NCBI RefSeq assembly: GCF_900113955.1
Contig: NZ_FORH01000001.1
Span: 426,395-490,394 of the forward strand
From: Celeribacter neptunius
Lineage (GTDB): Bacteria; Pseudomonadota; Alphaproteobacteria; Rhodobacterales; Rhodobacteraceae
DNA length: 64,000 nucleotides
Direction of reading: 5' to 3'
The notes under the pieces were generated by a model. The model saw only the letters and a program-made list of their open reading frames with translations, did no database searches and had not been told where the DNA came from. Positions 1 to 64,000 of this stretch are shown here, one piece after another (the first letter of the stretch is position 1; each line of letters starts with the position of its first letter). Made by a program: the position numbers and the translations under genes.

Positions 1-784
1 CCCCTCGGTGCTGGTGTCGGTGTCCTTCGCCCCGATCCTGCTGTCGATCTCGCCGACGCCGGCGTTTGACACGTCAAAACCGCTGAGCCTCGTGGCGCTT
101 TTCCGGATCTCGCCCCTGGGCTGTATTGGCATGTTCCTGATGGGCGGGGTCTTTGCCTCGCAAATGGCCATGGCTGCGGTCTATGGCGGGCAGGCGGGGT
201 TCTCTCTCGGCCAGATCTCTGCCTTTGTTGCCGCGATCTATGTCGGCGCTCTGGTGTTCCAATTGCCGATCGGGTGGATTTCCGATCATTCCGACCGGCG
301 TCTGGTGATCCTCGGTGCCGCCGGCGTCGGCGCTCTGGCCTGTCTTCTCGGCACGATGTTCGCCCAGAATTACCTTTTGGTGCTGAGCGCCGGATTCGTT
401 GCCGGCGGCATGGCCAGCCCGCTCTATTCTCTGCTCATCGCCCATACCAACGACTATCTCGATCCCGAAGACATGGCCGCCTCCTCGGGCGGGCTGATCT
501 TCATCAACGGTGTCGGCGCCGTCGGTGGCCCGCTGATCGCCGGTTGGCTGATGGGGGTGACGGGGGCGCGTGGCTATTGGCTGTTTCAGGTCTTCCTGCT
601 GGGTGGGGTGGCGCTCTATGCGCTCTGGCGGATGACCCGGCGTGCCGCGATCTCGGTCGAGGATACCGCCTCTTATGTCGCCGTGATGCCGTCCTCCACC
701 CCGGTGGCGGCCGAGGTGGCGCAGGAAGTGGCGATCGAAATGGCCGAGGAAGAGGCACAGGACGCCGCAAGTCAGGAGGGCTGA
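1..784 (+). CDS. MFS transporter, C-terminal part (5' end outside window)
   Basis: The reading frame is already open at the first base, so this is the 3' part of a gene; the GTG at 8 is only an internal codon. The visible ~260 residues hold about six hydrophobic helices and the loop DHSDRR, which resembles the conserved motif after TM2 of major facilitator repeats, here at the start of the second half. The arrangement resembles YcaD-type (UMF2) MFS proteins of the inner membrane; the substrate cannot be inferred. The protein ends in an acidic cytoplasmic tail rich in Glu and Ala. A 182-bp gap separates it from the next gene on the same strand. Confidence 0.8.
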   Translation, partial: PSVLVSVSFAPILLSISPTPAFDTSKPLSLVALFRISPLGCIGMFLMGGVFASQMAMAAVYGGQAGFSLGQISAFVAAIYVGALVFQLPIGWISDHSDRRLVILGAAGVGALACLLGTMFAQNYLLVLSAGFVAGGMASPLYSLLIAHTNDYLDPEDMAASSGGLIFINGVGAVGGPLIAGWLMGVTGARGYWLFQVFLLGGVALYALWRMTRRAAISVEDTASYVAVMPSSTPVAAEVAQEVAIEMAEEEAQDAASQEG

Positions 785-966
785 CACGCGGAATATGACG
801 GAAAACCCGGTAGAATGACCGGTTTTTCATCCGATTTTCACCTGCGATGTGTTGAATATGAGCAATAAATGAAAAATATTGCAGCTTGTCGAATAATTAA
901 CTTGCGTGGCGGACTTTGATTTGTGACGTTTCTGTAAAGTTCTGCCGTCAAGAGGAGCATTGAGAG

Positions 967-1581
967 ATGGCGCACAGCAACACGGTCCCGGAGACAAACG
1001 CGGAGAAGACGCCGGAGGAGATTCTGAGCTTCTGGCTCGACGAGCTGAGCCCGTCGCAATGGTATGTGGCGGATGAGGCGCTCGATCAGCGTATTCGCGA
1101 TGAATTCCTGACGACCTGGGAAAGGGCACAGGAGGGGGCCTATTCGCTCTGGCTGACCTATCCGACCGGGGCGCTCGCTTATATCATCCTCATGGATCAG
1201 ATGCCGCGCAACATGTTCCGTGGCGAAGGCCGGGCCTTTGCCTCCGATCTGGCGGCGCTCTCGGCGGCCAAGGCGGCGGTCGACAAGGGCTGGGATCTGC
1301 GCATCGATGCACCGGCGCGGCAGTTCTTCTACCTGCCGATGATGCATTCCGAGAATCTCTACGATCAGGAGCGCTGTGTGCGGCTGATGTTCGAGCGCCT
1401 CAAAGGCGCCGACAACAACCTCTTGCACGCGCGCGCGCATCGCGAAGTGATCCGCCTGTTCGGGCGTTTTCCCTATCGCAATGATGCGCTCGCCCGGGCC
1501 ACAACCGGGCACGAAGCCGACTTTCTCAGCGGCGGCGGCTATGCCTCCGTGCTGAAGGAAATGCAGGCTGTGGCCGCCTGA
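967..1581 (+). CDS. DUF924 family protein
   Basis: A 204-residue soluble protein with the hallmarks of the DUF924 family (PF06041): an N-terminal LSFWLDEL-like segment, the central ALAYIILMDQMPRNMFRG block, and the later FFYLPMMHSENL and FGRFPYRN segments. The family has a TPR-like all-helical fold and no established biochemical role. The start at 967 is supported by the purine-rich AGAGGAG just upstream. It stands alone, with 182 bp before it and about 290 bp after it. Family membership is firm; function is unknown. Confidence 0.85.
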   Translation: MAHSNTVPETNAEKTPEEILSFWLDELSPSQWYVADEALDQRIRDEFLTTWERAQEGAYSLWLTYPTGALAYIILMDQMPRNMFRGEGRAFASDLAALSAAKAAVDKGWDLRIDAPARQFFYLPMMHSENLYDQERCVRLMFERLKGADNNLLHARAHREVIRLFGRFPYRNDALARATTGHEADFLSGGGYASVLKEMQAVAA

Positions 1582-1721
1582 CGGCTGTGCAATCTGCATC
1601 TAAGGGATTGTAATCCCGCCTGAAAACCGAGTGCCATGCATCCCGCGCGCGAGCTATGCGCCTGGCGGGATGCAGCCTTTCGCCCTTTGGGTGCGGCGGA
1701 TCGTTGCTCAGTTTTTCCAGA

Positions 1722-1739
1722 TAGTTTAGTATCAAACTA
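1722..1739. promoter_or_regulatory. Inverted repeat upstream of lpdA (MarR-type operator candidate)
   Basis: TAGTTT (1722-1727) and AAACTA (1734-1739) form a perfect 6-bp inverted repeat with a 6-bp spacer. Its AT-rich composition stands out in this GC-rich DNA. The layout resembles operators of MarR-family repressors. It lies 132 bp before the lpdA start and no MarR gene is visible in the window. Confidence 0.35.
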
Positions 1740-1870
1740 AAGTGTTTTGCCGATCTCGACCGAGATCGCGGAACGTCAGTTTTCCAGACGCGTTGACGGC
1801 GCGCTGCACCGTCCCATCATTGGGAGGAGCGCGCTGGCAGCGTTTCACTTTGGTTTCGGGAGGACCCTTG

Positions 1871-3268
1871 ATGTCTGATACTCAATTCGATCTTGTTGTG
1901 ATCGGTGCTGGCCCTGGCGGGTATGTTGCGGCGATCCGGGCGTCTCAGCTGGGGCTGAAGGTGGCCTGTGTCGAGCGCGAACACCTGGGCGGGATCTGTC
2001 TCAACTGGGGCTGCATTCCGACCAAGGCGCTGCTGCGTTCCTCTGAGATCTTCCATCAGATGCATCGCGCCAAGGAATTCGGGCTCTCCGCCGAAAAGAT
2101 CGATTTCGATCTCGACGCCATCGTCAAACGCTCGCGCGGCGTGGCGGCGCAGATGAACGGCGGCATCAAGGGCCTGTTCAAGAAGAACAAGGTCACGTCG
2201 ATCATGGGCGAGGCCAAGCTGGCCGGCAAGGGCAAGGTCGAGGTCAAGACTGACAAGGGCACCGAGGTGCTCACCGCCAAAAACATCATCGTCGCCACCG
2301 GCGCGCGGGCGCGGGAATTGCCGGGGCTCGAGGCCGATGGCGATCTGGTGTGGACCTATCGCCACGCGCTGGCGCCGGTTCGGATGCCGAAGAAACTTCT
2401 GGTCATCGGATCGGGCGCGATCGGCATCGAATTCGCGAGCTTCTACAATACTTTGGGCGCCGATACGACCGTGGTCGAGGTGATGGACCGGGTGCTGCCG
2501 GTGGAGGACAAGGACATCTCCGCCTTCGCCAAGAAACAGTTCGAAAAGCAGGGGATGAAGATCCTGCAAAAGGCCATGGTCAAACAGCTCGACCGCACCC
2601 CGGGCAAGGGCGTCGTGGCGCATATCGAGATGGGCGGCAAGACCGAGACGATGGAATTCGACACGGTGATTTCCGCCGTCGGCATCGTCGGCAATGTCGA
2701 AGGGCTCGGGCTCGAGGAGGCGGGCGTGAAACTCGACCGCACGCATGTGGTGACCGACGAATATTGCCGCACCGGCGTGGATGGCCTGTTTGCCATCGGC
2801 GACATCGCCGGCGCGCCCTGGCTGGCGCATAAGGCCTCGCATGAGGGCGTGATGGTGGCGGAGCTGATCGCCGGTCAGAAGCCGCATCCGATCAAGCCCA
2901 ATTCCATCGCCGGCTGCACCTATTGCCAGCCCCAGGTGGCCTCTGTGGGCCTCACCGAGGAGAAGGCACGCGAGGCGGGCTTTGAGATCAAGGTCGGCAA
3001 ATTTCCCTTTATCGGCAATGGCAAGGCCGTCGCCCTGGGCGAGGCCGAAGGGCTGGTGAAAACCGTATTCGACGCCAAGACCGGCGAGCTTCTGGGCGCG
3101 CATATGGTCGGTGCGGAGGTGACCGAACTGATCCAGGGCTACGTGATCTCGCGCCAGCTCGAGACCACGGAAGAGGACCTGATGGAGACCGTCTTCCCGC
3201 ATCCGACCCTGTCGGAAATGATGCACGAGGCGGTGCTCGCCGCCTACGGTCGCGCGCTCCATATCTGA
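1871..3268 (+). CDS. lpdA: Dihydrolipoyl dehydrogenase (E3)
   Basis: The E3 component reoxidises dihydrolipoyl groups of 2-oxoacid dehydrogenase complexes with NAD+. From the ATG at 1871 (preceded by GGGAGGA) the protein has 465 residues, a normal length. FAD-binding GxGxxG sits at residues 12-17, the redox-active disulfide is C43-L-N-W-G-C48, the NAD-binding motif is VIGSGAIGIEF in the middle, and the C-terminal His-Glu pair is in HPTLSEMMHEA. The frame is open 43 codons further upstream, but that stretch does not look like E3. The gene is monocistronic here, with a terminator at 3290-3319; the E1 and E2 genes are not in the window, so which complex it serves is open. Confidence 0.96.
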   Translation: MSDTQFDLVVIGAGPGGYVAAIRASQLGLKVACVEREHLGGICLNWGCIPTKALLRSSEIFHQMHRAKEFGLSAEKIDFDLDAIVKRSRGVAAQMNGGIKGLFKKNKVTSIMGEAKLAGKGKVEVKTDKGTEVLTAKNIIVATGARARELPGLEADGDLVWTYRHALAPVRMPKKLLVIGSGAIGIEFASFYNTLGADTTVVEVMDRVLPVEDKDISAFAKKQFEKQGMKILQKAMVKQLDRTPGKGVVAHIEMGGKTETMEFDTVISAVGIVGNVEGLGLEEAGVKLDRTHVVTDEYCRTGVDGLFAIGDIAGAPWLAHKASHEGVMVAELIAGQKPHPIKPNSIAGCTYCQPQVASVGLTEEKAREAGFEIKVGKFPFIGNGKAVALGEAEGLVKTVFDAKTGELLGAHMVGAEVTELIQGYVISRQLETTEEDLMETVFPHPTLSEMMHEAVLAAYGRALHI

Positions 3269-3289
3269 GGCGAGTCTCGTGAAGTTCTG

Positions 3290-3319
3290 GGAAAGGCCGC
3301 CGAGAGGGTGGCCTTTTCC
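3290..3319 (+). terminator. Rho-independent terminator of lpdA
   Basis: GGAAAGGCC and GGCCTTTTCC form a stem around an 11-base loop about 22 bp after the lpdA stop, and the 3' arm carries a short T run. A 13-bp direct repeat (AAGGCCGCCTATC at 3347-3359 and 3364-3376) follows. Confidence 0.65.
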
Positions 3320-3400
3320 GTGTCGGGATGTGGCATGCCACCTATCAAGGCCGCCTATCAAGCAAGGCCGCCTATCGATCCCTGAAATCTGTGTGAGCTG

Positions 3401-3414
3401 ACATATCAATATGT
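3401..3414. promoter_or_regulatory. Palindrome upstream of the LysR gene
   Basis: ACATAT-CA-ATATGT is a perfect palindrome about 55 bp before the LysR-type start. Its position and AT-rich core suit an autoregulatory operator or a promoter element, but nothing else in the sequence confirms this. Confidence 0.3.
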
Positions 3415-3468
3415 GTGATGACTGCTATAAAACGCGAGGCTCTTGTGCGGAAATGAAGGTCATGTATT

Positions 3469-4443
3469 TTGACCGACATGACTGATTGGGATTCTCTGAG
3501 ATATATTCTGGCCGTAGCGCGCGAGGGCGGGCTCTCCGGCGCTGCGCGGGTGCTGGGTGTCAACCATGCCACCGTGTCGCGACAATTGGCCAAGGCCGAA
3601 GATGCCGCCGGCGTGCGTTTCTTCACCCGTCTCGCGTCGGGCCTGCAACCGACCGAGGCCGGGCAGGTGGCGATCGCCCATGCCGAAGAGGTCGAAGCCC
3701 GGATGGTGGCTTTGGACATGGCGCTCGCCGCGCGTGACGAGACCGAGGAAGGTGAGCTGAAGATCACCATCCCGCCGCTTCTGGCCGACGATCATTTCGC
3801 CGAGGACATCAAGGAGTTCAAATCCCTGCACCCGGGGATCGATATCCAGCTCCTGGGCGCGACCGAGGTCTTGAACCTGCACCGTCGCGAGGCCGATGTC
3901 GCCATTCGCGTCACCCAGTCGCCGGAGGAGAGTCTCTGGGGGCGGATGGTGACGCCGCAACGTGCCGGCTGGTTCGCCACGCCGGAATTCGTCGAGCGTT
4001 ACCGTGAGGTGCTCGAAGGCCGCGACAATGAGACGGCGCTGCCCTATATCGCCTTTTCGACCTGGTTCACCGCCACGCCCGCCGGGCTGTTCTCGGAATT
4101 GCCGCCGTGCCGCGCGGCGATCAAGACCGACGATATGGTCTCCGCCATGGCTCTGGCACGGCAAGGGGTTGGCATGGTGCGCAGCTCGCATCTGTTGGGC
4201 AGCTCCGATCCGGCGCTGGTGCGGGTGCCGGGGATCGCGCTGGCCGATCATATCCCGATCTGGGTGCTGACCCATCCGGACCTGCGCCATGTGCCGCGGG
4301 TGACGGAGTTCATGCGCTTCATCGCCGGGCGGTTCACCGCGCGCCGGTCGCTCTATATGGGGCCGGACAAGAGCTCGGCCAATACCGCGACGCGGGCCGA
4401 CGGGGCCAAGCTCGAAGGCACGGTGACCCAAGTCGCCGAATAG
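3469..4443 (+). CDS. LysR family transcriptional regulator
   Basis: A 321-324 residue LysR-type regulator. The N-terminal winged helix-turn-helix contains SGAARVLGVNHATVSRQLA, followed by a linker helix and a substrate-binding domain (about residues 90-300). The start is either the TTG at 3469 or the ATG at 3478, three codons later; the ATG is equally plausible. It is flanked by lpdA upstream and a convergent rhodanese gene downstream, with no divergent partner, so its target is unknown. A bidirectional terminator follows. Confidence 0.88.
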   Translation: MTDMTDWDSLRYILAVAREGGLSGAARVLGVNHATVSRQLAKAEDAAGVRFFTRLASGLQPTEAGQVAIAHAEEVEARMVALDMALAARDETEEGELKITIPPLLADDHFAEDIKEFKSLHPGIDIQLLGATEVLNLHRREADVAIRVTQSPEESLWGRMVTPQRAGWFATPEFVERYREVLEGRDNETALPYIAFSTWFTATPAGLFSELPPCRAAIKTDDMVSAMALARQGVGMVRSSHLLGSSDPALVRVPGIALADHIPIWVLTHPDLRHVPRVTEFMRFIAGRFTARRSLYMGPDKSSANTATRADGAKLEGTVTQVAE

Positions 4444-4503
4444 AGGCCGCCGCATGAGTGCCGCTGAATAAGATCCGTCGCGTGAAGTTTAGTCACAGCA
4501 TGA

Positions 4504-4532
4504 AAAAAAGCGGCCTCTCGGGGCCGCTTTTG
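4504..4532. terminator. Bidirectional terminator between LysR and rhodanese genes
   Basis: AAAGCGGCC and GGCCGCTTTT pair around a short loop (tctcg), with A and T runs on the two sides, so it can serve both convergent genes. Confidence 0.8.
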
Positions 4533-4555
4533 TCGTCTCGGTCGTGAGCGGGGGC

Positions 4556-4915
4556 TCACACGTTGTGCAGCTCACCGCCACCCGACACCCAATTGTGCAA
4601 CCCGCCGAGGTTCTGGACATCTTCATGGCCCAGACGCTTCAACAGGTTCACCCCGCCGGCGGAACGCGCACCGGAGGCACAGAACAGCACTTTCGTGGTC
4701 TTGGTGTCCTTGAATTCCGGCAGGCAGGAGGGCGATTTCGGATCGCATTTCGCCTGCAGCTCCTGCAGCGGCACATGCAGCGCGCCCTTGGCCGTGCCTG
4801 ACATGTGCAATTCCATCTTGTCGCGCACGTCGACCAGCACCAGAGTGCCCTTGGCCAGCCCGGCCTTTACGTCCTCGACGGAGATTTTCGGGCCGCCCCC
4901 AAACAATCCAAACAT
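4556..4915 (-). CDS. Rhodanese-like domain protein
   Basis: A 119-residue single-domain rhodanese. It has VLVDVRDKMELHMSG (the rhodanese DxR block), HVPL, and an active-site loop CASGARS whose cysteine is about residue 79, then a C-terminal LGGLHNWV segment. These small proteins carry persulfide sulfur in the cytoplasm; the acceptor is not known. An additional pair of cysteines (KCDPKSPSC) lies between the two halves. It is transcribed towards the LysR gene and away from uvrA. Confidence 0.9.
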   Translation of the reverse strand: MFGLFGGGPKISVEDVKAGLAKGTLVLVDVRDKMELHMSGTAKGALHVPLQELQAKCDPKSPSCLPEFKDTKTTKVLFCASGARSAGGVNLLKRLGHEDVQNLGGLHNWVSGGGELHNV

Positions 4916-5078
4916 GTCAGTTCACCTTCGCAGTCTTGGTTCGATATGCCGATCTACATGATGCCGCGGTGCAGAGTCTGTGATGAAATCACCAAAAAGG
5001 GAAGGGGGGCTGTCCCAAAATCGTGATTGCTGAAAAAACCGGCGGAAAATCGACCGGGATTGGCGGGTAACGCCTCTA

Positions 5079-5093
5079 GTTCTTGTTATGTTC
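5079..5093. promoter_or_regulatory. LexA (SOS) box upstream of uvrA
   Basis: GTTC-TTGTTAT-GTTC is an exact match to the GTTC-N7-GTTC direct-repeat operator recognised by LexA in many alphaproteobacteria. It lies 75 bp before the uvrA start, where a promoter would be expected. Confidence 0.85.
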
Positions 5094-5167
5094 TCATTTT
5101 CTTGTTGGAACCCGGAAAGTGATCCACTAGATATGATCGGGTAATTCCAGCGGGTGGGTGAGGTCTC

Positions 5168-8052
<2,885 letters not shown>

Positions 8053-8056
<4 letters not shown>

Positions 8057-8463
8057 GCCAGCTTCCGAAACTCGCGGTTCTGGCGGTCTGTCGCAAAGGC
8101 GACCGGCTGTTGCTGGTGCAACGGCGTAACCCGCCGGATGCCGGTCTCTGGGGCTTTCCGGGCGGTCATGTCGAGCTGGGCGAGCGGCTGAGCGACGCCG
8201 TGGTGCGCGAGCTCTTGGAAGAGACCGGGGTGACGGCGCGGGCGGGTGCTGTGCTCGATCATGTCGAGTTGATCGAGCGGGACGGGGACGCCGTGGCGCA
8301 TCATTTCCTTTTGGTCGCGCTGGCCTGTCTCGAGCCGCGAGGCCTGGCCAAGGCCGATGACGACGCCATGGATGTGCGTTGGGCGACATTGGCCGAGATG
8401 GCCGGCTTGTCGCTGTCGGATCATGTCATGGATCTGGCTGAGAAAGCCCTGAAACATGCGTGA
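8053..8463 (+). CDS. NUDIX hydrolase
   Basis: A 136-residue NUDIX protein. The Nudix box (G-x5-E-x7-REUxEExGU) is complete at residues 38-60, with RELLEETGV. Such enzymes hydrolyse nucleoside diphosphates linked to another moiety; the actual substrate is not evident. It starts at GTG 8053, overlapping the uvrA stop by 4 bp, so translation is probably coupled and it may be co-induced with uvrA, which would fit a nucleotide-sanitising role. That role is inference. Confidence 0.88.
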
Positions 8464-8570
8464 CGGCAAACAAGGTTAACGAATTCGTGACTCTCGCCTG
8501 AGCTGTGCGACCCTTTCCCGGATAGATTTTTGCTTTCAGATTTTCCGGGTCAAATTTTCAGGGGTGAGAG

Positions 8571-9542
8571 ATGTTTGGACTTATTCTTCTCGGGCTGGTT
8601 GCGCCGACACTGGTCGGACTGGCGATTTACGACGCCTTCGATGACGATGACAGCACGCATGACGAGGAGCGGTCGGAGCAGGCGGGGCAGGCGGCGGAGG
8701 CTGAGCCTGGCTCTGATGCACTCGCTGATGCGCCGGTGCCCGATGATGCCGATCCTGCCGAGATTGCGACAGCCGAGGGGGAAACGCTGTTGTTTGATGG
8801 CTCGGAGGTGCTGACCGGCAGCGAGGGAGACGACAGTCTGGCCGCGGGGCAGGAGGGTGCTCTGGCCCCGTCGGAGATCCATCTTCTGGGGGGCGATGAT
8901 GAGGCGGAGCTCGATCTGCCCTATGATATCACCCTCTACGGCGGCGCGGGCAATGACACCCTGACCGGCACCATTGGCAACACGCTTGATGGCGGCGAGG
9001 GCGATGACACCCTGGTCGGGATCGATGCCACCAATCTTTATGGCGGCGCGGGCAATGATGACATCACCTGGAACAGCGATACCGAACTCAACGACATGAC
9101 CGCCCGCATCGATGGTGGCGCGGGCGATGACCGGATCGAGATCCGCGCCGAAGCCGGAACCGATCAGCCGGATCGCGGTGGCGCCTCTGTCACCGGCGGC
9201 GAGGGGAGCGACGATTTCGAGGTTGTGCTGGAATTGCAAAACAGCGAACTGGCCTTGGAAGCGGATGATCATCTCGAAAGCCGGATCGCCACGATCGGCG
9301 ATTTCGACCCGGCGCAAGATCGGCTCAGCATCGAGATCGAACGCGGACCCGGGACCGAGGATCGGGATACCTCCGTCGAGATGGCGCAGGAAGAGACCGA
9401 AGCGGGCGGTTATGTCACCACGCTCACGCTGAGCTATGCCGAGACGGAGGAAGCGCTCGCCGCGACCAGTGTCCTGACGATCTACAGCGATACGCCTTTT
9501 GGCCTCGGAGACATCGAATTCACCGGGCTCGCAACGGTTTGA
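8571..9542 (+). CDS. RTX-like calcium-binding repeat protein with N-terminal membrane anchor
   Basis: A 323-residue very acidic protein. Residues 1-21 form one hydrophobic segment without an obvious cleavage site, followed by an Asp/Glu-rich linker. Between about residues 90 and 225 there are GGxGxDxL-type nonapeptides (GGAGNDTLTG, GGEGDDTLVG, GGAGNDDIT, GGAGDDRIE, GGEGSDDFE) that form calcium-binding beta-rolls in RTX proteins. The C-terminal ~90 residues hold the IGDFDPAQDRLSIE segment common in Rhodobacteraceae RTX proteins. No catalytic domain is visible. The SD is GGGGTGAG and the gene is monocistronic. Confidence 0.78.
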   Translation: MFGLILLGLVAPTLVGLAIYDAFDDDDSTHDEERSEQAGQAAEAEPGSDALADAPVPDDADPAEIATAEGETLLFDGSEVLTGSEGDDSLAAGQEGALAPSEIHLLGGDDEAELDLPYDITLYGGAGNDTLTGTIGNTLDGGEGDDTLVGIDATNLYGGAGNDDITWNSDTELNDMTARIDGGAGDDRIEIRAEAGTDQPDRGGASVTGGEGSDDFEVVLELQNSELALEADDHLESRIATIGDFDPAQDRLSIEIERGPGTEDRDTSVEMAQEETEAGGYVTTLTLSYAETEEALAATSVLTIYSDTPFGLGDIEFTGLATV

Positions 9543-9663
9543 ACCCTTGCCGGATGCCGCGGTTTTCAAGGCGGAGCGGATGTTTTTGAAAGACTTTTTG
9601 ACTCTCGCGTGGCCCTGTCCAAGGATATCCCGGGCATGATGCGGCGAAGCTTCGGAGGGGCGA

Positions 9664-10554
9664 ATGGCGAAACGACCCAGGATCGGATTGGCACTGGGCT
9701 CCGGCGGGGCGCGGGGCTACTGCCATATCGGCGTGCTGCGGGCGCTTGACGAGATGGGCATCCGCCCGGATGTGATCGCGGGCTGTTCTATGGGGGCGCT
9801 GGTCGGCGCGGCCTATGCCGGCGGTCGGCTCGCCCAGCTTGAAAAATGGGCCCGCGCCCTGACCCCGCGGAGTTTTCTGGCTCTGGTCGATCTGCGTTTT
9901 TCCGGCGGTGGCCTTGTGGAGGGGCGTGAGATTTTCACCCTGATGGAAAAGCTCGGTCTGCCGAAAACCATCGCGGAACTGGATCTGCCCTTTGCCACCG
10001 TGGCCACGGATCTGGAAACCGGGCGCGAGGTCTGGCTCCGTGACGGGCCTTTGAATATGGCGGTGCGCGCCTCGGCGGCGCTGCCGGGGATCATTTCGCC
10101 GCTTTATCATGGGGAGCAATGGCTCCTGGACGGCGGTATGGTGAACCCGGTGCCGGTGTCGCTGGCGCGTGCCATGGGGGCGGATGTGATCATCGCGGTT
10201 AACCCGAATGCCAAGCTCGACGGCGCGCTCTGGCAGGCGCCGGATCTTCAGAAATCCTCCGGTCTCACCAGCCTGCAGGCGCGTCTGCCCGAGGCGCTTC
10301 AGGGGCTCTGGCCGGGCAAGACGAGCGCAGATACCCCGGCCGCCCCGGGCTATCTCGAGGTGCTCTCGACCTCGATCAACATCATGACCGAACATATTCG
10401 TCGCGCCCGTATGGCCGGCGAGCCGCCACAGGTGATGCTTTCGGCGGATCTGTCGGACCTGTCCATTCTTGATTTCCATGAGGCAGACAAGGCCATTGCC
10501 GACGGCGAACGGATGGTCGAGGAACAGAAAGCCGCGCTTCAACGCCTGTTGTAA
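9664..10554 (+). CDS. Patatin-like phospholipase family protein
   Basis: A 296-residue protein of the bacterial patatin family (RssA/YlbK-like). It has the oxyanion-hole GSGGARG at residues 12-18, the nucleophile elbow G-C-S42-M-G and the catalytic Asp156 in DGG, so the Ser-Asp dyad is complete. It is expected to hydrolyse acyl esters of lipids; no signal peptide is seen, so it is probably cytoplasmic. The SD is CGGAGGGG. It is convergent with serS and ends at a shared terminator. Confidence 0.9.
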   Translation: MAKRPRIGLALGSGGARGYCHIGVLRALDEMGIRPDVIAGCSMGALVGAAYAGGRLAQLEKWARALTPRSFLALVDLRFSGGGLVEGREIFTLMEKLGLPKTIAELDLPFATVATDLETGREVWLRDGPLNMAVRASAALPGIISPLYHGEQWLLDGGMVNPVPVSLARAMGADVIIAVNPNAKLDGALWQAPDLQKSSGLTSLQARLPEALQGLWPGKTSADTPAAPGYLEVLSTSINIMTEHIRRARMAGEPPQVMLSADLSDLSILDFHEADKAIADGERMVEEQKAALQRLL

Positions 10555-10588
10555 GCTCTGATGCGTGTGACCCCAGATCCCGGACAGC

Positions 10589-10613
10589 AAAAAGGCGCCC
10601 GGAGGCGCCTTTT
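10589..10613. terminator. Bidirectional terminator, patatin gene / serS
   Basis: AAAGGCGCC (10591-10599) and GGCGCCTTT (10604-10612) form a perfect stem with a 4-base loop and A/T runs on both sides. Confidence 0.85.
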
Positions 10614-10669
10614 CGATCTCTGTTCTGTTTTGGGACCTGTTTTCGGGTCTATCCTCGGACCTCGGTCCC

Positions 10670-11962
10670 TCAGGCAAGTTGCCCGTCAGCCGTGAGCGTG
10701 AGCTTGCCGCCCAGATAGCGCGACAGCGCGTCGGGCAGGGTGACGGACCCGTCTTCGTTCTGACCGTTTTCCAGCACCGCGATCAGGGTGCGGCCGACCG
10801 CAAGGCCGGAGCCGTTGAGCGTATGCACGAACTCCGGCTTGCCACCGTCCTTCGGTTTGAACCGGGCGTTCATCCGGCGCGCCTGATAATCGCCGGCGGT
10901 CGAGACCGAGGAGATCTCGCGATATTTGTCCTGACCGGGCAGCCAGACCTCGAGATCATGGGTGCGCTTCATGCCGAAACCCTGATCGCCGGAGCAGAGT
11001 TTCACCGTGCGATAGGGCAGGTCGAGGGCTTCGAGAATATTCTGCGCCTGTTCGGTCATCCGGGCATGTTCCGCCTCGCTCTCGTCCGGGTGGACGATCG
11101 AGACCATTTCGACCTTTTCGAACTGGTGCTGACGCAGCATGCCGGCGGTGTCGCGCCCGGCGGACCCGGCCTCCGAGCGGAAACATTGCGTGTGTGCGGC
11201 ATAGCGGAAGGGCAGATCGGCCTCGTCCACCACCTCACCGTTCACCAGATTGGTAAGCGTCACCTCGGCGGTGGGGATGAGCCACCAGCCATTGGTGGTC
11301 TGATAGCTGTCCTCGCCGAATTTCGGCAATTGCCCGGTGCCGTACATCATCTCTTCGCGCACCATCACCGGGGTGATCGCCTCGGTCAGACCATGGCTGT
11401 CGACATGGGTGTCGAGCATGAATTGCGCCAGCGCGCGGTGGATGCGGGCCACGGCGCCCTTGAGCACGACGAAACGCGCGCCCGCGAGCTTGGCGCCGGA
11501 TTCGAAATCCATGCCATCGATGACACCGGCGAGCTCGTAATGCTCTTTCGGGGTGAAATCGAAGCTTCTGGGCGTGCCCCAGCGGTGAATCTCGACATTG
11601 TCGTCCTCATCCGCGCCATCGGGCACATCATCATACATGACGTTCGGCAGGGACATCAGCATCTCGGTGAGACGCGCGTCCTCCTCTTTTGCCTCGTCAT
11701 TGAGACGGGCGATCTCGGCCTTCTTGTCTGCGACCAGCGCGCGCAGGCGTTCGAATTCGGCCTCATCGCCCTTGGCTTTCGCGGCGCCGACGAGTTTCGA
11801 GGCCTTGTTCTGTTCGGCCTTGGCCTCTTCCGCGGCGGCAATCTTGGCGCGACGGTCGGCATCGAGGGCCAGCAACTCGGAGGAGACCCCGGACAATCCG
11901 CGGCGCGCCATGGCGGCGTCGAAAGCGTCGGGGTTTTCGCGAATGGCCTTGATGTCATGCAT
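10670..11962 (-). CDS. serS: Serine--tRNA ligase
   Basis: A class II aminoacyl-tRNA synthetase that charges tRNA-Ser and also provides Ser-tRNA for selenocysteine in organisms that use it. The 430-residue length is standard. The N-terminal ~110 residues are a charged coiled-coil arm ([17 protein letters not shown] and following) that grips the tRNA long arm. The core has the class II motifs, including [18 protein letters not shown] (motif 2) and [11 protein letters not shown] (motif 3). Start ATG at 11962. It stands alone, 88 bp from the pentapeptide-repeat gene. Confidence 0.97.
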
Positions 11963-12050
11963 CTCTTTGGTCCCTCGAATATGGGTGGGTTGCAGCTGTT
12001 TGATCGTGAAGAGGCTTATGCCTTAGGGCGCGGGGGGGATCAACGGGGAG

Positions 12051-13439
12051 TTAGTCGGAAGCCGCGCGATGTTGCGGCGGGACGTAGGATGAGGGGTCTT
12101 CTTTGAAGAGGTTCCATTCCTCGAAATAGATATCGATATTGAGAATCCGGTCCGGCCATCTGTCGGCGACGAGCGGTTTGATCGCGTCGGGCAGGGTCAC
12201 GGAGGCGTCACCAAAGCTCTCGCTGATAAGATTTTCCAAATCCCGGACCATGGAAAGATCGACAGATCTCAGGGCCGTTGCCCATGCATACACCGTGCGG
12301 AGATCTGTTTGTGCGTTCAGCTCCGCCCCGAGTAGCATTGCGTGGTTCAGCCACGCCAATTTTAGCCTTGCTCCGTTCAATTCCGTCCGGTTCAGCTCCG
12401 CCATGCCCAGATTTGCTTCGTTCAGATCCGCCTCGTTTAGCTCCGCCTCGTTCAGCTCTGCCATGCCCAGATCCGCATGGATCAGCTGAGCCCAGTTCAG
12501 TTGTACCCGGTTCAGCTGTGCCCAGTTCAGCTGTGCCCAGTTTAGCTGTGCCCAGTTCAGCTTCGCGCCGTTCAATTTGGCCCCATCCATTTTGGCCGAG
12601 GTCAACATGGCCCGGTCAAAATTCAGCCCCTCGAGTCTCATCGCTTGCAGGTTGGTGCCGGACAGGTCGATGGCCAGCTCTTTCGGGGCCACGCCAGTCT
12701 TGTCGTGCATTCGGCCGAGCACCTGTGCGGCGTTTTCCATGTCTGAGCGTTTCACGATCAGGCCTTGGGCCCAATCCTCGGTTTTCCCGAGATCTTCCGG
12801 TGCTTCTTCCGCCTGAAACTCCCGCGACATTTCTTTGAGATAGACACAGAGCATGCGCGCGATCCGGGGCGCCATCAAAGGCCGTTCAACGGCCAGGGCC
12901 TCCAGCCGGTCGATGGCGCCGTTGCGGCGGATGATGTCGTCTTCCCATTTTCCGTCCGACAGTTGACGGCGGGAGTGCAGATCGTAGAGGGCGTTGTGCA
13001 GCTTGTCGTTGTAGAGCACGTCTTCGCTGTGGCGGTTCTGTTCCGTGGTCAGCTTCAAGCGCAGCGCGGTGAAGGGCAGGGCGACCAGCGCGCCGAGCAC
13101 GGCGGTGAGCGCGGTGGTCTTGGCCAGCAGGAAGCGGAAATCGCTTTCTTCTTTGCGGGCCTCTTCCAACGTTATGCCCCAGACGATCTCGTAGATCAGG
13201 ATGAACAGCCCGGTGACGAGCACCGCGACCAGGGCGCACCAGAGCGCGGCGATCAGAAAGGCGAAGCCGTGCGGGACATTCCCAACGCCGAACAGCCGCT
13301 TCATCCGGTCAATCGGGTCGTCCGGGGCGAGTTTCCCCACCTGTCCAAGCAGCACGCCGGTGATGATCACACCAAGGATCAGCCATGGCACGAGGGGCTG
13401 TGAGAGAAACGCGGACAATCGGCTTGCAAATTCGGTCAT
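12051..13439 (-). CDS. Membrane-anchored pentapeptide-repeat protein
   Basis: A 462-residue protein from the ATG at 13439 (a TTG two codons earlier is less likely). The first ~130 residues hold three hydrophobic segments (about residues 8-30, 57-90 and 105-130), so it is an inner-membrane protein. A charged central region follows. From about residue 245 to 375 there is a run of pentapeptide A(N/D)LxX-type repeats (GAKLN, WAQLN, EAELN, EADLN), predicted to form a right-handed quadrilateral beta-helix. The C-terminal ~70 residues are not repetitive. Function unknown; repeat helices of this type usually mediate protein binding. Confidence 0.8.
   Translation of the reverse strand: MTEFASRLSAFLSQPLVPWLILGVIITGVLLGQVGKLAPDDPIDRMKRLFGVGNVPHGFAFLIAALWCALVAVLVTGLFILIYEIVWGITLEEARKEESDFRFLLAKTTALTAVLGALVALPFTALRLKLTTEQNRHSEDVLYNDKLHNALYDLHSRRQLSDGKWEDDIIRRNGAIDRLEALAVERPLMAPRIARMLCVYLKEMSREFQAEEAPEDLGKTEDWAQGLIVKRSDMENAAQVLGRMHDKTGVAPKELAIDLSGTNLQAMRLEGLNFDRAMLTSAKMDGAKLNGAKLNWAQLNWAQLNWAQLNRVQLNWAQLIHADLGMAELNEAELNEADLNEANLGMAELNRTELNGARLKLAWLNHAMLLGAELNAQTDLRTVYAWATALRSVDLSMVRDLENLISESFGDASVTLPDAIKPLVADRWPDRILNIDIYFEEWNLFKEDPSSYVPPQHRAASD
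12390..12600. repeat. 15-bp coding repeats in the pentapeptide-repeat gene
   Basis: Near-identical 15-base units built on GTTCAGCTGTGCCCA recur in tandem, most tightly between about 12490 and 12560, and encode WAQLN pentapeptides on the minus strand. The near identity at DNA level suggests recent unit expansion. Confidence 0.75.
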
Positions 13440-13547
13440 GGGCAATCAATCGTGGAAAGGCTCTGTGAAAACGCGGTAGCCTGTGCATAAGAGCGGCAAA
13501 TGCCCTCGTTTGAAACCCCAAACACCATCCACAAGACGGAGCGCCCC

Positions 13548-13943
13548 ATGGCCAAAGCCATTCATTCCTGCATTCGTGTGCTGAACCCGGATCATTCCAT
13601 CGCCTTTTACGAGAAGGCCTTTGGGCTTTCGGTGAAGGATCATCTGGATTTCGAAGGCTTTGCCTTGATCTACATGTCGAATGCCGAGTCAGACTTCGAG
13701 CTGGAGCTGACGGTGAACAAGGATCGCGCGGCGCCCTATGAACTGGGCGATGGCTACGGTCATTTCGCTGTGTCGGTCGAGAACCTCGAAGAGGCGCATG
13801 CCTGTATGGAGAAAGAGGGGCTCGAGCCCGGCAAGATCGTCGAATTTGCCCCCGGGGGTACGCTTCTGGCGAAGTTCTTTTTCATCTCCGATCCGGATGG
13901 CTACAAGATCGAGGTGATCGAGCGCGGTGGCCGGTTCTTGTGA
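13548..13943 (+). CDS. VOC family protein (glyoxalase I-like)
   Basis: A 131-residue vicinal-oxygen-chelate protein similar to lactoylglutathione lyase. It begins IHSCIRVLNPDHSIAFYEKAFG, has central H and E residues, and ends with the ISDPDGYKIEVIE block typical of GloA, whose metal ligands are His/Glu. If active it converts the methylglyoxal-glutathione hemithioacetal to S-lactoylglutathione. The ATG at 13548 is chosen because the family motif starts three residues later; the frame extends 16 codons upstream. It is divergent from the pentapeptide-repeat gene. Confidence 0.85.
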   Translation: MAKAIHSCIRVLNPDHSIAFYEKAFGLSVKDHLDFEGFALIYMSNAESDFELELTVNKDRAAPYELGDGYGHFAVSVENLEEAHACMEKEGLEPGKIVEFAPGGTLLAKFFFISDPDGYKIEVIERGGRFL

Positions 13944-14113
13944 GCGCTCTCGGGAATGAGGCCGATCGGGTCTTGTAAAGCTCTCGTGAGTGCGTAAATC
14001 AGCCTCAGCCGTTTGCTTGCCAAGGGGGGAGACCCGCTATAGGGTGCGCGGCGACTTGGGGGTGGCGAGGGGCTGCCCCGGCTGACCCAATTTAGACCAT
14101 AAAGGACGACCCA

Positions 14114-14443
14114 ATGCTCGTGACCCCCGCTTATGCGCAGGCCGCCGGTGGCGCCGCCGCAGGCAACCCGATCATGCAATTCCTGCCGCTGATCCTGATC
14201 TTCGCGATCATGTATTTCCTGATGATCCGGCCGCAGCAGAAGAAAATGAAAGAGCACCGGGCGATGATCTCCGCCGTGCGTCGGGGCGACGAAGTGGTGA
14301 CCGCGGGCGGCATCATGGGCAAGGTTGCCAAGGTGCGCGAAGACGGGTTCGTCGAGGTCGAGATCGCCGAGGGCGTCAAGGTCAAGGTCCAGAAAGAGAC
14401 GCTCGCCAACGTGGTGTCCAAGACCGAACCTGCCGCCTCCTGA
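14114..14443 (+). CDS. yajC: Preprotein translocase subunit YajC
   Basis: A 109-residue inner-membrane protein accessory to the Sec translocon, where it associates with SecDF. It has one transmembrane helix (about residues 20-40, IMQFLPLILIFAIMYFLMI), followed at once by RPQQKKMKEH, the family signature, and a small cytoplasmic domain with GDEVVTAGGIMGKV. It lies 77 bp before secDF on the same strand, the usual yajC-secD-secF order. A stem-loop lies between the two. Confidence 0.96.
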   Translation: MLVTPAYAQAAGGAAAGNPIMQFLPLILIFAIMYFLMIRPQQKKMKEHRAMISAVRRGDEVVTAGGIMGKVAKVREDGFVEVEIAEGVKVKVQKETLANVVSKTEPAAS

Positions 14444-14458
14444 TCGGCGCATGATCCT

Positions 14459-14490
14459 AGGCCCGGGCGGATGCGCGGGCCTTTCGCTTT
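14459..14490 (+). terminator. Stem-loop between yajC and secDF
   Basis: AGGCCCG (14459-14465) pairs perfectly with CGGGCCT (14476-14482) and a T-rich stretch follows. It looks like a weak intrinsic terminator or attenuator that could lower secDF relative to yajC. Confidence 0.5.
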
Positions 14491-14520
14491 TCTGACTACA
14501 CTTTCGCGCAGGCTCCCGAC

Positions 14521-17148
14521 ATGTTGCAAATGCCTCTTTGGAAACGGATCGTTATCTGGGGTCTCGTGGCCCTTGGCCTTCTGGCCGCGCTCCCAAACGC
14601 TTTTTACCCGAGGGTCGAAGGCCATAACGATGCGATCGCCGCGATCGAGAAAGCCGGTGAGACCCCCGAACGGGCCGCCGCGCGCGACGCCTGGCCGGGG
14701 TTCCTGCCATCTTCGCTGGTGAACCTCGGTCTCGATCTGCGCGGTGGCGCGCATTTGCTGGGCGAGGTGCAGGTCGCCGATGTCTATGCCGCGCGCATGG
14801 ATGCCTATTGGCCGGAGGTGCGCGACGCGCTGCGCGATGAGCGGGACACGGTCGGCACGATCCGCCGGATCGACGCGCCGGCGGGGGAGCTGCGGGTGCG
14901 GATTTCCGAACCCGCGGGCATGGAAACCGCTCTGGCCGCCGTGCGCAAACTCGGCACCGCCGTTGTGTCGCTGACCGCCGCGGGCGAGAAGGACATCGCG
15001 GTCTCCGGCAATAATGACGTGATCACCGTGCAGCTTTCGGAGGCCGAGAAAGCCGCCACCGACGATCGTACCATGCAGCAGTCGCTGGAAATCATCCGCC
15101 GCCGGGTCGACGAGGTCGGCACCCGCGAGCCGACGATCCAGCGTCAGGGCGCGGATCGCATTCTCATTCAGGTGCCGGGGATCGGCTCGGCCGCCGAGCT
15201 GAAATCGCTGATCGGCACCACCGCCAAGCTGACCTTCAACCCGGTTGTGGGCCGGACCACGAACCCGGATGAAAACCCCGGCGCGCGCAACATGATCGCG
15301 CCCTCTCTCAATGAGCCGGGGATCTATTACATTCTGGAACAGACCGCCGTGGTGTCGGGCGATGAGCTGACCGACAGCCAGCCGGCTTTCGATCAGAACG
15401 GCCGGCCGTCGGTGACCTTCCGGTTCAACCCGACGGGGGCGCGCAAATTCGGCGATTACACCGCCGCCAATGTCGGCGCGCTGTTTGCCATCGTCCTGGA
15501 CAATGAAGTGATTTCCGCCCCGCGCATCAACGAGGCGATCCGCGGCGGGTCCGGTCAGATCACCGGTTCCTTCAGCGTCGATGAATCGACCGAACTGGCG
15601 GTGCTGCTGCGCGCTGGTGCCCTGCCGGCCAAGATCAACTTCCTCGAAGAACGCACCATCGGGCCGGAGCTCGGGGCGGATTCGATCGAGGCGGGCCGGA
15701 TCGCCACCATGGTGGCTTTCGTCGCGGTGCTGGTCTTTATGGGCGCGGCCTACGGGCTCTTTGGCATGTTTGCCAATATCGCGCTGATCATCAACGTCGG
15801 GCTGCTCTTTGGGCTTCTCTCGGCCATCGGTGCCACGCTGACGCTGCCGGGCATCGCCGGGATCGTGCTCACCGTCGGTATGGCGGTGGATGCCAATGTG
15901 CTGATTTTCGAGCGCATCCGCGAGGAGCTGAAAAACGCCAAATCCACTGGCCGTGCCATCGAGCTCGGCTATGAAAAGGCGCTGTCGGCGATCATCGACG
16001 CCAATATCACCACCTTCATCACCGCCGCGATCCTGTTTGTCATGGGCTCCGGCCCGGTCAAGGGCTTTGCCGTGACGCTGGCGCTCGGTCTGATCACCTC
16101 GGTGTTCAGCGCGATCTACGTGACCCGCGCCATGGTGGTGCTCTGGTACGGCCGCAAGAACCGCAAGGGCTGGACACTCAAGGGCGTGCATCTTGTGCCC
16201 GCCGAGACCGCCATCGATTTCTTCAAACGCGCCAAGATCACCTTTGGCTTCTCCGCCGTGATGGTCACCGTGGCGCTCGTGGCCTTCTTCTCCCTCGGGC
16301 TGAATTTCGGCATCGATTTCAAAGGCGGCACCACCATCCGCACGCAATCCGAGGCGGCAGTGGATGTGGGCGAGTATCGTGATGCGCTGTCGACACTGGG
16401 GCTTGGCGATATCACGATCACCGAAGTCTTTGATCCGAATTTCGCCGAAAACCAGCATGTCGCCATGGTCCGCATTCAGGCCCAGGACGAGGTCGAGGCG
16501 ATCACCCCGGAGACCATCAACACGGTCGAGGCGGCGCTCAAGACCGTCGATCCGACGATCACCTTCCCCTCCGTGGAAAGCGTCGGGCCGAAGGTTTCGG
16601 GCGAGCTGATCTGGACCGCGGTCGAAGCCGTGGCCGCCGCCATCGCCGCCGTGCTGTTCTACATCTGGCTGCGTTTCGAATGGCAATTCGCCCTGGGCGC
16701 GGTGATCGCGCTGGTCCATGACGTGGCGATCACCATCGGGGTGTTCGCGCTCTTCGGCATCCAGTTCGACCTGACGATCATCGCCGCGCTTCTGACCATC
16801 GTCGGTTACTCGCTCAACGACACCGTGGTGGTGTTCGACCGGGTGCGTGAGAACCTGCGCAAATACAAGAAGCTGGAGCTTGCCGGCGTCTTGAACATGT
16901 CGATCAACGAGACCCTGTCGCGGACCGTGATGACCTCGGGCACCACCCTGATCGCGCTGATCGCGCTGCTGGTTCTGGGCGGAGACGTGATCCGCGGCTT
17001 CGTCTTTGCGATGACGCTGGGCGTCGTGGTCGGCACCTGGTCCTCGGTGTTTGTCGCCTCCAACATCCTGTTGTGGCTCGGCGTCAAGCGTGACTGGGAA
17101 AAGAAAGAGCCCGCCAAGGGCATTCAGGCCGACGGCAGCGCGGTGTGA
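14521..17148 (+). CDS. secDF: Protein translocase subunit SecDF (natural SecD-SecF fusion)
   Basis: A single 875-residue frame covers both SecD and SecF, which use the proton-motive force to finish export through SecYEG. SecD occupies about residues 1-555: TM1, the LGLDLRGGAHL motif (D1), a large periplasmic domain, then five more helices with GIVLTVGMAVDANVLIFERIREE (D5). After a short linker SecF follows (about 565-875) with GIDFKGGT, IVGYSLNDTVVVFDRVREN and about six helices. No stop or start separates the halves. Many relatives encode secD and secF as separate genes. Confidence 0.95.
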   Translation: MLQMPLWKRIVIWGLVALGLLAALPNAFYPRVEGHNDAIAAIEKAGETPERAAARDAWPGFLPSSLVNLGLDLRGGAHLLGEVQVADVYAARMDAYWPEVRDALRDERDTVGTIRRIDAPAGELRVRISEPAGMETALAAVRKLGTAVVSLTAAGEKDIAVSGNNDVITVQLSEAEKAATDDRTMQQSLEIIRRRVDEVGTREPTIQRQGADRILIQVPGIGSAAELKSLIGTTAKLTFNPVVGRTTNPDENPGARNMIAPSLNEPGIYYILEQTAVVSGDELTDSQPAFDQNGRPSVTFRFNPTGARKFGDYTAANVGALFAIVLDNEVISAPRINEAIRGGSGQITGSFSVDESTELAVLLRAGALPAKINFLEERTIGPELGADSIEAGRIATMVAFVAVLVFMGAAYGLFGMFANIALIINVGLLFGLLSAIGATLTLPGIAGIVLTVGMAVDANVLIFERIREELKNAKSTGRAIELGYEKALSAIIDANITTFITAAILFVMGSGPVKGFAVTLALGLITSVFSAIYVTRAMVVLWYGRKNRKGWTLKGVHLVPAETAIDFFKRAKITFGFSAVMVTVALVAFFSLGLNFGIDFKGGTTIRTQSEAAVDVGEYRDALSTLGLGDITITEVFDPNFAENQHVAMVRIQAQDEVEAITPETINTVEAALKTVDPTITFPSVESVGPKVSGELIWTAVEAVAAAIAAVLFYIWLRFEWQFALGAVIALVHDVAITIGVFALFGIQFDLTIIAALLTIVGYSLNDTVVVFDRVRENLRKYKKLELAGVLNMSINETLSRTVMTSGTTLIALIALLVLGGDVIRGFVFAMTLGVVVGTWSSVFVASNILLWLGVKRDWEKKEPAKGIQADGSAV

Positions 17149-17180
17149 GCCACGCCACGTCCTGAGGGAAACAGACGAAA

Positions 17181-17206
17181 GGGCCTGCGCGATGCGGGCC
17201 TTTTCC
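17181..17206 (+). terminator. Stem-loop after secDF
   Basis: GGGCCTGC and GCGGGCC pair (one G-T wobble) with a 5-base loop and are followed by TTTT, 33 bp after the secDF stop. A good SD for the next gene (AAAGGAGAG) follows directly. Confidence 0.6.
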
Positions 17207-17225
17207 ATAGAAAGGAGAGCCCGCG

Positions 17226-17579
17226 ATGCAGTTCAACGAAATGCCATTCGAAGATGCCGTGCCGGTCGACGGTTACGGGCCGAACATGTTCCGTATTGCT
17301 GGCAAAGCCTATGAGGGCGCGGTGCTGGTCTGTGGCGAGCGGGTGATCCCCTGGGGTGGCTATACCGACACCGAGGCCCTGGTCGAGATTCGCGACAAGA
17401 TCGATTTCATCATCATCGGCACCGGGCCGGAGATGGCCCATCTGCCGAAGAGCTTCCGCGACCCTCTCGAGGCCGCAGAAATCGGGCTCGAACCGATGGC
17501 CACGCCGACCGCCGCCCGTACCTATAACGTGCTGGCCTCCGAGGGCCGTCGCGTCGCCGTGGCGCTCTTGCCGATTTGA
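17226..17579 (+). CDS. Mth938-like domain protein (DUF498)
   Basis: A 117-residue protein of the Mth938/NDUFAF3-like family (DUF498). Recognisable segments are the GYGPNMFRIAGKAYEG start, IIIGTGPEM in the middle, and the C-terminal AARTYNVLASEGRRVAVALLPI. Mitochondrial relatives take part in complex I assembly; the bacterial role is not established. SD AAAGGAGAG at good spacing. It sits between secDF and ccmA. Confidence 0.88.
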   Translation: MQFNEMPFEDAVPVDGYGPNMFRIAGKAYEGAVLVCGERVIPWGGYTDTEALVEIRDKIDFIIIGTGPEMAHLPKSFRDPLEAAEIGLEPMATPTAARTYNVLASEGRRVAVALLPI

Positions 17580-17665
17580 TCAGACGATCTGATGGGCCGA
17601 TCTGATGTCTCCAGATTGATACGGATCAGTTTGCCTGAGACCCATCCCCTTGTAGAGTGGCGCGC

Positions 17666-18298
17666 ATGAGCTTGATTTCCGTGAAAGATCTGACCGTCTC
17701 CCGGGGCGGTATGCCAGTCCTCGAAGGGCTGAACCTCGCCGTGTCAAAAGGCGAGATCCTCGTGCTGCGCGGCCCCAATGGCGCGGGCAAGACCACGCTG
17801 TTGCGCACCTTGGCCGGGTTGCAGCCCGCCTATGCCGGCGGGGTCGTGGCAGACCCCGAGACAGTGGCCTATGCCGGTCACGCGGACGGGCTCAAGGCGA
17901 CGCTCACCGTCACCGAGAATCTCGCGTTCTGGGCCGGGGTCTATGGCGGGCACGACATCACCCCGGCGCTTGCGCATTTCAACCTCGAAAGTCTGAAGTC
18001 CCGCCCGGCGGGCAATCTCTCGGCGGGGCAGAAGCGGCGACTGGGACTGGCGCGTCTGATGGTCACCGGTCGCCCGGTCTGGGTGCTCGATGAACCCACC
18101 GTGTCGCTGGACAAGGCTTCCGTGGCGATCTTTGCCGAGGCGGTGAAGACCCATGTCGGGGCAGGGGGCGCGGCCATCATCGCCACCCATATCGATCTCG
18201 GTTTCGAAGAAACCGTGTTCGACGTGACGCCTTACAAGGCGCGCCATGATGTGGTGCGCAACGATTTCGATGAAAGTTTCGATGAGGCCTTCCGATGA
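17666..18298 (+). CDS. ccmA: Heme exporter ATP-binding protein CcmA
   Basis: The ABC ATPase of the CcmABCD complex, which releases heme-loaded CcmE during cytochrome c maturation. About 210 residues, with Walker [11 protein letters not shown], signature LSAGQKRR and Walker B WVLDEPT. The ATG at 17666 is preferred over the GTG three codons upstream. The stop overlaps the ccmB start (ATGA at 18295), indicating translational coupling. The final ~25 residues are polar. Confidence 0.95.
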
Positions 18299-18951
18299 TC
18301 CGGTTGTTCTGGCGTGACATCACGCTGTCCTTTCGCTCCGGCGGCGGCTTCGGGCTTGGCCTCGCCTTCTTCCTGATCCTTGTGACCCTCATTCCTTTCG
18401 GGGTCGGGCCGGAGAGCGAGCTGTTGCAGGTCATCGCCCCGGGCATCCTCTGGATTGGCGCGCTTTTGGCCTGCTTGCTGTCTCTGGACCGCATCTTTGC
18501 GCTCGATTTCGAGGATGGCTCGCTCGATCTTCTGGCCACGGCGCCGATCCCCTTGGAAGGGGTGGTGGCGGTGAAAGCGCTGGCGCATTGGATCACCACC
18601 GGCCTGCCGCTGGTGATCGCCGCACCGGCACTGGGTTTCCTGCTGCATCTCGATTCTGCCGCCTATCGTTGGCTGATCATCACGCTCCTGGTCGGCACGC
18701 CGGCCCTGTCCTTCATCGGTGCATTCGGCGCGGCGCTGACCGTGGGGCTGAAACGTGGCGGGCTGCTCATGAGCCTCCTGATCCTGCCGCTTTACATCCC
18801 GACGCTGATCTTCGGTGCTGAAGTGGTGCGTCGCGGGGCCGGCGGCTTTCTCGTCGGCACACCTCTGGCGATGCAGGCCGGGATCACCATGGGGGCGGTG
18901 GCCTTGCTGCCCTTTGCCGCAGCCGCTGCCATCCGGGTCGCTTTAAGGTGA
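18295..18951 (+). CDS. ccmB: Heme exporter membrane protein CcmB
   Basis: A 218-residue integral membrane protein with about six helices, the membrane partner of CcmA. Conserved features include [13 protein letters not shown] at the N-terminus, the central [20 protein letters not shown] motif typical of CcmB, and [15 protein letters not shown] in a late helix. Starts within the ccmA stop codon; ccmC begins 59 bp after its stop. Confidence 0.95.
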
Positions 18952-19010
18952 GTTGAGATCACGTGCGCTTGCCCCTAAGGTGGCCGGCGTTGATAGGGAG
19001 AGAGACGCGA

Positions 19011-19760
19011 ATGGCGATCAACTGGAATGCCCTCTGGGAATGGGCAAACCCGCGCAAATTCATGAGCTGGACCGACCGGGCGCTGCCCGTCTTCGCGGTT
19101 CTGGCCGCTTTGATGTTCGTGGCCGGGCTGGTCTGGGGCTTTTTCTTCACGCCGGATGACTATCGTCAGGGCGCGACGGTGAAGATCTTCTACCTGCATG
19201 TGCCCTCCGCCATGATGGCGATCAACATCTGGGCGATGATGCTGGTGACCTCACTGATCTGGATCGTGCGGCGGCACCATGTCTCTGTTCTGGCGGCGAA
19301 ATCCGCCGCCGGGATCGGTGCCACGATGACGCTGATCGCGCTGATCACCGGCGCGATCTGGGGCAAGCCGATGTGGGGGACCTATTGGGAATGGGACCCG
19401 CGGCTGACCTCGTTTCTGATCCTTTTGCTGTTCTACATCGGCTATATGGCGCTTTGGGAAGCGATCGATAACCCGGACACGGCGGCCGATCTGACCTCGG
19501 TGCTGTGCCTTGTCGGCTCGGTCTTTGCGATCCTGTCGCGCTATGCGGTTCTGTTCTGGAATCAAGGGCTTCATCAGGGCGCCTCGCTGTCGATGGATGC
19601 CGAGGAAAACGTCGCCGATGTCTATTGGTATCCGGCGCTGGTGGCGATCGCGGGCTTTGTGCTCCTGTTCATCACGCTGGTGCTGCTCAGGACCCGCACG
19701 GAGATCCGGGCACGGCGACTTCATGCGCTCGAGATGCGCGAAAGGGTGGCGGAACAATGA
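19011..19760 (+). CDS. ccmC: Heme exporter/holder protein CcmC
   Basis: A 249-residue inner-membrane protein that binds heme and loads it onto CcmE. It has six helices and the tryptophan-rich heme-handling motif WGTYWEWDPRLT (about residues 124-135), with flanking periplasmic histidines. The ATG at 19011 is chosen because AGGGAGAGAG lies just upstream; the frame extends 16 codons further back without family similarity. The stop overlaps ccmD (ATGA). Confidence 0.96.
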   Translation: MAINWNALWEWANPRKFMSWTDRALPVFAVLAALMFVAGLVWGFFFTPDDYRQGATVKIFYLHVPSAMMAINIWAMMLVTSLIWIVRRHHVSVLAAKSAAGIGATMTLIALITGAIWGKPMWGTYWEWDPRLTSFLILLLFYIGYMALWEAIDNPDTAADLTSVLCLVGSVFAILSRYAVLFWNQGLHQGASLSMDAEENVADVYWYPALVAIAGFVLLFITLVLLRTRTEIRARRLHALEMRERVAEQ

Positions 19761-19915
19761 TGCCGGATCTCGGAAAATACGCGGGCGACGTGCTCATGGC
19801 CTATGGCATCACCATCGCGCTTTTGGTGCTGCTGATCTGGCGCTCGCTGGCGCGCTCTGCCAAGGTGAAACGCCAACTCAAGGACGCAGAGGAGCGCCGC
19901 AAGACCCATGGCTAA
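19757..19915 (+). CDS. ccmD: Heme exporter protein CcmD
   Basis: A 52-residue single-pass membrane protein. It has a short periplasmic N-terminus (MMPDLGKYAGDVLMAYG), one helix (ITIALLVLLIW) and a basic, charged cytoplasmic tail, as expected for CcmD, which stabilises the CcmABC-CcmE interaction. It overlaps ccmC by 4 bp and ccmG by 8 bp. Identification rests on size, topology and position. Confidence 0.9.
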   Translation: MMPDLGKYAGDVLMAYGITIALLVLLIWRSLARSAKVKRQLKDAEERRKTHG

Positions 19916-20447
19916 GATCAATCCGCTTATCGCCCTGCCGCCGATCCTGTTCGCCGGTCTTGCCGGGCTCTTCATCTTCGGCATGGGGCGCGAGGACGCC
20001 CAGCAGTTGCCGAGCTCGCAAATCGGCCGAGATGCGCCGTCCCTAGCGGCGGTGACGCCGCTCGGCGATCTGGCGCCGCTCAGTGACGAGATGCTCCGGA
20101 CCGGCGGTGTGAAGCTGGTGAATTACTGGGCCTCGTGGTGCGCGCCCTGTCGTGTCGAACACCCGCAGCTCGAGACGCTGGCGCAAGAGGGTGTCACCAT
20201 CTATGGCGTCAATTACAAGGACGAGGCCCCGGCGGCGCAGAAATTCCTCGCCGAGATGGGCAACCCCTACGCCGCCATCGGCCAGGACGAGCCGGGCCGC
20301 ACCGCGCTCGAATGGGGCGTCTACGGCGTGCCGGAGACCTATATCCTCACCTCTGACGGCAAGATCGCCTACCGTTTCGCCGGGCCGATCACCGTGGAGA
20401 TCATGGAGAAATATATCAAGCCGGAGATCGCCAAGGCGGGTGAGTGA
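19908..20447 (+). CDS. ccmG: Thiol:disulfide interchange protein CcmG/DsbE
   Basis: A 179-residue membrane-tethered periplasmic thioredoxin that keeps apocytochrome c cysteines reduced for heme attachment. The N-terminal helix (about residues 7-26) is an uncleaved anchor; the active site is W-C78-A-P-C81; the C-terminal GVPETYILTSDGKI carries the cis-Pro loop. Overlaps ccmD by 8 bp, so it is the last gene of the ccmABCDG operon in this window. ccmE, ccmF and ccmH are not present here. Confidence 0.95.
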   Translation: MAKINPLIALPPILFAGLAGLFIFGMGREDAQQLPSSQIGRDAPSLAAVTPLGDLAPLSDEMLRTGGVKLVNYWASWCAPCRVEHPQLETLAQEGVTIYGVNYKDEAPAAQKFLAEMGNPYAAIGQDEPGRTALEWGVYGVPETYILTSDGKIAYRFAGPITVEIMEKYIKPEIAKAGE

Positions 20448-20493
20448 GTGCTTCAGCCGCTGTTTCGAGAGTGGTATCGAAAAGAGAGTGCGT

Positions 20494-20524
20494 TAAAAAG
20501 CCCGCCGGATTTGGCGGGCTTTTC
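20494..20524. terminator. Bidirectional terminator, ccm operon / metY
   Basis: AAAGCCCGCC and GGCGGGCTTTT pair with a 6-base loop, with A and T runs on both sides, between two convergent genes. Confidence 0.85.
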
Positions 20525-20541
20525 TGTGTTTGTGGATCAGC

Positions 20542-21819
20542 TCAGCTCAGCGCCTGATCCAGATCGGCAATCAGGTCGTTGGCGTCTTCGATGCCGATCG
20601 AGAGGCGCAGGATGTTGGGGCCGGCACCGGCTTTGACCTGTTCCTCAGGCGCGAGCTGGCGGTGCGTGGTGGAGGCCGGGTGGATCACCAGCGAGCGCGT
20701 ATCGCCGAGGTTCGCCACATGGGAGAACAGCTCGAGTTTCGAAACAGTCTCGACGCAGGCGTCATAGCCACCTTTCAGCGCCACGGTGAACAGCGCGCCG
20801 GCGCCGCGCGGGCAGATCCGGGTCATCCGGTCGTAATAGGAGGACGAGGGCAGGCCAGAATAGGTCACCGCCTCGATCCGGTCGTCGCCTTCGAGCCAAT
20901 TGGCGATCTCGCGGGCGTTCTGCACATGTTTCTGCATGCGCAGGCTGAGCGTCTCGATCCCCATCAGCGTGTAATGCGCCGCCTGCGGGTTGAGCGTCAT
21001 GCCGAGATCGCGCAGCCCCACGGCGATGGAGTGGAAGGTGAAGGCCGCCGGTCCGAAGGTCTCGTGGAAATCCAGCCCGTGATAGGCGGGTTCCGGCTCG
21101 GAGAGCGACGGGAATTTGCCGGAGGCGGACCAGTCGAACGTACCGCTGTCGATGACGCAGCCACCGGTGACCGTGCCATTGCCGGTGAGGTATTTGGTCA
21201 TCGAATGCACCACCAGCGTGGCCCCGTGGGCAATCGGGTTGCAGAGGTACGGTGTGGCCGAGGTGTTGTCGACGATGAGCGGAATACCGGCGCCATTGGC
21301 GATTTCTGAGAGCGCGTCGAGATCCATGATCGCGCCCGACGGGTTGGCGAGGCTCTCGCAGAAGATTGCCTGGGTGTTCTCGTCGATGGCATCGCGCACC
21401 GCGTCGAAATCGTCGAAATCGATGAATTTTGCCGACCAGCCGAAACGTTTGAAGGTCTGGGAGAATTGCGTCAGCGTGCCGCCGTAGAGCCGCGTCGAGG
21501 CAACGACATTCTTGCCCGGCGCCATCAGCGGAAAGAGCGCCATGATCTGCGCCGCGTGGCCCGAAGAACAGCAGACAGCGCCGGCGCCGCCTTCGAGCGC
21601 GGCCATACGGTTTTGCAGCGCCGCCACGGTCGGGTTGGTCAGTCGCGAGTAGATATAGCCGACCTCTTCGAGGTTGAAGAGCCTTGCCGCGTGATCGGCA
21701 TCTTTGAACACATAGGCGGTGGTCTGGTAGATCGGCACCTGACGCGCACCGGTGGCCGGATCGGGTTCCGTGCCCGCGTGCACTTGCAGAGTATCAAAGC
21801 CTTGTTTTTTCTCGGACAT
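20542..21819 (-). CDS. metY: O-acetylhomoserine sulfhydrylase family (PLP-dependent)
   Basis: A 425-residue Cys/Met-metabolism PLP enzyme. Typical features are HAGTEPDPATGARQVPIYQTTAY near the N-terminus, YSRLTNPT, and the PLP lysine in HSMTKYLTG (about residue 209). Length and N-terminal block match O-acetylhomoserine aminocarboxypropyltransferase, which makes homocysteine from O-acetylhomoserine and sulfide. Close relatives can use O-acetylserine or methanethiol, so the exact reaction is inferred. No S-box-type riboswitch was recognised in the leader. Confidence 0.9.
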   Translation of the reverse strand: MSEKKQGFDTLQVHAGTEPDPATGARQVPIYQTTAYVFKDADHAARLFNLEEVGYIYSRLTNPTVAALQNRMAALEGGAGAVCCSSGHAAQIMALFPLMAPGKNVVASTRLYGGTLTQFSQTFKRFGWSAKFIDFDDFDAVRDAIDENTQAIFCESLANPSGAIMDLDALSEIANGAGIPLIVDNTSATPYLCNPIAHGATLVVHSMTKYLTGNGTVTGGCVIDSGTFDWSASGKFPSLSEPEPAYHGLDFHETFGPAAFTFHSIAVGLRDLGMTLNPQAAHYTLMGIETLSLRMQKHVQNAREIANWLEGDDRIEAVTYSGLPSSSYYDRMTRICPRGAGALFTVALKGGYDACVETVSKLELFSHVANLGDTRSLVIHPASTTHRQLAPEEQVKAGAGPNILRLSIGIEDANDLIADLDQALS

Positions 21820-22160
21820 GCTGTCCTCCCATTCGCTAAGTCACGCAGACAGTACGGGCGGGAGGCGCGGCAATCAACCGCGAGATATTCATCAAGATGA
21901 TGAGCCGGAGCCGGATCGGCTCGGGCCGCGAGGGTTTCAGCCCTTGAGCGCCAGAAGCGCGAAGAACGGCAGCAGGAGCGCGAGTTCGGTGACGGGCAGC
22001 GGGATATATGCGAGCAGCTTTTTCATGACTCTGAGAGCTAGGGGCGAAGGGTTAACGCTTGCTGACCCAATCCGGGCAAAATCAAGAAACCTGCGGATTT
22101 CGCTCTGTTTTCTCTGCCTGTCCGCTGATATTTTCCACGGCGGTCGGATCGACCAAGGGA
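21820..22160. other. 341-bp spacer between metY and the arsC-like gene
   Basis: This divergent spacer should hold both promoters. It contains a perfect GAGCCG-GAT-CGGCTC hairpin (21908-21922) and one possible micro-ORF (21937-22026, minus), listed separately. No riboswitch consensus was recognised. Confidence 0.5.
21937..22026 (-). CDS. Possible 29-residue hydrophobic micro-protein
   Basis: ATG to TGA frame for a 29-residue peptide starting MKKLLAYIPLP and containing one hydrophobic stretch (ELALLLPFFALLAL). A basic N-terminus followed by one helix is what a small membrane protein would look like. No clear SD is present upstream, and similar short frames arise by chance in GC-rich DNA, so confidence is low. 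Confidence 0.25.
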   Translation of the reverse strand: MKKLLAYIPLPVTELALLLPFFALLALKG

Positions 22161-22523
22161 ATGCCTGAAAAGGGGACGGAATTGGCCACAATCTATCACA
22201 ATCCGCGCTGCTCCAAATCGCGTGAGACGCTGAAGCTTCTGGAGGAGGCGGGAATCACCCCCGAGGTGGTGCTCTACCTCGAAACCCCTGTGTCGCGCGA
22301 TAAGCTCGCCGAATTGGTGGCACGCTCCGGCCAGCCGGCCGCGGCCTTTCTGCGGGCGAAAGAGGCCGAGGCGAAAGAACTGGGCCTCACCGCAAACTCC
22401 GATCCAGAGGCGATCCTCGACGCCATCGCCACGCATCCGCGGCTGATGGAACGACCGGTGGTCGAGACCGAGAAGGGCGTGGCCCTGGGCCGTCCGCCGG
22501 AAGCGGTGAAAGCGGTGCTGTGA
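22161..22523 (+). CDS. arsC: ArsC family reductase-like protein
   Basis: A 113-120 residue thioredoxin-fold protein of the ArsC family (glutaredoxin-dependent arsenate reductase or Spx/YffB-like). The catalytic Cys is in YHNPRCSKSRETL, and the later RPVVETEKGVALGRPPE carries the conserved arginine. Start: ATG 22161, or TTG 22182, which has a better SD (AGGGGACGG) and places the family motif right at the N-terminus. No ars operon neighbours are present, so true arsenate reduction is uncertain. Confidence 0.85.
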   Translation: MPEKGTELATIYHNPRCSKSRETLKLLEEAGITPEVVLYLETPVSRDKLAELVARSGQPAAAFLRAKEAEAKELGLTANSDPEAILDAIATHPRLMERPVVETEKGVALGRPPEAVKAVL

Positions 22524-22643
22524 ATGCCCGGGATGCGGTCATGCCGGTGGCATGCTTTCAGCATGACGATGTGCGGCGGCCTTTGGCCTTGATTCCGCAC
22601 GAGGTGCTGAGTTCTGAACGTCCCCCAAAGGCTCAAAACCGAT

Positions 22644-23399
22644 CTATCCCGCTTGCGTCTCCAGCGCTTCCTGTTCCATGATCCGCCGCCCGTCTTCACA
22701 GGCCGGCGACAGGGTATAGCGCTTTCTCAACTCGGCGATATGGGCCCGCAGCATCGGCACGCGACGGGGGCGGAAACTCTCCTGCAACAGCTCCATCTCT
22801 TCGATCGAGGCAGTGACGAAATTGCGATAGTCTCCGCGGAGCGTGCAATGGGCCAGGAGCATCAGGTCGTGGTCGAGATAGACGAGCGCCAGCGGCCAGA
22901 TCACGCGCTCGGTCACCTGTCCCGCGCGATCCCGATAGCGGATGCGCAGGGCGCGTTCTTGCCAACAGGCCTCACGGATCTCTGAGAGATCGATTTTATG
23001 CAAGTTTTTCTGTGAATTCCGGTGCACCAAGCCAATGGAATGCCGGATTTGTGCTTGTTTTCTTTCGGGCAGGCTGGCGGTGATCTTGGCCAGCGCATCC
23101 TGCGCGGCACGGGCGAGCGCCGGGTCGCCCCGCTGTTGCACCTCTTTGAGACCCAGTACCAGCGCCTCGATTTCCAGTTGCGTCAGCGATTGCGGCGGCA
23201 GGGCGAAATCCTCGACCAGCGTATAGCCAAAGCCGGCTTCGCCCTCGATCCGCGCGCCCGCCGCCCTCAGTGCCTCGATGTCGCGATAGAGCGTGCGTTG
23301 TGACACGGCGAGGTCCCGCGCCAGTTCTCCCGCGGTGATCGGCGGCGAGAGGCTGCGCATCAGATGCATCAGGCGCAAGAGGCGGTCGGATTTGGCCAT
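22644..23399 (-). CDS. WYL-domain transcriptional regulator (YafY family)
   Basis: A 251-residue regulator with an N-terminal helix-turn-helix (ITAGELARDLAVSQRTLYRDIEALRAAG, about residues 21-48) and a WYL domain from about 140 to 215 (RIRYRDRAGQVTERVIWPLALVYLDHDLMLLAHC), thought to bind a small ligand. The family typically represses the divergently transcribed neighbour, here the glutathione transferase. A perfect 8-bp inverted repeat lies between them at 23447-23469. Confidence 0.9.
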   Translation of the reverse strand: MAKSDRLLRLMHLMRSLSPPITAGELARDLAVSQRTLYRDIEALRAAGARIEGEAGFGYTLVEDFALPPQSLTQLEIEALVLGLKEVQQRGDPALARAAQDALAKITASLPERKQAQIRHSIGLVHRNSQKNLHKIDLSEIREACWQERALRIRYRDRAGQVTERVIWPLALVYLDHDLMLLAHCTLRGDYRNFVTASIEEMELLQESFRPRRVPMLRAHIAELRKRYTLSPACEDGRRIMEQEALETQAG

Positions 23400-23446
23400 G
23401 GGGTGCCTTTGAGTTGGATGTTCCCTGCCGACAGGGTCGCACAGAT

Positions 23447-23469
23447 CTGCTGACGGAAACTGTCAGCAG
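23447..23469. promoter_or_regulatory. Operator candidate between WYL regulator and GST gene
   Basis: CTGCTGAC and GTCAGCAG are perfect inverted repeats with a 7-bp spacer, 47 bp upstream of the GST start and about the same distance from the regulator start. A related site (CCGACAG-N4-CTGTCAG) occurs at 25126-25143 upstream of the EVE-domain gene. Confidence 0.6.
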
Positions 23470-23515
23470 GAGCTTGCCATGGTCGCCGCCGAAGACAAAG
23501 CGCAAAGGAGAGACC

Positions 23516-24142
23516 ATGCTGACGCTTTACCACGCCCCGAACACCCGCAGTTCGCGGATCATCACCCAGCTGATCGCCCTGGGCAAGCTCGATCAGGTCG
23601 ATATTCGCCTCACCGACATTCCGCGTCAGGACGGCAGGGGCGGGCACGATCCGCAGAACCCGCATCCCGAGGGCAAGGTGCCGTTGCTGGTCACCGAGAG
23701 CGGCGAGGAGATCCGCGAGAGCACGGCCATCATGCTCTATCTGAGCGAGATTTTCCCGAGTGCTCTGGCTCCCGCCGCGGGGGAGAGCGGGCGCGGCGCC
23801 TTCCTGTCCTGGATGAGCTGGTATGGCAATGTGATGGAACCCGTCTATCTGCATCATGTGGCGGGTGTGTCGCATCCGGTCCTCACTGCCACCTTCCGGC
23901 AATGGCCGGAGGCCGTGGCCTATCTCGCTGCCGGTCTCACGGGGCGGGACTATCTGTTGGGCGACCGCTACAGCCTGGCCGATCTGCTGATCTCCTCGCC
24001 CTTTCTGATCCTCCCCGATGCGGTGCCCGAGGTGCCGGAGATCCAGGCCTGGGTGGCGCGCTGTGCCGCCCGGCCGGAAGTCGCCGCGACGCTGGCGTAT
24101 GACGCAAGGGCATCGGCGGAGCTGGGACTGACGGCGGCCTGA
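23516..24142 (+). CDS. Glutathione S-transferase family protein
   Basis: A 208-residue two-domain GST. The thioredoxin-like N-terminal domain begins MLTLYHAPNTRSSRI and contains the glutathione-binding GKVPLLVTESGEEIRESTAIM (conserved cis-Pro and E-S pair). The helical C-terminal domain contains YLLGDRYSLADLLI. The ATG at 23516 follows CAAAGGAGA; the open frame upstream does not match the family. Divergent from the WYL regulator, which probably controls it. Confidence 0.92.
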   Translation: MLTLYHAPNTRSSRIITQLIALGKLDQVDIRLTDIPRQDGRGGHDPQNPHPEGKVPLLVTESGEEIRESTAIMLYLSEIFPSALAPAAGESGRGAFLSWMSWYGNVMEPVYLHHVAGVSHPVLTATFRQWPEAVAYLAAGLTGRDYLLGDRYSLADLLISSPFLILPDAVPEVPEIQAWVARCAARPEVAATLAYDARASAELGLTAA

Positions 24143-24295
24143 TACTGAGCTGATACTACTGGCCAGATCCCGGCTTGACACCGGTCTGAACACGCCCTCT
24201 CATCTGGCCCTATCGTTGCGCGCTTGTGGCCCCTTTCAGGGGCGGCCGGAACGGCGCAGCATCCGGGCCGGATGAGAGTTGAGACGACGGGCGTT

Positions 24296-25105
24296 ATGAA
24301 AGAGATTCTGCAATCGAAACTGAGCTTTGCCCCCTGGGCCGACCCGCGCACCAACCGCCTGCCAGGGGTGGTGCCTCTGGATATGGCGGGCTGGTTGGAA
24401 GTCGATACGGCCTATAATGCGCAGATGGCGCTGCGCGACCATCTGATCGCCACACAGCCTGAGGAGGTGATGGGGCTCGACGAGAGTGCCCGGCCCGCCG
24501 CCGAGGAGCTTTTTGACATGGTCATGGAGCTGCTGCCGGATCTCGGGTTTCGTGTCGGGCCGACAGAGGTGCTGCGGCCCGACGGCGTGACCGTAGAGCG
24601 CAATCGTAAAGAGCCGATCAAGACCCTGGGGCGTCTGTTGCAATGCGATATCTGCCTGATGCAGCCCGATCCCTCGGGTGCCGGAGCAGGGGCGGGTGAA
24701 GAGAGCGTGCTCACCGGCGGGGTGCTGTGTTTTCCCTCGGGCTGGCGCCTGCCGGAGAAATTCATGCGGCCGATGATGCGCATTCACAAACCGATCGAGG
24801 TCTATACCCCGGAGCTTGGCCGCCGGGTGCAGAGGCTTCTCGATGGGGTGCAGCCGGGCCGGGGGCTGATGCGCGGCACCGCCTCGCGGTCTGATGCGCA
24901 TTTGGCCGATCCGCGCTCCGAGGGCGACTATCGTCATGGCACCTCGGCGTCGAAATATATCCGCGTCGAACGGCAAAGCCTCGTGCGCCTGCCGGAGAGC
25001 CGCGCCGTGGTCTTTACCATCCACACCCAGGTGGTGACGCCGGAGGCGCTCAGCCCGGAACAGGCGCAGGCCTTGGCCGAGAACCCGATCCGTCTGGCAG
25101 ATTGA
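24296..25105 (+). CDS. DUF3445 / heme-dependent oxidative N-demethylase family protein
   Basis: A 269-residue protein of the DUF3445 family (PF11927), which includes the alpha subunit of heme-dependent oxidative N-demethylase. Typical segments are FAPWADPRTNRLPGV near the N-terminus, CFPSGWRLPEKF in the middle, and the RVERQSLVRLPESRAVVFTIHTQV block near the C-terminus. Partner subunits of a full demethylase are not adjacent, so the activity is not assured. ATG 24296 is used; an in-frame ATG at 24272 is also possible. Confidence 0.8.
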   Translation: MKEILQSKLSFAPWADPRTNRLPGVVPLDMAGWLEVDTAYNAQMALRDHLIATQPEEVMGLDESARPAAEELFDMVMELLPDLGFRVGPTEVLRPDGVTVERNRKEPIKTLGRLLQCDICLMQPDPSGAGAGAGEESVLTGGVLCFPSGWRLPEKFMRPMMRIHKPIEVYTPELGRRVQRLLDGVQPGRGLMRGTASRSDAHLADPRSEGDYRHGTSASKYIRVERQSLVRLPESRAVVFTIHTQVVTPEALSPEQAQALAENPIRLAD

Positions 25106-25125
25106 AATTCTGAGCGTCAAGATTA

Positions 25126-25143
25126 CCGACAGGTATCTGTCAG
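25126..25143. promoter_or_regulatory. Inverted repeat upstream of the EVE-domain gene
   Basis: CCGACAG-GTAT-CTGTCAG, a near-perfect palindrome 40 bp before the EVE gene start. Its right half site is identical to the CTGTCAG present in the WYL-regulator/GST intergenic palindrome at 23447-23469. Confidence 0.5.
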
Positions 25144-25182
25144 TTACTCCCTGGCAGACTCTCTCCTGAAAAGGAGAGCGGA

Positions 25183-25665
25183 ATGACAAAATACTGGATC
25201 GGCGTGGCGGCACGGGCCCATGTCATGAAAGGCAAGGCCGAGGGTTTCGCGCAATTGGGCCACGGCAAACCCGCGCTGGTGAAACGGCTCGGCATCGGTG
25301 ATTGGATCGCCTATTACGCGCCCCGAGAGCGCCTGGATGCGGGTGCGCCGGTTCAGGCGTTTGTCGCGCTCGGACAGGTGACGAGCGAGGTCTATCAGGT
25401 CGAACAGGCCCCGGGGTTCTGCCCGTATCGTCGGGACGTGGCCTATCTCGGTGAGGCGCACGACGCGTCGATCCGGCCGATGCTTGCTGAGCTGAGCTTT
25501 ATCCCCGATGCGCGGCATTGGGGCATGGTGTTTCGCCGTGGCGCCTTTGCCGTGCCGGAGCCGGATTTCACCATGATTGCCCGGGCGATGGGGCTCGATT
25601 GGGCTGAAGTGTCAGCGCGTGGAGCGCGGCAGGAAGATCTGTTCCGACCGCGTCAGATCCTCTGA
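25183..25665 (+). CDS. EVE domain-containing protein
   Basis: A 160-residue EVE-domain protein (UPF0310 group), a PUA-like fold related to YTH domains, thought to bind modified bases in nucleic acids. The start YWIGVAARAHVMKG, GIGDWIAYYAPRE and the late ARHWGMVFRRGAF segment match the family. SD AAAAGGAGAG. The 3' end overlaps the convergent methyltransferase gene by 13 bp. Function in this organism is unknown. Confidence 0.85.
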   Translation: MTKYWIGVAARAHVMKGKAEGFAQLGHGKPALVKRLGIGDWIAYYAPRERLDAGAPVQAFVALGQVTSEVYQVEQAPGFCPYRRDVAYLGEAHDASIRPMLAELSFIPDARHWGMVFRRGAFAVPEPDFTMIARAMGLDWAEVSARGARQEDLFRPRQIL

Positions 25666-26264
25666 AACAGGCTGTATTGAAACGCTTGTTGCAGGCCCGA
25701 TGGGGTTTCGTGGGTTTCGCGAATATCCGAGAGCAAGAGGAAATCCTCCCCCAATTCACTGGCCAGAGATTGCGGGCTGTAGCGCTGGACCGGCAGGCCG
25801 GAACAGCGCTCCGGCCCGTGCAGGTCGAATGTGGCGATGATGGCATGGGCGCCGGAGGGCAGGGCCTCGGTCATGCGCGCAACATAGCGGGCACGGTCGC
25901 TGGGCTCGGTGAGGAAGTGAAACGCGGCGCGGTCGTGCCAGAGGGCAAAGGGATGCGGCACGGTCCAGCCGAGCACGTTCGTGGCGACGGTCTCGATATG
26001 GATGGCCAGCGGGCCGATCCGATCCAGAAGCGCCTCGAGGGCGCGGGCGGAGAGATCGAGCGCGGTGAGATTGGTGAAGCCCCGCTGCAGCAGCGCATCG
26101 ATCAGAAACCCGGCCCCGGCGCCGATGTCGATGATGGCGGCTTCCCTGGGCACTCCGACCCGGTCAATGAGCGCCAGCGAGGCCCGCGGTTCCGCTTGAT
26201 ACCAGCTCACCTGTCTGGGGTCTTTCTCGCCGTAGATTCTGTCCCAGTGCTGAGGGTCTCCCAT
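25653..26264 (-). CDS. Class I SAM-dependent methyltransferase
   Basis: A 203-residue methyltransferase. Motif I is IIDIGAGAGFLID (about residues 44-56), followed by an acidic LTALDLS motif II and the LWHDRAAFHFL motif. The N-terminal HWDRIYGEKDPRQVSWYQ resembles TPMT-like/ubiE-type small-molecule methyltransferases. The substrate is not apparent. Convergent with the EVE gene. Confidence 0.88.
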   Translation of the reverse strand: MGDPQHWDRIYGEKDPRQVSWYQAEPRASLALIDRVGVPREAAIIDIGAGAGFLIDALLQRGFTNLTALDLSARALEALLDRIGPLAIHIETVATNVLGWTVPHPFALWHDRAAFHFLTEPSDRARYVARMTEALPSGAHAIIATFDLHGPERCSGLPVQRYSPQSLASELGEDFLLLSDIRETHETPSGLQQAFQYSLFQRI

Positions 26265-26352
26265 GTGCGCCTCCTCCCTTGCTCACATTCGGGAGATGGA
26301 ATGTAGCATGGTGGGGCCGCGCCGCAAAAGAAAAAACTGTGCGGTGGTGATC

Positions 26353-27090
26353 TCAGGACGGGTCGAGCACGCTCAGGAGCTTCTGAAACCCTTGTTCGGA
26401 GGGAAAGCGTTTGGCCTGTTTGCGGCTATAGTCGCGTGTCGCCTCGATCTCGCCCATGAGCGCCAGGGCCATGGCCTTGTTGAGATGCAGTCTCGCGCTG
26501 TCATCGTGATGGGCGAGCCCGGCCTCGCTCACCGAGAGCGCTTCCATGGGGCGGTCGAGCCGGATCAGCGCCAGTGAGCCGAAATAGGCGGCATCCTCGC
26601 TCTCGGGATCGCGGGTGAGGGCTTCGCGGCAATCCTCGATGGCCTGCGCCTCCTTGTCGAGCCCGAGCCGCACAACGCAGCGTGACAGCCAGCCCTGAGC
26701 GGCGTCATCGTCTTTGAGCACCCGAGTATAGAGCCATTCGGCGGTCTTGTCATAGCCCAGCTCATGCCAGGTCCAAGCCAGCATGCGCCGTGTGTTCGGC
26801 GTGGCGTCGAGATGACGGGCGGCGCGCAGGTCACGAAGCGATTTGCCGTTTTCGCCGATCTGGCGATAGGCCACGCCGCGCGAGCTCAGCGCATCGGCGC
26901 GTTGCCAATCGGCCAGAGTGCGATTTTGCAACGCTGTGGAACAGGTCGCAATGGTTTCCCGAGGCTGTGCGTTGGCGTTGAGCGCGGCACAGGCGGTGTA
27001 ATCCGCGGATGCCGCTTGGGCCGAGACGGCTTGGGCTGAGATGAGGGTTCCGGCGAAAACCGCGCAGAAAGACATAAATTTCAAATGCAT
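26353..27090 (-). CDS. Secreted TPR-repeat protein
   Basis: A 245-residue protein starting with a signal peptide (MHLKFMSFCAVFAGTLISAQ... with cleavage probably after AQA). The mature part is made of helical pairs with TPR-like spacing (RADALSSRGVAYRQIGENGKSLRDLRAA; AAYFGSLALIRLDRPMEALSVSEAGLA). It probably acts as a periplasmic protein-binding scaffold. ATG 27090 is chosen over an upstream in-frame codon because AGGAGA precedes it. No specific homologue recognised. Confidence 0.75.
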   Translation of the reverse strand: MHLKFMSFCAVFAGTLISAQAVSAQAASADYTACAALNANAQPRETIATCSTALQNRTLADWQRADALSSRGVAYRQIGENGKSLRDLRAARHLDATPNTRRMLAWTWHELGYDKTAEWLYTRVLKDDDAAQGWLSRCVVRLGLDKEAQAIEDCREALTRDPESEDAAYFGSLALIRLDRPMEALSVSEAGLAHHDDSARLHLNKAMALALMGEIEATRDYSRKQAKRFPSEQGFQKLLSVLDPS

Positions 27091-27144
27091 AGGATCTCCT
27101 CGGTTGCCCGATCCTAGCCCGCTTTGAGCCAGAGGCCAAAGCAA

Positions 27145-27173
27145 AAAAAAGCCCCGCGTCTTCGCGGGGCTTT
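27145..27173 (-). terminator. Terminator after the VPLPA-CTERM gene
   Basis: GCCCCGCG (27151-27158) and CGCGGGGC (27163-27170) form a perfect stem. Read on the minus strand it ends in a run of T residues, so it terminates the VPLPA-CTERM gene. Confidence 0.88.
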
Positions 27174-27210
27174 CGTGATGTGTTTGCGTCTGTTGCGCTT
27201 AGACCCGGGG

Positions 27211-27723
27211 TCAGGCGGCCTTGTTTTTGCGGCGGCGTGCAAAACCCAGACCGCCAAGAGCGGCCAGGAGCAGCGGCGCAGCGGCCGGAAGCGGGACGGC
27301 AGACACCGAGTCGAGGCGGGTGTAGAAACCAGCCGGAAGACCGCCGGCGCCATCGCCCTGGACGGTGATCGAGTAGTCGCCCGCGGCGAGAAGGTATTCG
27401 CCCGAGGAATAGGAGGCCGAGGTCCAGGCCGAATCCGCGGTGGGATTGTCGCCGAAGCCGCTGCCGAAAGCGGTGAACGTGGTCGAGAACGCCAGAACAC
27501 CATCGATGAAGATGTCAAAGACGTCGCCGGTGATGAAAGCATCGGTGATGCGGAAATATGCGCTGTCCGTCAGGCTGACGGCGTAAGGCGATCCGGAGGA
27601 CGGCGTCCCGGCGTCGCTGATGGTGTCGCTCTCCCAGCCACCGTCGAGTGTCAGCGCCGAGGCCGAAGACGACAGCAGCGCGACCGAGACGGCGCTCGCT
27701 GCGAGCAGTTTTTCAAATTTCAT
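27211..27723 (-). CDS. VPLPA-CTERM sorting-domain secreted protein
   Basis: A 170-residue exported protein. It has an N-terminal signal peptide (MKFEKLLAASAVSVALLSSSASA), a Gly/Ser/Thr/Asp-rich beta-type middle domain, and a tripartite C-terminal tail: the VPLPAAAP motif, a hydrophobic helix (LLLAALGGLGFA) and basic RRRKNK. That tail is the VPLPA variant of PEP-CTERM, processed by an exosortase (XrtD type) in Rhodobacterales. The protein is therefore expected at the cell surface or in exopolysaccharide matrix. No exosortase gene is in the window. Confidence 0.88.
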   Translation of the reverse strand: MKFEKLLAASAVSVALLSSSASALTLDGGWESDTISDAGTPSSGSPYAVSLTDSAYFRITDAFITGDVFDIFIDGVLAFSTTFTAFGSGFGDNPTADSAWTSASYSSGEYLLAAGDYSITVQGDGAGGLPAGFYTRLDSVSAVPLPAAAPLLLAALGGLGFARRRKNKAA

Positions 27724-28149
27724 TGTGCATTCCCTTCACTAGTTATCCATGTTTCGCGCAACATCGCACGTGACGGCACATTAACATAAAATTTACCAAT
27801 TGATGAACGCTCCGATGGCGCAGCTTAGGATATTCTTCGGGAAAGCTGTCGTATGTCTTGAAATACCCTTTTTGCAATAAGGAGTTGCGAGGATTCGCAT
27901 CCTGCCGTTTTTCGGTCGTATTTGTTTCTCTTTGGACACGGAAAACACCCAATCTTTGCATTATGCAAGAGAATCGATTCGATTTTTCGAATCGGCTGTG
28001 GTGGGCGCGTCGGGTCTGGTTCTGCGAACACTGGCGATATGCGTGTCGCTATGCATGGCGATGCGGGGGCCATCGAGAGCGGGTCTGCAACATCGGACGC
28101 GCCCAAATAAGAGGGCTCCGTCGCGCGGCGGACCAGACAGGCCAACAGC
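27724..28149. other. Non-coding spacer upstream of the VPLPA-CTERM gene
   Basis: About 425 bp without a convincing gene and less GC-rich than its surroundings near the VPLPA-CTERM start. It holds that gene's promoter region and one notable hairpin: CGATTCGA (27975-27982), TTTT, TCGAATCG (27987-27994), a perfect 8-bp stem with a tetraloop. Short frames here have no coding character. Confidence 0.5.
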
Positions 28150-28180
28150 AAAACGGCCTCCCCCGAGGGGAGGCCGTAGA
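28150..28180 (-). terminator. Terminator of acnA
   Basis: ACGGCCTCCCC (28153-28163) and GGGGAGGCCGT (28167-28177) give an 11-bp perfect stem with a 3-base loop. On the minus strand TTTT follows. It lies about 35 bp after the acnA stop. Confidence 0.9.
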
Positions 28181-28212
28181 AAGATCTGTTCGATCCCGGT
28201 GTCTTTGAGACC

Positions 28213-30900
28213 TTACGCTTTCGCCAGATCGCGCAGCACGTAATGCAACACGCCGCCGTTTTCGACATATTCGATCTCCGGCGCGGTATCGATGCGGCAT
28301 TTGACTTTGATCACCTTCGTGCTGCCATCGTCATAGGTGATCGCACAGTCGAGGATCTCGAGCGGCTTGACCGTGTCGAGCCCGGTGATGGACACTGTCT
28401 CATCGCCGGTGAGGCCGAGGCTCTTGCGATTGTCCTCGCCGGTGAACTCGAAGGGCACGACGCCCATGCCCACGAGATTGGAGCGGTGGATACGTTCGAA
28501 ACTCTCGGCGATCACCGCCTTGACGCCCAGAAGCGCGGTGCCTTTCGCGGCCCAGTCGCGGCTTGAGCCCGCGCCATATTGTTCGCCGCCAAAGACCACG
28601 AGAGGCGTGCCTTGCTCCTGATAGGCCATGGAGGCCTCATAGATCGAGGTCTGTTCGCCATCCGGCCCCTTGGTATAGCCGCCCTCGACCCCATCGAGCA
28701 TTTCGTTCTTGATGCGGATATTGGCGAATGTGCCGCGCATCATGATCTCATGGTTGCCGCGGCGCGACCCGTAGGAGTTGAACTCGCGCGGCGCCACCTG
28801 ATGTTCGATCAGATATTTGCCGGCAGGAGTCGATTCCTTGAACGAACCGGCCGGAGAAATGTGGTCGGTGGTGACCATGTCCCCAAGGATCAGCAGCACT
28901 TTTGCGCCTTCGATATTGTGGATCGTGCCCGGTTCCGCGCCCATGCCCTGGAAATAGGGCGGGTTCTGGATATAGGTCGAGGCCGGCGGCCAATCATAGG
29001 TCTCGCCGCCCGAGACCTCGACGCCGCGCCATTTCTCGTCGCCTTTGAACACATCGGCATATTTGCTGAGGAAGGCTTCCCGCGTCACGGTCTTTTCGAC
29101 CAGCTCGGCAATCTCCTCATTGGTCGGCCAGATGTCGCGCAGGTAGACGTCATTGCCATCCTTGTCCTGGCCCAGAGGCTCGGAGGTCAGATCGATGCTC
29201 ATGTCGCCCGCCAGCGCATAGGCCACGACCAGCGGCGGCGAGGCGAGATAGTTGGCGCGCACGTCGGGCGAGATCCGGCCCTCGAAGTTGCGGTTGCCGG
29301 ACAGGACGGCGGTGGCGACGAGGTCCCCCTCGGCGATGGCCTCCGAGATCTCCTTCTGGATCGGGCCGGAGTTGCCGATACAGGTGGTGCAGCCATAGCC
29401 CACGAGGTTGAACCCGATGGCGTCGAGATCGTCCTGAAGCCCCGCGGCCTCGAGATATTCGGTCACCACCTGCGAGCCGGGGGCCAGCGAGGTCTTGACC
29501 CAGGGCTTGCGGGTCAGGCCCAGCTCATTGGCCTTGCGGGCGACAAGCCCGGCGCCGATCATCACGTAAGGGTTCGAGGTGTTGGTGCAGGACGTGATCG
29601 AGGCGATCACCACCTTGCCGGAGCACATCTCGTAATCTTCGCCCTCGACCGGGACGCATTTGCGCCATTCGCGTTTAAAAGTCTCGTCCATTTCACGGGC
29701 AAAGGCCTCACGCGCTTCGGTGAGCGGTACATAGTCCTGCGGCCGTTTCGGGCCGGAGATCGCCGGCACGATCGTGCCCATGTCGAGTTCGAGCCTGGAG
29801 GAATAGATCGGGTCATAGTCCGCGCCGCGCCAGAAACCGTTTTCCTTGGCATAGGCTTCGACCAGGGCGATCCGGTCTTCGTCCCGGCCGGTCTGGCGCA
29901 GGTAGCGCAGCGTCTCATTGTCGATCGGGAAGAAACCGCAGGTCGCGCCATATTCCGGCGCCATGTTGGCGATGGTGGCCCGTTGCGCCAGCGGCAGCTT
30001 GTCGAGCCCATCGCCGTAGAATTCGACGAATTTGCCGACGACCCCATGTTCGCGGAGCATCTCGACGACCTTGAGCACCAGATCTGTGCCGGTGGTGCCT
30101 TCGACCATCTCGCCGGTGAGTTTGAAACCGACGACCTCGGGGATCAGCATGGAGATCGGCTGACCGAGCATGGCGGCCTCCGCCTCGATCCCGCCGACGC
30201 CCCAGCCAAGGACCGCGAGCCCGTTGACCATGGTGGTGTGGCTGTCGGTGCCCACCAGCGTATCCGGGTAGGCGACCTCTTCACCGGTCTGATCGGTGTC
30301 GGACCAGACGGTCTGTGCAAGGTATTCGACGTTGACCTGGTGACAGATGCCGGTGCCCGGCGGCACGACGCGGAAATTCTCGAACGCGGTCTGGCCCCAT
30401 TTCAGGAACTGATAGCGTTCCATGTTGCGCTCGTATTCGCGGTCCACGTTCATCTGGAAGGCACGCGGGTTGCCGAATTCGTCGATCATCACCGAGTGGT
30501 CGATCACCAGATCGACCGGCACCAGCGGGTTGATCTTTTTCGCGTCCCCCCCCAAGGCCTTGATGCCGTCGCGCATGGCGGCAAGGTCCACCACGGCGGG
30601 CACGCCGGTGAAATCCTGCATCAACACGCGGGCCGGGCGATAGGCGATCTCGCGCGGGTTCTGGCCGCCATTGGCGCCCCAGTCTGCGAAGGCCTTGATG
30701 TCATCGGTGGAGACCGAGAACCCGCCATCCTCGAACCGCAGGATATTCTCGAGCACCACTTTCAAGGAGGCGGGCAGATTGGCGAAATCGCCAAACCCGG
30801 CCGCCTGGGCCGCGGGAATGGAGTAATAGGCGATGCTTTTATCGCCCACCGTCAGCGTTTTGCGGGTTTTGGCTGTGTCGATGCCAACAGTGATGGTCAT
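28213..30900 (-). CDS. acnA: Aconitate hydratase AcnA
   Basis: The 895-residue [4Fe-4S] enzyme interconverts citrate and isocitrate in the TCA cycle. The three cluster cysteines are visible in [12 protein letters not shown] and [13 protein letters not shown]. Other landmarks are [26 protein letters not shown], and the C-terminal swivel domain with [10 protein letters not shown]. It belongs to the AcnA/IRP group (domains 1-2-3-4 in order), unlike the neighbouring AcnB. Divergent from acnB with a 364-bp spacer. Confidence 0.97.
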
Positions 30901-31264
30901 GGAAAAGGCCTCCGGATTGAGTTCATCTGCGCGGCGAAGAGAGGAGAGTCTCGGCTGCGTGGCTCCTGTCGAATCTTAGTACATTCCAGACCTTTGTCCA
31001 TCATCTCTCCATCATCTCTCTGCCGTCTTGCGGCCGCGCCCGGCGATTTCGGATTTCCGGGGCGGGAACGGTGATGGCGAGGGCTGTGCGAGTGGACAGC
31101 CGGGGGCGGCGTGGCTAGAAGAATGCCAGCAACGGCCGCCGAATATCTTGCAACTGGGATGCGTCTGGTATACGACGGCATACAACAGCCCTGAGACTCG
31201 GATCGTCGCCTCTGAGAGCGGTCCGGATTTCGGGCGTTTTAGTCACTCAAATGTAGGGATCGTC
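30901..31264. promoter_or_regulatory. 364-bp divergent control region of acnA and acnB
   Basis: Contains the promoters of both aconitases but no gene. The clearest element is GTATAC-GACG-GCATAC (31168-31183), an inverted repeat with one mismatch, set in a wider dyad and about 82 bp before the acnB start. Its form recalls GntR/FadR-family operators. The part nearest acnA has a repeated CATCATCTCTC stretch (around 31000-31020). Confidence 0.4.
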
Positions 31265-34054
<2,790 letters not shown>

Positions 34055-34096
34055 GGCCCGCGCAGGTCTGAGCCTGCGTGCGTTTGACATCGAGAT

Positions 34097-34130
34097 CGGG
34101 GCGGCACAGTGCATGTGTCGCCCCGTTTCC
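34097..34130 (+). terminator. Terminator of acnB
   Basis: CGGGGCG (34097-34103) pairs with CGCCCCG (34119-34125), and the stem extends inward by about five more pairs including a G-T; TTT follows. A smaller CGCAGG/CCTGCG hairpin precedes it at 34061-34078. Confidence 0.75.
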
Positions 34131-34300
34131 GTTCCGGCCTTCCGTTCCGGGGGCGGTTCCGCCGCAGGGCCATTGGCTCTGTTTCATGCGCGGGCAGGTG
34201 ATGAAAAACTGTCTAAAATTGTTCGGAATTGACCGGGGATTCAACATTTGAACGGCAAGATACGCAGGTTCGTTGTCCTGTTTAGAAATGGAATACCGTC

Positions 34301-34957
34301 ATGTTGAAAGTCTTCGCTGCGCTGGTCGCCCCAGTGACCGCCCCCGTGACCACCGCTATGACCGCCGCGCTTGTTGCCAGCTCTCTGGCGGGCGTGCCCG
34401 CCACGGCCAGCGAACCGGTGCTCGACAGCGAATATACGCCGCTGATGCTGGTCTATATGCTTCTGACGGTGGAGAAATGGACCCATGATCCGGTGCTGAT
34501 CGCGGCGATCCGGGCGCAGAATGCCGAGACCTCCGGCCTGTCCGACACGGATATCCTGGCCCAGGACGCGGCCTGGCGCACGGCCCAGTCCGCCGATCCG
34601 ATGATCCGGCAGGTGCTGGACAATCCGGCCGCCGATCTGCTGCGGAACAAGAGTGCCGGCAGCGCTGGGCTGATCTCCGAGGTCATCCTCACCGATGCCA
34701 GGGGCCTCAATGTCGCCACCACCCAGATGACCTCGGATTACTGGCAGGGCGACGAGGCCAAGCATCAGGAGACCTATGGGATCGGGCCGGGGGCTGTGCA
34801 TATCGATGATCTGGCCATCGACACCTCGACCGGCGTGTTTCAGGGGCAGGGGGCGATGACGGTGACCGACCCGGAGACCGGCGAGGCCATCGGCGCGATC
34901 ACCGTCGGTTTCGTGCCGGGCATGTTCTGGGAGCGGGAAGACGAGCGGCGCAACTGA
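34301..34957 (+). CDS. Secreted stand-alone PDC/Cache-like sensor domain protein (copy 1)
   Basis: A 218-residue protein with an N-terminal signal segment (about residues 1-37, ending ...PATA) and one globular domain. The region ISEVILTDARGLNVATTQMT-SDYWQGDEAKHQ followed by IDTSTGVFQGQGA and EAIGAITVG is the pattern of extracytoplasmic PDC/Cache sensor domains of chemoreceptors and histidine kinases. There is no second transmembrane segment or cytoplasmic signalling module, so it is a free or N-anchored periplasmic domain. It is paralogous to the protein at 36225-36821. Confidence 0.75.
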   Translation: MLKVFAALVAPVTAPVTTAMTAALVASSLAGVPATASEPVLDSEYTPLMLVYMLLTVEKWTHDPVLIAAIRAQNAETSGLSDTDILAQDAAWRTAQSADPMIRQVLDNPAADLLRNKSAGSAGLISEVILTDARGLNVATTQMTSDYWQGDEAKHQETYGIGPGAVHIDDLAIDTSTGVFQGQGAMTVTDPETGEAIGAITVGFVPGMFWEREDERRN

Positions 34958-35179
34958 CAGAGACCACCGAGAGAGGCGGCAGAGCGATCTGATGATCTGC
35001 GCCCCGTCACGGACCGCTTTCGGGCTGGTCCGGGCGGGGCGTTTCCATTTGAGATGTCAATCCGCCACAGGTTCCCGGCAAATTCACGTCAAACGCGGCT
35101 GTAACAGCTTCTCGCAAATCCTTGATTGGCCTCACGCGGGCGAAGCGCTTACATCTGTAGAGCAACCGATGGAGCCTCT

Positions 35180-36001
35180 ATGCGACAGATTCTGGCAGTG
35201 CTGACCCACATGACCCCCTCCCGCAGTCTTGCAGGAGGGATTTTTGCGGCCAGCCTGACCCTGTTTGCGATTGGCCTCGGCCCGCAAGCGGCGAGCGCCC
35301 AGAGTGTCGCAGAGGCTGGCAGAGCCCCGGTCCCGACGCCGCAATTCGCCGACGAGCCACTGATCGTGGTGGAGCTGTTCACCTCGCAGGGCTGTTCGTC
35401 CTGCCCGCCCGCCGATCAGATGATGGGCGAGCTGGCGACCCATGACGGGGTGCTGCCGCTGTCGCTGCATGTCGATTACTGGGATTATATCGGCTGGCGC
35501 GATGCCTTTGCCCAACCCGAATTCACCCGGCGTCAGAAAGCCTATGCCCATGCCGCGGGCAAGCGCACGATCTACACGCCGCAGATGGTGGTGCAGGGCA
35601 TCGATCATCTGGTGGGGGCCAAGCCGATGCTCCTGGCGGATCTGATCCTGAGACATCGGGAAAACGCCGGGGCGCCGGTGTCGCTGTCGCTGCGGCGCGA
35701 GGGCGAGGCCCTGTCGATCGAGGCGATCCCGACCGGCGTTCTGCCCTCTGCGATGCGGCTCCTGGTGGTGCGCTACGATCCGCATGAGCGGGTCGAGATC
35801 GACCGGGGCGAAAATGCCGGGCGGGTGATCGATTACACCAATATCGTCACCGAATTGCGTCCCGTGGGCGACTGGAACGGGGTGGCGCCGCTGGTGGTCT
35901 CCGATGTGAGCCTGCCGGGCCCGGCGCATACCGCCGTCATCCTGCAAACCGTGACCCCGCGCGGACCGGGCGCCATTCTCGCGGCCCAACGCGCCGACTG
36001 A
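35180..36001 (+). CDS. DUF1223 domain protein (thioredoxin-like, exported)
   Basis: A 273-residue exported protein. After a signal segment (about residues 18-40, GIFAASLTLFAIGL...AASA) comes VVELFTSQGCSSCPPADQMM, whose C-S-S-C pair resembles a thioredoxin-type active site, then LHVDYWDYIGWRDAFAQPEFTRRQ, the DUF1223 signature. Function is not established; the motif suggests a periplasmic redox role. DUF1223 genes often accompany aconitase in this family, which matches the location. ATG 35180 with GGAG upstream. Confidence 0.85.
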   Translation: MRQILAVLTHMTPSRSLAGGIFAASLTLFAIGLGPQAASAQSVAEAGRAPVPTPQFADEPLIVVELFTSQGCSSCPPADQMMGELATHDGVLPLSLHVDYWDYIGWRDAFAQPEFTRRQKAYAHAAGKRTIYTPQMVVQGIDHLVGAKPMLLADLILRHRENAGAPVSLSLRREGEALSIEAIPTGVLPSAMRLLVVRYDPHERVEIDRGENAGRVIDYTNIVTELRPVGDWNGVAPLVVSDVSLPGPAHTAVILQTVTPRGPGAILAAQRAD

Positions 36002-36120
36002 TCGCGTCATCGGGGGGCGGGGCTTGTCTGGTAGGCTGGTCCTCTGGTTGGCGGCGGCGGTCGGGGCGGCGGCGAAGCGTGCTCCGATATGGCGCCGCGG
36101 TGCAGCTTAATTTCATATAA

Positions 36121-36133
36121 AGAAATCATTTCT
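36121..36133. promoter_or_regulatory. Palindrome upstream of PDC copy 2
   Basis: AGAAAT-C-ATTTCT is a perfect palindrome in an AT-rich patch about 92 bp before the start at 36225, suitable for a promoter-proximal operator. Confidence 0.3.
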
Positions 36134-36224
36134 ATTCATGGAAACTCTTAACCCGGGGGGATGTTGTGCGCCCTGTGGCCGACAGCCTCCCGGTTTTGAC
36201 CTGTAGTGATCCATGGAGTCCCAT

Positions 36225-36821
36225 ATGCGCCTTTTTGAAAAAGCAACTGCCGTCGCCTTCTCCCTTGCTGTTCTGAGCAGCGGTTCCGGGGTGATGTCGG
36301 CACAGGCCGCAGAGGGATCAGACGCGTTGCGCAGCTATTTCGACACGGTGATCGCGCCGGAGCTGAGCGACCCGCTGCTGCTCGGCGCCATCCGCCAGCA
36401 GAACGAAAAGACCAGCGGGTTGAGCGAAGACAAGATCATCAGCCTCGACAAGGCCTGGCGGGCTCAGGTGGACACCGATGACCACCCGATGGTCGATGAG
36501 GTGCTCTCCGGCAAACTGCCCCGCAAACTGAACTCCGTCGTGGCCGCCGCCGGCGGGGTGATCACCGAGGTTTTCGTCATGGATGCGCTGGGTCTGAATG
36601 TCGCCGCCTCCATGGCCACGTCGGATTACTGGCAAGGTGACGAAGGCAAGTTCCAGAACACCTTTGGTGTCGGGGTCGGTGCGGTGGAGATCGGCGAGCC
36701 GGAATTCGACATTTCGACCGGCGTGTCCCAGGCGCAGATTTCCGCGACGATCACAGATCCGGCCACCGGCAAGCCGATCGGTGCGATCACCGTCGGGGTG
36801 ATTGCCGATCTGCTGATGTGA
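36225..36821 (+). CDS. Secreted stand-alone PDC/Cache-like sensor domain protein (copy 2)
   Basis: A 198-residue paralogue of the 34301-34957 protein. Signal peptide MRLFEKATAVAFSLAVLSSG... with probable cleavage after AQA, then a single domain with VFVMDALGLNVAASMATSDY, WQGDEGKFQNTFGVG, FDISTGVSQAQIS and KPIGAITVG. ATG 36225 is chosen over ATG 36213 because GGAG lies 7 bases before it and the signal peptide starts there. No transmitter domain follows. It may be a ligand-binding protein for a separate membrane sensor; that is inference. Confidence 0.75.
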   Translation: MRLFEKATAVAFSLAVLSSGSGVMSAQAAEGSDALRSYFDTVIAPELSDPLLLGAIRQQNEKTSGLSEDKIISLDKAWRAQVDTDDHPMVDEVLSGKLPRKLNSVVAAAGGVITEVFVMDALGLNVAASMATSDYWQGDEGKFQNTFGVGVGAVEIGEPEFDISTGVSQAQISATITDPATGKPIGAITVGVIADLLM

Positions 36822-36900
36822 TCGCCCGGGCGGCTGAGCGCTGATCACCTGACCGCGACAGAAATCTGCGGCGTCGGAGGGGCCCGGCGCCGTTTCCATG

Positions 36901-37836
36901 TCAGAGTTGTTCTTCGTCCGGTTCGGGGCTGAGCTTCGTCTCCGGCGGCAGACGCTCCGGCTTCCAGCGCCGGTGAATCCAGAACCATTGCTCCATATGA
37001 TCACGGGTGATCGCCTCGAGACTGTCGTTGAGCGCCTGCGCCATTTCTTCTGCCGTGCCATGCGGCACCGGGGCTTCGACCTGGACCTTGAAATGCAGCC
37101 CGTCTTCGAGGCGCACGCCGTAGATCGGGATCAGCAGAGCATCGTATTTCAGCGCCAGTTCGGCGGCCGAGAGCGCCGTGCGCACCGGCTTGCCGAAATA
37201 GGTCAGCATCGCGCCCTGATGCACATAGACATCCGAGAGAAAGCCGATCATTCCGCCGGATTTCAGATGTTTCAGCAATTGCGCATAGCCGCGGCGCCCG
37301 CGCGGGAACAAAGGCTGGCCGATGGTGCCGATCGCCTTCACGTAATGTTCGTTGAAGAACTTGTTCTTCATCGGATTGTAGAGCGAGCCGACATCATAGC
37401 CATGGGCAATGAGGGCGGCGCGCGGCACGTCGTAATTGCCGAAATGCCCGGTATGCAGGATCACCGGGCGTCGCGCGTCGCGCGCCTCGCGCAGGATCTC
37501 GGCACCGGGGCCGTCAAAGCGGATGTCCTTCATCTTGGCGATGAATTCGGAGCCTGAATAGATCTCGATCAGGGTGCGCCCGGCATTGTCGGCAACGTCG
37601 CGCATCAGCCGTTTGACCTCGGCCTCCGGCAGATCCGGCATCACATGGGCGAGATTGTCGCGCACCCGTTTGTCATAGCCCGCCAGGGGGGCAAAGACCC
37701 GCGACATGAACCAGCCCATGGCGCGCACCCGGCGGGCATAAGGCAGGGACAGCGCCAGCGCCAGCACGCCACGGGTGGCGAGATTGCCGATATACTGGCC
37801 GAGGCTGCCCTCGATCTCTCCGCGTTTGATCTTCAT
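36901..37836 (-). CDS. Lysophospholipid acyltransferase family protein (LpxL/HtrB-like)
   Basis: A 311-residue acyltransferase of the lipid A biosynthesis type. The catalytic H-x4-D motif is in HTGHFGNYD, and the RRGYAQLLKHLKSGGMIGFLSD block and later QWFWIHRRWKPE are characteristic of the family. It is expected to add a secondary acyl chain to lipid A or to acylate a related lipid at the inner membrane. It begins 12 bp after the DMT transporter stop, so the two are probably cotranscribed. Confidence 0.9.
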   Translation of the reverse strand: MKIKRGEIEGSLGQYIGNLATRGVLALALSLPYARRVRAMGWFMSRVFAPLAGYDKRVRDNLAHVMPDLPEAEVKRLMRDVADNAGRTLIEIYSGSEFIAKMKDIRFDGPGAEILREARDARRPVILHTGHFGNYDVPRAALIAHGYDVGSLYNPMKNKFFNEHYVKAIGTIGQPLFPRGRRGYAQLLKHLKSGGMIGFLSDVYVHQGAMLTYFGKPVRTALSAAELALKYDALLIPIYGVRLEDGLHFKVQVEAPVPHGTAEEMAQALNDSLEAITRDHMEQWFWIHRRWKPERLPPETKLSPEPDEEQL

Positions 37837-37848
37837 TCCCGTCCCGTT

Positions 37849-38748
37849 TCAGGTGGCGTCACGGCCCTTCGGGACCGTCTCGCGCGCCATGTTTTCCCTG
37901 TGCCAGACATAGAGCCCGGCCGCCACGATCACAAGGGCACCGAGCACGGTGAAACGATCCGGCACGGCGCCGAAGACCAGCAGCCCCCAGCCCGAGGCAG
38001 CCAGCAGACCGGCATAGGAAAAAGGCGCGATCGAGGAGGCCTCGGCCTCCGCATAGGCGCGGATCATCATCATCTGACCGATCGTGCCGAGACAGCCGAT
38101 CACCAGCATCAGCGCCAGCGCGGGACCGTCCGGGGCGACCCAGCGGAACGGCACGATCAGGCTCAGGATGCCGGTGCAGATCAGCCCGGAATACAAAAGT
38201 CCGGTGAGCGGGCTTTCCTTGAGCCCGATGTGGCGGGTGGCGAGCGCATATCCGGCCAGACAGACGGCCGAGCCCAGCGGCCAGAGCGAGGCGAGCTGAA
38301 ACACCGAACTGCCCGGGCGGATGATGATCAGCGCGCCGATCAGCGCCGCGGCGATCCCGGCCATGCGGCGCGTGCCGACCTTTTCGCCCAGGATCAGCGC
38401 CGCACCGAGGGTGATCAGCACCGGGGCGAGATCCGCCACGGCGGTGGCCTCGGCCAGGCCGACGGTCTGCAAGGCCTTGAAGAAACAGGCGGCGGCGGCA
38501 AGCTGCATCAACCCGCGGGCGAGTTGCAACCACGGGTGCTCGGTCCGGAGCGCGCGGCGCAAGCGCGGCGCGAAGATCAGCAAGAGCACCGCGAGCTGAC
38601 CGCCATAGCGGGCCCAGAGCACCTGTGACAGATCGACTCTCTGGCCCAGCAGTTTCGCCACCATATCCATGGAGGCAAAGACCGTGACCGAGACCAGCAT
38701 GTAGAGGATGCCGCGGGAATGCGCGGGCAGGCGGGAAAACCAAATCAT
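37849..38748 (-). CDS. EamA/DMT family transporter
   Basis: A 299-residue inner-membrane protein with about ten helices arranged as two EamA repeats (first repeat ~5-140, second ~150-285). It resembles exporters of amino acids or metabolites (RhaT/DMT superfamily) but the substrate cannot be told. Upstream gene of a probable two-gene operon with the LpxL-like acyltransferase. A perfect inverted repeat at 38771-38798 precedes it. Confidence 0.88.
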   Translation of the reverse strand: MIWFSRLPAHSRGILYMLVSVTVFASMDMVAKLLGQRVDLSQVLWARYGGQLAVLLLIFAPRLRRALRTEHPWLQLARGLMQLAAAACFFKALQTVGLAEATAVADLAPVLITLGAALILGEKVGTRRMAGIAAALIGALIIIRPGSSVFQLASLWPLGSAVCLAGYALATRHIGLKESPLTGLLYSGLICTGILSLIVPFRWVAPDGPALALMLVIGCLGTIGQMMMIRAYAEAEASSIAPFSYAGLLAASGWGLLVFGAVPDRFTVLGALVIVAAGLYVWHRENMARETVPKGRDAT

Positions 38749-38770
38749 GGCGAGACGCTAGGGGCGGGTC

Positions 38771-38798
38771 TGCATTTTGTCCATAGAGTCAAAATGCA
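38771..38798. promoter_or_regulatory. Perfect 9-bp inverted repeat between fliG and the DMT gene
   Basis: TGCATTTTG (38771-38779) and CAAAATGCA (38790-38798) with a 10-bp spacer. It has no T run for a terminator on either strand. The one-turn spacing of the half sites suits a dimeric regulator upstream of the DMT/acyltransferase pair. Confidence 0.4.
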
Positions 38799-38873
38799 AG
38801 CGGCATCTGCAGGCTGGCCTGCCTGTCACGACGGATGATGCCTGGCTGTCGTATGCCAGACGGCAATCGGGGC

Positions 38874-39974
38874 TCAATCGTCGCCGGTCAACAGGAAGAT
38901 CTCGCCGGAGGATTCGAGATCGCGGATCGCGGCCACCACGGCGTTCATCGCCTCTTCGGCGTCGGTCTCCTTGACCTTGCCCAAGTTGTCCATTTCTTCG
39001 CGCAGCCCCTCGGCCATGCGTTTGGACATGTTCGAGAGGATGAACTCGGTGGATTTCGCGGCATCGCCGGTGGCGCCGGCAAGCGCCTTGATCAGCTGTT
39101 CCTGTTCGACGCCACGCACCACTTTGGCGACATCGCGCGGATCGATCCGTGTGGCGATATTGGCAAAGGTGAAAATGTTGCGGCGGACCTCGTCGGCGAA
39201 ATCCTTGTCGGTTTCATCCAGCCCTTCAAGCACGCCTTCGCGGGTGGCCGAGGAGGAGAAATTGAGGATGGCGCCGACGCGTTCGGGGGGCTCTTCGGTG
39301 AAGGCAAAGGTCGGTTGCGAGTCGAGCTGGGCCGCCAGAGAGATGCCGATGCGCTGCACCACTTCGGGCGAGACGGAGGCGGTCATCGAGATCGCATAGG
39401 CGACGCGGCGGGCGCGCTCGCCCGGCAACATCGACATGAGCTGGGCGGCCTTTGCCACCTTGAGTTTCGACAGCAGAACCGCGCCCACTTCCACGCTTTC
39501 CTCCTGCAGGATTGGTAGGAGGCGGGGAATGTCCACATCGGCAATGCGCTGCCACGGATCACCAGTGAGCGAGAACCCGGCATTGGAACGCAGTTTCGAG
39601 GCGGTGGTGGGTGAGATCGTGCCGTCGAGCACATTGAGCGCGCCTTCGAGACCGCCGGGGAAAGACAGCCCGATGGCTTCGAGCTCTTCGAGGAATTCCT
39701 CGACCACGGAGGTCAGCGTGTTCTTGTCGATATAGCGCAGATCGGTGAGCTGATGCGCCAGTTCGACCTGCATTTCCTCGGGGAAGCTGGCCAGCGGCAG
39801 TTTGACTTCCTGCGCGGCGAGAAGTTTGACGATGATCGCCGCCTTGGCGCGTTTCGGCAGGCGCGCAGGCATGCGCGAGACCGGCGGGGGCATGTCGAAA
39901 TCGCCCATCCCACCAAAGTCACCCAGATCGGGCAGAGATCCCATATCGTCGGAAATTTGCGGTAACCCGTCCAC
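38874..39974 (-). CDS. fliG: Flagellar motor switch protein FliG
   Basis: A 366-residue FliG, part of the rotor C-ring that contacts the stator and sets rotation direction. The N-terminal ~35 residues are an Asp/Gly/Pro-rich extension, then KRAKAAIIVKLL starts the FliG N-domain. The C-terminal domain has IFTFANIATRIDPRDVAKVVRGVEQEQLIKALAGA and RMAEGLREEMD with the charged torque-helix residues. The start is GTG 39974, with ATG 39944 as an alternative. No other flagellar gene is nearby. Confidence 0.92.
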   Translation of the reverse strand: MDGLPQISDDMGSLPDLGDFGGMGDFDMPPPVSRMPARLPKRAKAAIIVKLLAAQEVKLPLASFPEEMQVELAHQLTDLRYIDKNTLTSVVEEFLEELEAIGLSFPGGLEGALNVLDGTISPTTASKLRSNAGFSLTGDPWQRIADVDIPRLLPILQEESVEVGAVLLSKLKVAKAAQLMSMLPGERARRVAYAISMTASVSPEVVQRIGISLAAQLDSQPTFAFTEEPPERVGAILNFSSSATREGVLEGLDETDKDFADEVRRNIFTFANIATRIDPRDVAKVVRGVEQEQLIKALAGATGDAAKSTEFILSNMSKRMAEGLREEMDNLGKVKETDAEEAMNAVVAAIRDLESSGEIFLLTGDD

Positions 39975-40208
39975 GCGCGCCTCTTTGCCTTTTCGTGATG
40001 CCTTTTCGCGATCACGTCACGATTCATGTCGTTGCTCATGTCGTCGCGACAGATCATGCGCGTTTCACACCATGACCGATTCATGTCGCAACGGGCCCAC
40101 CATGGCGGAGGAGCCTTAACGCAAAGTGACTCGCGCGCGGAAATGATCCGGAAATTTACCAAAAATTTTGCGGGCTTGCGCGGAACGGCCGGGTGGCGCG
40201 GGCTGGGT

Positions 40209-40373
40209 TCAGCCCACCACCTGTTCGACGCAGCTGCCGGTTTCCTTGTCCCATGTATAGCCATCCGCGCAGGAGGCGGTCTTTTGTTCATGGGGGCAGG
40301 TGTAGCTCTGAGCCAGAGCAGGGCCGCCCAGCGGGGCGAGGAGGGCGAGGAGGAATAGAGTGCGTTTCAACAT
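40209..40373 (-). CDS. 54-residue secreted Cys-containing protein (chitin-binding CBM14-like)
   Basis: ATG at 40373, with GGGAGA about 5 bases upstream, to TGA at 40209. The first 22 residues are a clear signal peptide (MLKRTLFLLALLAPLGG.. cleaved after LAQ). The mature 32 residues contain three cysteines (YTCPHEQ, ASCADGY, GSCVEQ) and the W-D pair of TWDKETGSC, recalling the peritrophin-A/CBM14 pattern C..C.dG..wd...g.C. Odd cysteine number and small size leave the fold uncertain. It lies downstream of purB on the same strand. Confidence 0.7.
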   Translation of the reverse strand: MLKRTLFLLALLAPLGGPALAQSYTCPHEQKTASCADGYTWDKETGSCVEQVVG

Positions 40374-40443
40374 GAAAATCTCCCGAAAGCATGAGCCTCC
40401 AGGAGATCATATCATAGAATCACGAGATTTCTCAGTGTCGGCT

Positions 40444-40472
40444 GCCCCGGGCGGCGTGTCTTCGCCCGGGGC
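40444..40472 (-). terminator. Strong hairpin downstream of purB
   Basis: GCCCCGGGCG (40444-40453) and CGCCCGGGGC (40463-40472) form a perfect 10-bp stem with a 9-base loop. There is no T run, so it may be a factor-dependent terminator or RNA-stabilising structure between purB and the small secreted gene. Confidence 0.45.
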
Positions 40473-40517
40473 GCACAGTTATGCGCCACACATCAGCAGA
40501 CACCGGGCCGGCGTGGT

Positions 40518-40575
40518 TGCGCCGAAGACCCGCTTGAAGCTCCGGCGCAATTATGCGCCGAAGACCCGCTTGAAG
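40518..40575. repeat. Duplicated 3' end of purB (22-bp direct repeat, 36-bp period)
   Basis: The 22 bases at 40518-40539 are repeated exactly at 40554-40575, the latter being the last codons of purB (encoding FKRVFGA). The bases before each copy are also similar (CCGGCG...). Two GGCGCA...TGCGCC hairpins at 40469-40486 and 40544-40559 share the same sequence flavour. Confidence 0.8.
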
Positions 40576-41855
40576 ATCGTGTCGACATGTTTGGTGTGAT
40601 AGTCCATGTCGAATTTCGCCTTGATCCCGTCTTCGCCAAGCGCCGCCACGACATCCTTGTCGGCCAGCAGCTGTTCCTGGAAATCGACGCGGTCTTCCCA
40701 GACCTTGAGAGCGTTGCGCTGGACCATGGAATAGGCGTCCTCGCGCGACACGCCGGCCTGGGTCAGCGCCAGGAGCACGCGTTGCGACATCACCAGACCC
40801 GGGAATTTGTTCATGTTGTCGAGCATGTTCTCCGGGAAGATCAGCATTTTCTCGACCACGCCGGCGAGGCGGTTGAGGGCAAAGTCCAAGGTCACGGTGG
40901 CATCCGGCCCGATGCCGCGCTCGACGGAGCTGTGCGAAATGTCGCGCTCGTGCCAAAGCGCCACGTTTTCCATCGCCGGGATCACGGTCATGCGCACCAG
41001 ACGCGCCAGACCGGTGAGGTTTTCGGTCAGGACCGGGTTTTTCTTGTGCGGCATGGCGGACGAGCCTTTTTGCCCCATGGAGAAGAACTCGGCGCCTTCC
41101 AGAACTTCGGTACGCTGCATGTGACGGATCTCGATGGCGATATTCTCGATCGAGGAGGCGATGACCCCCAGCGTGGCAAAGAACATGGCGTGGCGGTCGC
41201 GCGGGATCACCTGGGTCGAGATCGGTTCGGGCTTGAGCCCCATTTTCTCGCAGACATGTTCCTCGACCGCCGGATCGATATTGGCAAATGTGCCGACCGC
41301 GCCGGAGATCGCACCGGTGGCAATCTCTTCCTTGGCGGCCTCGAGACGCGCCTTGTTGCGGTCCATTTCGGCATAGAAGCGGGCGAATGTCAGCCCCATG
41401 GTGGTCGGCTCTGCGTGGATGCCGTGGGAGCGGCCGACGCGCACGGTCATCTTGTGTTCCATGGCGCGGGTTTTCAGCGCGGCCAGAACCTTGTCGAGAT
41501 CGGTCAGAAGGAGGTCGGCGGCGCGCACCAGCTGCACGTTGAGGCAGGTGTCCAGCACGTCGGAGCTGGTCATCCCCTGATGCACGAAGCGGGCCTCTTC
41601 GGAGCCGACATGCTCGGCCAGATGGGTGAGAAAGGCGATGACGTCATGTTTGGTGACGGCCTCGATCTCGTCGATGCGGGCGACGTCAAACTCGACATCC
41701 TTGGCTTTCCAGACCGCATCCGCGTTTTCCTGCGGGATCACGCCAAGCTTGGCCTGGGCGTCACAGGCATGCGCCTCGATCTCGTACCAGATTTTGAACT
41801 TGGTGGCGGGTTCCCAGATGTCGACCATCTCTTTGCGGGCATAACGGGGGATCAT
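40551..41855 (-). CDS. purB: Adenylosuccinate lyase
   Basis: A 434-residue member of the fumarase/aspartase superfamily. It cleaves adenylosuccinate to AMP and SAICAR to AICAR, both with release of fumarate. Visible landmarks are MTSSDVLDTCLNVQL, VGRSHGIHAEPTTMGLTFA (catalytic His) and the flexible signature loop GSSAMPHKKNPVLTENLTGL with the catalytic Ser. Length is normal. SD AAAGGCC. No other purine genes are adjacent. Confidence 0.97.
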   Translation of the reverse strand: MIPRYARKEMVDIWEPATKFKIWYEIEAHACDAQAKLGVIPQENADAVWKAKDVEFDVARIDEIEAVTKHDVIAFLTHLAEHVGSEEARFVHQGMTSSDVLDTCLNVQLVRAADLLLTDLDKVLAALKTRAMEHKMTVRVGRSHGIHAEPTTMGLTFARFYAEMDRNKARLEAAKEEIATGAISGAVGTFANIDPAVEEHVCEKMGLKPEPISTQVIPRDRHAMFFATLGVIASSIENIAIEIRHMQRTEVLEGAEFFSMGQKGSSAMPHKKNPVLTENLTGLARLVRMTVIPAMENVALWHERDISHSSVERGIGPDATVTLDFALNRLAGVVEKMLIFPENMLDNMNKFPGLVMSQRVLLALTQAGVSREDAYSMVQRNALKVWEDRVDFQEQLLADKDVVAALGEDGIKAKFDMDYHTKHVDTIFKRVFGA

Positions 41856-42047
41856 CGGCAGGCCTTTCGATTACAAACGCGTCGCGGCTCTCTTACGGGG
41901 AAGGGGGGCGCTGCGCAAGCCTGAGCCACGCCCGGCCTTCCGCCAAGCCTTCCGCTCGGTCAACCGTCAAAAAGCTTTGGAGCAGGAACGGAAAGTGGTA
42001 GTTTGATCATATTGGTTAATATCATTCCGCATAGGTGAGGAAATCCG

Positions 42048-42503
42048 GTGTTCGATTTTGGCGATCCGGAGATAACGTCGATGGCCCTCGAACTGCATGG
42101 CCGTGTCGCGGCGTCCGGCGTGTTGATCTACCGTGCGATTCCGAGCGAGGCCGGGGTCTTGCTCAAGGTTCTGGCGGCGACCAACCAACCGGTCGCGCAC
42201 CGGCTCGACAATGTGCTTTTGCCAGAGAACACGATCGGCAATCTGGTGATGGAATTGAACCGCGAGATTGTCATCAATGACACGCTGACCCATCCTTTGG
42301 TCAAGGATTCAGGAGCGGTGTCGATCATGGGGATCATGGCCTATATCGGTGTGCCCGCGCGCCTCGACGGGCGGCCTTTCGGTGGCGTTTCCGTGGTCGA
42401 TCAGCATCGGCGGCACTGGACCGAGGCGGAGGTCCTGGCGACCCGTGTCGCCGCGGCGCAGCTCGAGGCGCTGGCCCTTGAGCGGCGCAACGCAATGCCA
42501 TAG
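42048..42503 (+). CDS. GAF domain-containing protein
   Basis: A 151-residue protein made almost entirely of a GAF-type fold, with the IGVPARLDGRPFGGVSVVDQHRRHWTEAEVLATRVAAAQLEA segment typical of the second half of GAF domains. No output domain is attached. GAF domains bind small molecules such as cyclic nucleotides or tetrapyrroles; the ligand is not known. It starts at GTG 42048 after GAGGAAATCC. It is followed by a DUF6314 gene 40 bp later. Confidence 0.75.
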   Translation: MFDFGDPEITSMALELHGRVAASGVLIYRAIPSEAGVLLKVLAATNQPVAHRLDNVLLPENTIGNLVMELNREIVINDTLTHPLVKDSGAVSIMGIMAYIGVPARLDGRPFGGVSVVDQHRRHWTEAEVLATRVAAAQLEALALERRNAMP

Positions 42504-42543
42504 GCCTGTCTTTGAGGGCGTGCGCCCGGAAAAAGGACAGGCG

Positions 42544-42990
42544 ATGATCGGACTGCGGGATTTTATCGGGCTTTGGAAGCTGGACCGGGTGATTGACGAT
42601 GCTTTGGCCGGGGCCGAGGCGCGGCTCACGGGCAGCTGTCGGTTCACCGCTGATCCGGAGGACGCGGGTACGCTGATCCAGGAGGAAAAGGGCCTCTTGC
42701 AGATGCCGGGGCTTGTGCGACCGGTGACGGCGGAACGGCGCTATCTCTGGCGGGCGCAAGGCGCTGACATATCTGTTTTTTTCGAGGATGAGCGGGTCTT
42801 TCACAGCTTCGACCCGAACCGGCCCGATCCGGCGGCCGAGCACGATTGTGCCCCTGACCGCTATGCCGTGCGCTATGATTTCTCCGCCTGGCCGGTCTGG
42901 TCGGCGGTGTGGACGGTGAAAGGTCCGCGCAAGGCGTACGTGAGCCGGACGCGCTACACGCCGCAACAGCTCGGAGACCTCAGCGGCTGA
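42544..42990 (+). CDS. DUF6314 family protein
   Basis: A 148-residue soluble protein with a lipocalin-like alternation of beta strands. Features are FIGLWKLDRVIDD at the N-terminus, an RRYLWRAQGADISVFFEDERVFHSFD middle, and HDCAPDRYAVRYDF...WSAVWTVKGPRKAYVSRTRY near the end. This matches DUF6314 proteins common in Rhodobacterales; function unknown. SD AAAGGACAGG before ATG 42544. Its 3' end overlaps the convergent small gene at 42980-43156 by 11 bp. Confidence 0.75.
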   Translation: MIGLRDFIGLWKLDRVIDDALAGAEARLTGSCRFTADPEDAGTLIQEEKGLLQMPGLVRPVTAERRYLWRAQGADISVFFEDERVFHSFDPNRPDPAAEHDCAPDRYAVRYDFSAWPVWSAVWTVKGPRKAYVSRTRYTPQQLGDLSG

Positions 42991-43156
42991 ACAGCATCCG
43001 CATCACTGCGTGGCGGAGCGGATCGTTGGTGATCAGTACCAGGAGCAGCGCCACGAGACCGCCGATGCGAAACCAGAAAAGCCCGTCGATGAAGCGGGCG
43101 AAAGTGGATGTCCGGACGCGCTGAGCGTCATGCTCCGGGGGGCTCTGTCGTGCCAA
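42980..43156 (-). CDS. 58-residue small membrane protein
   Basis: A TTG-initiated frame starting 3 bp after the stop of the upstream gene (43163-43690 region), with AGGA about 8 bases before it inside that gene's 3' end, which suggests translational coupling. The N-terminal ~25 residues are polar; one helix follows (FWFRIGGLVALLLVLI) and the end is short and basic. No homologue recognised. The ordered amphipathic/hydrophobic layout and coupling support a real gene. Confidence 0.5.
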   Translation of the reverse strand: MARQSPPEHDAQRVRTSTFARFIDGLFWFRIGGLVALLLVLITNDPLRHAVMRMLFSR

Positions 43157-43159
43157 GGC

Positions 43160-43690
43160 TCAGATCCTGATGAGGTGTCGCAATTCGAGCGCCGTCGCGA
43201 TGAAATCTTCCCGGAGTGCGTCCCAGGCCGGCGCGATCCCCCCGGCAGATGAAATCATCAGCCCCAGGGCACCGGCGATCAGCAGGAGATGAAAGACATT
43301 CATCTGGTCCTGCTCGCGGCGCCCGCGTGTGGACCATTGGCCGCGCAGCATGGCGAAAATCCGCAGCTTCGATCCCAGGAGCAGGCGCAGCGGCAAGGGC
43401 ACGCGTTTGATGGTCTCGCGCTCAATACGGGCGCGCTCTTGCCCGGTGAACCGGCCTTCGAGATAGCGCAGCTCGTGTTTCTGGCTTTCCGAGATATGGG
43501 GCTTGGCCTTGAGGGCCGCGATCCGTGCCCGCGTGCGCCGCGCATTTGGCGGCAGGAAGAAATGCCGCAGATATTGCGATTTCTCCGCCGTGCGGAATGT
43601 TTCGCGTTGGCGCGTCACGCTGCGCGCGACCCGGCGATTGTCCGGATGGCGGCTGTCGAGCGGGTGATAGGATTTTGAAAAGCCGAACAT
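43160..43690 (-). CDS. Hypothetical protein with one membrane helix
   Basis: A 176-residue protein from ATG 43690 (a TTG seven codons upstream is less likely). The N-terminal ~115 residues are strongly basic and rich in Arg and His, with RRTRARIAALKAKPHISESQKHELRYLEGRFTGQERARIERE looking helical. One transmembrane helix follows near residues 131-152 (MNVFHLLLIAGALGLMI). I do not recognise the family. It is probably cotranscribed with the small membrane protein that begins 3 bp after its stop. Confidence 0.65.
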   Translation of the reverse strand: MFGFSKSYHPLDSRHPDNRRVARSVTRQRETFRTAEKSQYLRHFFLPPNARRTRARIAALKAKPHISESQKHELRYLEGRFTGQERARIERETIKRVPLPLRLLLGSKLRIFAMLRGQWSTRGRREQDQMNVFHLLLIAGALGLMISSAGGIAPAWDALREDFIATALELRHLIRI

Positions 43691-43807
43691 GGCGATCTCG
43701 TCTCGAGGCAACGGGGTGTCCTGTCGACCGGGGCCGACGGATTACTGTTAACCGCGGGACAAGGCGGGAATGGGGCAGGATCGGGATGATTTTCGATCGC
43801 GCTGTTC

Positions 43808-44086
43808 TCAGCCGTCGCAGGCGCATCCCGGGGCCTTGTGGCAGGTGTAGCTGCGGCTGATGCAGCTGTCGCCGCAGGCCTTGCCCTTTTTGCAGACCTT
43901 GCAACAGGCGGCGAGATAGAGCCGCGTGTCGCCGTTCGAAGTACTGACGAGTGCCTGCCAGAGATCGGTCGAGCGATCGGTGGGGACGGCGGCGGGAGCC
44001 CGTCCGATGGGGGTGCCGTCGGCGGCGAGCGCGGCGGGCAAGGCGAGAGACAGGCTCAGGCTGAGCGCGAGAAAGACGGGTTTCAT
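43808..44086 (-). CDS. Secreted cysteine-rich small protein
   Basis: A 92-residue protein with a signal peptide (about residues 1-22, LALSLSLSLALPAALAA). Its C-terminal ~35 residues carry eight or so cysteines: AACCKVCKKGKACGDSCISRSYTCHKAPGCACDG spread over two stretches. The C-x2-C-x-K-G-K-x-C-G-D-S-C-I pattern recurs in many small proteobacterial exported proteins of unknown role; disulfide or metal binding is likely. Start ATG 44086, upstream of the hypothetical membrane protein gene. Confidence 0.7.
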   Translation of the reverse strand: MKPVFLALSLSLSLALPAALAADGTPIGRAPAAVPTDRSTDLWQALVSTSNGDTRLYLAACCKVCKKGKACGDSCISRSYTCHKAPGCACDG

Positions 44087-44157
44087 CTAATGGGTCCGGT
44101 TTTGAAATCTGACCCATGTTAAGAAAGGTAAATGCCTCTGGGAAGGCGAAACCGCGT

Positions 44158-44577
44158 TTATGTCAGGCGTGTGCCGTGAAATCCCCCCTTGGCCACCTCG
44201 GTGCAGAGATCGACCCAGTCGCACCCGGCACAGGCGTTTCGGATCTCGCCGGTGGCGAAGGCGCTTCGAAGCCGGGTGAGGTACGCCTCGGTCAGGCTCA
44301 GCCGGGCGCCAGGGGCAATGTCGCGCCCCAGCAGCGCGGCGACATCACGCGCCGCCATGGCATCACGCGACAGCACCGAGGCGCCGTGGCAATGTTCGCG
44401 ATGATCGCAGGCGATGGGCGCACAGATGTCGTCGGGGCCGGTGGTGATCTCGATCTCCTCGCCGGCGTTGAGACGGGGGGTGATCCCGTCGTAATTCTCC
44501 ACGAAGCCGGGGGAATAACCCTTGCCGACATAGGTGAGCATGCACAGGAGGTGATGGGCGCGGAGGCGGATGGTCAT
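44158..44577 (-). CDS. DUF1284 domain-containing protein
   Basis: A 139-residue protein of the DUF1284 family. It begins IRLRAHHLLCMLTYVGKGYS, the family signature, and has two cysteine clusters (CAPIACDHREHCHG and CAGCDWVDLC), suggesting an iron-sulfur or zinc site. Function is not established. ATG 44577 is used because the signature begins right there; the open frame upstream covers the preceding gene. It lies 25 bp after the lipoprotein stop, so they are likely cotranscribed. Confidence 0.8.
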   Translation of the reverse strand: MTIRLRAHHLLCMLTYVGKGYSPGFVENYDGITPRLNAGEEIEITTGPDDICAPIACDHREHCHGASVLSRDAMAARDVAALLGRDIAPGARLSLTEAYLTRLRSAFATGEIRNACAGCDWVDLCTEVAKGGFHGTRLT

Positions 44578-44602
44578 GAAGGGCTTTGGAGCGCAGGGCG
44601 GA

Positions 44603-45217
44603 TCACAGACATTGCGCCTGGACGGTCCAGCGTGCCTCGGGAACACCGCTGACCATTGAGAGCACGTCACTTCCCGGGGCGATGGCCGGACCATTGATCT
44701 GACATTGGGTCATGCCACGGACCAGGCTGACGGCAAGCCCGGCTTGCTGTGCTGCCGGGATCGTCGTCGGTGCTCCGCGCTTGCCCATGAAGAAGACGAG
44801 ATAGCTCACTGTCCCCGTCGTTGCCTTGCCGGCGCGTTTGATTTCGACCGTCTCACCATTAACCCGCGCGGTACCGCCGGAGCGGCTGGTCTCATAGAGC
44901 ATGTTAAATGTCGTCGTTGCCGCGGTCGGCGCCGCCTGCGCCAGAAGGGGCGCAGAGACCGTGACCGGGCCGGGCAGGGGGGCTGAGGTGGTGACGGGAT
45001 TCGCCGGGGCGGGCACGTAGGGGGCTGGGATGATATTGAGCGGGCCAGTGCTTGCTGGCGTGCTCGCGGACAGGCTCGCATCTCCGTCGCCCGCCTGATG
45101 GATGCCAGAGGCATAGGGGTTTGCGGTCTTGTAGCTTTCATAATCCGGAGTGACATCGCCGCAGGCGCTCAGCGCCAGGAGCGCAATCGGAGAAAGGGCT
45201 TTGAAACTCAAATGCAT
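44603..45217 (-). CDS. Putative lipoprotein
   Basis: A 204-residue protein with a lipoprotein signal peptide: lipobox LSAC at about residues 16-19. The following ~80 residues are rich in Pro, Ala, Ser and Thr (low complexity linker). A compact C-terminal domain has TTTFNMLYETSRSGGTARV...YLVFFMGKRG and two cysteines (MTQCQING, VQAQCL). No family recognised. SD AGGATTTCC before ATG 45217. Confidence 0.72.
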   Translation of the reverse strand: MHLSFKALSPIALLALSACGDVTPDYESYKTANPYASGIHQAGDGDASLSASTPASTGPLNIIPAPYVPAPANPVTTSAPLPGPVTVSAPLLAQAAPTAATTTFNMLYETSRSGGTARVNGETVEIKRAGKATTGTVSYLVFFMGKRGAPTTIPAAQQAGLAVSLVRGMTQCQINGPAIAPGSDVLSMVSGVPEARWTVQAQCL

Positions 45218-45597
45218 AGAGGAAATCCTTTGGAATATTCGTGCTCAGCGTAGGGCAGCGGTCGGGACGAATCAAGGGTACCACCGCGTTCTGCGGATTG
45301 TTGTGGACAGCTAGGGGCGCGCGGCTGCGGATTGGGTCGCGGTCGCTTGGAAAACGGCCGGGTCTTCGATGTCGCTGCTCATGTGAACTCTGTTCTTGGA
45401 GAAGCGATCCTTTTGGTGTCGGACCCGAATGCGGCTGTGCGGGACGAAGGGGCGTTCGGCTGGTGAAGCGGTAGCCGTGACAAGCCTGCGGGGATAGGTA
45501 GGCGCGACGGCTTCGCCTTGTTCCGCACCGGAAGGCGAATGTCCCCAAAGGCCTCAAACCAGCCCTTCCTGGGCTGAGCAAGGGCAAGGAGCGCACA
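45218..45597. other. Spacer without a recognised gene
   Basis: About 380 bp between the lipoprotein start and the glnA terminator. Only a 23-codon frame (45311-45382, minus, MSSDIEDPAVF...) has any coding look, and it is too short to call. No RNA gene or repeat was recognised. Confidence 0.4.
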
Positions 45598-45601
45598 AAA
45601 G

Positions 45602-45628
45602 AAAAGGGCCCCCGAAGGCGCCCTTTCC
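45602..45628 (-). terminator. Terminator of glnA
   Basis: On the minus strand AAAGGGC and GCCCTTTT pair around a GC-rich inner stem with a TTCG loop, followed by a T-rich stretch. It lies about 25 bp after the glnA stop. Confidence 0.75.
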
Positions 45629-45650
45629 GTAGTCGTGCAACTTCTGCCGC

Positions 45651-47057
45651 TTAGCAGGAGTAGTACATCTTGTATTCCACCGGGTGCGGGGTGTGCTCGT
45701 AGGCGTAAACCTCTTCCCATTTGAGGTCCATGTAGCCCTCGATCTGGTCTTTGGTGAACACGTCGCCTGCGGTGAGGAAGTCCATGTCTTTTTCGAGCTC
45801 TTCGAGCGCTTCACGCAAGCTTGCGCAAACGGTCGGGATCTCGGCCAGTTCTTCCGGCGGCAGATCGTAGAGGTCTTTGTCGGAAGCGGCGCCCGGATCG
45901 ATCTTGTTCTTGATGCCGTCGAGGCCAGCCATCAACAGGGCGGCGAAGCACAGGTACGGGTTCGAGGACGGATCGGGGAAGCGGGCTTCCACACGTTTCG
46001 CTTTCGGGGATTCGGCCCACGGAATACGCACGCAGCCAGAGCGGTTACGGGCGGAATACGCACGCAGAACCGGAGCTTCGAAGCCCGGGATCAGACGCTT
46101 GTAGGAGTTGGTGGACGGGTTGGTGAAGGCATTGAGCGCTTTCGCGTGCTTCAGGATGCCGCCGATGAACCACAGGGCCTCATCCGAGAGATCGGCATAT
46201 TTGTCGCCTGCAAACAGCGGCTTGCCGTCTTTCCAGATCGACATGTTCACGTGCATGCCGGTGCCGTTGTCGCCGGCGATCGGCTTCGGCATGAAGGTCG
46301 CCGATTTGCCATAGGCCTGAGCCACGTTGTGGATCACGTATTTGTATTTCTGCAGGTGGTCGGCTTGCTCGGTCAGCGTGCCGAAGATCAGGCCAAGCTC
46401 GTGCTGACAGGAGGCCACCTCGTGGTGGTGCTTGTCCACTTTCATGCCCATGTTGGCCATGGTGGTGAGCATTTCACCGCGGATGTCCTGACCGTCGTCG
46501 ATCGGGTTCACGGGGAAATAGCCGCCCTTGACGCCCGGACGGTGGCCGGTGTTGCCCATTTCGTATTCGGTGTCGGTGTTCCAGGAGGCGTCGAGCGCGT
46601 CGACCTGGTAGGACACTTTGTTCATCTCGACGGAGTAGCGCACGTCGTCGAAGAGGAAGAATTCGGCTTCCGGACCACAGTAGAACGCGTCACCGATGCC
46701 GGAGGATTTGAGATAGGCCTCGGCGCGCTGGGCACAGCCGCGCGGGTCACGCTCGTAGCTCTCGCCGGTGTCGGGCTCGACCACGGTGCAGTGCACGCAG
46801 ATGGTTTTCTCGGCGTAGAACGGGTCGATATAGGCCGAAGACGCATCCGGGATCAGCTTCATGTCGGATTCATCGATGGATTTCCAGCCAGCGATGGAGG
46901 AGCCGTCGAACATGAAACCTTCTTCGAAGAAGTCTTCATCCACTTCGGTGTGGCGCAGCGTCACGTGCTGCAGCTTGCCGCGCGGATCGGTGAACCGCAC
47001 GTCAACATATTGGACGTCTTCGTCCTTCATGGTCTTGAGAACGTCTTGGATGCTCAT
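45651..47057 (-). CDS. glnA: Glutamine synthetase type I
   Basis: The 468-residue enzyme makes glutamine from glutamate, ammonia and ATP and forms dodecamers. Landmarks are FMFDGSSIAGWKSI, GPEAEFFLFD, KPIAGDNGTGMHVNMS and NRSGCVRIPWA. The adenylylation site is Tyr397 in KDLYDLPPEE, so it is a GSI-beta enzyme regulated by GlnE and PII. ATG 47057 is chosen from the family start MSIQDVLK; the open frame reaches upstream into the glnB end. It follows glnB by 88 bp, the classic glnBA order. Confidence 0.97.
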   Translation of the reverse strand: MSIQDVLKTMKDEDVQYVDVRFTDPRGKLQHVTLRHTEVDEDFFEEGFMFDGSSIAGWKSIDESDMKLIPDASSAYIDPFYAEKTICVHCTVVEPDTGESYERDPRGCAQRAEAYLKSSGIGDAFYCGPEAEFFLFDDVRYSVEMNKVSYQVDALDASWNTDTEYEMGNTGHRPGVKGGYFPVNPIDDGQDIRGEMLTTMANMGMKVDKHHHEVASCQHELGLIFGTLTEQADHLQKYKYVIHNVAQAYGKSATFMPKPIAGDNGTGMHVNMSIWKDGKPLFAGDKYADLSDEALWFIGGILKHAKALNAFTNPSTNSYKRLIPGFEAPVLRAYSARNRSGCVRIPWAESPKAKRVEARFPDPSSNPYLCFAALLMAGLDGIKNKIDPGAASDKDLYDLPPEELAEIPTVCASLREALEELEKDMDFLTAGDVFTKDQIEGYMDLKWEEVYAYEHTPHPVEYKMYYSC

Positions 47058-47145
47058 TTGTGACCTTGTCCCTTTGGTTAAGTAACTAACATTTGGCGAA
47101 AGACGCGGCGGTGAAGCGGGCCCACCGCGGCGTCCTGCGCCTCCC

Positions 47146-47541
<396 letters not shown>

Positions 47542-47656
47542 TCACAATCGACTAACCTGAGGCCGTGACAAACGCCCACAGGATTCGCATATGTCTGCAT
47601 AATATTTGTGCGATGCGGTTTTAAAAAGTGCGTTTTGAAAACTTTTGAGGCGAAAC

Positions 47657-47749
47657 ATGGCAGAATTGCTGACCAGTGCACAAATGCGCGCCATTCCTCC
47701 CGCGTCTTCGGGCACGGTCGCAACAGATGAGCGGAGATCAAAACGATGA
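47657..47749 (+). pseudogene. Truncated duplicate of the nnrE/nnrD 5' end
   Basis: A 30-codon frame starting MAELLTSAQMRAI, almost the same as the MSELLTAAQMRAI start of the adjacent full-length gene at 47746, after which it diverges into PPASSGTVATDERRSKR and stops. Its TGA overlaps the ATG of the intact gene (ATGA). It is best read as a leftover 5' end from a duplication or from allele replacement at this locus. It might still act as a short leader peptide coupled to the gene. Confidence 0.75.
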
Positions 47750-49470
47750 GCGAGCTTCTGACAGCCGCACAGATGCGCGCCATTGAACAGGCCGCGATTG
47801 CGAGCGGCGAGGTCACCGGGCTTGAGCTGATGGAACGCGCCGGCCGCGGGGTGGTCGAAGCCGTCATGGAAGAATGGCCCGAGCTGGCGCAATCCTCCTA
47901 CAAGGCCGTCGTGCTTTGCGGTCCCGGCAACAACGGCGGCGATGGTTTCGTGGTGGCCCGGCTGCTGAAACAGCGCGGCTGGGAGGTAGAGGTGTTTCTC
48001 TATGGCGACCCCGACAAACTGCCGCCAGATGCCAAGGCGAATTATGAGCGGTGGTGCGGGATGGGGGAGGTCCGGAATCTCTCCCTTAAATCTCTGAAAG
48101 AGGCGACACCTCGCCCCGCCGATCTCTGCGTTGATGCGCTTTTCGGAACCGGGCTGACGCGCCCCTTGGAGGGGGAGCTGTTCGACATCGTCTCCGCCAT
48201 ATCCACCGGGAATGGCGATTTCTTTGATCAACGCCTTGTCAGCATTGACGCCCCCAGCGGCCTGTGTCTCGACAGTGGCCGCGTTCTGCGGCAGCCTCCG
48301 TCGCAAGCTGCCATGAAACTCGCAGAGATATCCGGTCAAAAGGCCGAAGGTCCGGCACCGTTTTCGGATCTCTTCGCGAGACTTACGGTGGCCTTCGATT
48401 CACCCAAGCTTGGACATTATCTGGCCGACGGATCGGCGGTCTGTGGCAAACTGGTTGTGAAAGACATCGGTCTGATCAACTGGCGCTGCCTCCAAAGCCC
48501 GGCAAAAGCGAATGCAAAGACGCTAAACTTCATTGCCAGCGGCAGAGGTGTCCTGCGCCGTCCCGAGGTGAGGCTTGTCGAGCGCGAAAACCAAGTCGTG
48601 GATCTGCGTTGGTTTACATCGGGCCTGTTCGTGGGGCTTGAGAAGTTCTTCCCGTCTCATAAATCCCACAAATACGCTCACGGCCACGCTCTGATCCTTT
48701 CCGGCCTTTCCGGCAGGACCGGTGCCGCGCGTCTCGCCGCTCGGGCGGCTTTGCGCGTGGGGGCGGGGCTTGTGACGCTCGGTGTGCCGCACGAGGCGGT
48801 CACCGAGGTTGCGGCCCATATCACCGCCGTGATGCTCACCGAGATCGACACCCCGGAAATCTTATCCCGTGTGCTCACCGACGAACGCCTCAATGCGCTC
48901 TGCATCGGTCCCGGTTTCGGCGTTGTGCGCGCGGCGGAATTCCTGCCCGATGTGCTCGCTGCCAAACGCACCACCGTGCTCGACGCCGATGCGCTCACGG
49001 CGCTTTCCGAAAGCGAGATGGGCTTTGCCGATCTGCATGACAAATGCGTGCTCACGCCCCATGCGGGCGAGTTCAAACGGCTTTTCCCGGACATTGCGGC
49101 GCGTCTCGCCGAGCCGCCCGTCAAAGGCCCGGCCTATAGCAAGGTCGACGCCACCCGAGAGGCCGCCAAACGGGCGGGCTGTGTCGTGCTGTTCAAAGGC
49201 CCGGATACGGTGATCGCCTCGCCCAATGGCCGCTGTTCCGTCCATGCCGCCACCTATGAGCGTGCCGCGCCCTGGCTGGCCACGGCCGGCTCCGGCGATG
49301 TGCTCTCCGGGCTGATCACCGGGCTGATGGCGCGTGGCTTTGCGCCGCATCACGCCGCCGAGACCGCCGCCTGGCTTCATACCGAGGCCGCCCGCAGTTT
49401 CGGACCCGGGCTGATTGCCGAGGATCTGCCGGAGGAGTTGCCGAAGGTGTTTCGGGCGCTGGGGATCTAG
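47746..49470 (+). CDS. nnrD: Bifunctional NAD(P)H-hydrate epimerase / ADP-dependent NAD(P)H-hydrate dehydratase
   Basis: A 574-residue repair enzyme that converts damaged NAD(P)HX back to NAD(P)H. The N-terminal epimerase (YjeF_N, NnrE, ~1-220) has ELMERAGRGVVEAV, the GPGNNGGDG loop and SIDAPSGL. The C-terminal dehydratase (NnrD, ~290-574) has HGHALILSGLSGRTGAARLAARAA, CIGPGFG, DADAL and the ATP-binding GSGDVLSGLI. The stretch at residues ~105-310 appears less GC-biased and more divergent than the rest. Start ATG 47746 overlaps the stop of a truncated 5' duplicate. Confidence 0.93.
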   Translation: MSELLTAAQMRAIEQAAIASGEVTGLELMERAGRGVVEAVMEEWPELAQSSYKAVVLCGPGNNGGDGFVVARLLKQRGWEVEVFLYGDPDKLPPDAKANYERWCGMGEVRNLSLKSLKEATPRPADLCVDALFGTGLTRPLEGELFDIVSAISTGNGDFFDQRLVSIDAPSGLCLDSGRVLRQPPSQAAMKLAEISGQKAEGPAPFSDLFARLTVAFDSPKLGHYLADGSAVCGKLVVKDIGLINWRCLQSPAKANAKTLNFIASGRGVLRRPEVRLVERENQVVDLRWFTSGLFVGLEKFFPSHKSHKYAHGHALILSGLSGRTGAARLAARAALRVGAGLVTLGVPHEAVTEVAAHITAVMLTEIDTPEILSRVLTDERLNALCIGPGFGVVRAAEFLPDVLAAKRTTVLDADALTALSESEMGFADLHDKCVLTPHAGEFKRLFPDIAARLAEPPVKGPAYSKVDATREAAKRAGCVVLFKGPDTVIASPNGRCSVHAATYERAAPWLATAGSGDVLSGLITGLMARGFAPHHAAETAAWLHTEAARSFGPGLIAEDLPEELPKVFRALGI

Positions 49471-49737
49471 GTCTTCTGTGAGCCCCTTTGGGGGCGCGGG
49501 GCAAGGCAACGCCGCCGCGCCTGTGCCTGCCCGTGTCACGCCGGGGGCGTGCTGCCAGCACGACCGGGCTGGCGCATTCTGAGCGGGTCCTGAGCTCATA
49601 TGATGGTTGTATTTGGCACCATAAACTGCATCGCACAATCGTCGGAGCACCACCCCAGGGGCAGGCTTGTCACGGCTCTGTGCCTGGCCGCCAATGTCAG
49701 CGGCGTCCTGCAAAGCCGAGCCTCTCAGCACATGCAA
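49471..49737. other. Spacer between nnrD and the Hint-domain gene
   Basis: About 267 bp (317 bp to the next gene including its terminator). No gene, RNA or repeat recognised; the first ~30 bases contain GAGCCCC-TTTG-GGGGCGC, an imperfect hairpin that could end nnrD transcripts. Confidence 0.4.
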
Positions 49738-49763
49738 AAGCCGCCCGGTGAGGCGGCGTTCCA
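49738..49763 (-). terminator. Terminator of the Hint-domain gene
   Basis: On the minus strand GCCGCC and GGCGGC pair around CTCACCGG-type loop bases and are followed by TTTTG, 25 bp past the stop at 49788. Confidence 0.7.
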
Positions 49764-49787
49764 TCTTTCGAGACCGATGCGCAAATG

Positions 49788-50108
49788 TCACGCGGCGAAG
49801 GGCAATCCGCTCTCGCTCATCACCTGAATCCCGTCAGCATAGACCACTTCTTCGCGATCGAACACCAGTTTGAAGTGTTTCGGTGCGGTGGAATCGATGT
49901 TGCGCAGGGTGCGCATGCCGGCGCGCGTGATCACCCGGTCCCCCGGCTCGAGATATTCGACAGGCAGGATGCCATCCGCGGTCATGACCTGGGTGCCAAG
50001 GGGCAAGCCCTTGTCATGCTTGGGTAAAATGTCTCGCACGCGGAGCCGTTTCGACGGGTTTCGCCCGCCGTCATGCTCAAAACCGTGCCCGCTGCCTTTA
50101 TAGGTCAT
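49788..50108 (-). CDS. Short Hint (Hedgehog/intein) domain protein
   Basis: A 106-residue protein. A polar 35-residue start is followed by LPLGTQVMTADGILPVEYLEPGDRVITRAGMRTLRNI, the N-terminal block of bacterial Hint domains common in Rhodobacteraceae (usually CFTPGT...). Here the nucleophilic Cys at the start is absent (Gly-Leu-Pro), and the chain ends well before the C-terminal Hint block, so self-splicing or self-cleavage is unlikely. It lies next to tRNA-Leu. A TTCTTAAGAA palindrome is at 50142-50151 in its promoter region. Confidence 0.65.
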   Translation of the reverse strand: MTYKGSGHGFEHDGGRNPSKRLRVRDILPKHDKGLPLGTQVMTADGILPVEYLEPGDRVITRAGMRTLRNIDSTAPKHFKLVFDREEVVYADGIQVMSESGLPFAA

Positions 50109-50267
50109 GTCAGGGCCTCTAGATGGATCTGCCTCAGTATTTTCTTAAGAATATGGCAAGAATTCGTTAACGGGTAGAATTTTCTTGGGCGCGGGCGAAG
50201 GCCGGCGTGTCTGTGTGGCCAATTGCCCCTTTTCGATCCGGGATTGTTTTGCTATGCGGAGCGCCAC

Positions 50268-50352
50268 GCGGGTGTGGCGAAATTGGTAGACGCACCAGAT
50301 TTAGGTTCTGGCGCCGCAAGGCGTGGGGGTTCAAGTCCCTCCACCCGCACCA
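50268..50352 (+). tRNA. tRNA-Leu (anticodon UAG)
   Basis: An 85-base tRNA with acceptor GCGGGTG/CACCCGC, D-arm with TGGTAGACGC, anticodon stem CCAGA/TCTGG around loop TTTAGGT (anticodon TAG), a long variable arm (class II, as for Leu), T-arm GGTTCAAGTCC and an encoded CCA end. It reads CUA/CUG leucine codons. The 3' part is the probable attachment site of the element marked by the adjacent integrase. Confidence 0.95.
50328..50352. other. Putative attachment site (tRNA-Leu 3' end)
   Basis: The T-arm and acceptor 3' end of tRNA-Leu abut the integrase reading frame, as in many integrative elements. No second copy of this 3' end was found in the window, so the other boundary either lies to the right of 64 kb or has been lost. 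Confidence 0.5.
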
Positions 50353-51377
50353 CTTTGATTTTTCTTGATAAAAGTTGATTTCGGGTGGGGCTTTCGACTC
50401 GCGCCTTTACCGGGTTTGGCAGTCTGTTAGCACATTCACGTTTCGCTTTGTTCTGTCCCCGAGTCATCTGGGCTCGTTTCGAGGCCGCTTTCTGGCTCGC
50501 CCTTGCGGTATGTTTTTGCACCATCGAGCGTGTTTTGTGCCCGGTGACGGATTGGATGTCGCTCAGACCCACACCTGCGTCCGCGCGCTGCGTGGCCGCT
50601 GTGTCGCGCCATCCCTGCGGAACCAGACGGCTCTCGCCGGACATCACGCCAATTGTCTCGCGCACCTCCTCAACACATTTCTGGACCTGACGCTTTCCGA
50701 TATGTTGGGTAAGGATCTTTGCGAGAATGTATTGGCCATTCTTTGGCTCTGACTTGAGAAAATCCTGAAGGCGAGACGGGCAATGGACTTGGATATTGGC
50801 GCCGCTTTTCTCCTGCACGACCTTCACATATTCGCCGTCGAAATCATCCCATTTCATGGCAATGCAGTCTCCGAGGCGCTGGCCGGTTCCAATGGCCAGC
50901 TCGTAGACGACACGAGCAGTGCCGTGCGGATCACAGGCGCTCTCGAAGGCTCTGAGCTTTGGCTCTGGCCAAGGCTCGTATTCGCCACCGGTCAGCTTCT
51001 CGATGTTGGTGACGGGATTGCGGTCAATCCATTCCAGATCGACGGCATGGCGCATCAGGATGGCCAGGACCGCGGTGCGTTCGTTCGCCTTGGACCAGGT
51101 GTCTTGTAACGCGTCACGGGCCTGGATCGCGAGTTTGCGCCGAAAAGAGCACACGTCTTTCACACCGTTTTTTTCACGGATCGCATTCACAATGCCGCCT
51201 GTAATTGGCGGCGGTTCCGGGGCAACCCAACGCTTTCGGCCCTTCCAGACATCGATCATACCGAGCTTCACTGCGCTGCGGTTTCACCAAGCCGACCATT
51301 TCGGCAAGAAGCAATATTCCTAACGCCCAAGCTCCGCTGGGCGGGCGACACAGACGTTCATCGGTCTAGGCTTCGGA

Positions 51378-52619
51378 TTATTCATGAGCTTCGGAAATTG
51401 GCTTTGCGTCACGCCCCTCGCCGATAAACAGCACCATCACACCCGCCACGACCGCCAACCACAGCGATCCGATCCAGAGCAGGCGATAGCCCATGGTCGT
51501 GTCGAAGACATAGCCCCCGAGATAGGCGCCGAGTGCGCCGCCGATGGCGTGCCCGGCAGAGATCATACCCATGGCGAGGCCCATGCTGCGCAGGCCGACA
51601 TGGCTGGCCACCAGGCTCGCGGTCACCGGCACGGTGGCGTAATCCACCGCGCCAAACAGGATACCAAAGAGAAACAGCGTCTCGATGGAACTGCCGGGCA
51701 TGTTGACCAGCAGGAGGAAGGCCAGCGCGCGCAACAGATAGATGCCGGCCAGCAGCCGCCCCCGGTTGACCCGGTCACTCAGCCATCCCGCAGCGATCAT
51801 CCCGATCAGGTTCACCGCCGACAGCAACCCGTAGGCGCCGGCGCTCGGCACCGGACCGAAGCCACAGAAGGCGGCGAAAGGCAGCAGGTGGGTTTCGATC
51901 ACGCCCGTCGTGGTGAAACCGCAGATCAGAAAGCTCCAGAACAGCAGGTGAAAGGTGGGGCGGCGCAGCACGGTCCGGAGATCGTGGGTCAGGCCCGGCC
52001 CCGTGCCCAGGGTGCGCCCCATTGCCTTTGCGCCTCCAGCATCTTTCAGGCTCCGACACACACAGGGGATCAGCACCAAACAAGCAAGCGCCAGAACCGC
52101 GAAGCTCCAGCGCCAACTTGCAATGGCCATGAGGCTGGCGATGAGCGGCAGGATCAGAAACTGACCGCCGGTCGCACCCGAGGTCGCCACCCCGGTGGCG
52201 AGCCCCGCGCGGGCGGTGAAGGACCGCGCCACCGCCGTGGCGACCACATGGGTGGCGACGATCCCGAAGCCCAGGGCTGCGAAGCCGGCAAACCCGAGCA
52301 TGAACATCGCCTGGCCAGTCATGGCCGCGACGAGGGCACAGCCAATGCAAAGCAGTCCGAGGCCCAGATTGAGCGTGAAACGCGGCCCCTTGCGATTGAC
52401 GAGCCTGCCGGCAAAGGGCGCGACCAGTGCCATCACGATCAGCGCCGAGGCACCGACCCCGGAGATGAAGCGGCTCGACCAGCCGAACTCGGCCTGCCAG
52501 ACCGGCATGATCAGCCCCAGCGCCGCGCGGGCTGAGAAGGCGAGCGACAGGGCGGCGAAGCCGAACAGGACGATGGTCCAGCTCAGGCGGGGCGGGGGGG
52601 AGCGGTCGATCTGTGTCAT
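51378..52619 (-). CDS. MFS transporter
   Basis: A 413-residue major facilitator protein with twelve helices. It has APFAGRLVNRKGPRF and GWLSDRVNRGRL loops (the MFS motif A and its repeat) and a central cytoplasmic loop near residue 200. It resembles monocarboxylate or small-organic permeases (YbfB/OxlT-type), but the substrate is not known. ATG 52619 is used; the frame extends upstream over the shared control region. Divergent from a LysR gene, which probably controls it. Confidence 0.88.
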   Translation of the reverse strand: MTQIDRSPPPRLSWTIVLFGFAALSLAFSARAALGLIMPVWQAEFGWSSRFISGVGASALIVMALVAPFAGRLVNRKGPRFTLNLGLGLLCIGCALVAAMTGQAMFMLGFAGFAALGFGIVATHVVATAVARSFTARAGLATGVATSGATGGQFLILPLIASLMAIASWRWSFAVLALACLVLIPCVCRSLKDAGGAKAMGRTLGTGPGLTHDLRTVLRRPTFHLLFWSFLICGFTTTGVIETHLLPFAAFCGFGPVPSAGAYGLLSAVNLIGMIAAGWLSDRVNRGRLLAGIYLLRALAFLLLVNMPGSSIETLFLFGILFGAVDYATVPVTASLVASHVGLRSMGLAMGMISAGHAIGGALGAYLGGYVFDTTMGYRLLWIGSLWLAVVAGVMVLFIGEGRDAKPISEAHE

Positions 52620-52671
52620 GCGGCTTCGATAGCCCCGGATCGGCCGCCGCGCATAACGAAGATCTGGCGGA

Positions 52672-52696
52672 CTGACTTTAGCTGAGCTAAAGTCAG
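52672..52696. promoter_or_regulatory. Perfect 12-bp inverted repeat at the LysR start
   Basis: CTGACTTTAGCT (52672-52683), one base, then AGCTAAAGTCAG (52685-52696). The palindrome ends 2 bp before the LysR ATG and 53 bp from the MFS start, so a bound protein could block LysR translation or initiation. Likely a LysR autoregulatory operator. Confidence 0.7.
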
Positions 52697-52698
52697 AT

Positions 52699-53583
52699 AT
52701 GGCCATCCCCATTCGAGACCTGCACACATTCCATGTCGTCGCCCGTTGCGGGTCGATGGTTGCGGCCGCGCGCGAGCTTGGCGTGACCCCCGGCGCGATC
52801 AGTCAGCGGATCAAGACCATAGAGGACAGATATGGCGCACGGCTGTTCACCCGCAGCCGCAAGGGTATCGCGCTGACCAAGGTCGGTGCGAGCTTCTGGT
52901 CGGAGATCCGCGAGGCTTTCGGAGCGATCGAAGCGGCCCATGCGGCGCAGCTTGCCGGACCGGCGACTCCGCTCATTCGCATCAACGCGGCACCGACCTA
53001 TGCCTGGTCTTCGCTGGTCTCCGATCTCGGGGCCTTCCAGGCGGTGCATCCCAAGATCCGGCTCACAGTTGAGACAGAAGACCGGTTGGTCGATCTGCGC
53101 TCAGAACCCGTCGATCTCGCGATCCGTCATGGTCTCGGCACCTATCCCGGATTGAAATCGGTCTGGCTCTGCGCGCCGGAACTCATTGTCGTTGCCAGCC
53201 CCGACCTGCTGGCCGAGAAAGGGCCGATCCGCAGTGCCGCTGATTGCCTGAATTTCACCCTGTTGCCAGACTCGACCGGCAAGGATTGGCCGCTCTGGCT
53301 CAGGGCGCAGGGTGTCGACGAGACGCGGGCGCGCTACGGCACGGCGTTCAAGGATGATTTCCTGACCGTCAAGGCCGCGACCAAGGGGCAGGGCGTGGCG
53401 CTGCTCAATGATGTCTATGTCCGCGACGAGCTCGCCGCAGGCCGGCTGGTCCGCGCCCTCGATGCGAGCTGGCCCACGAAATTCGCCTATTACGCGGTGG
53501 GCCTGCCGGAGACATTCCAACGCCCGCCCGTCGCCGCGCTGGTCACGTGGCTGCAAGCGGCTTCGGGGCCTGAAAGAGGATGA
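52699..53583 (+). CDS. LysR family transcriptional regulator (GcvA-like)
   Basis: A 294-residue LysR regulator. The N-terminal winged HTH is VVARCGSMVAAARELGVTPGAISQRIKTIEDRYGARLFTRSRKGIALT, followed by a coiled linker and an effector domain with LRSEPVDLAIRHGLGTYPGLKS, the GcvA-type ligand region. It is divergent from the MFS transporter with a perfect palindrome between them, so transporter control is the simplest reading. Confidence 0.9.
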   Translation: MAIPIRDLHTFHVVARCGSMVAAARELGVTPGAISQRIKTIEDRYGARLFTRSRKGIALTKVGASFWSEIREAFGAIEAAHAAQLAGPATPLIRINAAPTYAWSSLVSDLGAFQAVHPKIRLTVETEDRLVDLRSEPVDLAIRHGLGTYPGLKSVWLCAPELIVVASPDLLAEKGPIRSAADCLNFTLLPDSTGKDWPLWLRAQGVDETRARYGTAFKDDFLTVKAATKGQGVALLNDVYVRDELAAGRLVRALDASWPTKFAYYAVGLPETFQRPPVAALVTWLQAASGPERG

Positions 53584-53766
53584 GCGCATGCTAGGGGAAC
53601 GCAGCATTCGGTCGTTTTGCATCCGCGCGACAGCTCGCGGCCCATGCCAACCATTTCTGTCGAGTGCGGCGAATGGCAAGAAGGTCCGCACATTTGACTT
53701 TGGTCCGAATCTTGGCCCACGGTTACTTCCGATCCATACCGGACTGAGCTGACCTCTTCGTTCAGA

Positions 53767-54603
53767 TTAACGACAGGCCGCGAACAGTCCTTCCGGATCG
53801 TCGGTCGTGATCTGATCTACCCCCAACGTCATGAGGCGTTCGCAGAGCGCCACTGTCTCGGGCGTGATGGTTTGGACCGTGTAGGCGTCGATCCGGCGCC
53901 CCTCCGCATGGAACGCCGCGATCATGTCGAAACCGCGTCTGAGCGCATCGAAAATGAGCCGGATGTCGAGATAAATGAGCGTCGCCCGACCCGCCTCGGT
54001 CAACGCATGTGCGACAAACCCCGTATCATCTCCAGTCGCGGCCAGCGCGTCTCGCATGCCAAAATGACAGGGATCGTGTCCGACCTGCATGTCCGGCAAG
54101 GCCTGTGCCAGCCGCCTGACCGCTTTTGCGTCACCGCCAGACAGGACCAGGTGGCGCTGAACCGGTGCGACATCCCGTGCGAAGGCTTGGATGTCTGTCT
54201 CCGTGAGCGTCTCGGAGGTCTCTTTCAGATCGAGTTGCAGCAAGGCTCCTGCGCCGATCCGCGTCTCGGCAAGGCGTTGACAAAGATCGCCCAGAAGAGC
54301 GATCGGAGTCTCTGTGGCAAGGCCCGCATTGTCGCGCCGCGTGAGGGTCCGGAGCTCTGCCGCTGTGGCGGCGGACACAGGCCCCGTGCCGGTTGTTGCG
54401 CGATCCAGAGTGTCGTCATGCAGAACGGCAAACCCGCCGCCAGCATGCCGCACGATGTCGATCTCGACAGAGGCGCCGAGCTGCATGCCTTCGACAATCC
54501 GCGCCGGATCGAACTCCATGTCAGCGGCACATCGGCGCCCACGGTGCCATTTGAGCCAAGTGCGGCCTTTGGCGTGGTTCAGAGCAACGGGCGCGTCAGA
54601 CAT
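53767..54603 (-). CDS. Glycerophosphodiester phosphodiesterase
   Basis: A 278-residue GDPD-family enzyme, cytoplasmic (no signal peptide). The family core is visible as W-HRG near the start, VEIDIVRH, HDDTLDRATTGTG, LQLDLKE, and QITTDDPEGL at the end. The usual PEN tripeptide after HRG is replaced by an unrelated sequence, so substrate may differ from glycerophosphodiesters. Its ATG at 54603 overlaps the ABC ATPase stop by 8 bp; it is the last gene of the ABC operon, which suggests it processes the imported compound. Confidence 0.85.
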   Translation of the reverse strand: MSDAPVALNHAKGRTWLKWHRGRRCAADMEFDPARIVEGMQLGASVEIDIVRHAGGGFAVLHDDTLDRATTGTGPVSAATAAELRTLTRRDNAGLATETPIALLGDLCQRLAETRIGAGALLQLDLKETSETLTETDIQAFARDVAPVQRHLVLSGGDAKAVRRLAQALPDMQVGHDPCHFGMRDALAATGDDTGFVAHALTEAGRATLIYLDIRLIFDALRRGFDMIAAFHAEGRRIDAYTVQTITPETVALCERLMTLGVDQITTDDPEGLFAACR

Positions 54604-55660
54604 GTTCGATCTCACGCGTATCTGACGGCGTCACATCAGCGAGTTTTTCCGTGCCACGAAACACGGCAACATGGCTGGCTTTCAGTCCGACGGGCTCCCC
54701 CGTCGCAAGGCGCGTGGAGGGCGGGCACATGGCTTTGAGGCGGGTTCCGTCCTCCAGTTCAATGTCGACGAGGATATGTGTTCCATAGTCGGTTGTCCGG
54801 TGAACGCGCGAGCTGGCATTGGCATCGGGGGCGACCGTGATCGCCTCCGGCCGGATCGCCAGTTCGACAGGACCATCGTTGACCGGTGCCGAGATCTGGA
54901 AAAGCGGATGATCGCTGCGACCGCCGCGCATGTCGCAGGCGAGGAAGTTCATCGAGCCGATGAACCCCGCGACAAACCGCGTCTCGGGGGCACGATACAT
55001 GTGATCGGGGCTGGCCACCTGTTCGATTTCGCCCCCTTGCAACACGACGATCCGGTCGGCCAGCGCCAAGGCTTCGTCCTGACCATGGGTCACGAAAAGC
55101 GTGGTGATGCCGAGGCGGCGCTGGATGTCGCGCAGTTCTTCGCGCAGATGTTCGCGCAGATGCTGGTCGAGGCTGGCAAAAGGCTCATCGAGCAAAAGGA
55201 TTTTGGGCTCGAGCACAAGGGCCCGGGCGATCGCGACCCGTTGTTGTTGCCCGCCCGAAAGCTGCCAGACGCGGCGTTTGCCGTAGTCGGCGAGCCCGAC
55301 CAGTTCGAGCGCCTCGGCCACTTTCGCCTGAATGTCCCGGCGTGGCATCCGGCGCAGTTTCAGGCCGAAAGCGATATTCTCCGCAACGGACATATGGGAC
55401 CAGAGCGCGTGGCTTTGGAACACCATGCCGGTCGGGCGTTTCTCCGGCGGAATGCGTGTCACATCCTGACCGTCGATCAGGATGGAGCCCCGATCCGGCG
55501 TTTCAAACCCGCCGACCATGCGCAGGATGGTGGATTTGCCGGAGCCCGACGGCCCGAGAAGGCAGACCAGTTCGCCATCTTTGACATCGAGGGAAGTGTC
55601 GCGGATGACATCGGTTCCATCGAAGGATTTGCCGATATTCTTGAGAGTGAGTTGAGCCAT
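54596..55660 (-). CDS. ABC transporter ATP-binding protein (PotA/FbpC-type)
   Basis: A 354-residue importer ATPase with Walker [10 protein letters not shown] (residues ~35-43), signature LSGGQQQR, Walker [12 protein letters not shown] and H-loop [12 protein letters not shown]. The C-terminal ~110 residues are a TOBE domain ([14 protein letters not shown]...), as in polyamine, iron or phosphonate importers. ATG 55660 is chosen from the family start [13 protein letters not shown]. It lies 10 bp after permease 2 and overlaps GDPD. Confidence 0.93.
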
Positions 55661-55670
55661 GGTTTTCTCC

Positions 55671-56531
55671 TCAGACGCCGAAGCCCTTGGCAAAGGACGC
55701 GGACCCGACAAGGCGGCGGGTGAACATCAGCGCGAAGAAGCTGGGGACCCACAAGAGGACCGACAGCACCGCGCCATATTGCACAACGATCTGGTTGTTG
55801 ATGAAAGTGATCATGAGAACGGGCATAGTGCGGATTTCCGGCGCACCGATGAGCCACGCGCCCTCGGTTTCGTAAAACGTGCCGACAAAGCTCAAAAGCA
55901 CGGCGGCAAAGATGGTTGGGGCGGCCTGTGGCAGGCTGACTGACCAGAACACCCGCAACGGGCCTGCTCCGGCATCTCTGGCGGCGTCTTCCATGGCGCG
56001 GTCGACGTTTTGAAAAGCCGCCACGGGAATCCAGATCATCATCATCAGAGTGCCGACGAGTTGGATCAGAACGACGCCCCAGAAGGTGGAGATCAGCCCC
56101 AGATTGAGGAAAATCCCGGCGATGGCGACCAGAAGGCCGAATTTGGGAAAAGCATGCGAGGCGAGAAAGGAGAGGAACAACACGTTGCGCCCCGGGAAGT
56201 CCAGGCGCGCGAAGGCATAGGCCGCAGGCAAACAGATCAGCGCCGAGAGCATCGTCACCGTCAGGGAGAGGCGGATCGACAGGAACATGGCGCCCCAGAC
56301 ATCGGGCCGCGACAGGGTGTCGTTCCAGAACCGGAGCCCGAATTTCTGCGGCAAAAGGCTTGGGTAACGCCAAACCTCGGCAAAGGCCCAGATCGCGACG
56401 ACGATGAGCGGGACAACAACGACAAGACCCAGGACGCCGGTGATACCGAGACCAAGCCAGTCTGTCTGTTTGGTCTTGTGGACTGGCACATGGGGGGCAT
56501 GCGACGTGGTGGCGTGGTCTATGGCGGTCAT
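55671..56531 (-). CDS. ABC transporter permease (second)
   Basis: A 286-residue permease of the binding-protein-dependent (BPD) type with six helices. The EAA loop is EDAARDAGAGPLRVFWSVSLPQAAPTIFAA, which docks the ATPase. The N-terminus is a ~30-residue polar cytoplasmic leader. It starts at ATG 56531, overlapping the stop of permease 1 (ATGA), so translation is coupled. Confidence 0.92.
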   Translation of the reverse strand: MTAIDHATTSHAPHVPVHKTKQTDWLGLGITGVLGLVVVVPLIVVAIWAFAEVWRYPSLLPQKFGLRFWNDTLSRPDVWGAMFLSIRLSLTVTMLSALICLPAAYAFARLDFPGRNVLFLSFLASHAFPKFGLLVAIAGIFLNLGLISTFWGVVLIQLVGTLMMMIWIPVAAFQNVDRAMEDAARDAGAGPLRVFWSVSLPQAAPTIFAAVLLSFVGTFYETEGAWLIGAPEIRTMPVLMITFINNQIVVQYGAVLSVLLWVPSFFALMFTRRLVGSASFAKGFGV

Positions 56532-57424
56532 TGCCGGGCCTCCCGGTTTTTGGCGATGGAGCGGACGTAGAACGCCCCGAACCCTGCACAGATGACAAAG
56601 GTGATGACGGCCTGTGTGACGGCCATGCGCGTGTCCTGAACCTGCGAGAACGTCCGCTGCATGAAGGGCCCCATCATTTCCGGCGAGGCGGGACCGAGGA
56701 CATAGGGCAGGGTGAAGGCCGAGAAAATGCTCAGGACGGTAAAGGAGAGCACCACGAGCATCGCATTGCCGATCTGTGGCAAGATGATGTGGCGCAACAG
56801 GGCGACATGGCGGGCACCGGCGTCCCGCGCCGCTTCCACGGCATTGTCTGAGACACCGCCCAATCCTGCGACGAGCATCAGGGTCGTGAGGGGGATATTG
56901 TCCCAGACCAACCCGATCACCGGCCCCCAAGGGGTCAGATAGGGTGAGTTGATTTTCGGAAGCCCGATTGCATTCAGCACAAGATCAACGCCACCATTCG
57001 GGCCGATCGTTCGGATCAACGCATAGGCGAGAATGACCGACGGTACGAACATGGGAAAGAGCGCAAGGCCCTGAACGACCGCCGCGATCCGGCTTTTGGC
57101 AAAGCGCAGATACAGAGCCAGCGGCAGGCAAATGGCCATAAGCAATGCTGCGCAGACCACCGTGACCCAGAGCGTCAGCCAGAGATTGGCGAGCGAATAG
57201 CTGTCGGTGAAAAATCTCTGATAGGTGTCGAGGCTGAAACTTGCGCCGGCATCGCTGTTGACGAACAGGGTGCGGGCAACCGCGTTGAAGATCGGGTAGA
57301 TGATGAGCCAACCCAGAAGAATGACCGGCGCAGCAACGAGAAGGAGGCCCGTGAGCCCCCTTCCGTGACGTTTCGCAAAGCCATCCTTCCGGACGTTGCT
57401 GTCCGGGGATGCCATGTCGGTCAT
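56528..57424 (-). CDS. ABC transporter permease (first)
   Basis: A 298-residue BPD permease with six helices and the EAA loop VEAARDAGARHVALLRHIILPQIGNAML. Between the first two helices there is a ~60-residue periplasmic loop (LFVNSDAGASFSLDTYQRFFTD). ATG 57424 lies 5 bp after the binding-protein stop, giving tight coupling in the operon. Confidence 0.92.
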   Translation of the reverse strand: MTDMASPDSNVRKDGFAKRHGRGLTGLLLVAAPVILLGWLIIYPIFNAVARTLFVNSDAGASFSLDTYQRFFTDSYSLANLWLTLWVTVVCAALLMAICLPLALYLRFAKSRIAAVVQGLALFPMFVPSVILAYALIRTIGPNGGVDLVLNAIGLPKINSPYLTPWGPVIGLVWDNIPLTTLMLVAGLGGVSDNAVEAARDAGARHVALLRHIILPQIGNAMLVVLSFTVLSIFSAFTLPYVLGPASPEMMGPFMQRTFSQVQDTRMAVTQAVITFVICAGFGAFYVRSIAKNREARQ

Positions 57425-57429
57425 TCTTG

Positions 57430-58587
57430 TTAGCCCCGCGAGATGCCCGGAGCGACGTTGCGATACCAACCGTCGTTGATCGCCGCGTCCCAATCGCCGC
57501 CCGGGAAGGTCGGGATCGAGGCCGGAATGACGTCTTTGTATTTTTCGCGCAGGGCGGTGTCGACATAGTCCCACGATACGCCCGGGAAACCGCCAAGCTC
57601 GGTGATGATCTTGGACTGAACCTCTTCGCTCAGAACGTAATTCGCAAGCTGCATCGCAACATCTTTGTGTGTGGCGTTGGTCGGCACGGTGATGCGGCTG
57701 AAGCCACCGCAAAGCGCGAGATCCTGAAGCTGAACGAGACCCGTGGTTTCCGGCAGGACGCCCATGCTGAGCGCCTGAAGCACCTGATCGGACCACACCG
57801 GCGTCATGGTCACCACGCCCTGCGCCAGAAGCTGGATCGACTGGGTATTGCCGGAGGTGTAAGCGCCTGCTTCATAGAGGCTCGGAGCCAGTGCTTTCAA
57901 CAGTCCCCAAGCGCCCGGCAGCGTGTCGTTCGCATAGGCCTCGGAATAGTTGTCGAGGGTGAATTTCTGCGGATCGCGACCGTTGGCCTCGTGGATCGCA
58001 CGACGCACAAAGTTGCCGCCGGAGCCACCTTTGTCCGGGCGGTTGTAGACGAATTGCCCCGGGTTCGCGTGAATCCATGCGGTCATTTCGTCCCAGGTTT
58101 TCGGCGCGTCTTCCGGGGACACGCGGGTGGCGTCATAGGCGAGCAGAACCTGAGATCCGCGGTACGGCAGATCGAAATCCGTCTGTTTCGCGGCAGGGTT
58201 CACCTTGTCCCAACCTTCCATGTCTGCTGCGGCAAAATTGATCCAGAGACCGGCTTCGATGGAGCCCGTAGTCTGGTCCGGCGTATAGGCTTCGAAAACA
58301 TCGACCTGCGGGTCGTTGGATGTCCCAAGAGCCGCCATTGCACGATCGGCGATCGCACGCAGACCCGCACCATCCCCCGCATCGACAACACGCACCTTCG
58401 CGTCGCCGTTCACATTCCGAAAGCCCGGAAGAATGACGTTGGTCCAGAAATCAGAGATATTGCTGTCAGAGCCGGTGTAGACGTTGACGAAACCATCGGC
58501 GGCAAGGGCGATGCGCGGCATCGCGAGCGTCGCGGAGGAGACTGCGGCTGTTTTGAGGAAACCACGGCGAGAGATTTGGGAGGTCAT
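57430..58587 (-). CDS. ABC transporter substrate-binding protein (Tat signal, family-1 type)
   Basis: A 385-residue periplasmic binding protein. The N-terminus carries a twin-arginine signal (SRRGFLKTAAVSSATLAMP, cleaved after ALA). The mature part resembles iron/polyamine/phosphonate binders (VNVYTGSDSN, VDVFEAYTPDQT, GSQVLLAYDATRVSPEDAPKTWDEM, PTNATHKDVAMQLANYVLSEEVQ). The ligand is not identifiable; the operon's GDPD and the nearby PHP hydrolase suggest a phosphodiester. First gene of a five-gene minus-strand operon. ATG 58587, with the frame open 20 codons upstream. Confidence 0.88.
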   Translation of the reverse strand: MTSQISRRGFLKTAAVSSATLAMPRIALAADGFVNVYTGSDSNISDFWTNVILPGFRNVNGDAKVRVVDAGDGAGLRAIADRAMAALGTSNDPQVDVFEAYTPDQTTGSIEAGLWINFAAADMEGWDKVNPAAKQTDFDLPYRGSQVLLAYDATRVSPEDAPKTWDEMTAWIHANPGQFVYNRPDKGGSGGNFVRRAIHEANGRDPQKFTLDNYSEAYANDTLPGAWGLLKALAPSLYEAGAYTSGNTQSIQLLAQGVVTMTPVWSDQVLQALSMGVLPETTGLVQLQDLALCGGFSRITVPTNATHKDVAMQLANYVLSEEVQSKIITELGGFPGVSWDYVDTALREKYKDVIPASIPTFPGGDWDAAINDGWYRNVAPGISRG

Positions 58588-58790
58588 GACATATCCTGTC
58601 TGGTCTTGGAATATCTCCGTCGAAAGGAAGATCGACGAATTGATCACGCAGCCTGATAAAAACGAACCAAAACGGTTTGATGATGGTTCGACGACACAAA
58701 TATGAACTTAGGCAGCGCTAACATTCCTGCTTTGACAGGGCCTTGAAATGGTGATTGAGCAGGCGCGTTCTTTACCATCCGGACCGTCAA

Positions 58791-59975
58791 ATGCCACTTT
58801 CCTTGCCTCTCACATTGCTTCCCGCCTGCATCTTCTTTGCCAATGCGACGCTCTATGTGACACTCTATTCCCGCCTGCCGGAAGTCAGCAGCGCTCAGGG
58901 GGGTTCGCCGTCGGCACTGGGGCTTGCGCTTTTGTCGCAAACGGCGGGCACATTGCTTGGCTTCCCAACTGCCTCGCCGTTGATTGACCGTTTCGGAGCG
59001 CGGCGCGTTGCGGGGGCGACCCTGCTGGCAGCCATGATCCTTCTGCCTGCCGCCGCAACCGGCATTATCGGTCCGGGGCTTTGGGGGATCGCCATTCCCT
59101 TGGGCCTCTATGGTTTTGCGATGGCCGTCATGGAAGTGGCAAAAAACCTGATCGCCGCGCGGATCGAAGAGCGTTCTGGTAAAAACGTGATTTCCAAAAG
59201 CCACGGCTTCTGGTCTGCCGGTCTTTTCGTCGGGGCGCTGATGGGCGGCTGGGCGGCGGGAGCGGGCATCTCTACCGGTGAGGAACTCCTCTGGATCGGT
59301 TGCGCCTTTCTACCGCTCGTTGGCCTTCTGCTTGTCCGGGCTGGTGATCCTGAGCCAATGGGACCTGCATCAGACAGCGAACCGCGATTTGCCAAGCCTG
59401 ATGCCTTTGTCATCGGTCTTCTCATTCTGATCGCAGGGTTCAGCATCACCGAGGGGGTCGTCTACGACTGGTCCATGTTCTACCTTCGACAGGATTTGGC
59501 ACTGGACGCCAACACGGCCGCGAAAATCTACGCCGCCTTCACCATCGGGATGTTCGTCGCGCGCATGCTCGGGGATGACCTGCGCAATCGTCTCCCGACG
59601 CCGCGCCTGATCCGCTTTATGGCGGTTTGCGTGGTGTTGGGCGTTGCGATCACGGTGTTCGGGCCGCACTTTGCCACCGGGCTGCTCTATGTCGGTTTCA
59701 GTCTGATCGGATCCGGTGTGGCCCTGGCCGCCCCCGTGGCGACAGCGCTGGCCATGCGCCATCCGACACGCTCGGCGACACGGACGATGGCCTCCTATTC
59801 ACTCATTTCGCTTTTGGCGCTGTTTGCCGTTCCTCCGCTCATGGGCACGATTGTCGAAACCCACGGCGCTGTCTGGGCGATTGTCTTCGCATCGCCTCTG
59901 CTCGGCTTTGTTGCGATCTTCGCACCACGCATCGTCGCGCGCATGCGCAATCTCCCATCCGAACCACATTCATAG
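58791..59975 (+). CDS. MFS transporter
   Basis: A 394-residue major facilitator protein with twelve helices. It has LIDRFGARRVAGATLL (motif A) and the paired FVARMLGDDLRNRLPTP in the second half. The closest overall type is YbjJ/FucP-like permeases. ATG 58791 is chosen: the frame is open 12 codons upstream from TTG, but the first helix begins right after this Met. It shares a 203-bp divergent promoter region with the ABC operon and ends 9 bp before the PHP hydrolase. Confidence 0.85.
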   Translation: MPLSLPLTLLPACIFFANATLYVTLYSRLPEVSSAQGGSPSALGLALLSQTAGTLLGFPTASPLIDRFGARRVAGATLLAAMILLPAAATGIIGPGLWGIAIPLGLYGFAMAVMEVAKNLIAARIEERSGKNVISKSHGFWSAGLFVGALMGGWAAGAGISTGEELLWIGCAFLPLVGLLLVRAGDPEPMGPASDSEPRFAKPDAFVIGLLILIAGFSITEGVVYDWSMFYLRQDLALDANTAAKIYAAFTIGMFVARMLGDDLRNRLPTPRLIRFMAVCVVLGVAITVFGPHFATGLLYVGFSLIGSGVALAAPVATALAMRHPTRSATRTMASYSLISLLALFAVPPLMGTIVETHGAVWAIVFASPLLGFVAIFAPRIVARMRNLPSEPHS

Positions 59976-59984
59976 GAAAGCACC

Positions 59985-61346
59985 ATGCCTCTGACATTCA
60001 CCGGCCAGCTTGGCCTTGATCATATGGGCACGCATGTGCCACACGGTTTCACCCTGCCCGAGGGGGTCGGCACCCTGCGTCTGCGCTTTGCCCATGATCC
60101 TGCGCATCCGGGCAGCGGCGATATTCCGCACCAGTTGTCGATCTCCGTGTACGGGCCCGATGGCGCGCGCGGCACACGGCATAACAATGCCGACCAGAGC
60201 CCCGTGATCTCCACGCATTATGCGTCGCCCGGTTATCTGCCCGGTCCGATCGAGGCAGGGGAGTGGCGGGTCGAGATCGACGTTCACCGCATCCTGCCAC
60301 CGGGCGGTGTCACTTACAGAATCGAGGTCGCATGGGACACCGAGGAACTGCGTGTCCCGAAAGCACCGCAGCCTCTCACCGGAGAGCGCAAACGCGGCGC
60401 CGGGTGGTACAAGGGCGATCTGCATGGCCATACGCTTCACTCCGATGGCCGCCTGACCGTCGAGGAATACCTCGACTACGCTCTTGAACGTGGCTTCGAC
60501 TTCGTGGCCCTGACCGATCACAACACGACCTCCGCGCTGCCGGAGTTGATGGCGCGGGCGGGGGAGGCGATCACCATTATTCCGGGCGAGGAACTGACCA
60601 CCTACAACGGGCATGCGCTGCTGCTGGGAACCACAGACTGGGTCGACTGGACCGTGCGCGACGGACAGACCATGGGCGCGCGCGCCCGTGATGCGGCCGA
60701 AGGCGGCAAGGTCTTTGTCATCGCGCATCCGAAGTCCGAGGGGCATCCGTTCTGCACCGGCTGTCGCTGGGCTTTCGCCGATCTTCTGCCCGGTGTCGCC
60801 CGTCATGTCGAGGTCTGGAACGGTCCATGGACATCCTGCCCGCAGAACCCCGGCGGGGTGGCACTGTTTTACCAATGGCTCAATCAGGGCTACCGGATGG
60901 TTGCAACCTGCGGCACCGACACCCATCGCCGCGCCGTCGCGGGACAGCGTTTCGGGTTCAATGTCATTCGAGCTGCGGACAACACGCTTCCTGCCCTGCT
61001 TGAGGGGCTGCGCGCGGGAGCGTCCTATGTCACCAGCGGTCCGTTGCTCTCGGCGTGGGCGAGTGGCTCAGGTGAGAGCGCCACATTCGGCGGATGCCTG
61101 CCCGAGGGGGACGTTGCGGCGACCTGCGTGCTCGGCGACGGCGATCTGCCTGACGGGCTTGGCCTGTCCTTGATCCACTGCGGTACCGTCATTGCACGCG
61201 CGCCCTGCGTCCCGGGCATGGAGCTGACCGAAACCTTCACGGCCGGCTCCGGAGAATGGCTCACATGGGAAATCAGGGACAGCGTCGGTCACCTTCACAC
61301 ACTCACCAACGCCATCCGCTTCGGCGGAGAAGAGGCATGGAGATAG
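59985..61346 (+). CDS. CehA/McbA family metallohydrolase (PHP domain)
   Basis: A 453-residue protein. The first ~130 residues look like a beta-sandwich domain; the PHP domain follows with metal ligands in GDLHGHTLHSDG (H-x-H), ALTDHNTT, IPGEE, IAHPKSEG and CGTDTHRR. CehA and McbA hydrolyse carbamate pesticides, but PHP proteins of this group more often cleave phosphodiesters or phosphonate esters. It lacks a signal peptide. Next to GDPD and an importer, it probably acts on the same substrate class; that is inference. It starts 9 bp after the MFS stop. Confidence 0.85.
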   Translation: MPLTFTGQLGLDHMGTHVPHGFTLPEGVGTLRLRFAHDPAHPGSGDIPHQLSISVYGPDGARGTRHNNADQSPVISTHYASPGYLPGPIEAGEWRVEIDVHRILPPGGVTYRIEVAWDTEELRVPKAPQPLTGERKRGAGWYKGDLHGHTLHSDGRLTVEEYLDYALERGFDFVALTDHNTTSALPELMARAGEAITIIPGEELTTYNGHALLLGTTDWVDWTVRDGQTMGARARDAAEGGKVFVIAHPKSEGHPFCTGCRWAFADLLPGVARHVEVWNGPWTSCPQNPGGVALFYQWLNQGYRMVATCGTDTHRRAVAGQRFGFNVIRAADNTLPALLEGLRAGASYVTSGPLLSAWASGSGESATFGGCLPEGDVAATCVLGDGDLPDGLGLSLIHCGTVIARAPCVPGMELTETFTAGSGEWLTWEIRDSVGHLHTLTNAIRFGGEEAWR

Positions 61347-61379
61347 GATATTGCCGCAGCTTTGCGAAACGGACTGACG

Positions 61380-61785
61380 CATAGCTGTCGTTCATGCCGG
61401 GGAGTGAACCGGTCCCAGTTTTTGGACCGGTTGGCAGCGTTTCCAAGGTGTATCCGGGTTAGGTTTTCTTCGTTGTCCTTCGGGGCATGCTGCCATTTTT
61501 TGATCACGGCCCTGCCAATATGCCTCCCTCGGTGTTCGATGCTCAAGGGAAGATTGGGGCGTTCGGTGTTGCAGAAGGTCATCCATCTGCTGATCACCCA
61601 CCGCGTGTGGAAACCATCTGTGATTTCCTCGAGATAGAGGGCATCCTGTTTCAAGGAACGCCACTCGACCATTGTCCATCGGACCGATGGCGACCTCATG
61701 CCGAGCTGTTGCTGCGCCGCCAACTCAAGACCTTGCGGGTTGCCCAATCCATGGTCGCGACCAGATAGAGGAAGTGCGTCTGGTC
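61380..61785 (-). mobile_element. IS3-family transposase remnant
   Basis: Three minus-strand frames give pieces of an IS3-family DDE transposase. At 61696-61785: FLYLVATMDWATRKVLSWR, then a stop. Next, in a second frame: EWRSLKQDALYLEEITDGF...WVISRWMTFCNTERPNLPLS. In a third frame: SSLEHRTPREAYWQGRDQKMAA. These are the integrase-core start and the conserved C-terminus; the part between the D-x-DD-E residues has been deleted. No intact terminal repeats were found. Confidence 0.8.
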
Positions 61786-62359
61786 ATATCGACAAGATAT
61801 TGCGCCGCGCGGCCACGGCGACGGCCTCGGACATCGTGAGCGCCGAGAGCTTGCGTCTTAGATTGCGACAATGCAGATCGACCGTGGGCAGCGAAATATT
61901 AAGCTGGTGGCCGATCCGGTCGCGTCGCAGTCCCGCAGCGGCCAGCTCCAGAACGGCGCGTTCGCGTGCGGTGAGGGAGGGGATCTGTTCGCTGACAAAG
62001 GTCGCATCGGGATTGTGCCAAAACACCACAATGCGCACCCGCTCAGGCTGAAATGGCAGGACATTGATCTGCACGGGCCCGTTCGAAGCGGGCACCTCGG
62101 GCAAGAGGACCGTCGAGTCGGGAGCAACCTGGCGGCTTGCGATCCAGAGCGCCGCATCGAACGCTGCGGCGGGGTCAATGTGGAGCCGCTCTGCCTCATC
62201 GCGACGGCAATAGCGCGGATGGAGTTCAAGAAACCGCCGCGCCATCGCATCACAGGAAAGAATCCGCGCCTCGAGATCGACATCGAGACAGGCTGTCGCG
62301 GTCGTCTCGGGCGAAAGAGCGACCTCATCCGGCGCGGGCAATGTCATGGTCCGTGTCAT
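61784..62359 (-). CDS. LuxR-type HTH transcriptional regulator
   Basis: A 191-residue regulator. The C-terminal ~60 residues are a LuxR/GerE HTH: LTARERAVLELAAAGLRRDRIGHQLNISLPTVDLHCRNLRRKLSAL. The N-terminal ~125 residues are not an autoinducer-binding domain and look PAS-like at best (ACLDVDLEARILSCDAMARRFLELHP). Its stop abuts the IS3 remnant, so the true C-terminus may have been altered by the insertion. Divergent from the LuxR/hydrolase fusion gene. Confidence 0.82.
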   Translation of the reverse strand: MTRTMTLPAPDEVALSPETTATACLDVDLEARILSCDAMARRFLELHPRYCRRDEAERLHIDPAAAFDAALWIASRQVAPDSTVLLPEVPASNGPVQINVLPFQPERVRIVVFWHNPDATFVSEQIPSLTARERAVLELAAAGLRRDRIGHQLNISLPTVDLHCRNLRRKLSALTMSEAVAVAARRNILSI

Positions 62360-62437
62360 GATGTGAAGTCCAAAGCGGCAGGTGGAGAAAAGATCCGATA
62401 TTGATCCGACGTTACTCTGCCCGCGGAATGGACCGCG

Positions 62438-62455
62438 CCCCCCTCAAGGGGGGTA
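62438..62455. promoter_or_regulatory. Hairpin in the divergent regulator spacer
   Basis: CCCCCC-TCAA-GGGGGG, a 6-bp stem with a tetraloop, in the 201-bp spacer between the two regulator genes. AAGCTT occurs twice downstream (about 62470 and 62515). A regulatory role is possible but unsupported otherwise. Confidence 0.3.
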
Positions 62456-62560
62456 AGAGGTCGAAAAAGAAGCTTAAAGTCATGGTTCTTCTTGTTTTGC
62501 CGTACGTTCTGGGGAAGCTTAGGGACATTCCCCTTCCCGAGGTCGTCGCTCAGGAACATC

Positions 62561-64000
62561 ATGATGCGACAGCCCAAGAAGCAACCACGACCGGAGCCCA
62601 TGGCGCGCCCCTCGCAATTCATTCAAATCCTCGCGACCGCGCTCAAGAAAGCGCCTGTCGCGCTCCCCTCGGAAGACGCGCTCCTGCTCAGTCCGAGAAA
62701 CGAGGCCCAGAGCGAACGCTTTTTCTTTCGGCATTTCGCCCAATGTCGCCTGTCGATCAATCTCTATGACTCTGCTGGCACACGGCAGATCAACACCTAT
62801 GCCCCCGATAGCGAGATGATCTTTCCCGCGCAGCTCAGGATGGCACGCCAGTCGGTTTCGGGCTGTGCCTTTACCGTCATCGAAGAAAAACTCTTCTTTC
62901 TCTATGACCGTGCCGAACACTGGCCCGACGTCCCTGATCATATCGCCTTTTTCGCGGTGCATCTCGACGGCTCCCATCTCGCGGCACTCTCGGCGGAAGC
63001 CCCGACAATGACGCTCACACCTTCGGAATATGTGCTTCTGGCACATCTTTTGAGCGGCAAGGACTTGCAGGGCGCGGCCGAGGCGACGGGCGCCTCTTAC
63101 GACACCAAACGCAAACAGATCCGCACCGTACTCGACAAGTTCGGAGCCAAAACCCAGACCGCTTTGCTCCGCGCCCTCTCGCTCGACATCACCGCCGCGG
63201 TGCTCGACGAGATTTTGCCGCTGAAGGATCGTCGCCCCGAGACCGCCCAGATCAAGCGCCAGTTCGGCCGCGCCGTGGTCGTGAATCACCTCTCGATCGG
63301 CGAGAGCGATGAAATTCCGATTTGGGAATTCGGCGCACGTCGTGGTCAGCCGGTGCTCTATTTTCACAGTATGCTCTCGCCCGTACTGTTCGACGACGAC
63401 ATGATCCGGCCCCTAAAGGCACAGAATCTGCGCATGTTATTGGTCCCACGGCATTTCCTGAGCTTCACCCGCGAGGCAGAACCAGAGCTCCGCATGGCCC
63501 GCTTTTCCAAGGCGATGGCCGAGATCGTTGACTATATGATCGACGAGCCGGTTCTTTGTCTCGCGGAAAGCGCCGGCGTGCCCTGGGCCGCGCATTTCGT
63601 ACGCCATCATCCGGATCATGTCTCAAAGCTTGTGCTTTGCGGCACCCCGCAGCTGTTCAAGGCCGTGAAGGATAGCGCTTCACCGACCATCTTTGTCGAT
63701 ATGTCGCACCGGCTCCGCTCGGATGCCCGCGTCCTCGTTGGGCTCACACAGGTCTATAACGCGCTGAGCCGCGTGCCCGCCTTTGCGCAAAAGGGGCTTG
63801 GTCACATGTTTCGAAAGTCCGAGGCCGATAGTGCCTGTCTCGATACACTGTTCGAGCGTGCGCATCTGTCCGACTGGTTGCGCTTGATCGCCAATCACGC
63901 GACCCTCGCCTCGATTGACGAGATGATCAGCCTGCAACGTGACTGGCACGCGGATCTTCTAGCCACACGCTGTCCGATGGTCCTGCTCCACGGCCGCGAA
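62561..64000 (+). CDS. LuxR-type HTH / alpha-beta hydrolase fusion protein (3' end outside window)
   Basis: 480 codons are open to the last base, starting at ATG 62561 with AGGAAC just upstream. Residues ~1-150 are a sensor-like region of no recognised family. Residues ~151-210 are a LuxR-type HTH (LTPSEYVLLAHLLSGKDLQGAAEATGASYDTKRKQIRTVLDKFGAK). From ~240 an alpha/beta-hydrolase fold begins, with the nucleophile elbow A-E-S-A-G (Ser about 337) and HPDHVSKLVLCGTP after it. The window ends at MVLLHGRE, where the acid residue is expected next. A DNA-binding regulator carrying its own hydrolase domain is uncommon. Confidence 0.82.
   Translation, partial: MMRQPKKQPRPEPMARPSQFIQILATALKKAPVALPSEDALLLSPRNEAQSERFFFRHFAQCRLSINLYDSAGTRQINTYAPDSEMIFPAQLRMARQSVSGCAFTVIEEKLFFLYDRAEHWPDVPDHIAFFAVHLDGSHLAALSAEAPTMTLTPSEYVLLAHLLSGKDLQGAAEATGASYDTKRKQIRTVLDKFGAKTQTALLRALSLDITAAVLDEILPLKDRRPETAQIKRQFGRAVVVNHLSIGESDEIPIWEFGARRGQPVLYFHSMLSPVLFDDDMIRPLKAQNLRMLLVPRHFLSFTREAEPELRMARFSKAMAEIVDYMIDEPVLCLAESAGVPWAAHFVRHHPDHVSKLVLCGTPQLFKAVKDSASPTIFVDMSHRLRSDARVLVGLTQVYNALSRVPAFAQKGLGHMFRKSEADSACLDTLFERAHLSDWLRLIANHATLASIDEMISLQRDWHADLLATRCPMVLLHGRE

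Follow-up and report, generated by a model that had tools for sequence, protein, structure and literature searches.

A LuxR-type helix-turn-helix fused to an alpha/beta-hydrolase fold in Celeribacter neptunius: a putative ligand-pocket regulator beside a Slam-lipoprotein locus

Receptors with the fold of an alpha/beta-hydrolase are famous in plant hormone perception, where D14, KAI2 and GID1 include members with an intact catalytic triad and members in which the triad is degenerate. The bacterial family described here, typified by the Celeribacter neptunius protein P0001, can be likened to these receptors, as they are generally known, in that intact and lost triads occur within one family; it differs in carrying a DNA-binding domain in the same chain, and we claim no orthology. 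With the LuxR solos, one-component regulators of the LuxR/GerE type, the system shares a GerE-fold helix-turn-helix (HTH) and, in the second of two palindromes discussed below, a lux-box layout. Unlike those regulators, P0001 has a centrally placed HTH followed by a hydrolase fold, no Autoind_bind domain was found in it, and a different palindrome occupies the spacer ahead of its gene. The core fold and triad are common to P0001 and to feruloyl esterase 7dq9, aryl esterases, PHB depolymerase and PcaD-like enol-lactonases, whereas sequence identity to the hydrolases in our Foldseek list is 12-20%. A Rhodobacteraceae type XI secretion locus (Slam, DUF560; PMC12282271) resembles the present one in pairing a Slam-family protein with an adjoining lipoprotein; as given in the main text of that paper, its locus includes thymidylate synthase, lactoylglutathione lyase and DUF1194, and the terms LuxR, hydrolase and regulator are absent from that main text. 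Among the matches listed by a literature search there was neither an HTH-hydrolase architecture nor a LuxR-linked Slam locus, which does not imply absence from print; PMC2447327, considered as a close precedent, was set aside because "hydrolase" appears there in one reference only and "LuxR" is absent from its main text. The parts are of known kinds; what is new is the way they are combined, together with a triad that survives in one clade and a pair of candidate private operators.

The gene lies at the edge of a 64-kb window (G000:C5:426395-490394), the whole stretch of DNA that was analyzed, in the C. neptunius genome (G000; 4.4 Mb, 18 contigs). Its reading frame opens on the forward strand at window position 62561, fills the window to 64000 and continues to G000:C5:490577 with no stop, bearing out the original prediction of a single uninterrupted frame; the product, P0001, has 540 residues. 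Two start codons are candidates, ATG 62561 (with AGGA upstream) and ATG 62600, and the latter may be the true one because several orthologues can begin there. A sensor-like N-terminal domain is followed by a LuxR/GerE HTH and then by an alpha/beta-hydrolase fold, and the preservation of this architecture by 20 aligned relatives, at 28-89% identity, excludes a chance origin. Among the named relatives found, one from Pseudooceanicola marinus is the closest (88% identity), and near-full-length orthologues occur in 9 of the 20 genus genomes, our own included, the other eight at 49-59% identity; one further genus genome, G012, holds a broken remnant of the gene. The structure model used throughout has a mean pLDDT of 83.6 and was computed from a 37-row alignment, superseding a first model at pLDDT 67 built on a shallower alignment. 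In it, the N-terminal region forms a mixed domain at about residues 44-137 (62690..62971, + strand) that is PAS-like by eye and may serve as a sensor. A Pfam search gave no match within the N-terminal region of P0001; PAS_4 was matched weakly by 2 of 37 family members.

The middle region, which the original prediction had called a LuxR/GerE HTH, is indeed one: alignment, model and profile searches place it at residues 149-216 (63005..63208, + strand). Four helices are modeled (154-164, 169-176, 180-194 and 199-218), mostly at pLDDT 92-97 and about 96, and the recognition-helix motif YDTKRKQ is invariant across all 21 aligned rows. A profile built from the HTH segments of the 37 family members matched the solved domains of DesR (1.7e-7), GerE (1fse; 1.9e-7), RcsB (3.8e-7), NarL (4.3e-5) and TraR (1e-4), so that P0001 combines the four-helix fold with similarity to solved members by which the LuxR/GerE HTH family is recognized. 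The top match of this profile, a designed repeat protein, was judged spurious, as was another repeat chain. P0001 on its own gave no Pfam GerE match at E ≤ 1; GerE was matched by 10 of 37 family members at E ≤ 0.01. Autoind_bind had no Pfam match at E ≤ 1 in P0001, in its paralogue P0002 or in the neighboring regulator P0003, and the domain that marks LuxR-type acyl-homoserine-lactone receptors is thus absent from all three at that threshold.

From about residue 239 onward the chain adopts an alpha/beta-hydrolase fold, which the window covers to residue 480 (63275..64000, + strand). The predicted hydrolase fold with its AESAG elbow was upheld by Pfam (Abhydrolase_1, 3.8e-11), by the model and by Foldseek, whose 50 listed matches are all, by name, alpha/beta-hydrolases or designed cages built on one (best target-normalized TM-score among them 0.82, 9wlv). 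The nucleophile elbow is modeled in the classical strand-elbow-helix form (strand 331-336, helix 337-349) with Ser337 (63569..63571, + strand), placed by alignment and model, as its nucleophile. The triad Asp and His, which the original prediction had left to the sequence past 64 kb, are both there: D481 (in HGREDP), the first residue beyond the window end, and H509 (in NAGHL). Core fold and Ser-Asp-His, the latter by sequence, accordingly identify P0001 as an alpha/beta-hydrolase family member. D481 and H509 are found in all 21 aligned rows and S337 in 19; the two rows without S337 are Martelella orthologues with Asn instead. The best NCBIfam matches of P0001 were PcaD models, far under their cut-offs (best 38.9 versus 390 bits), and an identity as 3-oxoadipate enol-lactonase PcaD was rejected at 32.7 bits against a curated cut-off of 255.85.

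A complete triad in a normal elbow, with Asp and His invariant in 21/21 rows, would also be expected if the hydrolase were a plain enzyme that degrades a metabolite, with the HTH merely providing autoregulation and sensing left to the N-terminal domain, which is conserved among the aligned orthologues and well modeled at residues 100-140. The wider family makes us doubt this. Among 394 genomes of the family Rhodobacteraceae, 40 held a match to P0001 at E ≤ 1e-10, and 38 of these matches span both HTH and hydrolase, the two hydrolase-only cases being G012 and G041; outside this family but within the class, a match at E ≤ 1e-20 was obtained in 23 of 289 genomes, hydrolase-only matches included. 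In a hydrolase-domain tree that included 69 fusions, Ser, Asp and His were complete in 26 and incomplete in 43, and the division followed descent: the triad was complete in 22 of the 24 fusions in the clade that includes the window gene (the window clade), versus 4 of the 45 fusions sampled outside it. The remaining 41 have lost at least one triad residue while retaining the fold and the HTH, which would be hard to understand if the fusions had catalysis as their common purpose, and the Ser to Asn replacement in the two Martelella orthologues likewise speaks against a plain enzyme; we hold that reading to be rather unlikely. In the commonest loss among fusions His is replaced by Gln, Asp being usually retained, and all 34 rows of one branch (support 89, not starred) have an incomplete triad. 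As few as 4 changes of triad state suffice on the tree, and the 41 losses are therefore not independent. Hydrolase-only rows from the same class-wide search had a complete triad in 10 of 10 cases.

These counts cover matches with extracted loci, and since the tree was a quick build with long branches and many weak forks, its counts and large groups alone were used. Dropped beforehand were L005 (a duplicate of P0001), L051 (no HTH), L177 and L180 (unalignable), L085 and L088 (from the genomes of L034 and L033), L092 (in two pieces), L014/L025 (a remnant), L161 and L184 (duplicates), L182, L183 and L189 (partial matches), and the hydrolase-only genus matches L019-L021, L023, L027-L029 and L031. 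Two family members, L042 and L164, were reported within unusually long reading frames, of 1362 and 965 residues, that perhaps reflect further domain fusions.

The C. neptunius genome itself contains both states: the paralogue P0002 (G000:C9; L004:4979-6763) shares the architecture of P0001, but its triad is degenerate, with Gly in place of the Ser and Arg in place of the His. Relatives of this kind, together with the precedent of plant GID1, would suit a view of P0001 as a pure receptor that keeps the triad geometry for binding and achieves no useful turnover. Against this stands the conservation of all three residues in 22/24 members of the window clade, and we think a pure receptor rather unlikely. 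A simple reading of the sequences is that catalysis became less necessary once the fold was fused to a DNA-binding domain, whereas the fold itself was still needed, the pocket having perhaps been put to use in sensing. Given the loss of triad residues in 41/45 fusions outside the clade and their retention in 22/24 within it, the hydrolase domain of P0001 is most likely a ligand pocket that in the window clade is still enzyme-like.

We compared gene neighborhoods at 21 distinct loci from Rhodobacteraceae in which the fusion gene is intact (L003, which is the query and is counted, L060-L067, L069-L072, L080-L084, L086, L087 and L091). The gene that diverges from the fusion gene in the window (61784..62359, - strand) encodes P0003, a 191-residue regulator whose predicted LuxR-type HTH was confirmed by Pfam (GerE, 9.2e-13). 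A P0003-type gene adjoins the fusion gene divergently at 17 of the 21 loci, all except L070, L084, L086 and L087, and the two-regulator module that had been proposed from the window thus recurs across the Rhodobacteraceae. Profiles of the P0001-family and P0003-family HTH segments matched one another with a probability of 93% (E 3.8e-7), whereas comparison of the whole-family profiles was weak (probability 4%). By eye, the divergent frame that takes the place of P0003 encodes an exported protein in L084, an adhesin-like protein in L086 and L087 and an autotransporter in the Martelella locus L089.

On the other side of the fusion gene, just beyond the window, a Slam gene (C5:490574-491830), convergent with the fusion gene, is followed by a lipoprotein gene (C5:491918-492487), and this arrangement is found in 14 of the 21 loci. 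It was not found near the fusion gene in L067, L070, L071, L081, L084, L086 and L087, the last of which has hardly any downstream sequence covered, which limits its count. The Slam protein matches SlipAM/DUF560 (PF04575) at 1.3e-12, above the cut-off, as expected of an outer-membrane component of type XI secretion. The lipoprotein beside it is conserved and has a lipobox-like Cys by eye. TbpB_B_D was matched weakly in 2 of 12 lipoprotein family members (best E 0.018); the C. neptunius lipoprotein had no Pfam match and can be given no firm family, and a search of solved structures found no relative of it at E ≤ 1. In one genome, G018, about 0.69 Mb separates the lipoprotein-Slam pair (at 2.25 Mb) from the regulators (at 2.94 Mb). 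At L068 (G012; 8807-9663) the fusion gene has decayed and the spacer is lost, while the genes for the partner regulator, Slam and lipoprotein persist. As part of this conserved set of four genes, the fusion regulator may control surface display of a protein.

The spacer between the two regulator genes contains the palindrome CCCCCCTCAAGGGGGG (62438..62453, no strand assigned), a candidate operator and the sole exact CCCCCC-N4-GGGGGG in the 4.4-Mb genome (1 match, versus 0 for the reversed control). A single copy with N3 or N4 lies upstream of the fusion gene at 20 of the 21 loci, all except Shimia, and no further copy occurs in the 315 kb that these loci comprise; the preceding base is G in 19/20 and the base before that C in 20/20, while the center varies. 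Within the genus, 8 of the 9 genomes that possess the fusion gene contain the N4 form (the ninth has N3), versus 2 of the 11 that lack the gene (Fisher p 0.0027, a value that ignores relatedness). Across the 394 family genomes, at least one exact copy of C6-N4-G6 occurs in 110, many copies lying inside C and G runs, and two of 30 loci taken from that search adjoin a fusion gene by tblastn, our own and that of G061; the motif is thus diagnostic only in combination with its position. Allowing one mismatch gave 7 sites in C. neptunius versus 8 for the control, and we therefore claim no wider regulon.

The C6 and G6 arms with a 4-base loop do form a stem in the predicted fold, as would an RNA hairpin or terminator. 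Such a function is nevertheless very improbable: there is no terminator-like site at the spacer and no Rfam match, the folding energy of the spacer shows no marked excess (z -1.03), and the arms are unchanged across 20 loci while the loop varies, so that letters rather than pairing look conserved, with the qualification that those 20 loci were chosen by exact arms, the C6 pattern having been searched in all 21.

Which of the two regulators would use the site is a separate matter, and because the spacer is common to both genes at the 17 loci that have them, position alone cannot assign it. An operator of P0003, or of both regulators, rather than of P0001 would fit this shared spacer, and would fit the Shimia locus, where a fusion gene is present with neither P0003 nor the palindrome beside it. 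Neither there nor at four Martelella-type loci does a C6 palindrome precede the fusion gene, although YDTKRKQ is present at all four aligned loci among these five, which counts against P0001 as the protein that uses the site. Conversely, L084, L086 and L087 retain the C6 site even though no P0003-type neighbor of the fusion gene was detected there (for L086, within 1 kb upstream), and the second palindrome, found beside other small LuxR-HTH genes (L155, L156 and L160), suits P0003-type proteins better; we hold assignment of the C6 site to P0003 to be rather unlikely. L068 was not counted as an independent loss of the palindrome along with a decayed fusion gene, since the spacer itself is gone. 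Two Martelella loci have one such C6-type palindrome, CCCCCCATTTGGGGGG, downstream of the fusion gene at a distance of about 5 kb (L089:12424 and L090:12791); in L089 it lies upstream of what is, by eye, a LacI-like regulator.

The classical lux box is ACCTGT-N8-ACAGGT. A lux-box-like palindrome, ACCTAT-N8-ATAGGT, is located in the lipoprotein promoter, and its sole exact copy in the C. neptunius genome (C5:492574-492593) lies 86 bases ahead of the lipoprotein start codon. It is exact in 10 of 14 lipoprotein promoters; three others have 2 or 3 mismatches, 3-mismatch matches being common by chance, and L082 has none within 3. In a stricter form it is present in 9/9 genus genomes with the fusion gene versus 2/11 without, and in those two it precedes a different exported protein. 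With up to 2 mismatches the C. neptunius genome has 50 sites versus 29 for the control. In G018, where the locus is split, the C6 palindrome is found at the regulators and the lux-box-like one at the lipoprotein gene. In G011 (L155), G012 (L156) and G009 (L160), the second palindrome precedes a gene for a 102-107-residue protein, exported by eye, that diverges from a 128-140-residue LuxR-HTH-like gene with no adjoining fusion gene; this placement fits P0003-type HTHs better. The lux-box-like site before the lipoprotein gene of L068 (G012) has one mismatch. Judged by sequence, the two palindromes look like candidate private operators.

Taken together, a model emerges in which P0001 would be a one-component regulator with a hydrolase pocket that acts in a cascade with P0003 upon a surface lipoprotein; as a joint explanation it is the best we have, and we consider its chances about even. 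A small ester or lactone would be bound by the C-terminal alpha/beta-hydrolase domain and would control the HTH of the same chain. P0001 would act at CCCCCC-N4-GGGGGG in the divergent spacer, thereby controlling itself and P0003, and P0003 in turn would act at ACCTAT-N8-ATAGGT ahead of the lipoprotein-Slam genes, the output being surface display of the lipoprotein. With its complete triad, P0001 of the window clade may still turn the ester or lactone over, and if the triad is live, the receptor would use up its own ligand and the signal would thereby end itself.

The original prediction of a sensor or self-limiting enzyme fits the complete triad, the triad loss outside the clade and the conserved palindrome in the very spacer it had named; its interpretation was plausible but incomplete, having missed the Slam exporter and lipoprotein beyond the window (14/21 loci). 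Its remark that no LuxI-type synthase was in view is true of the window and does not extend to the genome, which has three Autoind_synth matches over the Pfam cut-off (G000:C13:68155, C13:425524 and C5:646270). Given these three LuxI-type matches, an acyl-homoserine lactone is a possible ligand of P0001; the presence of Slam and lipoprotein in 14/21 loci makes surface display a likelier output of the module than classical quorum sensing.

A bolder and more speculative proposal, which we put forward tentatively, is that the family constitutes a class of bacterial transcription factors with the pocket of hydrolase-fold hormone receptors, most of them dead sensors, with the window clade self-erasing and gating a Slam lipoprotein through a two-step cascade. 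If true, the ligand of such a self-erasing receptor would be an ester or a lactone, perhaps an acyl-homoserine lactone, and each step of its cascade would have one private operator. Because both triad states occur in one family, with the read-out built into the chain and with candidate operators found only once in the genome, the change from enzyme to receptor is amenable to simple reporter tests. The P0001 family thereby bears on how a sensor evolves from an enzyme, and its locus may provide the circuit that controls a Slam-type surface lipoprotein in marine Rhodobacteraceae.
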